DNA of 37,596 nucleotides, taken from positions 1-37,596 of the forward strand of contig JAJUGR010000024.1 in assembly GCA_029265905.1 (NCBI GenBank), read 5' to 3'. A program made the translations under genes and the position numbers. The DNA is from Sporomusaceae bacterium. Its GTDB lineage: Bacteria; Bacillota; Negativicutes; Acidaminococcales; JAJUGR01. The notes beneath the pieces are model-generated. The model saw only the letters and a program-made list of their open reading frames with translations. It ran no database searches and was not told the origin of the DNA. Shown piece by piece: positions 1 to 37,596 of this stretch (the stretch's first letter is position 1; every line of letters begins with the position of its first letter).

Positions 1-1
1 A

Positions 2-42
2 GGGTTGTGTGCATTTTGTGATCATTTTGTGTGCACCAACCC
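2..42. repeat. Three phased 11-bp direct repeats inside an imperfect inverted repeat
   Basis: TTGTG begins at 5, 16 and 27, exactly 11 bp apart. The units read TTGTGTGCATT, TTGTGATCATT and TTGTGTGCACC. The cluster is flanked by GGGTTG (2-7) and CAACCC (37-42), which with the inner TGCA copies could form an imperfect stem. Repeats spaced by about one helical turn are typical of cooperative protein-binding arrays, but nothing here identifies the binding protein. The cluster lies at the window edge, so the gene it might serve is not visible. The repeat is seen directly; any function is inference. Confidence 0.55.
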
Positions 43-52
43 GTTCTGGCAA

Positions 53-82
53 ACAAAAAAGGTTCCAGCGAACGCTGAAACC
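53..82 (-). terminator. Intrinsic terminator of tRNA-Arg
   Basis: Read on the minus strand, a 10-bp stem (GGTTTCAGCG against CGCTGGAACC, one wobble pair) with a very short loop is followed by six T residues. It starts about 11 nt past the encoded CCA end of the tRNA, as expected for the end of a single-tRNA transcript. Confidence 0.8.
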
Positions 83-93
83 CTTGATAGCAA

Positions 94-170
94 TGGCGAC
101 CCCGGCAGGATTCGAACCTGCGACCTTTTGATTCGTAGTCAAACGCTCTATCCAGCTGAGCTACGGAGTC
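94..170 (-). tRNA. tRNA-Arg(ACG)
   Basis: The reverse complement folds as a full cloverleaf. The acceptor arm is GACTCCG against CGGGGTC, with one G-U pair. The D-arm carries AGCTGGAT. The anticodon stem TTTGA/TCAAA encloses the loop CTACGAA with anticodon ACG, and the T-arm is GCAGG-TTCGAAT-CCTGC. The discriminator is G, and CCA is encoded at 94-96. The wobble A should be deaminated to inosine to read CGU, CGC and CGA. It has its own promoter and terminator and is transcribed alone. Confidence 0.97.
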
Positions 171-183
171 CTGACAAGGAATG

Positions 184-212
184 ATTATAGACGTTTATCA
201 TGCTAATGTCAA
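184..212 (-). promoter_or_regulatory. Consensus promoter for tRNA-Arg
   Basis: On the minus strand TTGACA (207-212) and TATAAT (184-189) are separated by exactly 17 bp. This is a perfect housekeeping sigma promoter ending about 14 bp before the tRNA, as expected of a highly expressed stable RNA. Confidence 0.9.
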
Positions 213-263
213 CCTTTTACCGCTTCATTTTTCTGCCGTTTCGCGAAAATCTTTTTTAGCCCC

Positions 264-305
264 GTGACAAAAATCACAGCAGCGGGACAATTTTGTTGCT
301 ACAAT
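264..305 (+). promoter_or_regulatory. CRP/FNR-type operator with extended -10 promoter
   Basis: GTGA (264-267) and TCAC (274-277) form a perfect GTGA-N6-TCAC palindrome, the core recognised by CRP/FNR-superfamily regulators. Downstream is an extended -10, TG-C-TACAAT (297-305), with no recognisable -35. A start site about 7 nt past the -10 (around 312) puts the palindrome centre (270.5) near -41.5, the class II activator position. The motifs and spacing are seen. Which regulator binds (FNR, HcpR, CRP-like) is not, and no such gene is in the window. Confidence 0.65.
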
Positions 306-342
306 AAGCACATAGGGAAATAACACCAAGGAGTGATGTAAT

Positions 343-1299
343 ATGATGCCAAAAGGCGCTACCCTGCAAAAGGTTAAGGATCCGCAAGACCGCCGTTATG
401 CAATCACCCCGGAAATACCCGGCGGCTTTGTCAAGCCAGAGTTTTTGCGCAAGCTCGCCGACGCGGCCGAACAATTCGGCGGCGTGTTGAAATGCACTTC
501 CGCCCAGCGCATAATGATTACCATGTTAAAAGAGGACGACGTGGAAAAGGTCTGGCAGCTGCTTGGCATAGAGCCAAAAGCCGCCCCCGCCAACTGCGTC
601 CGCAGCGTCAAAATGTGCCCCGGCGATGTGTTTTGCAAGCGCGGCAAGCAAGACAGCATCAAGCTGGGCATGATCCTGGACAAACGCTACAGCAAACAGG
701 AAATGCCCTCGAAAATGAAATTTGGCGTAGCAGGCTGCCTCAACGCTTGCGGCGATACCCGCATGAAAGATGTCGGCGCCATCGGGTACGAAACCGGCTG
801 GACGATTTACGTCGGCGGCAGCGGCGGCGCCCACCCGCGCATCGGCGACGAGCTGGCTAAGGACTTAACGACCGATGAAGCCCTGCGCCTGATTGACATC
901 GTCGTGCGTTACTACAAGCGCCACGCCGGCATCGAGCGGATGGGAACCTTTATTGAACGCATCGGCTTTCCGCTGTTTAGCGAAGCCGTCTTGGCCGAAT
1001 ACAAGCAAGCGCCGGGCACGGAAACCAGCGCTGCTGCCCCTGCGATATCAACCCCCTCCGCGCCGCAGCCAGTCGCCTTGGCGCGCGGCCAAGCGGTCAC
1101 GCACGAATCCCTGATTGGCGATATTATTCGCGTCTACCCGGAGGCTATCCCCGCCCTGCGCAATATGGGCATGGCCTGTCTCGGCTGTCCCTCGTCGGCC
1201 GGCGAAAGCGTGGCCAACGCCGCCGGCATCCATGGCATGTCTGCCGACAAACTAGTAGCGGAGATCAATGCCGCCATCAAAGGAGGCTCAGCCAAATGA
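343..1299 (+). CDS. Siroheme/4Fe-4S sulfite or nitrite reductase-like protein with C-terminal DUF1858 domain
   Basis: The 318-aa protein has a nitrite/sulfite reductase ferredoxin-like half-domain (about 10-75), then a siroheme/4Fe-4S domain with Cys92-X5-Cys98 and Cys132-X3-Cys136, the ligand pattern of this superfamily. A linker rich in Ala, Pro and Ser (about 222-248) leads to a DUF1858 domain (about 252-312) with the conserved Cys279-X2-Cys282. It has one reductase repeat rather than the two of assimilatory enzymes, so it resembles the small, poorly characterised Fsr/Dsr-like group of anaerobes. No flavin domain is present, so electrons must come from a partner. AAGGAG at 328-333 selects ATG 343, with ATG 346 possible. 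The substrate (sulfite, nitrite or another oxyanion) cannot be read from the sequence. It overlaps the next gene by 4 bp. Confidence 0.88.
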   Translation: MMPKGATLQKVKDPQDRRYAITPEIPGGFVKPEFLRKLADAAEQFGGVLKCTSAQRIMITMLKEDDVEKVWQLLGIEPKAAPANCVRSVKMCPGDVFCKRGKQDSIKLGMILDKRYSKQEMPSKMKFGVAGCLNACGDTRMKDVGAIGYETGWTIYVGGSGGAHPRIGDELAKDLTTDEALRLIDIVVRYYKRHAGIERMGTFIERIGFPLFSEAVLAEYKQAPGTETSAAAPAISTPSAPQPVALARGQAVTHESLIGDIIRVYPEAIPALRNMGMACLGCPSSAGESVANAAGIHGMSADKLVAEINAAIKGGSAK

Positions 1300-1955
1300 G
1301 TGCATTTTTAGGACCGATCCATTACTGGCTGTATGCCAAAATCCAACATGTGCAGGACCGCACCGCCCGGTTGGCACAAGAAGCGAACGCCGCCTGCAGC
1401 GCCCTAGCCGAAAGCTGCCTGGCGACTGTATACGAAACCTACGGCGAACCACCGGCCAGGCAAACGGACTTGGCCGACTTGATCGACCCGTCCAACATTC
1501 ACGGCTGGCTGGCCCGGCAAATCCAGTTGACCGAAGCGCGCGAAGCGGCGCTGCTTAAAGAGCTCAGCGACTATTGCGGCGGCACCGCCTGGGAGCTGGC
1601 GGAAAAAGTCTTTGCCGAAGACGGCAAGCGTCTGGGCGAAGCAGCGGTCAAAACCAACCGTTACGATCTGGAAAAAGCAAGCGGCCTGTATCGAGCCTTC
1701 CATGACACGTTTCTGGCGGGCATGCCCTGCGACGGCGGCTTTGAAGAAGTCTCCAGCACTGACCAGGAAATTGTCTTGGAGCGCACCACGTGCCCAAAGG
1801 CTGGCCTGTGGAAGCAAGTCGGCGTTTCCGTCCCCAACATGCAAAAGCTTTACCAACTCTGGCTGGCCGCCTTCGTCGCCGCCCTCAACCCGGCGTTTTC
1901 CGTCTCGCAAGCCTGCGGCGACGCCAAACAGCGCCTGATTATCGCTCGTGCCTAA
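1296..1955 (+). CDS. Uncharacterised protein coupled to the sulfite reductase-like gene
   Basis: This 219-aa soluble protein has no signal peptide or membrane segment. Its start overlaps the previous stop in an ATGA junction, so the two genes are translationally coupled and probably cooperate. The N-terminal half is helical, with cysteines at 34, 41 and 94. The C-terminal part has an Arg-Thr-Thr-Cys166-Pro motif, a Gly-rich turn, an Asn-Pro at 198-199 and Cys207. This late Cys-Pro ... Asn-Pro ... Cys layout recalls the L-2-amino-thiazoline-4-carboxylate hydrolase-like family, but the resemblance is weak and by eye. A maturation or partner protein is equally possible. The gene is certain; no function is assigned. 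Confidence 0.85.
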   Translation: MSAFLGPIHYWLYAKIQHVQDRTARLAQEANAACSALAESCLATVYETYGEPPARQTDLADLIDPSNIHGWLARQIQLTEAREAALLKELSDYCGGTAWELAEKVFAEDGKRLGEAAVKTNRYDLEKASGLYRAFHDTFLAGMPCDGGFEEVSSTDQEIVLERTTCPKAGLWKQVGVSVPNMQKLYQLWLAAFVAALNPAFSVSQACGDAKQRLIIARA

Positions 1956-1965
1956 CGTAATTTGC

Positions 1966-1996
1966 GCCCGGATCGCAATCAGCGGTCCGGGCTTTT
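1966..1996 (+). terminator. Rho-independent terminator
   Basis: GCCCGGA (1966-1972) pairs with TCCGGGC (1986-1992), and TTTT follows. It lies about 10 nt after the stop of the uncharacterised partner gene and closes that two-gene unit. Confidence 0.85.
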
Positions 1997-2095
1997 CCTA
2001 TCACTTTTCCCGCTGCGCAAAGCAGGATTCTCTTTTCAGCACCGCGAATAGCTTTTAAAACATGGGACGATTTTCAACTGAAAGGAGCGAGTGCG

Positions 2096-2539
2096 ATGTT
2101 GAAAGAATGGAAAGATTTTTTAATGAGGGGCAACGTTCTCGACCTGGCAATTGGCGTCATTATCGGCGGTGCATTCGGAAAAATCGTTACCTCCTTTGTC
2201 AACGACATCTTAATGCCGCCTCTCGGTCTTTTGCTGGGAAAAATGAATTTTGCCGATTTGTTCATTAGCTTAAGCGGGCAGTCCTACCCCTCGCTCGCCG
2301 CCGCCAAGGCAGCAGGCGCCCCAACGCTCAATTACGGTCTTTTCATCAACAGCCTGATTGACTTCGTGCTGGTTGGAACGGCGATTTTCCTGTTAATCAA
2401 GCAGGTTAACCGGCTCAAAAAGCCGGCAGAGGAAAAAGCTCCTGATACAAAAGCCTGTCCCTTCTGCTGCAGCAAAATCCCGCTTGCCGCCACCCGCTGT
2501 CCGAATTGCACTTCCCAGCTGACGGAAAAAAGCGTTTGA
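2096..2539 (+). CDS. mscL: Large-conductance mechanosensitive channel MscL with zinc-ribbon tail
   Basis: MscL forms a homopentameric pore that opens under membrane tension to release solutes on osmotic downshock. The 147-aa protein starts with the characteristic N-terminal helix and first membrane segment (Lys-Asp-Phe-Leu at 6-9, Ile-Gly-Val-Ile-Ile-Gly-Gly-Ala around 19-26). A periplasmic loop (about 48-80) and a second membrane segment (about 83-103) follow. A C-terminal extension carries Cys121-X2-Cys124 and Cys135-X2-Cys138, a rubredoxin-like zinc ribbon beyond the usual cytoplasmic helix. GAAAGGAG upstream supports ATG 2096. The gene is monocistronic, with a terminator on each side. Confidence 0.96.
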
Positions 2540-2550
2540 CAAACCGAAAC

Positions 2551-2594
2551 AAAAAACGGACAGGGCGCCAATGCGGCCGCCCTGTCCGTTTTTT
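2551..2594. terminator. Bidirectional terminator between mscL and a convergent gene
   Basis: A perfect 17-bp inverted repeat (2551-2567 and 2578-2594) starts with six A residues and ends with six T residues, so it can terminate in both directions. It sits between mscL on the plus strand and the zinc-ribbon gene on the minus strand. Confidence 0.92.
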
Positions 2595-2625
2595 GTTAAG
2601 AGATTTTCCAATTCTCGTTTGATTT

Positions 2626-2844
2626 TTATTCTGACTCAGAGTCTATTTCATCCATCATCGAATCAATAAGCTGAACATCATCATCCCAGCGGTGCCCGCA
2701 ATCACGGCACTGGATCGCCGGCGTTCTTTCCCGCCCGTCGTCCGGCCCGGCGCTTACCAACAAAAAGTTAGGACTGCCGCAATGGGGGCATCTAGCGCCG
2801 CTTCCTGCATCACGATACGGGGTCATGTATTCATCTTTCAACAT
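2626..2844 (-). CDS. Small zinc-ribbon protein
   Basis: The 72-aa protein has a treble-clef or zinc-ribbon pattern, Cys19-Pro-His-Cys22 and Cys46-Arg-Asp-Cys49-Gly-His, resembling the ribbon of transcription factor S or TFIIB-type small proteins. The C-terminus is very acidic (Asp, Glu and Ser). AAAGGAGGG about 7 nt upstream selects ATG 2844. A second in-frame Met at residue 7 is less likely. The function is unknown; a nucleic-acid or protein-binding role is only a guess from the fold. Confidence 0.8.
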   Translation of the reverse strand: MLKDEYMTPYRDAGSGARCPHCGSPNFLLVSAGPDDGRERTPAIQCRDCGHRWDDDVQLIDSMMDEIDSESE

Positions 2845-2893
2845 GACGTTCCCTCCTTTTTGCTAATACTACGGCTCATCCGCCTCTACCCTG

Positions 2894-2902
2894 ATTGTAT
2901 CA
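2894..2902 (-). promoter_or_regulatory. Extended -10 element upstream of the small zinc-ribbon gene
   Basis: On the minus strand TG-A-TACAAT (2894-2902) matches the extended -10 consensus about 50 bp before ATG 2844. No convincing -35 is present, so this is a tentative call. Confidence 0.4.
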
Positions 2903-2932
2903 CACCAGCACTTTGTTAAAAAGAGCGAATAT

Positions 2933-3481
2933 TCATTTTTGTCCCCGCACCAATTCCTTGACCGGCACGCCATCAATCACCAGCGTCTCCAGGACGGCAT
3001 CACCGTCATGCACCCGAACAACCGCCCAGGTATTTTTCTTATCCGAGCGGCGATACGCCTCTTCAGCGATCGGCGCGGCCGCCTCCGGCATATAGTAGCG
3101 CGTAAACGGCCAGCGCACAAAAGCCATGCCGTTGCGTTGCGAAACAAAAGTCACCCTCACCCAGTCATTGTTTTGCTCCGCCGGCATGCGCAAAGCAACC
3201 TCGGCAATTCGGGCAAACCCCTGCGCGTCAACTGTCACTTTGGCATACGCGGTTTCGCCCGGGGTCAAAACTGCGCCGGCGGCCACAGGGCCTTTTTGCT
3301 CGGCAAACCCAAGGGCGACATAACGTCCCCGCACCGCATCGAACGGATCAACCGGCGCCGCTTGGAACTTATAGGCAATCCCTGCGGCCAAGGTATTCTC
3401 CCAGCGCCAAACCAAATACAGCGGCGCCGCCAACTGCAGCAGGCAAACAATCCCCCAGAGCAACACGGAGCGCGCTTTCAT
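2933..3481 (-). CDS. GDYXXLXY-family membrane-anchored protein
   Basis: The 182-aa protein has one N-terminal membrane segment (about 5-25). Its outer domain has the family signature at 45-59 (Asp-Pro-Phe-Asp ... Arg-Gly-Arg-Tyr ... Leu-Gly-Phe) and a second conserved motif, Arg-Tyr-Tyr-Met-Pro-Glu, at 128-133. The family is widespread but has no established biochemical function. It is usually encoded right after a DUF2157 multipass protein, as here: the ATG overlaps the DUF2157 stop by 4 bp. The pair probably forms a membrane complex with this domain outside the membrane. Confidence 0.88.
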   Translation of the reverse strand: MKARSVLLWGIVCLLQLAAPLYLVWRWENTLAAGIAYKFQAAPVDPFDAVRGRYVALGFAEQKGPVAAGAVLTPGETAYAKVTVDAQGFARIAEVALRMPAEQNNDWVRVTFVSQRNGMAFVRWPFTRYYMPEAAAPIAEEAYRRSDKKNTWAVVRVHDGDAVLETLVIDGVPVKELVRGQK

Positions 3482-4749
3482 GCTTTTCCGCCCCCTTTGC
3501 CGAGCAAACAGCGGTTAATCAAGAGGAACCCAACGCCAAGGACGATGAACGCCAAGCCCCGCATGATAAAGCTCACCTGCGCATCAAAAAAGCGCGCCAG
3601 CACAACAACGCCGAGCAGCAGCAAGGCCAAATTCATGTCCGTCTGCTTGCCGGCCCGATAACCATTAACCAATTGCCACCCGCAAAAAACAAGCAGGTAT
3701 AGGTTCACCGCAACAACCGACGGCAGACCGGACGGCCACCAGTGGACAAGCGGATAGCCAAGCGCCATGACCAGCAGCCCGGCGGCATACCACCCTTCAC
3801 CCCAGCGCTTGCCGCGGACGACCAGCCACAAATAGGGCGCCAGCAAGGCCAGCACGCCCCCTAACAGGAGCCACTCGCCCTGTGCCGCCTTCCAAAGCGG
3901 CGCCATGTCGTACCACACGCCGCGAAACGACAAAATAAACAGGAGCGCGAACAAACCGCCTGTGCCGATGATGCGCCGCGGCGCACTATAAAATTTCGTA
4001 TCTTCCGGCAGAACATAATAGCTTTCCCAGCGGTAGCGGAGCAAAAAAGCGCCGAAGACAAGCCAGGCCAATGAATGCAGCCAGCGCTGCCCGGTAATGG
4101 CGAGGGCGGCCAACAGCGCCAGGCTCAGCACCCAGATGGCAAAGGCCAGGCGTCCGCTCCAGTCCTCCTGGCGCCATAGCCGCCAAACGAGCGGACCGAG
4201 CAATAAGTACAGCCCCCACACCCACCAGTCATCGCCAGACCAATGGACGGTTCCGGCCCAGACAGTGGCGAGGACGGCAAAAGCGGCCGCCACCATAGCA
4301 CTGTTTAATAAGTAGGCAACGGGCAGAACAAGCAGGAGCCAAGTGAGCAAAAAGGCGCCCGTATCCTCGGACAAGTGATACGTTTGCGACACCAGCGCGA
4401 TGGTCACGCCCGTCATCGCCGCCCAAAACAGCGCCGCCCCCTCTACCCAGCTCAAGTCGAGCTGGTTCTTCTGCGCCAAAATCGCAATCCCCTGCGCGAT
4501 CAGCAGCAGCGTGATTGACAAGGCCAGACGCCAGCCGCGGTTGATCATTTCCCAGTTATTTGCTATTAAAAGGATGATGCCCAGCCCAATCAAGCCGCCG
4601 CCCAACAGGCCGAAAACAAGCAACCGGTTGCGTTCAGGCAATGGTCCGTAATGCTGTCTGAGCGCCTCCGCCGTTTCCGGCGCAACGACGCCTTTCTCAA
4701 CCAAGGCAGGCAGCTGCTGATACAACCAACGCACAGACCGTTGATCCAT
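3478..4749 (-). CDS. DUF2157 multipass membrane protein
   Basis: A 423-aa integral membrane protein with a short cytoplasmic N-terminal helix pair (about 1-45, typical of DUF2157) and about eleven or twelve hydrophobic segments to the C-terminus. The reading frame extends upstream to a TTG at 4794, but that start has no ribosome site. ATG 4749 follows GGGGGTGG, and the conserved DUF2157 region begins just after it, so I use ATG 4749. It is coupled to the GDYXXLXY gene. No transport signature motif is visible and the function is unknown. Confidence 0.85.
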   Translation of the reverse strand: MDQRSVRWLYQQLPALVEKGVVAPETAEALRQHYGPLPERNRLLVFGLLGGGLIGLGIILLIANNWEMINRGWRLALSITLLLIAQGIAILAQKNQLDLSWVEGAALFWAAMTGVTIALVSQTYHLSEDTGAFLLTWLLLVLPVAYLLNSAMVAAAFAVLATVWAGTVHWSGDDWWVWGLYLLLGPLVWRLWRQEDWSGRLAFAIWVLSLALLAALAITGQRWLHSLAWLVFGAFLLRYRWESYYVLPEDTKFYSAPRRIIGTGGLFALLFILSFRGVWYDMAPLWKAAQGEWLLLGGVLALLAPYLWLVVRGKRWGEGWYAAGLLVMALGYPLVHWWPSGLPSVVAVNLYLLVFCGWQLVNGYRAGKQTDMNLALLLLGVVVLARFFDAQVSFIMRGLAFIVLGVGFLLINRCLLGKGGGKA

Positions 4750-4851
4750 CTCTTCCACCCCCGGTCTTTTTCTTTCAGCATACCACTTATGCAACTTTTC
4801 TTGAACATTTTTTTATTAATTACCAAAAGTATGCAGGAAGAACGCTATCGC

Positions 4852-4890
4852 CGTTGAATAGTTAAAATAACAGAATATTTACTTTCAACG
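4852..4890. repeat. Inverted repeat upstream of the acetyltransferase gene
   Basis: CGTTGAA (4852-4858) and TTCAACG (4884-4890) are perfect complements around a very A/T-rich centre, and the right arm ends about 7 bp before the ribosome site. It could be an operator or a leader hairpin overlapping the promoter. TTGAAT at 4854 might be a -35, but I see no good -10. Confidence 0.4.
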
Positions 4891-4911
4891 CAATACAGGA
4901 GGTGCTTTCTT

Positions 4912-5514
4912 ATGGACAAACCTTACTCCATTCGCTTGTTGAAGGGCAAGGACATCAATCGGCATCTACCCGAGGTGGCCAGCCTCAGACTTCGCGTGTT
5001 CAAAGAATACCCTTACCTATATGAAGGCAACCTCAAAGAAGAATATGAATACCTGGCGCAATACGTAAAACCAGAAAGCTTTTTGGCCGCCGCCTTCTCC
5101 AACAACGAATTGATCGGAGCCGCCACCGGCATCCCGCTGGCCATCGCCGCGGACGTTACGCAACGGCCCTTCATCGACAACAACCTGAAAGTAAACCAAT
5201 GGTTTTATATCGGCGAGATCATTCTCGCGCCGCAATGGCGCAACCGCGGGCTGGGCGGCCTTTTCTTGCGGGCCTTGGAAGATCATGCCAAAGAGCTGCA
5301 TTATCATTTCACGACGTTTTGCACAATCCAGCGCCCCCCCAACCACCCCTTGCGCCCGCGCGGCTATAAGCCGCTGGATGAGTACTGGCGCGAACATGGC
5401 TACGAACGGCTTCAGGACTTAAGCTGCGAGCTTTCCTGGATCGATACCGGCAAAGGGCATCCGAGCCCCAAGAAGCTAATCTTTTGGTATAAGGACCTCG
5501 AGCAAAAAAAGTAA
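4912..5514 (+). CDS. GNAT-family N-acetyltransferase
   Basis: The 200-aa protein has the GNAT acetyl-CoA-binding motif A: a hydrophobic strand (Gly-Glu-Ile-Ile-Leu, 101-105) followed by Arg110-X2-Gly113-X-Gly115, the pyrophosphate-binding Q/R-x-x-G-x-G/A loop. The N-terminal third (Leu-Arg-Leu-Arg-Val-Phe-Lys-Glu) is typical of GNAT enzymes acting on small molecules or protein N-termini. GGAGG about 9 nt before ATG 4912 sets the start. It is monocistronic between an inverted repeat and a strong terminator. The acceptor substrate is unknown. Confidence 0.88.
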   Translation: MDKPYSIRLLKGKDINRHLPEVASLRLRVFKEYPYLYEGNLKEEYEYLAQYVKPESFLAAAFSNNELIGAATGIPLAIAADVTQRPFIDNNLKVNQWFYIGEIILAPQWRNRGLGGLFLRALEDHAKELHYHFTTFCTIQRPPNHPLRPRGYKPLDEYWREHGYERLQDLSCELSWIDTGKGHPSPKKLIFWYKDLEQKK

Positions 5515-5570
5515 AGCAATGAAAAAGCGGGTCCGCTCTCAACATGAGCGGACCCGCTTTTTCATTGCTT
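5514..5570. terminator. Bidirectional terminator with a 25-bp perfect stem
   Basis: A perfect 25-bp inverted repeat (5514-5538 and 5546-5570) has a 7-nt loop and internal A5/T5 tracts, so it works on both strands. The left arm starts at the last base of the acetyltransferase stop codon. The right arm overlaps the last codons and stop of the convergent ABC permease gene. Confidence 0.93.
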
Positions 5571-6350
5571 CCAGGGAATAACCCGCTGTTCAATCGCATG
5601 AATGGCTTGATTGAACAGCACGCCCAGCAAGGACAGCACCACCACGCCAACCATCAGCTTCGTCGTCAGCATCAGATCGCCATAGTGCAGAATCAATGCG
5701 CCGATCCCTTCCTTTGCCGCAATCATCTCCGCCGCGACAAGCAACAGCAGCGAAGTGCCGGCCGCCAGCTTCAAGCCGGCAAAAATCATCGGCAGGGCGC
5801 CCGGCAAGACTACCTTGCGCAACACCCCGAGCCGGTTCGCCCGGAAGCTGACCGCCACCTTGACAAACAGCGGATCAATATTTTTTACCCCGGCGTACGT
5901 ATTGATCGCCACGGGGAAAAACACACCGAGCGTGATAATCGTGATTTTCGATACCTCGCCAATCCCCAGCCACAGAATGATCAAGGGCAGCAGGGCAATT
6001 TTCGGCACCGGGTAAAGCGAATAAAGGATCGGGTTTCCTGCCGCTTCGGCAATGGCAGAAAACCCTAAAGCAAGACCAATCAGGACGCCTACTATGCTGC
6101 CCAGGGCGTATCCTGCCGCGATACGGCCCATACTTGCCATCAGATTGGTCCACAATTCACCGGAAACCGCCATGTCAACCCCAGCGGCGACGATCGCGCT
6201 GGGCGGCGGCAAGTACAAGGCCGACACCCAGGGGCTGCGGCTGACCGCCTCCCACACAAGCAGCAACGTGCAGATGCTGACCCAAGGCACCCAACTGGCC
6301 GCCTTGTCCTCCATAAACGCAAAGCGATTGACTACTTCCCGCCTCGTCAT
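5562..6350 (-). CDS. SsuC/TauC-type ABC transporter permease
   Basis: The 262-aa inner-membrane permease belongs to the binding-protein-dependent (BPD) transport family of the sulfonate/taurine/nitrate/thiamine-precursor group. It has six hydrophobic segments and a cytoplasmic EAA-type loop about residues 168-190 (Ser-Phe-Arg-Ala-Asn ... Val-Val-Leu-Pro-Gly-Ala-Leu-Pro). It is the last gene of the pheA operon. Its ATG overlaps the ATPase stop by one base (TGATG), so it is translationally coupled. The substrate cannot be deduced from this subunit. Confidence 0.92.
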   Translation of the reverse strand: MTRREVVNRFAFMEDKAASWVPWVSICTLLLVWEAVSRSPWVSALYLPPPSAIVAAGVDMAVSGELWTNLMASMGRIAAGYALGSIVGVLIGLALGFSAIAEAAGNPILYSLYPVPKIALLPLIILWLGIGEVSKITIITLGVFFPVAINTYAGVKNIDPLFVKVAVSFRANRLGVLRKVVLPGALPMIFAGLKLAAGTSLLLLVAAEMIAAKEGIGALILHYGDLMLTTKLMVGVVVLSLLGVLFNQAIHAIEQRVIPWKQ

Positions 6351-7135
6351 CAGCCGTCCGCTCCTTCCAGCAGCGCCTGCTGCGCGTCATCGCGGATCAG
6401 ATTCCAGATCTCCTCCGCATAACGGTTGAAGGCAGGCAAGTTCTCCCCCTTGTCGCGGCTAAATTTCGGCAGTTCGATCGGAAGAATGCTGGCAATGCGG
6501 CCTGGCCGGCGGGAAAGCACGACCACCCGGTCGGCCAAGTATACGGCCTCTTGGATATTGTGCGTTACATACAGCGTGGTAACACGCGTTGCCTGCCAGA
6601 TGCGCAGCAGTTCTTCCTGCATCAGTGTCCTTGTCTGCGCATCGAGCGCCGAAAACGGCTCATCCATCAGCAGCAAATCCGGCTGGATGGACAGCGCGCG
6701 GGCGATTCCGGCTCGCTGCCGCATACCGCCTGACAACTGATGGGGATAGGCGTGCTCAAAGCCTTCCAGCCCGACCATTTTTATGTAGCGCGCCAGCCGC
6801 GCCTGTTTTTCCGGCTGCGCCACACCCAGTTCCTCCAACCCAAAAGCGATGTTGTCGGCCACCGTCCGCCAAGGAAAGAGGCCGACGTCTTGAAAAACTA
6901 CGCCAATCGCCGGGTCGCGCTCCTCAGGCAGGCCCTCGACAAACACATGTCCGCCGCTGGGCGAAAGCAGGCCGCCTACAATGTTGAGCAAAGTAGACTT
7001 GCCGCAGCCGGATGGTCCTACTAACACAACAAATTCATTTTCGCTGATCGTCAAGCTGATTTTGTCGAGCGCCAGCACCGCGCCTTGCTTGCTGTCCATA
7101 TAAGACTTGCTGACGCCGTCAATCAGAATCTGCAT
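6350..7135 (-). CDS. SsuB/TauB-type ABC transporter ATPase
   Basis: The 261-aa ATPase energises the transporter from the cytoplasmic face. It has Walker A Gly-Pro-Ser-Gly-Cys-Gly-Lys-Ser-Thr at 40-48, a Q-loop (Val-Phe-Gln-Asp), the signature Leu-Ser-Gly-Gly-Met-Arg-Gln-Arg, Walker B with Leu-Met-Asp-Glu-Pro, and a D-loop Ser-Ala-Leu-Asp. The arrangement is typical of NrtD/SsuB ATPases of about 260 aa. It lies 21 bp after the binding-protein gene in the same operon. Confidence 0.94.
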   Translation of the reverse strand: MQILIDGVSKSYMDSKQGAVLALDKISLTISENEFVVLVGPSGCGKSTLLNIVGGLLSPSGGHVFVEGLPEERDPAIGVVFQDVGLFPWRTVADNIAFGLEELGVAQPEKQARLARYIKMVGLEGFEHAYPHQLSGGMRQRAGIARALSIQPDLLLMDEPFSALDAQTRTLMQEELLRIWQATRVTTLYVTHNIQEAVYLADRVVVLSRRPGRIASILPIELPKFSRDKGENLPAFNRYAEEIWNLIRDDAQQALLEGADG

Positions 7136-7156
7136 GCTTTGCCCCCCATTATTGAC

Positions 7157-8197
7157 TTACTTTTTATCCAGCTCTTTGATTGCCTGGGTCAGCAGCGACG
7201 TGTCGGCAACCACCTTCGGATCAAGCGGCTTCTCGATTAGCTGATTCGTTGCATACCAGTTGATCTGTGTAGCAATATCCCGTTCCAACAACACGCCGTC
7301 GCGATCAATGTAGGGCAGGCCCTGCCTGATTTCCGCCACCGGCGCGCCTGTATATTTGGCAATGATGCCGACGACTTCTTCCGCCTCTTTGCCGTTTTTA
7401 CCGGCCAGCACAGCGTCATAATAATAGCGCGTCGACTTCACGTAGGCCTTCAGGAAGCGGACCGCCTTGTCTTTGTCTTTCATCATGTCCGGCGAGAAAA
7501 AGATACCGGAGGTCTGATATTCCATCACGTCACCAACGCTGGCCACAACCTTGCCGTAGCCGGCCGTCACGACGCGGGTCACGTTCGGTTCGTTTAAAAT
7601 CACGGCGTCAACCTGGCCGGACTCCAGCGCCGCCATCAACGCGCTGACCTTCGTGAGGGGGACGATTTCCACGTCGGCTAGCGAAAGGCCCTTGCTCTCC
7701 AGCAGGCGGCCCAACATATAGTGGAAGGTCGAGCCTTTTTGCGTAATGCCGACCCGTTTCCCCTTCAAGTCCTCGATCTTCGTTTTCCCCTCATCCCACA
7801 TTTTCTTCGTCACCATCAAGGCTGAGGAGGGGTAGCCTTTTTGCTCCCGCCCCTTGTCGGCCACGATGCTGATTTTCTGTCCGGCCGACGCCATGTTGAA
7901 CAGGCTGGCCGTTATGCCGGTCGCGCCGACGTCAACCTTGCCGGACGCTGTCGCCACCGCAATCGGATGGGCCGCATCAAACCACTGCGGTTCAAGCTCC
8001 AACCCCTGCTCTTTGAAGTAACCTTTTTCCATCCCGATAAACAACGGGGCCGAGCTGGTTAACTTCAGCACCGCCAGCGACACCTTTTTATTTTCCTGTT
8101 TTGCCCCCGGGGTCGATGAACCGCAGCCAGCCAGCAGCATCATCCCTGCCACCAGCATGCCTACCAGCGCCAACCATTTGCTTTTGCCTGTGTTCAT
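7157..8197 (-). CDS. ABC transporter substrate-binding lipoprotein (NMT1/SsuA-like)
   Basis: The 346-aa precursor has a lipoprotein signal peptide ending in Leu-Leu-Ala-Gly-Cys25, so the mature protein is anchored outside the cytoplasmic membrane. The body has the periplasmic-binding type II fold of the NMT1/SsuA group (early Phe-Ile-Gly-Met-Glu-Lys-Gly-Tyr-Phe motif, then Gly-Lys-Val-Asp-Val-Gly-Ala-Thr-Gly). Relatives bind sulfonates, taurine, nitrate, pyrimidine precursors or aromatic compounds. It begins 3 bp after pheA, its ribosome site lies inside the end of pheA, and it should share the phenylalanine T-box control. That makes an aromatic ligand plausible but unproven. Confidence 0.92.
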   Translation of the reverse strand: MNTGKSKWLALVGMLVAGMMLLAGCGSSTPGAKQENKKVSLAVLKLTSSAPLFIGMEKGYFKEQGLELEPQWFDAAHPIAVATASGKVDVGATGITASLFNMASAGQKISIVADKGREQKGYPSSALMVTKKMWDEGKTKIEDLKGKRVGITQKGSTFHYMLGRLLESKGLSLADVEIVPLTKVSALMAALESGQVDAVILNEPNVTRVVTAGYGKVVASVGDVMEYQTSGIFFSPDMMKDKDKAVRFLKAYVKSTRYYYDAVLAGKNGKEAEEVVGIIAKYTGAPVAEIRQGLPYIDRDGVLLERDIATQINWYATNQLIEKPLDPKVVADTSLLTQAIKELDKK

Positions 8198-8200
8198 AGC

Positions 8201-9058
8201 TTACGCGTCCTCCTTTGCTTGCTTAACCTTCGAGAGAACCGGATACGAACCGAACGACTTGCACCAACTCGACCGCGCCGCCGCCTCCTGCAATGCCGCC
8301 GCGACAACCGGATCGGCCGCCGATCCCATCAAATCGAAGTAGAACACATATCGTCCCAATCTTGTCCTGGCCGGACGCGATTCAATTTTCGACAGATTGA
8401 TGCCTCGCGAAGCGAAAACCTGCAGCAGCTCACATAAGCTTCCGGGCCTGTCCCAGTCCGTGTAGCAGACAATCGACGTCTTGCAGCAGGCTTGGTCAGC
8501 CACTACCGGCTCTCGGCCGATCGCCCAAAACCGGGTCCGGTTGTAAGACAAATCCTGCACGTCTGACGCCACAACCGCCAGGTCATACAGCACCCCCGCC
8601 TGCTCGCTGGCAATCGCGGCCACATCCGGCTGTTCAGCGGCCATCGCCGCCGCGGCCGCCGTGCTGTCAGCCGTACGGACAGCTGCTTCCGGAAATAGCC
8701 TGGCAATGGTTTTACGGCATTGCGCCAGCGCCTGCGGATGGGAAATAATCAGCTTTGGCGCATAAGCCTCGCCGGCTGCCCGGCGCTTCATGAAGAGGTG
8801 GTGATGGATCGGCAAATCGATTTCCGCCTGCACGTATAGCGAAACATCGTGCGTCAATACGTCCAATGTCACGTTCACCGAGCCCTCGAGTGAATTTTCC
8901 ACCGGCACCACGCAGACATCGAGCTTGCCCGCCGCCGTGTCGTTTAATAAGCGGTCAATGCCGGCGACTGGCCGGAGCACCACATCCGCCGATGAATACA
9001 GCGACCGCGCCGCCAATTCAGTATAGGTTCCTGCCGGTCCTAAGTAACCAACTAGCAT
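8201..9058 (-). CDS. pheA: Prephenate dehydratase
   Basis: This monofunctional enzyme converts prephenate to phenylpyruvate, the committed step of phenylalanine synthesis. The 285-aa protein has the bilobed dehydratase domain (about 1-180), with the catalytic Thr175-Arg-Phe motif in Asn-Arg-Thr-Arg-Phe-Trp. A C-terminal ACT domain (about 193-272) with Glu-Ser-Arg-Pro at 226-229 should bind phenylalanine for feedback inhibition. There is no chorismate mutase domain. ATG 9058 follows AGGGGGA. It is the first gene after a T-box leader whose specifier reads UUC, which fits phenylalanine control. Confidence 0.96.
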   Translation of the reverse strand: MLVGYLGPAGTYTELAARSLYSSADVVLRPVAGIDRLLNDTAAGKLDVCVVPVENSLEGSVNVTLDVLTHDVSLYVQAEIDLPIHHHLFMKRRAAGEAYAPKLIISHPQALAQCRKTIARLFPEAAVRTADSTAAAAAMAAEQPDVAAIASEQAGVLYDLAVVASDVQDLSYNRTRFWAIGREPVVADQACCKTSIVCYTDWDRPGSLCELLQVFASRGINLSKIESRPARTRLGRYVFYFDLMGSAADPVVAAALQEAAARSSWCKSFGSYPVLSKVKQAKEDA

Positions 9059-9075
9059 CTGACGCTTCCCCCTAC

Positions 9076-9106
9076 AAAAAAATTAACCCGTCCTAAAAAG
9101 GACGGG
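9076..9106 (-). terminator. T-box regulated terminator before pheA
   Basis: On the minus strand CCCGTCC and GGACGGG (9087-9093 and 9100-9106) form a stem followed by TTAA and a run of seven T residues. It lies directly downstream of the T-box sequence and should form when tRNA-Phe is charged. Confidence 0.9.
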
Positions 9107-9358
9107 TATGAACCGCGGTACCACCTTCGTTATTCGCCAGCAGGCGAATCGCTCGCAAGATACGGGCTGACGCCGATATCCGTCTCGCTTTAACGGTCGA
9201 GCCACCGTTGCCACCTACTATTCACAAGGAAATTCAGCGCAACACTCCAAGGCGAACTTCATACATTTTGGCCGTACCGGGCTTCCAGCTCCCCCGGCTC
9301 TCTAAAACGGCCTGCCATGACTACTTTGCCTCTTCATCGCTTATGACAGTATTTTCTT
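9076..9358 (-). promoter_or_regulatory. T-box leader, phenylalanine-type (UUC specifier)
   Basis: The leader holds the conserved T-box AAGGTGGTACCGCGG (9113-9127, minus strand), whose UGGN bulge pairs with the free ACCA end of uncharged tRNA. Upstream is a typical stem I: GCGATGAAGAGG, the GGCCGTTTTAGAGAGCC block and GCCTTGGAGTG. A UUC triplet (9254-9256) lies just 5' of GCCTTGGAG, the specifier position, and UUC is a Phe codon. A competing terminator follows (9076-9106). Uncharged tRNA-Phe should therefore switch on pheA and the three transporter genes. This leader fills the gap between sbcC and pheA. Confidence 0.95.
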
Positions 9359-9365
9359 GAAACAA

Positions 9366-9394
9366 ATGATAGCATATTATCGCACGGCACGCAA
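9366..9394 (-). promoter_or_regulatory. Promoter of the pheA T-box operon
   Basis: On the minus strand TTGCGT (9389-9394) and TATCAT (9366-9371) are 17 bp apart and would start transcription near 9359, just upstream of T-box stem I. The -35 is only a partial match. Confidence 0.6.
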
Positions 9395-9433
9395 CAGTTT
9401 GTAATAAAATTTGTACCGCACGTCCGTTCATCG

Positions 9434-12400
9434 CTATTTGATGCAAAAGCTCGCCTTGCTGCCGGAACGAGCGCTTTCCACCAGCAGCCAGGCGTCGATT
9501 GTCTCCTTTAGTTCCGGCACGTGGGAAATGATGCCCACCAGGCGGCCGTTGCGCTGCAATTCCACCAGACACCGTATGGCGCCGTCGAGCGACTCAGGGT
9601 CAAGCGTGCCGAAGCCTTCGTCGATGAACATGGTGTCCAGGCTCACGCCGCCGGCATGCGCCTGCACGACGTCCGCCAGGCCGAGTGCCAGCGCCAGGCT
9701 GGCCTTGAAGCTCTCTCCGCCGGACAGCGTTTTAACCGGACGCTCGCGGCCCGTATAGTTGTCCAGAACATCAATATCGAGGCCGCTCTGCCCCGCTCCC
9801 TTGTTCTGTTCCAGGCGGCGGTGCATCTCATAGCGGCCATTCGTCATCTGGCGCAGCCGGCCATTGGCGGCCCGCAGCACTTCCTCAAAATAAGCCGCCA
9901 GCACATACCGTTCAAACGAGATTTTGCGTACATTCGCCCCCATCCCGCGGGAGACTTTGGCCAAATCCGCCACAAGCGCATAGTCTGCCAGGCACTGCGC
10001 CACTGCGCTTTTGTGCGCGACAACCTTATCCAGGCAGTCGGCCACCATTTCCATCTGGTAGGTGAGCCGTCCTGATTCGGCCAAGGCCGATTTCTCCGCC
10101 GCTTGCAGGTCGGCGAGTTTGGCCGCCAGCGCTTCGTAGTCTTGCCACACAGCACCGGCCGACTTTTTGCGGCACTCCTCAAGCAGTGCCGTCTGGCGCT
10201 GCCAGTCGGCATCAAACTGCTGAACAGCCAGTCTCATTTCATCGATAGCCGGCACCAAAGCACTGGCTTCTTTATAGGCCTTCAGGTCGGCAAAGCCTTT
10301 TTGGCGGCAGGAGGCGGAAAACCGCTCCAGCGCCGCCTGGATCTGCCGCTCCAAATCAGCTATTCCGCCGGTTAAGCCGTCGACTACCGCGGTTAAACGG
10401 ACGACTTCCGTTTGCGCCTTAACGGCTTGCTGCTGAGCGTTCGCTAAAGCCTGTTGTTCGTCAGCAAGCCGCTGGGCCTGCGCGCGGATCAGGTCAGCCA
10501 GAGCCGACGCAGACCGCGTCCCGTCTGGCAGCTGACCCGCCAGTTCTGCCAGCTGCCGCTTTTTCTCCGGCAGCAAAACAGCCAATTGCATCACCGCGTC
10601 TTGCGCCGCTTTCAAAGCTTGTTCCAGCGCTGCTTTTTGCGCGGCCAGCGAAGCAAGGCGCTTTTCTGCCTGTTCGCAGGCGGATAGCTGGCGTTGGTCA
10701 GCTTGATCTTGTTTAACCAGTTCGGCCAACCGCTGTTTGGCGGCGGCCGCCGTTTCCGGCACCGGCGACAGCTTTTCACCGGCGTCGGCCAACTCGGCGC
10801 TCAGTCGCGCACCTTGCGCCTTTGCCGCCTGCAACGCAGCCTGCACTGCCGCCTGTCCGCTCACAGCCTGCGTTTCCTGCTCTCGCAGCGATTGCACCTG
10901 CTTTTCCTGCGCCGCTACCATCGTCTCATCCACCGTCTCGCCTGGCAGCGCAGCTGCCGGCGCAGGATGCTCCTTGGCGCCACAAACCGGGCAAGGCACG
11001 CCGGCCTCCAGTTTGTTGGCCAGCATGGCGGCCGCTTCAGCATAGTAGGCTTCTCGCAGCGCCAACAGCTGATTTTCCGCTCGCTCCCGCCGCTCCTTTG
11101 CCCGCAACGCCTGCTGGTCCGCCGCCGCCATTTGCTGGCCCAGGCCAGCCGTCTGAAGCTTTACGGCCTCGGCTTCCTCCAGCTTAGTGATATAGGTTTG
11201 CAGCCGCTCCTTGTCATACGCGCTGGCTTGCAGCCGCTGCTGCACAAGCGTTTTTTCCTTGGCCTGATGCTCTAAAGCCTGGTAATCGACCACAAGCTTG
11301 GCCAGCTCCGCTTCCCGCACTTCGGCCTGCTGCCGGCTTTTGGCCAGGGCTGCCGTTTGTTCGGCCACTTCTTGCTGCAGCCTTTCGCATTCAGCAATGC
11401 GCGGCTGCAAGGCTTCCAGGCGTGCGATTTCCCGTCGTGACGCCTCCCGCTCCGGCTCTTTTGCTTCCAGAGCGGCCAACGCTTGCGCGGCGGTCAGCAG
11501 CACCGCGTTCGCCGTCGCTTTGTCTTGCTCGGCCGCTTGCCGCGCTAGCAGCTTGGCGTTCAGTTCCTGGCGCAGGCTGACACCCTCTGCCTTTTGCGGC
11601 TCTAATGACTGCGCCGCTTCCGCGCGTTCAAGCAGCCTTTTTTGTGTCTCCATGGCGTCTTGTTTTTCTGCCAACGCCGCCATAGCGGTTTGGGCCTGCT
11701 GCAGGGCGGCCAATGCTTCATTTCCCGCTTTCGCCTTGTCACAAAGCGTCTGCTGCGCGCCGATCGCCTGCTGCGCCGCTCGCACGACCTCGGCTTGCCG
11801 CGCCAAAGCGAGCCGCATTTCTTCCTGCCAGGTCATCGCCAGTTGAATGCGGGCCTCCGTCCCAGCCGGCCGCTCCGCCGCTTCCAGCACATCAAGCAGC
11901 TGCACTTCCATCTGATCCTGGCGCGCCGCTTCATCCCGGACGACATCGGCCAATTCCTTTTCCCGCTGCTGCAGTTCGGCTTGCAGAGCGGCGCACAATT
12001 CCGTGCCGAACAGCTTCTGCAGGATCGCCTCGCGTTCCTTGCTGTCCGCCACCAGCAGCTCCCGGAACTCGCCTTGCGGGATCATCATGATTTGGCGGAA
12101 CTGCTCGTATTTGAGCCCCAAAAGCGACGCAATCCGTTCGTTCACTTCCCGGATGCCGACCAGCGGCAGCCTGTCCGGCTCGTCCAAAAAGTATAGGCTC
12201 GCTTCCGCCCCCTGCTCCGCCAGCCCGGTTCCGCGCAATTTCGGCCGCAGTTGCTTGGGCGCGCGCCTGACCTGGTATTGGCGTCCGTTTAAGGAAAAAT
12301 CAAAAACAACTTCGGTCGGCAGCTCCGGCGGGGCGAAGTCGCTGCGCAGCGCCTCACCGTCGCGTTCCTTGCCGCTGCTTTCACCGTAAAGCGCGTAAGC

Positions 12401-12544
12401 GATGGCGTCAAACAGCGTGGTCTTGCCAGCCCCGGTCGGCCCGGTGATCAAAAACAGCGTCCGCCCCGCCAGCGCCGAAAAATCAATCGTCTGTTGCTCC
12501 ACATAAGGGCCGAAAGCGGTCATCCGCAAACATAAAGGACGCAT
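9434..12544 (-). CDS. sbcC: Nuclease SbcCD subunit C
   Basis: SbcC is the ABC-type ATPase of the SbcCD (Rad50/Mre11-like) complex, which opens hairpins and trims DNA ends. The 1036-aa protein has an N-terminal Walker A, Gly-Pro-Thr-Gly-Ala-Gly-Lys-Thr at 35-42. Long Ala/Gln/Glu-rich coiled coils (about 180-500 and 540-870) flank the zinc hook Cys518-Pro-Val-Cys521. The C-terminal ATPase half has Leu-Ser-Gly-Gly-Glu-Ser and a Walker B Phe-Ile-Asp-Glu-Gly-Phe-Gly. GGGAGG precedes ATG 12544, 3 bp after sbcD. No terminator is visible downstream before the pheA T-box promoter. Confidence 0.97.
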   Translation of the reverse strand: MRPLCLRMTAFGPYVEQQTIDFSALAGRTLFLITGPTGAGKTTLFDAIAYALYGESSGKERDGEALRSDFAPPELPTEVVFDFSLNGRQYQVRRAPKQLRPKLRGTGLAEQGAEASLYFLDEPDRLPLVGIREVNERIASLLGLKYEQFRQIMMIPQGEFRELLVADSKEREAILQKLFGTELCAALQAELQQREKELADVVRDEAARQDQMEVQLLDVLEAAERPAGTEARIQLAMTWQEEMRLALARQAEVVRAAQQAIGAQQTLCDKAKAGNEALAALQQAQTAMAALAEKQDAMETQKRLLERAEAAQSLEPQKAEGVSLRQELNAKLLARQAAEQDKATANAVLLTAAQALAALEAKEPEREASRREIARLEALQPRIAECERLQQEVAEQTAALAKSRQQAEVREAELAKLVVDYQALEHQAKEKTLVQQRLQASAYDKERLQTYITKLEEAEAVKLQTAGLGQQMAAADQQALRAKERRERAENQLLALREAYYAEAAAMLANKLEAGVPCPVCGAKEHPAPAAALPGETVDETMVAAQEKQVQSLREQETQAVSGQAAVQAALQAAKAQGARLSAELADAGEKLSPVPETAAAAKQRLAELVKQDQADQRQLSACEQAEKRLASLAAQKAALEQALKAAQDAVMQLAVLLPEKKRQLAELAGQLPDGTRSASALADLIRAQAQRLADEQQALANAQQQAVKAQTEVVRLTAVVDGLTGGIADLERQIQAALERFSASCRQKGFADLKAYKEASALVPAIDEMRLAVQQFDADWQRQTALLEECRKKSAGAVWQDYEALAAKLADLQAAEKSALAESGRLTYQMEMVADCLDKVVAHKSAVAQCLADYALVADLAKVSRGMGANVRKISFERYVLAAYFEEVLRAANGRLRQMTNGRYEMHRRLEQNKGAGQSGLDIDVLDNYTGRERPVKTLSGGESFKASLALALGLADVVQAHAGGVSLDTMFIDEGFGTLDPESLDGAIRCLVELQRNGRLVGIISHVPELKETIDAWLLVESARSGSKASFCIK

Positions 12545-12547
12545 TCG

Positions 12548-13705
12548 TCAGGCCTCCCTTTCCGCATGCAGCAGTTTCTCCAGCGCTTTTTCCACCACCG
12601 CTTGTCGCTCGGCGGAAAAAGCCGCGCCGGTCATTTCCTCGTAAAAGCCCTTGAACAGCGTCTCCAGCGAGGCGTTTTTCACTTCGCCCAGGGAGACCTG
12701 GCTGTACAGGGGCTGCAAGTCGCGCGGCAGGCGCTCGACTGCCATCACATTCGGATAAACGCTGCGCAGCTGCCCGATCGGATCAAGTATTTCACCGTCG
12801 TCCGTCAGCAGCACCGTCAGGTAGTCGTCTTTATTCGTATCGCCATAGGCGGCCGGGTCAAGCAATTCCTTAAGCGCGCCTTGGATACGGCGCATGTCGC
12901 GCAGCGGAGCAAGTTGCTCGCGGCGAACCGCTGCGACGCCCGCTCCATCCAGCTCGACAACGGCAACCGACTTGGCCTGCCGCACTTCGGAAAAGGAGTA
13001 TTTGAGCAGCGAACCGGCGTAATGAATGCGCTCTGTAACCCGTTGCGGGCCGTGCAAGTGTCCCAGCGCCACATAATGAAAACCGGCCAGCGCCGCGGCG
13101 CTGACAACGTCGGAGCCGCCAATCGACAGCGGTTTTTCCGATTCGGAGGTTTCCAGCGGCTCCCCGCCCTGGAAATAGCCATGCGTGACCAGGACGCGCC
13201 GTTCGCCGGGCGACGGCGGCGGCAGCGTCCCGATCAGCGCCCGCACAGCATCTTCATGGGTTTTTATCGCTTCATCCCCCAACAAAGTGCGCACTTCCGA
13301 CGGATGCGCATACGGCAGCAAATAGCAGGAAACAGGCCCTGCCTCATCGGCCAGCTCGACGGGGGTCAGCGGCAGATGCACGCGCCCAGCCACATGCAGT
13401 TGCCGCCCGCACAAGAGCCGGCGGCCAAAGTCAATCCGGTCCGGCCCGTCATGGTTGCCCGCCACGGCCAACACCGGCACTTGCAGGTCATTAACCAGGG
13501 TTGTCAAAACCCGGTCCATCAATTCCACCGCTTCGGCCGGCGGCACGGCCCGGTCATACAGATCGCCGGCCAGCAAAACTGCGTCGGGACGTTCCCGCTT
13601 CACCAAGGCAACAAACTGCGCCAATATATATTCCTGATCCGCCAGCATCGACACCTGGTTGACCAGTTTTCCCAAGTGCCAGTCTCCGGTATGGATGAAT
13701 TTCAT
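12548..13705 (-). CDS. sbcD: Nuclease SbcCD subunit D
   Basis: SbcD is the Mre11-like Mn-dependent nuclease subunit. The 385-aa protein has calcineurin-type phosphoesterase motifs in order: Asp8-Trp-His10, Gly-Asp-Leu-Tyr-Asp-Arg, Gly-Asn-His-Asp, Thr-His-Gly and Leu-Gly-His-Leu-His. A C-terminal capping and SbcC-binding region follows. The frame runs upstream to 13804, but Met-Lys-Phe-Ile-His-Thr-Gly-Asp is the family N-terminus and AAAGGGG precedes ATG 13705, so I use that start. It lies between the DUF1232 gene (26 bp) and sbcC (3 bp). Confidence 0.96.
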   Translation of the reverse strand: MKFIHTGDWHLGKLVNQVSMLADQEYILAQFVALVKRERPDAVLLAGDLYDRAVPPAEAVELMDRVLTTLVNDLQVPVLAVAGNHDGPDRIDFGRRLLCGRQLHVAGRVHLPLTPVELADEAGPVSCYLLPYAHPSEVRTLLGDEAIKTHEDAVRALIGTLPPPSPGERRVLVTHGYFQGGEPLETSESEKPLSIGGSDVVSAAALAGFHYVALGHLHGPQRVTERIHYAGSLLKYSFSEVRQAKSVAVVELDGAGVAAVRREQLAPLRDMRRIQGALKELLDPAAYGDTNKDDYLTVLLTDDGEILDPIGQLRSVYPNVMAVERLPRDLQPLYSQVSLGEVKNASLETLFKGFYEEMTGAAFSAERQAVVEKALEKLLHAEREA

Positions 13706-13731
13706 CTTCACAGCCCCTTTCGCCCGGCCCG

Positions 13732-14124
13732 TTACTGCAGCCAAGTCCAAATTTTGTAGAGAAGCAAGAGCCAGATCAGCACAATGACGATCGCGCACCC
13801 CCACAAGCGTGGTTTAATTTTCTGCTTGTAGTGCCGCGCCTGTTCACGGCAGGCCGACAGGACGGGGGACGGGGTCAGCTTCAGCACCAGAGAAATCGCC
13901 AGCGGCAAGAGGACCAACTCGTCCAAATACCCTAGTAGCGGCACAAAATCCGGAATCAGGTCAATCGGGCTCAGCGCATAGCCAACAACAGACGCCGTCA
14001 GCGCCTTGACCACCAACGGCGTCTGCCGGTGCCGCATCACAAAATACAGCACCATTATTTCGCTTTTCAGCGCTTTGACCACAAAACGCAATTTGGGCAA
14101 GATCGAAAAGCCGAGCAGGTTCAT
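13732..14124 (-). CDS. DUF1232 (YkvA-like) small membrane protein
   Basis: The 130-aa protein has a central conserved region, Tyr-Ala-Leu-Ser-Pro-Ile-Asp-Leu-Ile-Pro-Asp-Phe (about 50-61), the hallmark of DUF1232. A hydrophobic stretch flanks it (about 65-82), and there is a C-terminal membrane helix (about 108-127). AGGAGA precedes ATG 14124; a GTG one codon earlier is also in frame. It is the first gene of the sbcDC transcript. The family's function is not established and the link to DNA repair may be only positional. Confidence 0.85.
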   Translation of the reverse strand: MNLLGFSILPKLRFVVKALKSEIMVLYFVMRHRQTPLVVKALTASVVGYALSPIDLIPDFVPLLGYLDELVLLPLAISLVLKLTPSPVLSACREQARHYKQKIKPRLWGCAIVIVLIWLLLLYKIWTWLQ

Positions 14125-14159
14125 CACATCTCCTCATCATTGATTTTCCCGTCATCTGT

Positions 14160-14168
14160 ATCATACCA
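14160..14168 (-). promoter_or_regulatory. Extended -10 promoter of the DUF1232-sbcDC operon
   Basis: On the minus strand TG-G-TATGAT (14160-14168) is an extended -10 about 36 bp before ATG 14124. There is no clear -35. It is the only promoter-like element between the gatB terminator and this operon. Confidence 0.5.
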
Positions 14169-14197
14169 TATCCGGCGGCCAGCCGTCCGCCAGCAAA

Positions 14198-14227
14198 CGA
14201 AAAGATGGCCCTGCGGCCATCTTTTCG
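14198..14227 (-). terminator. Terminator of the gatCAB transcript
   Basis: A 13-bp perfect stem (14198-14210 and 14215-14227) with loop CTGC has A4 and T4 tracts at its ends, 18 bp past the gatB stop. The symmetric ends could act in both directions, but only the minus strand has a gene running into it. Confidence 0.85.
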
Positions 14228-14245
14228 CACAACGCATTGCTGCGT

Positions 14246-15685
14246 CTATTTCATTTTTTCTTTCAGCATGTCGTTGATCATCGCCGGGTTGGCCTTGCCT
14301 TTGGTCTTCTTCATGATCTGTCCGACCAAAAAGCCCAGGGCGCGGTCTTTGCCGGCACGGAAGTCTTCGATCGACTTCGGGTTTTCCGCCAGCGTCTCGT
14401 CGACAATCGCTTCCAGCGCGCCTTGGTCGCTGATCTGCTCCAGGCCTTTTTCCTTGACGATCGCTTCCGGCGTCTTGCCGCTGGCGACCATCTCTTCAAA
14501 GACGGCCTTCGCCAGCTTGCTGGAGAGGACGCCTTTGTTGATCAGCGCGACCAGTTGCGCCAGGTCGGCCGGTTTTACGGCAAACTCGGTAATGGTGATG
14601 CCCGCATTGTTGAGGTACGCGGAAACGTCGCCCATCAGCCAGTTGGTCGCGGTTTTCGCATCCGCCGTATGTTCCATGACGGCGTCGAAGTAGTCGGCCA
14701 TCGCCCGCGTCATGGTGATCATGTCCGCATCGTAAGCCGACAAGCCGTATACGTCCATCAGGCGGTGCTTGCGCGCGTCCGGCAGTTCCGGCAAGGTGGC
14801 GCGGATTTCTTCAATCCATTCCGGCGCAACGATGATCGGCACCAGGTCCGGCTCGGGGAAGTAACGGTAGTCATGGGCCTCTTCCTTGGAGCGCAGCGAT
14901 TTCGTGACATTTTGCTGTTCGTCCCAGGTGCGCGTCTCCTGAATGACACGGCCGCCTTCGTCGAGGATTTCCGCCTGGCGCAGCTCTTCGTACTCAAGCC
15001 CGCGCTGTACGGAGCGGAACGAATTGAGGTTTTTGAGCTCGCTCTTCGTGCCAAATTCCGCCTGCCCGACCGGGCGAAGGGAGATGTTCGCGTCGCAGCG
15101 CAGCGAGCCTTCCTGCATTTTGCAGTCGGAAACGTCGATATATTCCAGGATTGCTTTGACTTTCTCCAGATACAGCTTGGCTTCTTCCGGCGAGCGCATA
15201 TCCGGCTCGGAAACGATTTCAATCAGGGGCACGCCCGTACGGTTGTAGTCGACCAGCGCGGAGCTCGAGCTGGTAATGGTGTCGCCGGAGTGAACCAGCT
15301 TGCCGGCGTCCTCTTCCATATGGATGCGGGTAATGCCGATCCGCTTCGTTTCGCCGTTTATTTCAATGTCGATATGGCCGTTTACGCAAATGGGCAAATC
15401 GTACTGCGAGGTTTGAAAGTTCTTGGGCAGATCCGGGTAGTAGTAGTTTTTGCGGTCGAATTTGCTGAACGGCAAAATTTCGCAATTCATCGCCAGACCG
15501 GCTTTAATGGCAAATTCCACAACCCGCTTGTTGATGACCGGCAAAACGCCTGGCAAGCCGAGGCAAACCGGGCAAACATGCGTATTGGGGTCGCCGCCGA
15601 AGGCAGTCGTGCAGCCGCAGAAAATTTTTGATTTCGTTTTCAGCTCGGAATGGACTTCAAGCCCGATCACTGTTTCGTATTTCAT
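14246..15685 (-). CDS. gatB: Aspartyl/glutamyl-tRNA amidotransferase subunit B
   Basis: GatB is the tRNA-binding kinase subunit of GatCAB, which converts misacylated Glu-tRNA-Gln (and Asp-tRNA-Asn) to the amidated form. At 479 aa it has the usual length. The N-terminus has the conserved Val-Ile-Gly-Leu-Glu-Val-His, followed by a cysteine pair (Cys23, Cys25) near Phe-Cys-Gly-Cys and the Cys-Pro-Val-Cys zinc motif. A C-terminal helical and YqeY-like tail binds tRNA. GAGGAAT overlaps the end of gatA and selects ATG 15685, one base after the gatA stop. It is the last gene of the operon. Confidence 0.98.
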
Positions 15686-15686
15686 C

Positions 15687-17147
15687 TCAGATTCCTCCTA
15701 GCGGCGCAAACTGTTTGTGATAATCATTTTGCTGCTCAAACGCGTGAGCGACGCGCAACAGCGTCATTTCATCCAACGGTTTGCCGATCAGCTGCATGCC
15801 GACCGGGAGGCCATTGACAAAGCCGCAAGGCATGGACAGCGCCGGAACGCCGGCCAGGTTGATCGGAATCGTGCAGACGTCCTGCAGATACATTGACAGC
15901 GGGTCTACGATGCCGCCGATTTTAAAGGCCACGGTCGGAGCGGTCGGTGTCAGCAGCACGTCGACTTGTTCAAACGCCTTGTCGAAGTCCTGCTTGATCA
16001 GCGTGCGGACCTTCATCGCTTTGAGGTAGTATGCGTCATAATAGCCGGAGCTCAAGGCATAGGTGCCGAGCATGATGCGGCGCTTGACTTCCGCGCCGAA
16101 GCCCTCGGTGCGGGTCCGCTTGTACATGTCGACGATATTGTCGCCGGCACCGCGGTGGCCAAAACCGACGCCGTCATAGCGCGCCAGGTTCGAGGAGGCC
16201 TCGGCCGTAGCAATTAAGTAATAAGCCGAAAGGGCGTATTCCGTGTGAGGCAGCGAGCACTCCACGACTTCCGCCCCCATGTCCTGCAGCTGGCGGATGG
16301 CTTTTTGCAGCACCGTGTCGATTTGCGGATCAAGGCCGGCGCCGAAATACTCCGTCGGCAGACCGATCTTCAAGCCTTTCACGTTTTGACCCAGTGCTTT
16401 TGTAAAGTCAGGCGTTTCGCCCGGCACGGAAGTGGAGTCGCGGTGGTCATGGCCGGCGATCGCGTTCATCACCAGGGCGCAGTCCGTTACATCGCGGGTG
16501 ATCGGACCGATTTGGTCGAGCGAAGAGGCAAACGCCACCAGGCCGTAGCGGGAAACGCGGCCATAGGTCGGCTTCAGGCCGACCGTGCCGGTAAAGGAGG
16601 CCGGCTGCCGGATGGAGCCGCCCGTATCCGAACCCAGCGACCAGATTGCCTCGCAAGCAGCGACCGAAGCTGCCGAACCGCCGGACGAACCACCTGGCAC
16701 GACGGACAGATCCCAAGGATTGCGGGTAAGTTGGTAAGCGGAGTTTTCACAGGAAGACCCCATGGCAAACTCGTCCATGTTGACTTTGCCAATGAAAACC
16801 GCCTTCTCGGCCGCCAATTTTTCAACGACAGTAGCATTATAGGGCGGCACGAAATGTTCCAGCATTTTTGAGGCGCAGGAAGTGCGGATGCCGGTTGTGC
16901 AGAGGTTGTCCTTGAGTGCGCCGGGAATGCCGGCGAGCGGCGAAATCGCTTCGCCTTTGGCCAGCGCGGCGTCAACTGCCGCCGCCTGTTCAAAAGCCAA
17001 GTCCTTCGTCAAGGTCAAGTACGACTGCACCTGCCCCTCCACCTTTTCAATGCGGTCAAATATAGCGCGCGTGATTTCAGTTGAGCTGGTTTCGCGCGCC
17101 ACAAGCTTGTCGTGCAATTCGTGCGCGGTTAGTTTGAACAATTCCAC
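15687..17147 (-). CDS. gatA: Aspartyl/glutamyl-tRNA amidotransferase subunit A
   Basis: GatA is the glutaminase subunit that supplies ammonia to GatB. The 486-aa amidase-signature protein has the full catalytic triad: Lys79 (Ala-Leu-Lys-Asp), Ser154 in Gly-Gly-Ser-Ser-Gly-Gly-Ser, and Ser178 in Ser-Asp-Thr-Gly-Gly-Ser. The start is GTG 17147, after GAGGTAAACG, and matches the usual N-terminus (Glu-Leu-Phe-Lys-Leu). It lies 14 bp after gatC and 1 bp before gatB. Confidence 0.98.
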
Positions 17148-17161
17148 TCCGTTTACCTCCT

Positions 17162-17452
17162 TCAGCCTTCCACAATCTTCGGCACTTTAAAGCAGCCCTC
17201 TTCGGCCTGCGGCGCGTTTTGCAAGGCCGCTTCACGATCCAAAGAAGGATAAACGACATCATCCCGAAATACGTTTTGCAGCGGCAAAGCGTGTGCGGTC
17301 GGCTCCACGCCCTCGGTATCCAGCTTGTTCAAGATTTCTGCATAAGTCAGAATATCGTCAAGCTGCGCTGTGAATTTTTCCATCTCGCCGTCGCCGAAAT
17401 CCAAACGGGAGAGAAGGGCCACACGGGCTACGTCCTGAGTCGTGATTTTCAT
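17162..17452 (-). CDS. gatC: Aspartyl/glutamyl-tRNA amidotransferase subunit C
   Basis: GatC is the 96-aa linker subunit that wraps around GatA and stabilises the GatCAB complex. It shows the family pattern of an N-terminal helix ([10 protein letters not shown]), a middle helix with Leu-Asp-Asp-Ile-Leu, and the Asn-Val-Phe-Arg-Asp-Asp segment before an extended tail. ATG 17452 follows a modest AGGATGG. It is the first gene of gatCAB and lies 86 bp after ligA. Confidence 0.96.
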
Positions 17453-17491
17453 TGCGTCACCATCCTGCTCAGCATTTTAAACTTTCCGTTT

Positions 17492-17500
17492 ATTATATCA
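17492..17500 (-). promoter_or_regulatory. Extended -10 promoter for gatCAB
   Basis: On the minus strand TG-A-TATAAT (17492-17500) is a perfect extended -10 in the 86-bp ligA-gatC gap. It would let gatCAB be transcribed independently of pcrA-ligA. No matching -35 is seen. Confidence 0.6.
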
Positions 17501-17538
17501 CAAAGCCCTGCGCAAGCGCGAACCTTTATCACTTTCGG

Positions 17539-19542
<2,004 letters not shown>

Positions 19543-21711
19543 TTATTCCACCTGCGTCAATGGTGCATATTTAGCCAGCAAATTGCGAATTCCTTCCTTA
19601 GGGAAAGCCACTTTCAACTCGGTTTTATCGTCGGCGCCTTTCAAGTCGACCACCGTTCCGATGCCCCACTTGGGGTGATTGACTTTTTGGCCGATTTTGA
19701 AATTGCTGCAGCGCTGTTCCGCTTGCCTAACCGGCGCAACGGTTTTGGCGCGCGGCGCGGGCTGTTCATTTGCCAGCTGGTTCCGGCGAACGGGTTTAAG
19801 CAGCGCCTGCGGGATCTCGTTCAAGAAGCGGGAAGGCGGATACATGACCGTGTTGCCGTAAATGCTGCGCATCCGGGTGCTGGTTAAAAACAGCCGCTCC
19901 TTGGCCCGCGTAATGCCCACGTAGCAGAGTCGCCGCTCTTCCTCCAGCTCCGCCTCATTCATCAGCGTCCGGGCATGCGGGAAAATCCCTTCCTCCATCC
20001 CGGCCAAAAAGACGATCGGGAACTCCAGGCCCTTAGCCGAATGCAGCGTCATCAGCGTCACCACGTCGCCGCCGAATTTGGCGTCGTCGATATCAGAAAC
20101 GAGCGACACATGGCCGAGGAAATTCTCCAGCGTGTCCTCCTGCCCGTTCTTGGTAAACTCCTTGGCAACCGTCAGCAATTCACGAAGGTTGTCAATGCGG
20201 CTTTGCGCCTGCGGCGTGCGTTCTTCCTCCAGCTCGGCCATATAGCCCGTTTTGAGCATGACCTGTTCAATCAGCTCGAAGACCGGCTTTTTGTTGGCCT
20301 GGGCAATAAACTCAAAAATGAGCGCCGCCAATTCCTCCAGTTTGTCGCGGAAACGGCTGCTCAAGCCGGGAACCTGGTCCGGCGCCGACAACACGTCAAA
20401 CAGCGTGCCGCCGGTTTCCTGGGCCTGAACCTGCAATTTGGCAATCGTCGCGTCGCCAATGCCGCGCCGCGGCACGTTGATGATCCGCAACAAGCTGACT
20501 GCATCGTTCGGATTAAACACAACCCGCAGGTAAGCGATCATGTCCTTGATTTCCTTGCGGTCGTAGAACTTCTGCCCGCCGACGATCGTATACGGAATGG
20601 CGCACTTCATCAGCATTTCCTCGAACACGCGGGACTGCGTGTTGGTCCGGTACAAAACAGCCATATCGCCGTAAGAGCGCTGATGGCGCTCATGCAGGTG
20701 CACCATGGCGTCCACGACGAAGCGCGCTTCGTCCCGCTCGTCAACGGCCTGGTAGTAGGAAAGCGTCTCGCCGCCCTCATTGTCCGTCCACAAGTCCTTC
20801 GGCCGGCGGTCTGTGTTGTTTGCGATCACAGCGTTCGCCGCATCAAGAATGTTTTGTGAAGAGCGGTAGTTTTGCTCAAGCTTGACCACCTTTGCTTCCG
20901 GGTAATCGCGCTCAAAATCAAGAATGTTGCGGATATCGGCGCCCCGCCACGCGTAGATGCTTTGGTCGGCGTCGCCTACGACAAACAGGTTGCGCGTTTT
21001 TTCCGTCAGCAATTTTGTCAGCAGGTATTGCGCCCGGTTCGTGTCCTGATACTCGTCCACCATGACATATTGAAAGCGCTGCTGGTATTTTTCCAATACG
21101 TCGTGATGCTCCTGGAACAGGCGGATCGTCAACAGCAGCAGGTCGTCGAAATCCAGCGCATTGTTCTGCTTGAGTTTTTGCGTGTACAGCGTATAGATTT
21201 CCGCGATCTTGGTGCTGTGAAAATCATCCGCTTGCCGGGCAAACGCAGCGGCATCCAGCAACTGGTTTTTCGCATTGGAAATCGCCGCTGCCACGCCGTT
21301 CGGCGCAAAATGCTTTTCATCCAGGTTCATTTCCTTCAGGCAGGACTTCACCAAATTCAAGGCGTCCGCAGCATCGTAGATGCTGAAATTGCTTTCATAG
21401 CCGCCGAGCTTGGCGATTTCGGCGCGCAGCACCCTGGCGCAAAAAGAATGGAACGTGTAGAGCCAAATATGACGGGCTGTATCGCCAACCATTTTTGCCA
21501 CACGGCTTCGCATTTCCTGTGCGGCCTTATTTGTAAAGGTGATCGCCAAAATCTGCTCAGGACGAACGCCTTCTTGCATTAAGTGTGCGATTCGGCAAGT
21601 CAGCACTTTCGTCTTGCCAGATCCGGCCCCGGCCACCACCAGCAACGGCCCTTTGCCGTGCCGGACTGCCTCGGCTTGTTGCGGATTCAAACCGCGTACG
21701 TAATTCTCCAT
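19543..21711 (-). CDS. pcrA: ATP-dependent DNA helicase PcrA (UvrD-type)
   Basis: PcrA is a 3'-5' superfamily 1 helicase for repair, rolling-circle replication and clearing RecA. From ATG 21711 it is 722 aa. It starts Met-Glu-Asn-Tyr-Val-Arg-Gly-Leu-Asn, then a Q-motif and Walker A Ala-Gly-Ala-Gly-Ser-Gly-Lys-Thr. Later motifs include Val-Asp-Glu-Tyr-Gln-Asp-Thr-Asn (II), Trp-Arg-Gly-Ala (III), His-Ser-Ala-Lys-Gly-Leu-Glu (V) and Gly-Ile-Thr-Arg-Ala (VI). A C-terminal Tudor-like RNA polymerase-binding segment contains His-Pro-Lys-Trp-Gly-Ile-Gly. An upstream in-frame ATG at 21738 has no ribosome site, whereas GGAGG precedes 21711. Confidence 0.96.
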   Translation of the reverse strand: MENYVRGLNPQQAEAVRHGKGPLLVVAGAGSGKTKVLTCRIAHLMQEGVRPEQILAITFTNKAAQEMRSRVAKMVGDTARHIWLYTFHSFCARVLRAEIAKLGGYESNFSIYDAADALNLVKSCLKEMNLDEKHFAPNGVAAAISNAKNQLLDAAAFARQADDFHSTKIAEIYTLYTQKLKQNNALDFDDLLLLTIRLFQEHHDVLEKYQQRFQYVMVDEYQDTNRAQYLLTKLLTEKTRNLFVVGDADQSIYAWRGADIRNILDFERDYPEAKVVKLEQNYRSSQNILDAANAVIANNTDRRPKDLWTDNEGGETLSYYQAVDERDEARFVVDAMVHLHERHQRSYGDMAVLYRTNTQSRVFEEMLMKCAIPYTIVGGQKFYDRKEIKDMIAYLRVVFNPNDAVSLLRIINVPRRGIGDATIAKLQVQAQETGGTLFDVLSAPDQVPGLSSRFRDKLEELAALIFEFIAQANKKPVFELIEQVMLKTGYMAELEEERTPQAQSRIDNLRELLTVAKEFTKNGQEDTLENFLGHVSLVSDIDDAKFGGDVVTLMTLHSAKGLEFPIVFLAGMEEGIFPHARTLMNEAELEEERRLCYVGITRAKERLFLTSTRMRSIYGNTVMYPPSRFLNEIPQALLKPVRRNQLANEQPAPRAKTVAPVRQAEQRCSNFKIGQKVNHPKWGIGTVVDLKGADDKTELKVAFPKEGIRNLLAKYAPLTQVE

Positions 21712-21861
21712 GAACTTTCCAGCCTCCAATAAATCCATTCATCATTCTATGAATAACCTTTTTTAAATTCGCGTAAAACTCGTTTTTTCCTGCTTGCAAA
21801 AATTTTTTTGTAAAAAATAATACAACCGGCACCGGTCTGCCGCGATTGCCGTGCAATGCGC

Positions 21862-21890
21862 TTGCCGCCAATGCAAATCGCCGCTATACT
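21862..21890 (+). promoter_or_regulatory. Promoter of the TtcA-like gene
   Basis: TTGCCG (21862-21867) and TATACT (21885-21890) are 17 bp apart, with the gene start 35 bp downstream. Upstream, 21740-21850 is very A/T-rich and separates this gene from the divergent pcrA. I could not identify a convincing pcrA promoter there. Confidence 0.7.
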
Positions 21891-21924
21891 TAGGGCTGAC
21901 ACCATCCCCAAGGAGGTTTCTGCC

Positions 21925-22713
21925 ATGAAACCAATTCCCGCTGACCAACTAAGCCGGCTTTGGCGAGCCATTATTGAATTCGACATGCTGTCCTCGGGCG
22001 ACCGTGTCCTGGTCGGGCTCTCCGGCGGCAAGGACAGTTCGCTGCTGTTGCTCGCCTTGCGCCAGCTGCAGGCCAGAGCGCCTTTTCCTTTCGAGCTCGG
22101 CGCTTTCACCATGGACCCGCAATTTACCAGCGACTTTCTTACCGAACAACTGCGTGACTTTTGCACATCACTCGGGATTTCATATTATACCGAAAAAGTC
22201 CCCGTTGAGCAATTGTCGCGCGCCCGCCCCGGCAAAACGCCCTGCTTTTCCTGTGCGTATTTTCGCCGGGCCGCCACCAACCGCGTGGCATTAGAACACG
22301 GCTACAACAAAGTCGCGCTCGCCCATCACCATGACGACGCGGTGGAAACGTTTTTGCTCAACCTGCTCACTTCCGGGCAGCTAAAAACATTTTTGCCGGT
22401 AACGCCACTTTCCAAAACAGGCCTGACCGTGATCCGCCCGCTGCTTTATTACCGTGAAGATGAAGTCCGCGCCATGGGCCAAGAGGCCGGCATTGTCCCC
22501 TTGAAAAGCCCTTGCCCGCACGACGGATACACCAAGCGCCAGGAGGCCAAAGAATTCATCCGCAGCCTGGAATCGTTCGACCCGGGCGCCTACGACCACC
22601 TGTCAGCCGCGATGCGCTGCCAGCAAAACGAGTTGTGGCCGTCGCCCTTGCCCAAAAACGACATGATGCAAAAATTCCGCCGTTTTTGGGGCAAAAACAA
22701 AACAGGCCAATAG
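21925..22713 (+). CDS. TtcA-like tRNA thiolation enzyme
   Basis: This 262-aa PP-loop ATPase resembles tRNA 2-thiocytidine synthetase TtcA. The ATP loop is Ser-Gly-Gly-Lys-Asp-Ser at 33-38. Cys107-X2-Cys110 and Cys197 correspond to the three ligands of the [4Fe-4S] cluster that carries sulfur in TtcA. His-His-His-Asp-Asp-Ala (134-139) is the usual second motif. The frame extends upstream to 21856, but AAGGAGG (21910-21916) selects ATG 21925. It is monocistronic, divergent from pcrA, with its own promoter and terminator. In this lineage the modified base could be another thiolated position. Confidence 0.87.
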   Translation: MKPIPADQLSRLWRAIIEFDMLSSGDRVLVGLSGGKDSSLLLLALRQLQARAPFPFELGAFTMDPQFTSDFLTEQLRDFCTSLGISYYTEKVPVEQLSRARPGKTPCFSCAYFRRAATNRVALEHGYNKVALAHHHDDAVETFLLNLLTSGQLKTFLPVTPLSKTGLTVIRPLLYYREDEVRAMGQEAGIVPLKSPCPHDGYTKRQEAKEFIRSLESFDPGAYDHLSAAMRCQQNELWPSPLPKNDMMQKFRRFWGKNKTGQ

Positions 22714-22760
22714 CAAAAGACCGATCGACCCGGGCGAGTCCGGTTCGATCGGTCTTTTTG
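22713..22760. terminator. Bidirectional terminator
   Basis: AAAAGACCGATCGA and TCGATCGGTCTTTTT form a long stem with a GC-rich loop between the TtcA-like gene and the convergent pyrophosphatase gene. The A and T tracts at its ends let it terminate both transcripts. Confidence 0.9.
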
Positions 22761-22769
22761 CCATCGCGC

Positions 22770-24404
22770 TTAACGGAACGCTTCCGTCAATGGCGGGATG
22801 ATTTGTTTTTTCCGCGACAGCACCCCCGGCAGATAGAAGCTGCCTGTCGCGCCAGGCTGGCCAAAGGCCTCCTGCAATTGCGCCCGCAAACCGCCGGTCA
22901 CAATCAAGTCAGTCGTTTCGCCTAAAATGTCGGTCAGCATCAGCAAGGCGGCATCATAGTGTTCTTTTTTGCGATACGCCTCGAGCGCTTCGCGCAATTC
23001 CGCTTCCCGCGTCAACGCATCCTGGCGGTCCATCGTGTTCACCTGACCAATGGCCACGCGGTAGTCGGCGAAGCGGAATTCCTTGATATCGCTTTGCACA
23101 AGCTTGCTGGCAGGCTTGGTCATAATTTCCGAACCGCTCTTTAAAACGGACAACGCGAAGCTTTCCATCTCTACGCCGGCAATCGCCGCCAATTCCGCGG
23201 CGATTTTCTTGTCGCTTTCGGTAGCCGTCGGCGAACGGAAGAACAGCGTGTCGGAAACAATCGCCCCCAGCAGCAGTCCGGCAATCGTCGGCGGGAAAGG
23301 CACGCCGCTTTGTTTAATCATGGCAGCAACGATGGACGACGTGGAACCGACCGGCTCCTGGCGAATAAAGATCGGCTCGCCGGTCGTCAGGCCGCCCAGC
23401 CGGTGGTGATCGATTATTTCCAGCAAATCAGCCTCTTCGCAGCCTTCGACCGCCTGTCCGCGCTCGTTGTGATCGACCAAAATCACCGCTGGCCGTTGCG
23501 GCACAATCATCTGCCCGCGGTCGACAATGCCGAGGAAGCGACCGTTGTCCGTGATCGGATAATTGCGGAAGTTGGTTTCCGCCACGCGTTGCCGTACATC
23601 AGCCAGCAATTCGGATGGTCCAAACGTGACCACGTCGTTGCGCATCACGCGGGAGACCGGCACGCTTTGCTGCACCAGCCGCGCTACCGTGTAGGTGTCA
23701 TGCGGCGTCGTCAAGACGAACACGCCTTTGTCTTTTGCCGTCGCCAGCAACGTCTCGCAAGGCGCCGCGCCAGTCGTTAACACGATGCAACCGCAACCCG
23801 CCTCGATCGCCAGCAACTGATCGTCCAGCCGGTCGCCGATCAGCACGATATCCCCGGCCGCAATCAGCGCCCGCAGCGTCTTGCCGGTTGCAGCGGCAAT
23901 CCGGACGCGGCCGCGCACGAGCTCGTCAGTCGGAACGGCCGTCACAAACTGGCCGTCAATCGCCTTGGCCAGGCTGGCAAGCGGCACCCCCGCCTCCGCC
24001 AGATCCTCCAGTTCAACCTCGCGATAATACCGCGCCGCCAAATCGCTGACGCTGACAATGCCCTGCAGTTGTCCGTCCGCCGCTACAACGGGCAACGATT
24101 TCGAGCCGCTGTTAATCAGCAGCTTTCCCGCTTCCCGCAGAGTTGCCTCGGGCAGGATCGTCAGCGGACAGTCCTGCAGCACGTCCTGCGCCCGTGGATA
24201 TAAATCAGCAACCAGCCGTGGCTCCTCTTGGCCGAAGTACTGCAAAACAAAAGCAGTTTCGGCATTCACATTGCCAGCTCTAGCGGCAACTGCGTTCCAG
24301 CCCAACTGCTGTTTCAAATAGGCATAGGCGATCGCCGCGCAAATCGAGTCGGTATCGGGATTGCGGTGTCCAATAACTAATACTTCTCTTTCCATTTCGC
24401 TCAT
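22770..24404 (-). CDS. Manganese-dependent inorganic pyrophosphatase with CBS and DRTGG domains
   Basis: A 544-aa family II pyrophosphatase hydrolyses PPi to phosphate. The DHH catalytic domain starts with Gly-His13-Arg-Asn-Pro-Asp17-Thr-Asp19-Ser. It is interrupted by CBS (about 70-125), DRTGG (about 130-245) and CBS (about 250-305), then resumes with Val-Asp-His-Asn and Ile-Asp-His-His-Arg, and ends in a DHHA2 domain (about 420-544). CBS-PPases of this type are inhibited by AMP/ADP and activated by ATP or diadenosine polyphosphates. GAGGAG precedes ATG 24404, and an ATG three codons in is an alternative. It is the last gene of the his transcript, 19 bp after hisIE. Confidence 0.94.
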   Translation of the reverse strand: MSEMEREVLVIGHRNPDTDSICAAIAYAYLKQQLGWNAVAARAGNVNAETAFVLQYFGQEEPRLVADLYPRAQDVLQDCPLTILPEATLREAGKLLINSGSKSLPVVAADGQLQGIVSVSDLAARYYREVELEDLAEAGVPLASLAKAIDGQFVTAVPTDELVRGRVRIAAATGKTLRALIAAGDIVLIGDRLDDQLLAIEAGCGCIVLTTGAAPCETLLATAKDKGVFVLTTPHDTYTVARLVQQSVPVSRVMRNDVVTFGPSELLADVRQRVAETNFRNYPITDNGRFLGIVDRGQMIVPQRPAVILVDHNERGQAVEGCEEADLLEIIDHHRLGGLTTGEPIFIRQEPVGSTSSIVAAMIKQSGVPFPPTIAGLLLGAIVSDTLFFRSPTATESDKKIAAELAAIAGVEMESFALSVLKSGSEIMTKPASKLVQSDIKEFRFADYRVAIGQVNTMDRQDALTREAELREALEAYRKKEHYDAALLMLTDILGETTDLIVTGGLRAQLQEAFGQPGATGSFYLPGVLSRKKQIIPPLTEAFR

Positions 24405-24423
24405 TGTCGTCTCCTCGCGCTTT

Positions 24424-25065
24424 TTACTTTCTGCGCTGCGTCAACTCGGTCAAAATGTCACCGGGTTTCAGGCCGTGATAAGCTAGCAGCACGAGACAAT
24501 GATACCACAAATCAGCCATTTCGTAAGTAATTTCATGCAAATCGTTGTTTTTCGAGGCGATAATTGTTTCCGCCGCTTCCTCGCCGACTTTTTTCAGGAT
24601 TTTGTCCTGACCCTTGTCGAAAAGGTAGTAGGTGTAGGAGCCTTCGCGCTTTTCCTCCCGCCGTTCGTTAATCAGGGCGTAGAGTTGTTCCAAAATCGTC
24701 GTTGGATCGACCGCCGCGGCCAAAGCCCGTTCTGGCGCTTGCCAGAGCGTGTCGGCAAAGCAAGAGTAATTGCCGGTATGGCAAGCGACGCCTTTTTGCT
24801 CAACCAACAACAGCAGCGTGTCCTGATCGCAATCCACCGCGATGCGAACCACGCGCTGCGTATTGCCGGAAGTCGCCCCCTTATTCCACAGTTCCTGGCG
24901 GCTGCGGCTGTAAAACCAAGTTTCGCCGGTCTCGATCGTTTTTTGCAGCGCCTCGGCGTTCATCCAGGCGACCATCAGCACCGTGCGCGTGTTGACCTCC
25001 TGCACAACGGCCGGAATGAGGCCATTGGCGTCAAATTTGAGCGACGCTATTTTTTGTTCCATCAT
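24424..25065 (-). CDS. hisIE: Bifunctional phosphoribosyl-AMP cyclohydrolase / phosphoribosyl-ATP pyrophosphatase
   Basis: The 213-aa fusion does steps 2 and 3 of histidine synthesis. HisE cleaves PR-ATP to PR-AMP and PPi, and HisI opens the adenine ring. The HisI part (about 1-115) has the metal motif Asp-Cys-Asp-Gln-Asp and Cys-His-Thr-Gly ... Ser-Cys-Phe. The HisE part (about 125-213) has Glu-Glu-Ala-Ala-Glu-Thr and Asp-Leu-Trp-Tyr-His. GGAGG selects ATG 25065, which overlaps the hisF stop by 4 bp (ATGA). Confidence 0.97.
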
Positions 25066-25820
25066 AACCTAACCTCCACCCCTCTTTCCCGAAGATATTC
25101 TTTTACCGCCCTGACCGTGAAGGTGCCATAGTGGAACACAGAAGCGGCCAAGACGGCGTCCGCACCGCCTTTGGTCAACACATCATAAAAATGCGCCAGC
25201 TCACCGGCGCCGCCGGAGGCGATCACCGGGACCGGAACTGCCTCCGATACAGCCCGGGTCAATTCAATGTCATAGCCGTCCTTCGTTCCATCGGCATCCA
25301 TACTGGTCAGGAGGATTTCGCCGGCGCCCAGGCCAACTCCTTTTTTCACCCACTCAATCACGTCAAGTCCGGTTGGCGTGCGCCCTCCGTTGATATAAAC
25401 CTCCCAACGGTTGTCGCCGGCCCGCCTGGCGTCGACGGCCAGGACAATGCACTGGTTGCCGAACAGTTTGGCGCCCTCGGCGATCAATTGCGGGTTCTTC
25501 ACCGCCGCCGTATTGACGGAAACTTTATCCGCACCGGCCAGCAAGGTGTTGCGCATATCCTCGACCGTCCGTATCCCACCGCCAACCGTCAAGGGCATGA
25601 ACACCTTGCCGGCCGTTTCGGCAATCACGTCAAGCATCGATTTGCGTTCTTCCACCGAGGCGGTAATATCCAGGAAGACAAGCTCATCCGCTCGCTCCGC
25701 ATCATAACGCGCCGCCAATTCGACCGGATCGCCGGCATCCTGCAAGCCCACAAAATTGGTTCCCTTGACAACCCGGCCGCCTTTAACATCCAGGCAGGGG
25801 ATAATGCGTTTTGTCAGCAT
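25062..25820 (-). CDS. hisF: Imidazole glycerol phosphate synthase cyclase subunit HisF
   Basis: HisF is the TIM-barrel subunit that uses HisH-derived ammonia to make imidazole glycerol phosphate and AICAR. At 252 aa it has the family length. Catalytic Asp11 lies in Cys-Leu-Asp-Val-Lys-Gly-Gly and Asp130 in Leu-Ala-Val-Asp-Ala, and phosphate-binding Gly-Gly motifs lie at 80-82 and near Ala-Ser-Gly-Gly-Ala-Gly. Its start overlaps hisA by 7 bp and its end overlaps hisIE by 4 bp. Confidence 0.98.
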
Positions 25821-26551
25821 TGCTCATCCTCCCCTCGCGCCACGCGCAAGGCTTCCGGCAAGGACAGCGCGCCGGTATAAAGCGCTTTGCCGATCACGAC
25901 GCCCTCAATTCCCTGCGCCTTTTTCAACGCCCTGATATCGGCAAGGCCGCTGACGCCGCCCGAGGCGATGACCTTCGCGCCGCTGGCTTTGGCCAGCGCC
26001 TCCGTGGCGGCCACATTCACGCCGCCCAACGTGCCGTCGCGGCTGATATCCGTAAAGATGAAGCGCGCCACCCCAACTGTCGTCATCCGGCGGGCCAACT
26101 CTTCGGCCGCCAAATCGCCGCTCACGCCCCAGCCATCGACCGCTACCACGCCGTTGCGGGCGTCGATGCCGACAACGACCTGTTCGCCGCCAAAGCGCTT
26201 GCAGGCCTCCGCCACCAGTTCCGGGTTGCGCACGGCCACCGAGCCCAAGATCACGCGATTGACGCCTTCAGCAAGCCAGGCCTCCGCCGCTGCCAGCGTG
26301 CGGATGCCGCCGCCCAATTGAAACGGCACGGAAAGCTGCTTTCTGATCGCCCGAATCGCCGCGCGATTTTTCGGCTCGCCCGCCAACGCGCCATCAAGGT
26401 CAACAACGTGCACGTACTCAGCTCCCGCCTGCTGCCAGGCAAAAGCGGCGGCCGCCGGGTTGTCGCCATAAACCGTTTCCTGATCAAAACGGCCTTCCGT
26501 CAACCGGACGCATTTGCCGCCGCGAATATCTACCGCGGGAAAAAGTATCAT
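25814..26551 (-). CDS. hisA: ProFAR isomerase HisA
   Basis: HisA converts ProFAR to PRFAR by an Amadori rearrangement on a TIM barrel. At 245 aa it has the usual length. Catalytic Asp8 lies in Val-Asp-Ile-Arg and Asp130 in Val-Gly-Ile-Asp-Ala-Arg, with the duplicated phosphate sites Gly-Gly-Gly-Ile-Arg and Ala-Ser-Gly-Gly-Val. It overlaps hisH by 4 bp and hisF by 7 bp. Confidence 0.97.
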
Positions 26552-27156
26552 ACGTTCATCTCCTTAAACGCACGCAGCATGGCGAGGCCAGTGGTGCTCG
26601 ATTTTTCCGGGTGAAACTGAACTGCCTGCACCGCGCCGCGTCCGACAGCCGCCGTAACCGGTCCGCCGTAATCCGTGACGGCCGTAATGATCGACTCGTC
26701 CTGCGGCACCGCCTGATAAGAGTGAACGAAGTAAACGTAGCGCTCTTCGGCGCACGGCGGGAAAAGCGGGCTGGGGTTTTTGACCTGCAGGTTGTTCCAA
26801 CCCATGTGCGGAATTTTCAACCCCGGCGCCTTGATTTTCTCGACCTGACCGGCAAAAAAGCCCAGTCCCGGCACGCCGGGCGCCTCCTCGCTGCCTTCAA
26901 ACAGGAGCTGCAGACCCAGGCAAATGCCGAGGAACGGGCGTCCCGAGGCAAGCACCTCGCGAATGACCGGCGCCAGGTTGCGGCGGTTCAAATTGTCCAT
27001 GCAATCGCCGAACGCGCCCACGCCGGGCAGCACCACCTTATCGGCGGAAGCAATCACGCGCGCCTCATCGGTGACTGTCACTTCCGCGCCGACGGCGACA
27101 AACGCCTTGGACACACTGTGCAGGTTGCCCATGCCATAATCAATAATCGCGATCAA
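26548..27156 (-). CDS. hisH: Imidazole glycerol phosphate synthase glutamine amidotransferase subunit HisH
   Basis: HisH is the class I glutaminase that feeds ammonia through the barrel of HisF. The 202-aa protein has the catalytic triad Cys79 (Gly-Ile-Cys-Leu-Gly), His182 and Glu184 (Phe-His-Pro-Glu-Lys). Asp-Tyr-Gly-Met-Gly-Asn-Leu at the N-terminus is typical. It lies 13 bp after hisB and overlaps hisA by 4 bp. Confidence 0.98.
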   Translation of the reverse strand: MIAIIDYGMGNLHSVSKAFVAVGAEVTVTDEARVIASADKVVLPGVGAFGDCMDNLNRRNLAPVIREVLASGRPFLGICLGLQLLFEGSEEAPGVPGLGFFAGQVEKIKAPGLKIPHMGWNNLQVKNPSPLFPPCAEERYVYFVHSYQAVPQDESIITAVTDYGGPVTAAVGRGAVQAVQFHPEKSSTTGLAMLRAFKEMNV

Positions 27157-27169
27157 TTGCGCAGCCTCC

Positions 27170-27757
27170 TCACTCCAACGTACCTTTTGTGGATAAGACG
27201 CCGCTTATCCGTTCGTCCTTGCGGCAAGCCGCGCTCAACGCGCGTCCGAAGGCCTTCATAATCGCCTCAATCATGTGGTGCGTATTTTTACCCGCCAGCA
27301 GACGGACGTGCATATTGACGCCGGCCGCCCGCACGAAGGCCTGCAAAAACTCTTCCAGCAGCTCGGCGTCAAAGCCGCCCACCGCCGTGCGCGGCAACTC
27401 GGCCGCGAAAACCAGGTAGCTGCGGCCGCTCAAATCAACAACGACCTGCGCCAGCGCCTCGTCCATCGGAACGAAGCTGTCGCCGTAGCGGGCGATGCCG
27501 GCTTTGTCGCCCAAGGCCGCCTTGAACGCCTGCCCCAAAACGATTCCGCAGTCCTCAACGGTATGGTGGCCGTCCACAGCCAGGTCGCCCGCGGCGGAAA
27601 GCGTCAGGTCAAACAGGCCATGCCGCGCCCACAGCGTCAGCATGTGATCAAAAAAGCCGATGCCGGTCGCGATCTCCTGCCGTCCCTGCCCGTCAAGGCA
27701 AAGACTCAGGCTGATCGTCGTCTCCGCCGTCGTGCGCGAAAGCGATGCCTGTCGCAT
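27170..27757 (-). CDS. hisB: Imidazoleglycerol-phosphate dehydratase HisB
   Basis: The 195-aa monofunctional dehydratase forms imidazole acetol phosphate. It has the duplicated metal-binding motifs: Phe-Phe-Asp-His-Met-Leu, His-His-Thr-Val-Glu-Asp and the late Asn-Thr-His-His-Met-Ile-Glu-Ala. There is no N-terminal phosphatase domain as in the enterobacterial fusion, so histidinol-phosphate phosphatase must come from elsewhere. The start overlaps the hisC stop by one base (TAATG). Confidence 0.97.
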
Positions 27758-28833
27758 TATATTGTCCTCCTGCTGTCAAGAAATAGCTTGATCATCTTGA
27801 ACACCTGATCATTTTCTGCCGGCGTACCGATCGTGATCCGCAGGCCGCCCAGCAGGGGCTTGCGCGAGAAGTCGCGCACGCCAATGTCGTGCTGGCAGAG
27901 AAAGTCAAACAAGGCGGCCGCCTCATCCGGATCCTTGAACCGGCAAAAGAGAAAGTTCGTACCGGACGGGTACACCTGCACCGGCACGGCGGCCAGGGCC
28001 GCCGCCATCCGCTGCCGCTCCGCGATCGTCTCGGCAATGTCCGCCGTGAATTCCGCCCGCATGGCGAACACGGTTTCCGCCGCCGCCAGCGACATCGCGT
28101 TGACATGGTACGGCAGCAGCACCCGCTCCAGCAGGCCGACCAGTTCAGGCCGCGCCGTCATGTAGCCGACCCGCGCCGAAGCAAGCCCGTACGCCTTGGA
28201 AAAAGTGCGCATGATGATCAAGTTGGGGAACTGCTGTTGTATTCCCAGCAACGAAACTTCCTGGCTGAACTCGATATAGGCCTCGTCCACCAAAACGGGA
28301 CATTGCGCCGCCTTAAGAAGCGGCATCAGCTCCTCCGGCGTCATCACGGTGCCGGTCGGGTTGTTCGGATTGCAAAGCAACAACAGGCTCGGCTGCTGCT
28401 CAGCCAGCGTTTTGATGGCCGCGGCAACATCCAGCTTAAAATCATCGTCCATCGCCAACTGCACAGGCTCGCTGTCCGCCAGGCGCACGTACACTTCATA
28501 CATGGAAAACGAAGGAACCGGATACGCAATCTTGCGGCCCATTCCGCCAAACGCTTGGCAGGCTGCTTCCAGCAGCGCGCTGGAGCCGCAGCCGATCGCG
28601 ACCTCCTCCAGGCTTACCCCCAGCCCAGCCGCCAGCATTTTTTTCAAAGTCGTCATGTTCATTTCCGGATAACGGTTGAAAGCGATGTTGCTCAGACGGT
28701 CGACAACTGCCTTGCGCACCGGTTCCGGCAGGTTTTTCGTTCTCTCATTGGCATCAAGGCGGATCGTGGCATTGCTGTCATCCGCGTGATAAACCGGCAG
28801 CTGCAACAAGCCGGGACGTTCAAGCGTTGCCAT
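27757..28833 (-). CDS. hisC: Histidinol-phosphate aminotransferase HisC
   Basis: This 358-aa fold type I PLP enzyme transaminates imidazole acetol phosphate with glutamate. Pyridoxal-binding Lys213 lies in Thr-Phe-Ser-Lys-Ala-Tyr-Gly-Leu. The Asn-Pro-Asn-Asn-Pro-Thr-Gly motif and Val-Asp-Glu-Ala-Tyr are also present. It overlaps hisD by 14 bp. HisC enzymes can also act on phenylpyruvate, which is of interest with pheA nearby, but its place in the his operon makes histidine its main role. Confidence 0.97.
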
Positions 28834-30181
28834 TTTTCGTTACCTCCCGTCTCACCCTTACCGCTTGGGCGTGGGCCTGCAGGCCTTCGGCTTCCGCCAG
28901 GCGGATAATGTCATCCGCCACCTTGTCAAGCGCCGCTTGCGTATAAGAGATCAAGCTGGTTTTCTTCATAAAGGTCTCCACGTTCAGGACCGAATAAAAA
29001 CGCGCCGTGCCGCCGGTCGGCAGCACATGGTTCGGGCCGGCGTAGTAATCGCCCAGCGGCTCCGGCGAATAGTTGCCGAGGAAGATCGCCCCGGCATGGC
29101 GCAGTTTCGGCAGCAGGGAAAGCGGCTCGCGCACCGCAACTTCCAGGTGCTCCGGCGCCGAATAGTTTGCCATTTCAATCGCGGCCTCCAGGTCTTTCGC
29201 CACGACGATCAGCCCCTGGTTTTCCATTGCCTGGGAAGCGATCTCCTTGCGTGGCAAAAGCGACAACTGGCGCGCCACTTCCTCCTCCACCGCGTCGGCG
29301 ATCGCCTGGCTGGTCGTCACCAAAATCGCCGAAGCCAGCGGATCATGCTCCGCCTGGCTCAGCAAATCCGCCGCCAGATAGCGCGGCTCAGCCGAATCAT
29401 CGGCCAAAATCAGGATCTCGCTCGGACCGGCCAGCATATCGATGTCGCAATGTCCGTAGACAGCCTTTTTCGCCAACGTCACAAACAGATTGCCGGGTCC
29501 GACAATCTTGTCCACCTTCGGAATTGATTCCGTGCCAAAAGCAAGCGCCGCCACCGCCTGCGCACCGCCGACCTTGTAGACTCGGCTGACGCCGGTCTCA
29601 TTGGCCGCAACCAGCACATACGGATTAAGCGAGCCGTCGCGCGCCGGCGGCGCCACCATGATGATCTCCTTCACACCCGCCACAGCGGCGGGAACGGCAT
29701 TCATAATCACGGATGAGGGATAGGCGGCCGTGCCGCCCGGGACATAAAGCCCGACCGAATCAAGCGGCGTCACCTGCTGACCAAGCATGGCGCCGTCCTC
29801 CCGATAGGTAAGCCAGGTTTTCGGCAACTGCTCTTCGTGAAACCGCCGGACGTTGGCGATTGCCTTGCGCATCGCCGCCAACACGTCCGGATCAACAGCC
29901 CGATAGGCGCGCTCCAATTCCGCCGGACTGGCCATCAGACTTTCCGCCGTCAGGCCGGCCTTGTCGATGAGGTTCGTATAGTACAGTACCTTCCGGTCGC
30001 CTTCGCGCCGCACGTCATTTACAATCAGATCAACCACCTGCTGCGCGGTCAATGGCTTGCCGAACATCGCCTCAATCGATCGGCGAATAGCCGGCGAAAC
30101 CTCAATCTCATCAAAAGCAGGCTTTTTAAGCAATGCTTTAATTCTGTCCTGCGACCAATTTTCCGCATACACTTTGCGCAT
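28820..30181 (-). CDS. hisD: Histidinol dehydrogenase HisD
   Basis: HisD oxidises L-histidinol to histidine in two NAD-dependent steps on a zinc centre. The 453-aa protein has the central Ala-Gly-Pro-Ser-Glu-Ile-Leu and Ser-Gln-Ala-Glu-His-Asp-Pro motifs (zinc and catalytic residues) and Leu-Pro-Thr-Gly-Gly-Thr-Ala-Arg near the C-terminus. An ATG at 30199 is in frame, but GGAGGG lies 8 nt before ATG 30181, which fits the usual N-terminus, so I use 30181, 5 bp after hisG. Confidence 0.96.
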   Translation of the reverse strand: MRKVYAENWSQDRIKALLKKPAFDEIEVSPAIRRSIEAMFGKPLTAQQVVDLIVNDVRREGDRKVLYYTNLIDKAGLTAESLMASPAELERAYRAVDPDVLAAMRKAIANVRRFHEEQLPKTWLTYREDGAMLGQQVTPLDSVGLYVPGGTAAYPSSVIMNAVPAAVAGVKEIIMVAPPARDGSLNPYVLVAANETGVSRVYKVGGAQAVAALAFGTESIPKVDKIVGPGNLFVTLAKKAVYGHCDIDMLAGPSEILILADDSAEPRYLAADLLSQAEHDPLASAILVTTSQAIADAVEEEVARQLSLLPRKEIASQAMENQGLIVVAKDLEAAIEMANYSAPEHLEVAVREPLSLLPKLRHAGAIFLGNYSPEPLGDYYAGPNHVLPTGGTARFYSVLNVETFMKKTSLISYTQAALDKVADDIIRLAEAEGLQAHAQAVRVRREVTKNGNA

Positions 30182-30186
30182 ACCGA

Positions 30187-30828
30187 TCACCCTCCGCATT
30201 CTTGCCGCAGCGCTTCCACGAGGCGGCTGATTCGATCATACTTCATTTTGTAGCTGGCCCGGTTTGCAATGAAGCGGGCTGTCGACACCTGTATCTCAGC
30301 AATCTCGACCAGTTTGTTTTCCTTCAAGGTGCGGCCGGTTTCCACCAGGTCGACAATCAGCTCCGAAAGCCCTACCATAGGCGCCAGCTCAATCGAGCCG
30401 TTCAATTTGATAATCTCAACCTGAATGCCCGCCCGGCGGAAAAACTGTTCCGCCACGTGGGGAAACTTTGTCGCCACCCGCAGGTGCGCGTAATCGGTCA
30501 GTTTTTCCCGCCGCATCGCTTCCGGCACCGCCAGCATCATGCGACAGCGGCCAAAGCCTAAATCCAGCAGTTCGTATACGTTCTTTTTTTCTTCCGCCAG
30601 AACGTCTTTGCCGATAATGCCGATATCCGCTGCGCCATATTCAACGTAAGTCGGCAAATCCATTGTCTTCGTAATAATAAAGCGGATTGCCAGTTCTTCA
30701 TTGGCGATAACAAGCTTGCGCGAACTCTCCGATAGGCCTTCCGCTTCAAACCCCACTTTTTTCAACATCCCAGCCGCTTTGTCAAACAACTTGCCCTTCG
30801 GCAAGGCAATCGTCAGCTCTTGTCGCAT
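30187..30828 (-). CDS. hisG: ATP phosphoribosyltransferase catalytic subunit HisG (short form)
   Basis: HisG starts histidine synthesis by joining PRPP and ATP with release of PPi. At 213 aa it is the short form that lacks the C-terminal histidine-binding domain and depends on HisZ for activity and feedback inhibition. The bilobed phosphoribosyltransferase core includes Ile-Ala-Leu-Pro-Lys-Gly at the N-terminus, Gly-Ala-Ala-Asp-Ile-Gly-Ile and the PRPP loop near Leu-Val-Glu-Thr-Gly-Arg-Thr-Leu. It is the first gene of the operon, with its own promoter. hisZ lies about 1.2 kb away, beyond an opposing gene. Confidence 0.98.
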   Translation of the reverse strand: MRQELTIALPKGKLFDKAAGMLKKVGFEAEGLSESSRKLVIANEELAIRFIITKTMDLPTYVEYGAADIGIIGKDVLAEEKKNVYELLDLGFGRCRMMLAVPEAMRREKLTDYAHLRVATKFPHVAEQFFRRAGIQVEIIKLNGSIELAPMVGLSELIVDLVETGRTLKENKLVEIAEIQVSTARFIANRASYKMKYDRISRLVEALRQECGG

Positions 30829-30852
30829 ACCGCACCTTCTTTTCTTTATCTC

Positions 30853-30866
30853 GTTAAAGGATTAAC
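30853..30866. promoter_or_regulatory. Candidate operator upstream of hisG
   Basis: GTTAA-N4-TTAAC (30853-30857 and 30862-30866) is a perfect inverted repeat just downstream of the predicted hisG start point, where a bound repressor would block transcription. A TAAGTTA half-like sequence also occurs in the yerC leader. YerC or HisR binding is a hypothesis. Confidence 0.45.
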
Positions 30867-30874
30867 TTAGTGAC

Positions 30875-30903
30875 ATGTTACCATGCTTTTTTTTCATCGT
30901 CAA
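30875..30903 (-). promoter_or_regulatory. Promoter of the hisGDCBHAFIE operon
   Basis: On the minus strand TTGACG (30898-30903) and TAACAT (30875-30880) are exactly 17 bp apart, with the predicted start near 30868. The hisG ATG is about 40 bp downstream. Confidence 0.8.
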
Positions 30904-31014
30904 GATATGCTATAGTAGGATTTTCTTCTCACACGTCGAATAAGCATCATTATGATTAGATTCGACCGACCAAAAACGTCTGTATTTTTATCTTGTCTCC
31001 CAAGGAGGTCTACT

Positions 31015-31968
31015 GTGAATACGCCAATAATTGTAGTGGTCAACCCCTTGTCTGACCGCCATCTCGCTGCAATTGCCAATGTCGCTCCTGACGCAGAAGT
31101 TCGTGTTGTCCGCACCGATGAGGTTGTGGCGAACATCGGCGACGCCGACATATTGGTAACTTGGGGTACATATGACATTACGCCCTTGTTGCCCGCCGCA
31201 AAAAACCTGAAGTGGATCCACTCGCTCAGCGCCGGGATCGAATGCCTGCTGCCGGCCGAGATCATCCACAGCGATGCCATTTTGACCAATTCAACAGGAA
31301 TCCACAGTATTCCTGTTTCCGAGCACGTTTTATCTTTGATGCTTGCCTTTTCCCGCGGCCTGCCGGAAATGCTGCGGAACCAGGTAAAAAAGGAATGGGC
31401 GCGCCCGGTTGTGCTGGATGAATTGCATGAAAAAACGGTTGGCATCGTTGGCCTGGGCAATATCGGCCGGGAGATCGCCAAAAAATGCAAATCAATGGGC
31501 ATGCGGGTGCTGGCCGTCAAGCCGACGCTGACGACCGAACTGTTTATCGACCACCTGTACACCACCAGCCAGTTGGACGAAGTGCTGCCGCAGTGCGATT
31601 ATGTCATCGCCGCCACACCGCTTATCCAGGAGACAAAAAACCTGTTTGACGCCGGCCGGTTCGCGTTAATGAAAGAAACGGCTGTATTTATCAACATCGC
31701 CCGCGGCGGCCTGGTCGTTGAGCAGGATTTGATTGATGCCCTCGCCAGCGGAAAACTGCGGGGCGCCGGTCTGGACGTCTTTGCCACAGAGCCGTTGCCC
31801 GATGACCACCCCTTTTGGCAGATGGACAAGGTAATTTTGTCGCCCCACGTGGCCGGCATTTCACCGCTTTACCTCGACCGAGCGATTAAGCTGTTTGCCG
31901 ACAACTTAAGTCGCTACTTGGACGGACGGGAAATGCTGAACATGGTCGACAAAGAACGGGGCTATTAA
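31015..31968 (+). CDS. D-2-hydroxyacid dehydrogenase family protein
   Basis: The 317-aa NAD(P)-dependent oxidoreductase has the Rossmann motif Gly146-X-Gly148-X2-Gly151. The family's catalytic residues are Arg230 (Asn-Ile-Ala-Arg-Gly-Gly), Glu259 (Ala-Thr-Glu-Pro-Leu) and His278 (Ser-Pro-His-Val-Ala-Gly). After the second Rossmann strand there is Lys169 rather than the usual Asp, so NADP(H) use is possible. The frame runs upstream to 30952, but AAGGAGG sits 6 nt before GTG 31015. The substrate is unknown. It lies alone on the plus strand between the two his transcripts, with a terminator after it. Confidence 0.9.
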   Translation: MNTPIIVVVNPLSDRHLAAIANVAPDAEVRVVRTDEVVANIGDADILVTWGTYDITPLLPAAKNLKWIHSLSAGIECLLPAEIIHSDAILTNSTGIHSIPVSEHVLSLMLAFSRGLPEMLRNQVKKEWARPVVLDELHEKTVGIVGLGNIGREIAKKCKSMGMRVLAVKPTLTTELFIDHLYTTSQLDEVLPQCDYVIAATPLIQETKNLFDAGRFALMKETAVFINIARGGLVVEQDLIDALASGKLRGAGLDVFATEPLPDDHPFWQMDKVILSPHVAGISPLYLDRAIKLFADNLSRYLDGREMLNMVDKERGY

Positions 31969-31973
31969 TCCCG

Positions 31974-32020
31974 CAAAAAAAGGACGCCGGTTAGCAGCAT
32001 TGCCAGCCGGCGTCCTTCTT
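31974..32020. terminator. Bidirectional terminator between the dehydrogenase gene and hisZ
   Basis: A seven-A tract leads into AAGGACGCCGG (31980-31990), which pairs with CCGGCGTCCTT (32007-32017), followed by T-rich sequence. It terminates the plus-strand dehydrogenase and, read in reverse with the T7 tract, the yerC-hisZ transcript. hisZ is therefore not co-transcribed with hisG. Confidence 0.9.
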
Positions 32021-33201
32021 CATTTCTCAACGAAAATGTACTCGCCATCTTCCGCCATTCCAGCCGCCGGCTTCGCCGACGGCGCCGTTTGCACAAGCAC
32101 GGCTTTGCCCGCAGCGCGCAGCGAGGCTGCCAAACGAATCGCCTTTTCCTGTGCGCCATCCTCCCAGGCGACAATGGTCGGGGCAGGCGGCTTGACCAGC
32201 GTTTTGTCCTGTTTTTCCAGCGCCATCAGCAGCCGGTCTACGCCCAGCGCAAAGCCGGTGGCCGGCTGGGAGCGCCCAAACGCTTCCAGCAGCTTGTCAT
32301 AACGCCCCCCGCCGCAGACGGGAAAGCCAAGCCCTGGCGTGTAGCCCTCAAACACCATGCCTGTGTAATAATCAAAATCCCGCACCAGGCCGAGGTCAAA
32401 CGACACAAACTCATCTACCCCGTGCGCCTTAAGCAGGCTGTAAATGGTTTCGAGATTCTCAATCGCCTTCCGGCTGGCCTCGCTGCCGGCCAGCGCCTTG
32501 GCCTCCTTCAGCAGCTCCGCTTTGCCATTGGTCAGCAAGACATGCTTGACGCGATCTTTCAAGTCACGGGACAGCAGGGCCGACTCCAGCAAATTAACCA
32601 AGCCCACCATATCTTTGGAAACGAGCAGGTGCCGCAGTTCTTCCGCCTGTTGCTCGTCCAAGCCAATCTCACCAATCAGGCTGCGCAGAAAATCCGCTTG
32701 CCCGATGCTGATTTGGAACGACTGCAATCCGGCCGCCCGCAAAGCTTCTACCGCCAAGGCGATCACCTCGGCGTCCGCTACCGGGCTTGACTCGCCCAAG
32801 AGTTCTACGCCCGCCTGGTAAAACTCACATTGCCGCCCCGCCTGGGCATCCTCATAGCGGAAGACATTGGCCAGATAAAAAAACTTGAGCGGCGCCGTCT
32901 CTTCGCGGAATCTGGTGCCGGACAGCCGGGCAATCGGCGTCGTCATGTCCGGCCTGAGCACCAGGGTTCGGTTGGAGCGGTCGAAGAATTTAAACACTTG
33001 GTCAACCGCATCCAGCCCGCCTTCGCCAAACACTGCCAAATATTCATAGGTCGGCGTCACAACTTCTTCATAACCCCAGTTAGCGAACGTGGCGGCCAAG
33101 GTATTTTCAACCTTCCGCTTGCGCCATGCTTCGCGCGGCAAAAAATCACGCGTTCCATAGGGAATCTGCGGCACAAACGCCGCCCCTTCACGATTACTCA
33201 C
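32020..33201 (-). CDS. hisZ: ATP phosphoribosyltransferase regulatory subunit HisZ
   Basis: HisZ is a histidyl-tRNA synthetase paralogue without aminoacylation activity that pairs with short HisG and senses histidine. The 393-aa protein starts near Ile-Pro-Tyr-Gly-Thr-Arg-Asp-Phe-Leu-Pro. It has class II-like motifs (Thr-Leu-Val-Leu-Arg-Pro-Asp-Met-Thr and Gly-Gly-Gly-Arg-Tyr-Asp) and a C-terminal anticodon-binding-like extension. The upstream extension to 33243 is unlikely, because AAGGAGG is followed by GTG 33201. The start overlaps the end of yerC by 8 bp. Confidence 0.93.
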   Translation of the reverse strand: MSNREGAAFVPQIPYGTRDFLPREAWRKRKVENTLAATFANWGYEEVVTPTYEYLAVFGEGGLDAVDQVFKFFDRSNRTLVLRPDMTTPIARLSGTRFREETAPLKFFYLANVFRYEDAQAGRQCEFYQAGVELLGESSPVADAEVIALAVEALRAAGLQSFQISIGQADFLRSLIGEIGLDEQQAEELRHLLVSKDMVGLVNLLESALLSRDLKDRVKHVLLTNGKAELLKEAKALAGSEASRKAIENLETIYSLLKAHGVDEFVSFDLGLVRDFDYYTGMVFEGYTPGLGFPVCGGGRYDKLLEAFGRSQPATGFALGVDRLLMALEKQDKTLVKPPAPTIVAWEDGAQEKAIRLAASLRAAGKAVLVQTAPSAKPAAGMAEDGEYIFVEK

Positions 33202-33511
33202 TGTCTTTTTCCTCCTTATTAGGCGCCATGCGCGACAAGACAAGCTGATAGCCGTCCGCTCCGTAATTCAAGCAACGCTTGACCCGGGAAATAGTCGCCG
33301 TGCTGGCGCCCGTCCGCTCAACGATGACATCGTAAATATAGCCGGCGCGCAGCATTCTCGCCACCTCAAGCCGTTGCGCCAAGGCTTTCAGCTCGCTGAC
33401 CGTCGCCACATCCTCAAAAAATTGGTAGCACTCTTCCTGGCTGGTAAGCGCTAAAATCGCCTCAAACAATTGATCCACAAGCGGATCCTTCAGTTTAGGA
33501 TTCACTGACAT
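33194..33511 (-). CDS. yerC: TrpR-like transcriptional regulator YerC
   Basis: The 105-aa protein belongs to the TrpR/YerC/YecD superfamily. The C-terminal half has a helix-turn-helix (Val-Glu-Arg-Thr-Gly-Ala-Ser ... Ile-Ser-Arg-Val-Lys-Arg) typical of the family, and the N-terminus is helical for dimerisation. ATG 33511 follows a G-rich ribosome site; a TTG two codons upstream is unlikely. YerC-type regulators next to his genes have been proposed by comparative genomics as histidine repressors (HisR). Its translational overlap with hisZ supports that role. The operator is not proven. Confidence 0.88.
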   Translation of the reverse strand: MSVNPKLKDPLVDQLFEAILALTSQEECYQFFEDVATVSELKALAQRLEVARMLRAGYIYDVIVERTGASTATISRVKRCLNYGADGYQLVLSRMAPNKEEKDSE

Positions 33512-33628
33512 GCTCAAACACCCACCCTTGCTTATTGCTTAAGAACGCCCGCCCTAACTTATTCGTCATGCAACCGGCTTTCCCTGCTTTCTTGCTTTCT
33601 TTCTTTATCATTCGAAAATACATCTACC

Positions 33629-33657
33629 ATTCTAACAATCAATTTTGCAACAAGCAA
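33629..33657 (-). promoter_or_regulatory. Promoter of yerC-hisZ
   Basis: On the minus strand TTGCTT (33652-33657) and TAGAAT (33629-33634) are 17 bp apart, giving a 5' leader of about 110 nt before yerC. I see no clear hairpin or known riboswitch in the leader. Confidence 0.55.
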
Positions 33658-33671
33658 CTTGTTTTTACCTG

Positions 33672-33700
33672 TTGACAAATCCACACCGGTACGGTAAGAT
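33672..33700 (+). promoter_or_regulatory. Promoter of the SAM-riboswitch metNIQ operon
   Basis: TTGACA (33672-33677) and TAAGAT (33695-33700) are exactly 17 bp apart, with the SAM-I aptamer starting about 18 bp after the predicted start site. Confidence 0.85.
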
Positions 33701-33721
33701 TACAAACAACTTCATATGATG

Positions 33722-33880
33722 ACTTTTCATCAAGAGCGGCGGAGGGAATGGCCCGATGAACCCGCGGCAACCATCATGCTTGCATGAAACGGTGCCAAGT
33801 CCAGCAGGATGCGCTGCAATCCTGGTAGATGAAGAAACGTAACGCTGTTTGCGCGCCTCTTCACTGCGAAGAGGTTTTTT
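33722..33880 (+). promoter_or_regulatory. SAM-I (S-box) riboswitch
   Basis: The conserved SAM-I aptamer blocks are present in order: AAGAGCGGCGGAGGGA (33732-33747), GGCCCGATGAACCCGCGGCAACC, GGTGCCAAGTCCAGCAGGA (33791-33809), and a closing CCTGGTAGATGAAG. The P1 helix pairs the start (TTCATC) with GATGAA. The terminator at 33856-33880 follows. High SAM should fold the aptamer and end transcription before metN, so the transporter is made when methionine or SAM is low. Confidence 0.97.
33856..33880 (+). terminator. Riboswitch-controlled terminator before metN
   Basis: CCTCTTC (33856-33862) pairs with GAAGAGG (33868-33874), and six T residues follow. The left arm can alternatively pair with the GATGAAGA-rich end of the aptamer, which fits an antiterminator switch. 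Confidence 0.88.
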
Positions 33881-33907
33881 GTTTTTAAAGAAAGAGGTGG
33901 CTAGACA

Positions 33908-34954
33908 ATGATTCAACTCTCCAGCGTAGTCAAGACATACGAAAGCAAAGCTGGAACGATCGAAGCGCTGCGGGGCATCGATCTCAACGTGTCAGCCGGT
34001 GAAATTTACGGCATCATCGGCCATAGCGGCGCAGGCAAGAGCACCTTGATCCGCTGCATCAACATGCTCGAGCGGCCGACCGGCGGAACAGTGCTGGTGG
34101 ACGGCGAAGATATGGGCGCGATGACGGAAGCAGAGCTACGCAAGGCCCGCCAAAAAATCAGCATGATTTTCCAGCACTTCAACCTGTTGACCTCGCGGAC
34201 GGTATATGACAATGTCGCCTTTCCGCTTGAAATTCAGGGCAAATCGCCGGAGGAAATCCGCACGATCGTCCTGCCGCTCCTGGATCTTGTCGGTCTCGGC
34301 GACCGCCAAGATTATTATCCGTCGCAGCTGTCCGGCGGCCAAAAACAGCGGGTTGGCATTGCCCGGGCGCTTGCCAGCCAGCCCAAGGTGTTGCTCTGCG
34401 ACGAAGCCACCTCGGCCCTTGATCCGCAGACGACCAAGTCGATCCTCGCCCTGCTGCGCGACATCAACAGCCGCTTTAATTTAACCATTGTGCTCATCAC
34501 CCATGAAATGCAGGTCATTAAGGAAATTTGCGACAAAGTCGCCGTCATTGAAGACGGACGCATCGTTGAACAAGGCCCTGTGCTGGAGGTATTCACTAAA
34601 CCCCAGGCCAAGACGACCCAGGATTTCATCAGCACGATCATCAACCGGTCCCTGCCGCCCGAATGGTCGGAAACACCGCCCTCCCCCACGCCGATTGCGG
34701 GGGCCGATCTGCTGCTGCGCCTCTCCTTCATCGGCCAGGCGGCGGATGAACCGATCATCGCCGGCCTGATTCGCCGCTTCAATGTCGACATCAGCATCTT
34801 ATACGGCAACATCGACCACATTAAAGACACGCCGTACGGCACCCTCCTGGTTTCGCTGACCGGCGATGACAACAATATTCAGGAAGCCTTGCGTCATTTG
34901 CAGGAGCGCGACCTGGGAATCGAGGTAATTGGTTATGTCGCAAGACGTCATTAA
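33908..34954 (+). CDS. metN: Methionine ABC transporter ATPase MetN
   Basis: MetN powers D/L-methionine uptake by MetNIQ. The 348-aa protein has Walker A Gly-His-Ser-Gly-Ala-Gly-Lys-Ser-Thr (38-46), Leu-Ser-Gly-Gly-Gln-Lys-Gln-Arg, Walker B Leu-Leu-Cys-Asp-Glu-Ala-Thr-Ser-Ala-Leu-Asp, and a C-terminal NIL regulatory domain (about 265-345) that binds methionine for trans-inhibition. AAAGAGGTGG precedes ATG 33908. It is the first gene after the SAM riboswitch and overlaps metI by 20 bp. Confidence 0.97.
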   Translation: MIQLSSVVKTYESKAGTIEALRGIDLNVSAGEIYGIIGHSGAGKSTLIRCINMLERPTGGTVLVDGEDMGAMTEAELRKARQKISMIFQHFNLLTSRTVYDNVAFPLEIQGKSPEEIRTIVLPLLDLVGLGDRQDYYPSQLSGGQKQRVGIARALASQPKVLLCDEATSALDPQTTKSILALLRDINSRFNLTIVLITHEMQVIKEICDKVAVIEDGRIVEQGPVLEVFTKPQAKTTQDFISTIINRSLPPEWSETPPSPTPIAGADLLLRLSFIGQAADEPIIAGLIRRFNVDISILYGNIDHIKDTPYGTLLVSLTGDDNNIQEALRHLQERDLGIEVIGYVARRH

Positions 34955-35594
34955 ACTGTTAACGGAAGCCTGTCTGGAAACGCTCTATATGGTCGGCGTT
35001 TCGTCCGTAATCGCCTCGCTGGCCGGCATTCCCCTCGGCGTGCTGCTGACCATCACCGGCCGCGGGCACATCAAAGAAAACCTCTGGCTCAACCAATCCG
35101 TCGGCAGCATTGTCAACGCGTTCCGCTCCACGCCGTTCATTATTCTGATGGTCGCCATTATTCCCATTACGCGCCTATTGGTCGGCACTTCAATCGGCAC
35201 GACGGCCGCGATTGTCCCGCTGACCATTACGGCCATTCCCTTCATCGCCCGCATCATCGAGTCCTCCTTGAAGGAAGTTGACGGCGGCGTCATTGAAGCG
35301 GCGCAATCGATGGGCGCCACGCCGTTGGAAATCATCGGCAAGGTTTTATTGCCGGAAGCCATGCCATCCATTGTTTTGGGCCTGACCCTCACGGTTGTCA
35401 ACCTGATCGGCCACTCGGCCATGGCGGGTGCCTTAGGCGGCGGCGGTCTCGGCGATTTGGCCATCCGCTACGGCTACCAGCGGTTTCGCTTGGATATCAT
35501 GATCGCCACCGTAGTCGTTTTGATCATCCAAGTTCAGCTCGTGCAATCAATCGGTGACAAGTTATCCGCTCGGTTGAACAAAAATAAGCTGTAA
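34935..35594 (+). CDS. metI: Methionine ABC transporter permease MetI
   Basis: The 219-aa permease has five or six membrane segments and the EAA loop Glu-Ala-Ala-Gln-Ser-Met-Gly-Ala-Thr-Pro ... Leu-Leu-Pro-Glu-Ala, typical of MetI. A TTG at 34929 is in frame, but ATG 34935 follows GAGGT with normal spacing, so I use it. It overlaps metN by 20 bp and lies 24 bp before metQ. Confidence 0.96.
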   Translation: MSQDVIKLLTEACLETLYMVGVSSVIASLAGIPLGVLLTITGRGHIKENLWLNQSVGSIVNAFRSTPFIILMVAIIPITRLLVGTSIGTTAAIVPLTITAIPFIARIIESSLKEVDGGVIEAAQSMGATPLEIIGKVLLPEAMPSIVLGLTLTVVNLIGHSAMAGALGGGGLGDLAIRYGYQRFRLDIMIATVVVLIIQVQLVQSIGDKLSARLNKNKL

Positions 35595-35618
35595 TGATCA
35601 GCACAGGAGGAATTTACC

Positions 35619-36425
35619 GTGAACAAAAAAACGCTTGCTTTATTCCTAACTTTCATCGTCGCCTTCTCCGCCTTGCTCGCCGGCTGCGGCGGGAAGCCGG
35701 CTGCTGAGCAAAAACTAAGAGTCGGCGTTACAGCCGGCCCGCACGCCGAAATTATGGAGGCAGTGAAAAAGGTCGCCGAGAAAGACGGCCTCAACATTCA
35801 AATCGTTGAATTCAACGATTACATCCAACCCAACGTAGCGCTTAACCAGGGCGACATTGACGTAAACAGCTTCCAGCACAAGCCCTATTTGGACCACATC
35901 GTGAAGGACCGCAATTATGAGCTCGTCAGCGTTGCCAATACGGTTATTTTCCCGATGGGCCTGTATTCGAAAAAAATCAAGAAACTCGATGAGCTCAAAG
36001 ACGGCGCTGTTGTCGGCATGCCGAATGATCCGACGAACGGGGCCCGCGCGCTCTTGCTGCTTGAAAAACATGGCCTGCTTAAATTAAAACCAGGCGTTGG
36101 TGCAAAAGCGTCTGTCGCCGATATCGTGGCTAACCCCAAAAACCTCAAGCTAAAAGAACTCGACGCCGCCCTAATCCCGCGCTCTTTGGACGACTTCGAT
36201 ATTGCCGGCATCAACACAAACTACGCCATGACAGCCGGCCTTGTTCCGACAAAAGACGCCTTAGTGCTGGAGGACGCCAACTCCCCCTATGCCAACATTA
36301 TCGCCACCCGCGCCAAAGATAAGGAAGATCCGCGCGTGAAGAAGCTCATTAAGGCTTACTATTCGCCGGAAGTGAAAAAATTTGTTGAAGAGCACTTTAA
36401 AGGCTCGGTCGTTACCGCCTGGTAA
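35619..36425 (+). CDS. metQ: Methionine-binding lipoprotein MetQ
   Basis: The 268-aa precursor has a lipoprotein signal ending Leu-Leu-Ala-Gly-Cys23 and the NlpA/MetQ fold. Typical motifs are Val-Gly-Val-Thr-Ala-Gly-Pro-His-Ala-Glu, Asp-Val-Asn-Ser-Phe-Gln-His-Lys-Pro-Tyr, Asn-Asp-Pro-Thr-Asn and Asn-Tyr-Ala. The start is GTG 35619 after AGGAGG. It captures methionine outside the membrane for MetNI and is the last gene of the operon. Confidence 0.97.
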   Translation: MNKKTLALFLTFIVAFSALLAGCGGKPAAEQKLRVGVTAGPHAEIMEAVKKVAEKDGLNIQIVEFNDYIQPNVALNQGDIDVNSFQHKPYLDHIVKDRNYELVSVANTVIFPMGLYSKKIKKLDELKDGAVVGMPNDPTNGARALLLLEKHGLLKLKPGVGAKASVADIVANPKNLKLKELDAALIPRSLDDFDIAGINTNYAMTAGLVPTKDALVLEDANSPYANIIATRAKDKEDPRVKKLIKAYYSPEVKKFVEEHFKGSVVTAW

Positions 36426-36467
36426 CAGAAAAACAGCGCGTTCCGTATGGAGCGCGCTGTTTTTCTG
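36426..36467. terminator. Bidirectional terminator between metQ and tetR
   Basis: CAGAAAAACAGCGCG (36426-36440) pairs with CGCGCTGTTTTTCTG (36453-36467), plus flanking TTCC/GGAG pairs. It ends metNIQ and the convergent TetR gene. Confidence 0.92.
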
Positions 36468-36475
36468 CGATTTGT

Positions 36476-37087
36476 TTACTTGACGGCTACGCCGTTGAAA
36501 AAGGCATCGGCGATCGCCAGCGCCGTTTCATCAGCCCTGTCTCGGGCATAACCCTGATAAACCATCGATAAAATGACGCTGAACAAAGCATATGCCATGC
36601 GCCTGGCGTCATTTTCCTTAATCACGCCTTCTTGCATCCCTAATGCCAGCGTGCGGCTCAAGATGTCTACACCGGAGTGGAATTCCTGGCGGTAACGTCC
36701 CTGGCCGCCTTCCGCCGCCAATTTCTCATCCTCCAAGCCGCGCATTTCATGCATCAACACGCGCCACAAATCAGCATTTTCCAGATAAAAAGCCAAAAAG
36801 ACGCGCAACATGGCCGTTATTTTTTCCAGCGCGTGGCATTCTCCAGCGGCAATATCCTCTAGCGCCTGCAAAAACGGCGCATTCTTTTCCTTAATAAGTA
36901 TGTAAAACAGTTCTTCCTTGTTGCTGAAATAATTATAGACAGTCCCTTTTCCCGTATCCGCCTTAGCGATGATTTCGTCAATCGTAGCGCGGAAATAACC
37001 CTTTTGCGAAAAAACCTCCGCTGCCGCGGCCAGTATCTGCTCTCGCTTTGAGGCGCTTTTTTCTGTCCTGCTGCGGCTTCGAGCCAT
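36476..37087 (-). CDS. TetR/AcrR-family transcriptional regulator
   Basis: The 203-aa protein has an N-terminal helix-turn-helix (about 14-60) with the TetR signature Gly-Tyr-Phe-Arg-Ala-Thr-Ile-Asp-Glu-Ile-Ile and Gly-Lys-Gly-Thr-Val-Tyr-Asn-Tyr-Phe. A helical ligand-binding C-terminal half resembles the FadR/YsiA-like subgroup. The ORF start at 37144 would add 19 residues lacking a ribosome site. GGAGGGG precedes ATG 37087. It is divergent from the ferredoxin gene, so it may regulate that operon or itself. The ligand is unknown. Confidence 0.92.
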   Translation of the reverse strand: MARSRSRTEKSASKREQILAAAAEVFSQKGYFRATIDEIIAKADTGKGTVYNYFSNKEELFYILIKEKNAPFLQALEDIAAGECHALEKITAMLRVFLAFYLENADLWRVLMHEMRGLEDEKLAAEGGQGRYRQEFHSGVDILSRTLALGMQEGVIKENDARRMAYALFSVILSMVYQGYARDRADETALAIADAFFNGVAVK

Positions 37088-37115
37088 GCCGTCCCCTCCG
37101 TTTCCCACTACGCTC

Positions 37116-37144
37116 ATTATAGGAAGCATCAAAGCGGCTGTCAA
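37116..37144 (-). promoter_or_regulatory. Consensus promoter of the TetR gene
   Basis: On the minus strand TTGACA (37139-37144) and TATAAT (37116-37121) are exactly 17 bp apart, 28 bp before ATG 37087. The perfect consensus suggests strong expression unless it is autorepressed. Confidence 0.85.
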
Positions 37145-37235
37145 TTCTCTCCGTTTGGCAGTTGGTTTTTATGCAAACAACTGCCATTGCCGTATCGCTT
37201 GTTTCCCAGCGCCTATCCCAAGCCATCTTTCTTTC

Positions 37236-37254
37236 GGAGGCGCTTCGGGCCTCC
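37236..37254. repeat. Small hairpin between the divergent tetR and ferredoxin genes
   Basis: GGAGGC (37236-37241) and GCCTCC (37249-37254) can pair around GCTTCGG. No T-run follows on either strand, so it is not a good terminator. It lies between the two divergent promoters and might be an operator. Confidence 0.3.
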
Positions 37255-37300
37255 ATTTGTGAAAATTTTGACTATAATACACGAAAAACGGCTTTCTTCC

Positions 37301-37329
37301 TTGCCACCCCTGCCGTCAACTAGTATAAT
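37301..37329 (+). promoter_or_regulatory. Promoter of the ferredoxin gene
   Basis: TTGCCA (37301-37306) and TATAAT (37324-37329) are 17 bp apart and would give a leader of about 110 nt before GTG 37449. A second TATAAT at 37273-37278 has no -35. The rest of 37145-37448 shows no gene. Confidence 0.75.
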
Positions 37330-37448
37330 TTACAATTAGGGTTGGATCATCTGCGCGCTTTTCCTGTGTGCGCTCCCTAAACTGTATATTAATAACCTGA
37401 CTGTGCATAGAAAAAGCGCCCTGAACAAAAATGGCGGAGGTGAAAAGC

Positions 37449-37596
37449 GTGAGTCTGAAAGTCTACCTGGAACGCTGCAAAGGTTGCGGCATTTGCGTTG
37501 AGTTCTGCCCGAAAAAAGTGTTGGAGTTGAGTGAACTGGAAAAGGTTGTCGTCGCTCGCGAACAAGATTGCATCAAATGCAAGCAATGCGAGATGC
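37449..37596 (+). CDS. 4Fe-4S ferredoxin, probably the delta subunit of a 2-oxoacid:ferredoxin oxidoreductase (partial)
   Basis: The gene runs off the window end after about 49 codons. The visible part has one full cluster motif, Cys-Lys-Gly-Cys-Gly-Ile-Cys-Val-Glu-Phe-Cys-Pro, and the start of a second, Cys-Ile-Lys-Cys-Lys-Gln-Cys. This double-cluster layout is typical of the small KorD/VorD-type subunit that carries electrons in 2-oxoglutarate or branched-chain 2-oxoacid:ferredoxin oxidoreductases. GGAGGTG precedes GTG 37449; an ATG at 37431 is in frame but has no ribosome site. The enzyme specificity needs the downstream genes. Confidence 0.8.
   Translation, partial: MSLKVYLERCKGCGICVEFCPKKVLELSELEKVVVAREQDCIKCKQCEM

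Follow-up and report, generated by a model that had tools for sequence, protein, structure and literature searches.

What does a siroheme reductase contribute to an anaerobe when it has no flavin or ferredoxin domain, carries a domain of unknown function at its C-terminal end, and is encoded directly ahead of a protein that matches no known family above cut-off? This arrangement occurs in a stretch of 37,596 nucleotides from a Sporomusaceae bacterium (contig JAJUGR010000024.1), which we refer to in its entirety as the window.

The siroheme reductase-DUF1858 fusion and its operon

ORF A (343..1299, + strand, 318 aa), assigned from its domains and conserved ligands, encodes a fusion of a one-repeat siroheme/[4Fe-4S] reductase with DUF1858, and ORF B (1296..1955, + strand, 219 aa), an open frame with conserved residues, encodes what we call the partner protein. 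ORF B starts at 1296, giving a 4-bp ATGA overlap with ORF A, and both frames and their overlap are as described in an earlier sequence-only reading of this DNA. Ribosome-binding sites are recognisable by sequence on the + strand for ORF A (AAGGAG, 328..333) and, within ORF A, for ORF B (AGGAGG, 1281..1286). A tRNA-Arg gene lies 5' of ORF A on the opposite strand, and a hairpin scan placed a terminator-like structure (11-bp stem with nine G-C pairs, then TTTT) at 1966..1992 on the + strand; this is the strongest of the four terminator-like matches in the region, where shuffled sequences average 3.6. Because the tRNA gene precedes the pair on the other strand and the hairpin follows it, we read ORF A and ORF B as a two-gene unit. 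Past the hairpin, on the same strand as the pair, is an ordinary gene for an MscL mechanosensitive channel (PF01741; 2096-2539).

Two domains of ORF A, both on the + strand and both above their Pfam cut-offs, make up the reductase: a NIR_SIR_ferr half-domain (PF03460; aa 15-74, 385..564) and a NIR_SIR domain (PF01077; aa 83-221, 589..1005) that contains C92, C98, C132 and C136. A linker separates PF01077 from the DUF1858/TIGR03980 redox-disulfide domain (aa 252-309, about 1102..1257, + strand), which was identified by profiles (PF08984, 56.3 bits against a cut-off of 32.2; TIGR03980, 70 bits against 44.95) and includes a CxxC formed by C279 and C282. NCBI names TIGR03980 the "hybrid cluster protein-associated redox disulfide domain". 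Hardly any variation was seen among 28 relatives in the siroheme-4Fe-4S ligands (C92-x5-C98, C132-x3-C136) or in the C279-LG-C282 pair. With both Pfam domains and the Cx5C...Cx3C ligands, ORF A is by sequence a member of the siroheme nitrite/sulfite reductase (NIR_SIR) family. Pfam and NCBIfam profiles detected no flavin or ferredoxin (Fer4) domain in ORF A, in agreement with the earlier description of a one-repeat fusion that lacks a flavin domain.

Assignment of ORF A to the NirB, NirA or CysI type was rejected, as it has a single repeat and reaches none of the cut-offs for NirB, NirA, CysI and AsrC (sulfite_red_C). The small one-repeat siroheme reductases, namely the group I Dsr-like proteins, D. 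vulgaris alSiR and A. acetoxydans DEACI_1836, resemble ORF A in having a single siroheme-4Fe-4S unit and no flavin domain; compared by domain content rather than by alignment, ORF A differs from them in its fused DUF1858 and its co-occurring partner gene. The fusion of Veillonella montpellierensis (L128:5314-6516) has two DUF1858 domains, matched by Pfam in two stretches, and related genomes may share this arrangement, to judge by their longer open frames (407-430 aa). The genome from which the window comes also encodes a second small siroheme reductase of 224 aa without DUF1858 (L163:4103-4777, contig C1), with a CRP-type site ~1.7 kb upstream.

Co-occurrence, neighbourhoods and promoter motifs of the pair

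To what extent the two genes belong together can be read from their distribution. In a sample of 300 Negativicutes genomes, the partner is present in 123 and matches strongly, with at least 100 bits, in 82; the full fusion is present in 81. All 81 genomes with the fusion also hold the partner, and 81 of the 82 with a strong partner match hold the fusion, the sole exception being a genome that is 74% complete (Fisher p about 1e-73, with kinship of the genomes ignored). The two co-occur even where they lie on different contigs, as in three of the genomes (G002, G023 and G074). A scan of GTDB genomes yielded 472 partner relatives, and the best-scoring 80, from Negativicutes, Heliobacteria, many Clostridia and Cetobacterium, were taken as named loci; because they are the top-scoring 80 of 472, proportions among them lean to close relatives, and the loci include relatives and are not independent of one another. 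In 46 of these 80 loci the fusion immediately precedes the partner, both on one strand and separated by -20 to 226 bp, and in most genomes that carry the fusion the two genes are neighbours, so the adjacency seen in the window extends to other genomes.

Outside Negativicutes, again among the best 80 of 472 loci, the partner mostly adjoins DUF1858 rather than the reductase, and its neighbours in Clostridia and Cetobacterium are a stand-alone DUF1858, a hemerythrin protein or hcp. At 11 loci a free DUF1858 gene adjoins the partner in the same orientation, upstream in six and downstream in five, one of the latter 561 bp away past a hemerythrin gene. In one of the 11 (L144) the reductase, a frameshifted partner and DUF1858 are three consecutive genes, and in another (L143) a free DUF1858 is divergent from the partner. 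Several Negativicutes lineages without the fusion have the partner after a free DUF1858-matching ORF of 70-106 aa, and at four fusion-less Negativicutes loci (L045, L047, L049 and L051) the partner is alone; Heliobacterium and some Clostridium loci likewise have the partner without a DUF1858 or reductase neighbour. In Clostridium simiarum (L127), DUF1858 makes up the N-terminal part of an Hcp (63 and 568 bits), and the gene for this DUF1858-Hcp adjoins a free siroheme reductase and is divergent from the partner. A hemerythrin protein is encoded near the partner in 22 loci, immediately 3' of it and in the same orientation in 17, and there is none among the examined neighbours of the window pair. 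Seven loci have hcp no more than five genes from the partner, and in one of these (L085) it directly follows the pair; a Crp/Fnr regulator gene is that close in 13.

Rodionov et al. 2005 (PMC1274295) give wTGTGAn6TCACAw as the HcpR motif in Desulfovibrio and GTAACn4GTTAC (HcpR2) as the motif in most HcpR2-containing genomes. In the window, the CRP/HcpR-type palindrome CGTGACAAAAATCACA (263..278, + strand), of the form CGTGAn6TCACA, lies 64 bp upstream of ORF A and recurs upstream of related operons. A single CRP-type match turned up in 53 of 100 shuffles (mononucleotide, as in the other motif tests) and is unremarkable alone, so the site counts only together with comparative evidence. GTGAn6TCAC is found upstream of the operon with all eight positions matching in 18 of 77 loci (0.1 expected), and with at least seven of the eight in 42 (5 expected). 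The CRP/FNR-type promoter site of the sequence-only reading is therefore present and, across the 77 loci, strongly enriched ahead of the operon. The Veillonella pairs had neither the CRP-type nor the HcpR2 motif in their upstream regions.

The window's own genome has 13 GTGAn6TCACA sites, compared with one for a reversed control. One of the 13 is found 77 bp ahead of hcp, and others stand before apparently metabolic genes, so the regulon in this genome may exceed NO defence and may be under a general anaerobic regulator. Two such sites (G000:C11:188397 and G000:C28:12944, loci L168 and L173) precede genes that resemble, by a look at the sequence, those of fumarate hydratase and acyl-CoA dehydrogenase. 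One protein in this genome, on contig C33 (G000:C33:2298-3026), matches HTH_Crp_2 above cut-off.

Outside Negativicutes, an exact copy of the HcpR2 motif GTAACn4GTTAC lies in the 300 bp ahead of the partner at 12 of 27 loci (0.004 expected). The eight partner genomes examined have only 3-16 sites each, and in all of them a site is found 82-313 bp ahead of one or more hcp genes; in Clostridium simiarum a site separates the partner from the divergent DUF1858-hcp. A published HcpR-regulon motif is thus found upstream of the partner and is common to hcp in the same genomes, and from these sequences the operon is apparently switched on with NO-detoxifying genes. C. difficile depends on HcpR to tolerate NO and nitrite (PMC12915319); no match to genes of the ORF A or ORF B type was recognised in the main text of that paper or of a D. 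desulfuricans NO transcriptome study. The module shares its promoter motifs with the described HcpR regulon (hcp, frdX), and main-text passages of the 2005 study note hemerythrin-like genes in predicted HcpR regulons and do not name the siroheme-DUF1858 fusion or the partner family as members (PMC1274295).

The partner family

The sequence-only reading had proposed HMM and structure comparison of the partner, and named two refuting outcomes: a partner from a known family with a fixed role, or genes that are not neighbours elsewhere. Neither outcome was obtained. No Pfam or NCBIfam family matches ORF B above cut-off, and searches of the PDB by sequence, with the single sequence and with a profile, returned nothing significant. 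Among 62 relatives, H9, W11, K15, N67-I68-H69-x-W71-L72, R82, G142-M-P-C-D146, W172 and W189 are invariant, a pattern that suggests a functional site. The conserved cysteine is C145, within the invariant GMPCD. The Cys-Pro...Asn-Pro...Cys layout attributed earlier to the partner is not a family feature: C166 is Cys in 44 of the 62 proteins and the consensus residue after it is Leu, not Pro, and C207 is outside the conserved columns. Two diverged partners (L048:3377-5016 and L050:3504-5152) have lost the NIHGWL motif, and that of L050 has also lost GMPCD; both lie beside a DUF1858 protein, which in L048 precedes the partner and has in addition a sub-threshold ScdA_N match, and by a look at the sequence an MsrA-like gene is ahead of both.

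AlphaFold models of the window partner (pLDDT 94.4, pTM 0.90) and of its C. polyendosporum ortholog (pLDDT 94.2, pTM 0.89) agree in secondary structure and predict helices followed by beta-beta-alpha-alpha-beta-beta. In Foldseek searches with both models, H-NOX ranked first with weak scores (E 1e-3 to 2e-2, TM 0.37-0.50), and YslB and TRAPP Bet3 recurred among the PDB matches; for H-NOX, YslB and Bet3 together, TM values were about 0.3-0.54 and E was never better than 1e-3. A Foldseek search against viral structures gave no match. V4R and Bet3 are homologous (Podar et al. 2008, PMC2253512), and the partner model weakly resembles the H-NOX/V4R/Bet3 fold. The likeness is one of predicted topology; the partner differs from this fold in its low TM values, in lacking YxSxR and in having no profile similarity to HNOB or V4R. 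The family has no Pfam match to HNOB (2.1% by hhalign), and the YxSxR heme-binding motif is present in none of 62 partner proteins, compared with 21 of 23 H-NOX proteins. In the 62 relatives, no conserved His was found in the helix ahead of the first strand, the invariant histidines being H9 and H69. Membership in the H-NOX family by sequence was rejected for want of an HNOB profile match and of YxSxR, and membership in V4R was rejected since hhalign gives it no support.

A candidate role in nitrosative stress

Strict anaerobes encounter NO and nitrite in gut, mouth and soil habitats, and few of their defence proteins are known beyond Hcp. Because the linkage evidence concerns DUF1858 and hcp, we place the module in nitrosative-stress defence, and we propose that ORF A and ORF B form a two-gene operon of an anaerobic nitrosative-stress response that a putative HcpR-type regulator of the CRP/Fnr family would switch on together with hcp. 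The flavin-less siroheme-[4Fe-4S] domain would take external electrons, most likely from ferredoxin, or from a thiol donor by way of the fused DUF1858 CxxC, and would reduce nitrite, hydroxylamine or NO to ammonia. Such a reaction is likely because the best NCBIfam match of the siroheme domain is NirB (165 bits, under the equivalog cut-off) and because a similar small reductase is nitrate-induced in Acididesulfobacillus acetoxydans; that protein (DEACI_1836, 300 aa, PF03460 and PF01077) rises 16-fold in RNA and 29-fold in protein on nitrate, and its authors propose ferredoxin-dependent nitrite reduction (PMC10949509). DUF1858 would be a shared plug-in, carried on the siroheme reductase here, on Hcp in Clostridium simiarum and free elsewhere, and might serve as a dithiol relay or as a docking domain for the donor, a role that fits the way the domain swaps between Hcp and siroheme reductase; ORF A itself has no electron-input domain. 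The partner, with its H-NOX/V4R-like predicted topology and its invariant His, Trp and Cys, may work together with DUF1858 or act on it, whether as ligand-binding sensor, scaffold or thiol partner.

The domains, the linkage and co-occurrence of the two genes and their common promoter motifs can be read directly from the sequences. The whole reading built on them, in which an HcpR-type-controlled nitrosative-stress operon combines siroheme-dependent N-oxide reduction, a DUF1858 plug-in and a partner working with DUF1858, we consider reasonably probable, and the pair is probably an uncharacterised part of anaerobe survival under NO and nitrite. It would give a specific, testable role to DUF1858 and to an unnamed protein family, in a widely conserved gene pair tied to hcp by linkage, fusion and common promoter motifs, and would provide a candidate nitrite- or NO-reducing enzyme for Veillonella, Pelosinus and Sporomusa. 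We also entertain, tentatively and as a rather doubtful proposition, that the partner represents a new family that binds NO or metal, with an H-NOX/V4R-like fold and a His/Cys site, and that with DUF1858 as an interchangeable redox module serving both Hcp and siroheme reductase it makes up an unrecognised NO-detoxification system of strict anaerobes.

Some siroheme reductases take sulfite as well as nitrite, and sequence cannot tell which. The module could be a sulfite reductase for assimilation or detoxification, with DUF1858 handling the sulfide or polysulfide product; the nearest solved relatives of ORF A by sequence are F420-dependent sulfite reductases, and group I Dsr-like proteins have been described as small sulfite reductases (PMC3448663). 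We consider this unlikely, however, since NirB is the top NCBIfam match and the neighbour clusters common to several loci, inspected by sequence and partly with Pfam, contained no recognised sulfur-assimilation genes, whereas hcp, HcpR-type motifs and hemerythrin recur. The undescribed sulfur or nitrogen redox module of the sequence-only reading thus survives as an undescribed redox module, and hcp, the HcpR-type sites and hemerythrin favour nitrogen over sulfur. Judged by title and abstract, none of the papers found to name DUF1858 appears to treat this module, and a search for literature on the redox-disulfide domain found nothing related.

A different mechanism within the same nitrosative-stress setting would be metal-centre repair or thiol handling by a split analogue of RIC/YtfE, in which DUF1858 would stand in for ScdA_N, the hemerythrin would be separate, the partner would be a scaffold and the siroheme domain a lineage-specific add-on. 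RIC combines ScdA_N with a hemerythrin-like domain (PMC9268430), and in Clostridia the module likewise pairs a hemerythrin protein, whose gene adjoins the partner, with a small Cys domain, often a free DUF1858; unlike RIC/YtfE, it has separate genes, DUF1858 instead of ScdA_N, and a partner. The DUF1858 protein linked to the partner at L048 does match ScdA_N, but weakly and under cut-off, and hemerythrin lies beside the pair in only one fetched fusion locus (L083), so we regard repair as improbable. Far less probable still is the suggestion of the sequence-only reading that the partner might be an enzyme of the ATC-hydrolase type with a sulfur compound as substrate. PF14196 (ATC_hydrolase) matches the window partner with 20.2 bits (E 0.0011), below the curated cut-off of 28.1 bits, and at E<=0.1 it matches one of 30 family members; hhalign of the partner profile gives 92.6% probability against PF14196 proteins, compared with 0.1-2.1% against SiR, DUF1858, HNOB and V4R. 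This likeness is limited to the C-terminal half and does not take in the invariant H9 and N67-I68-H69. The ATC_hydrolase proteins are the closest, if remote, sequence relatives found for the partner; of the earlier suggestion the distant relationship is upheld, which is no evidence for a hydrolase function.

Two further features recur around the module favoured here. AsrABC-like (anaerobic sulfite reductase) genes lie beside it in two loci (L129:4905-7680 and L144:8949-11831), and AsrABC is reported to be nitrate-induced in two other species (PMC10949509, PMC5640608). A small cupin-like protein with a sub-threshold match to PF07883 is encoded after the pair in 16 loci, for example in Veillonella (L106:8924-9211).
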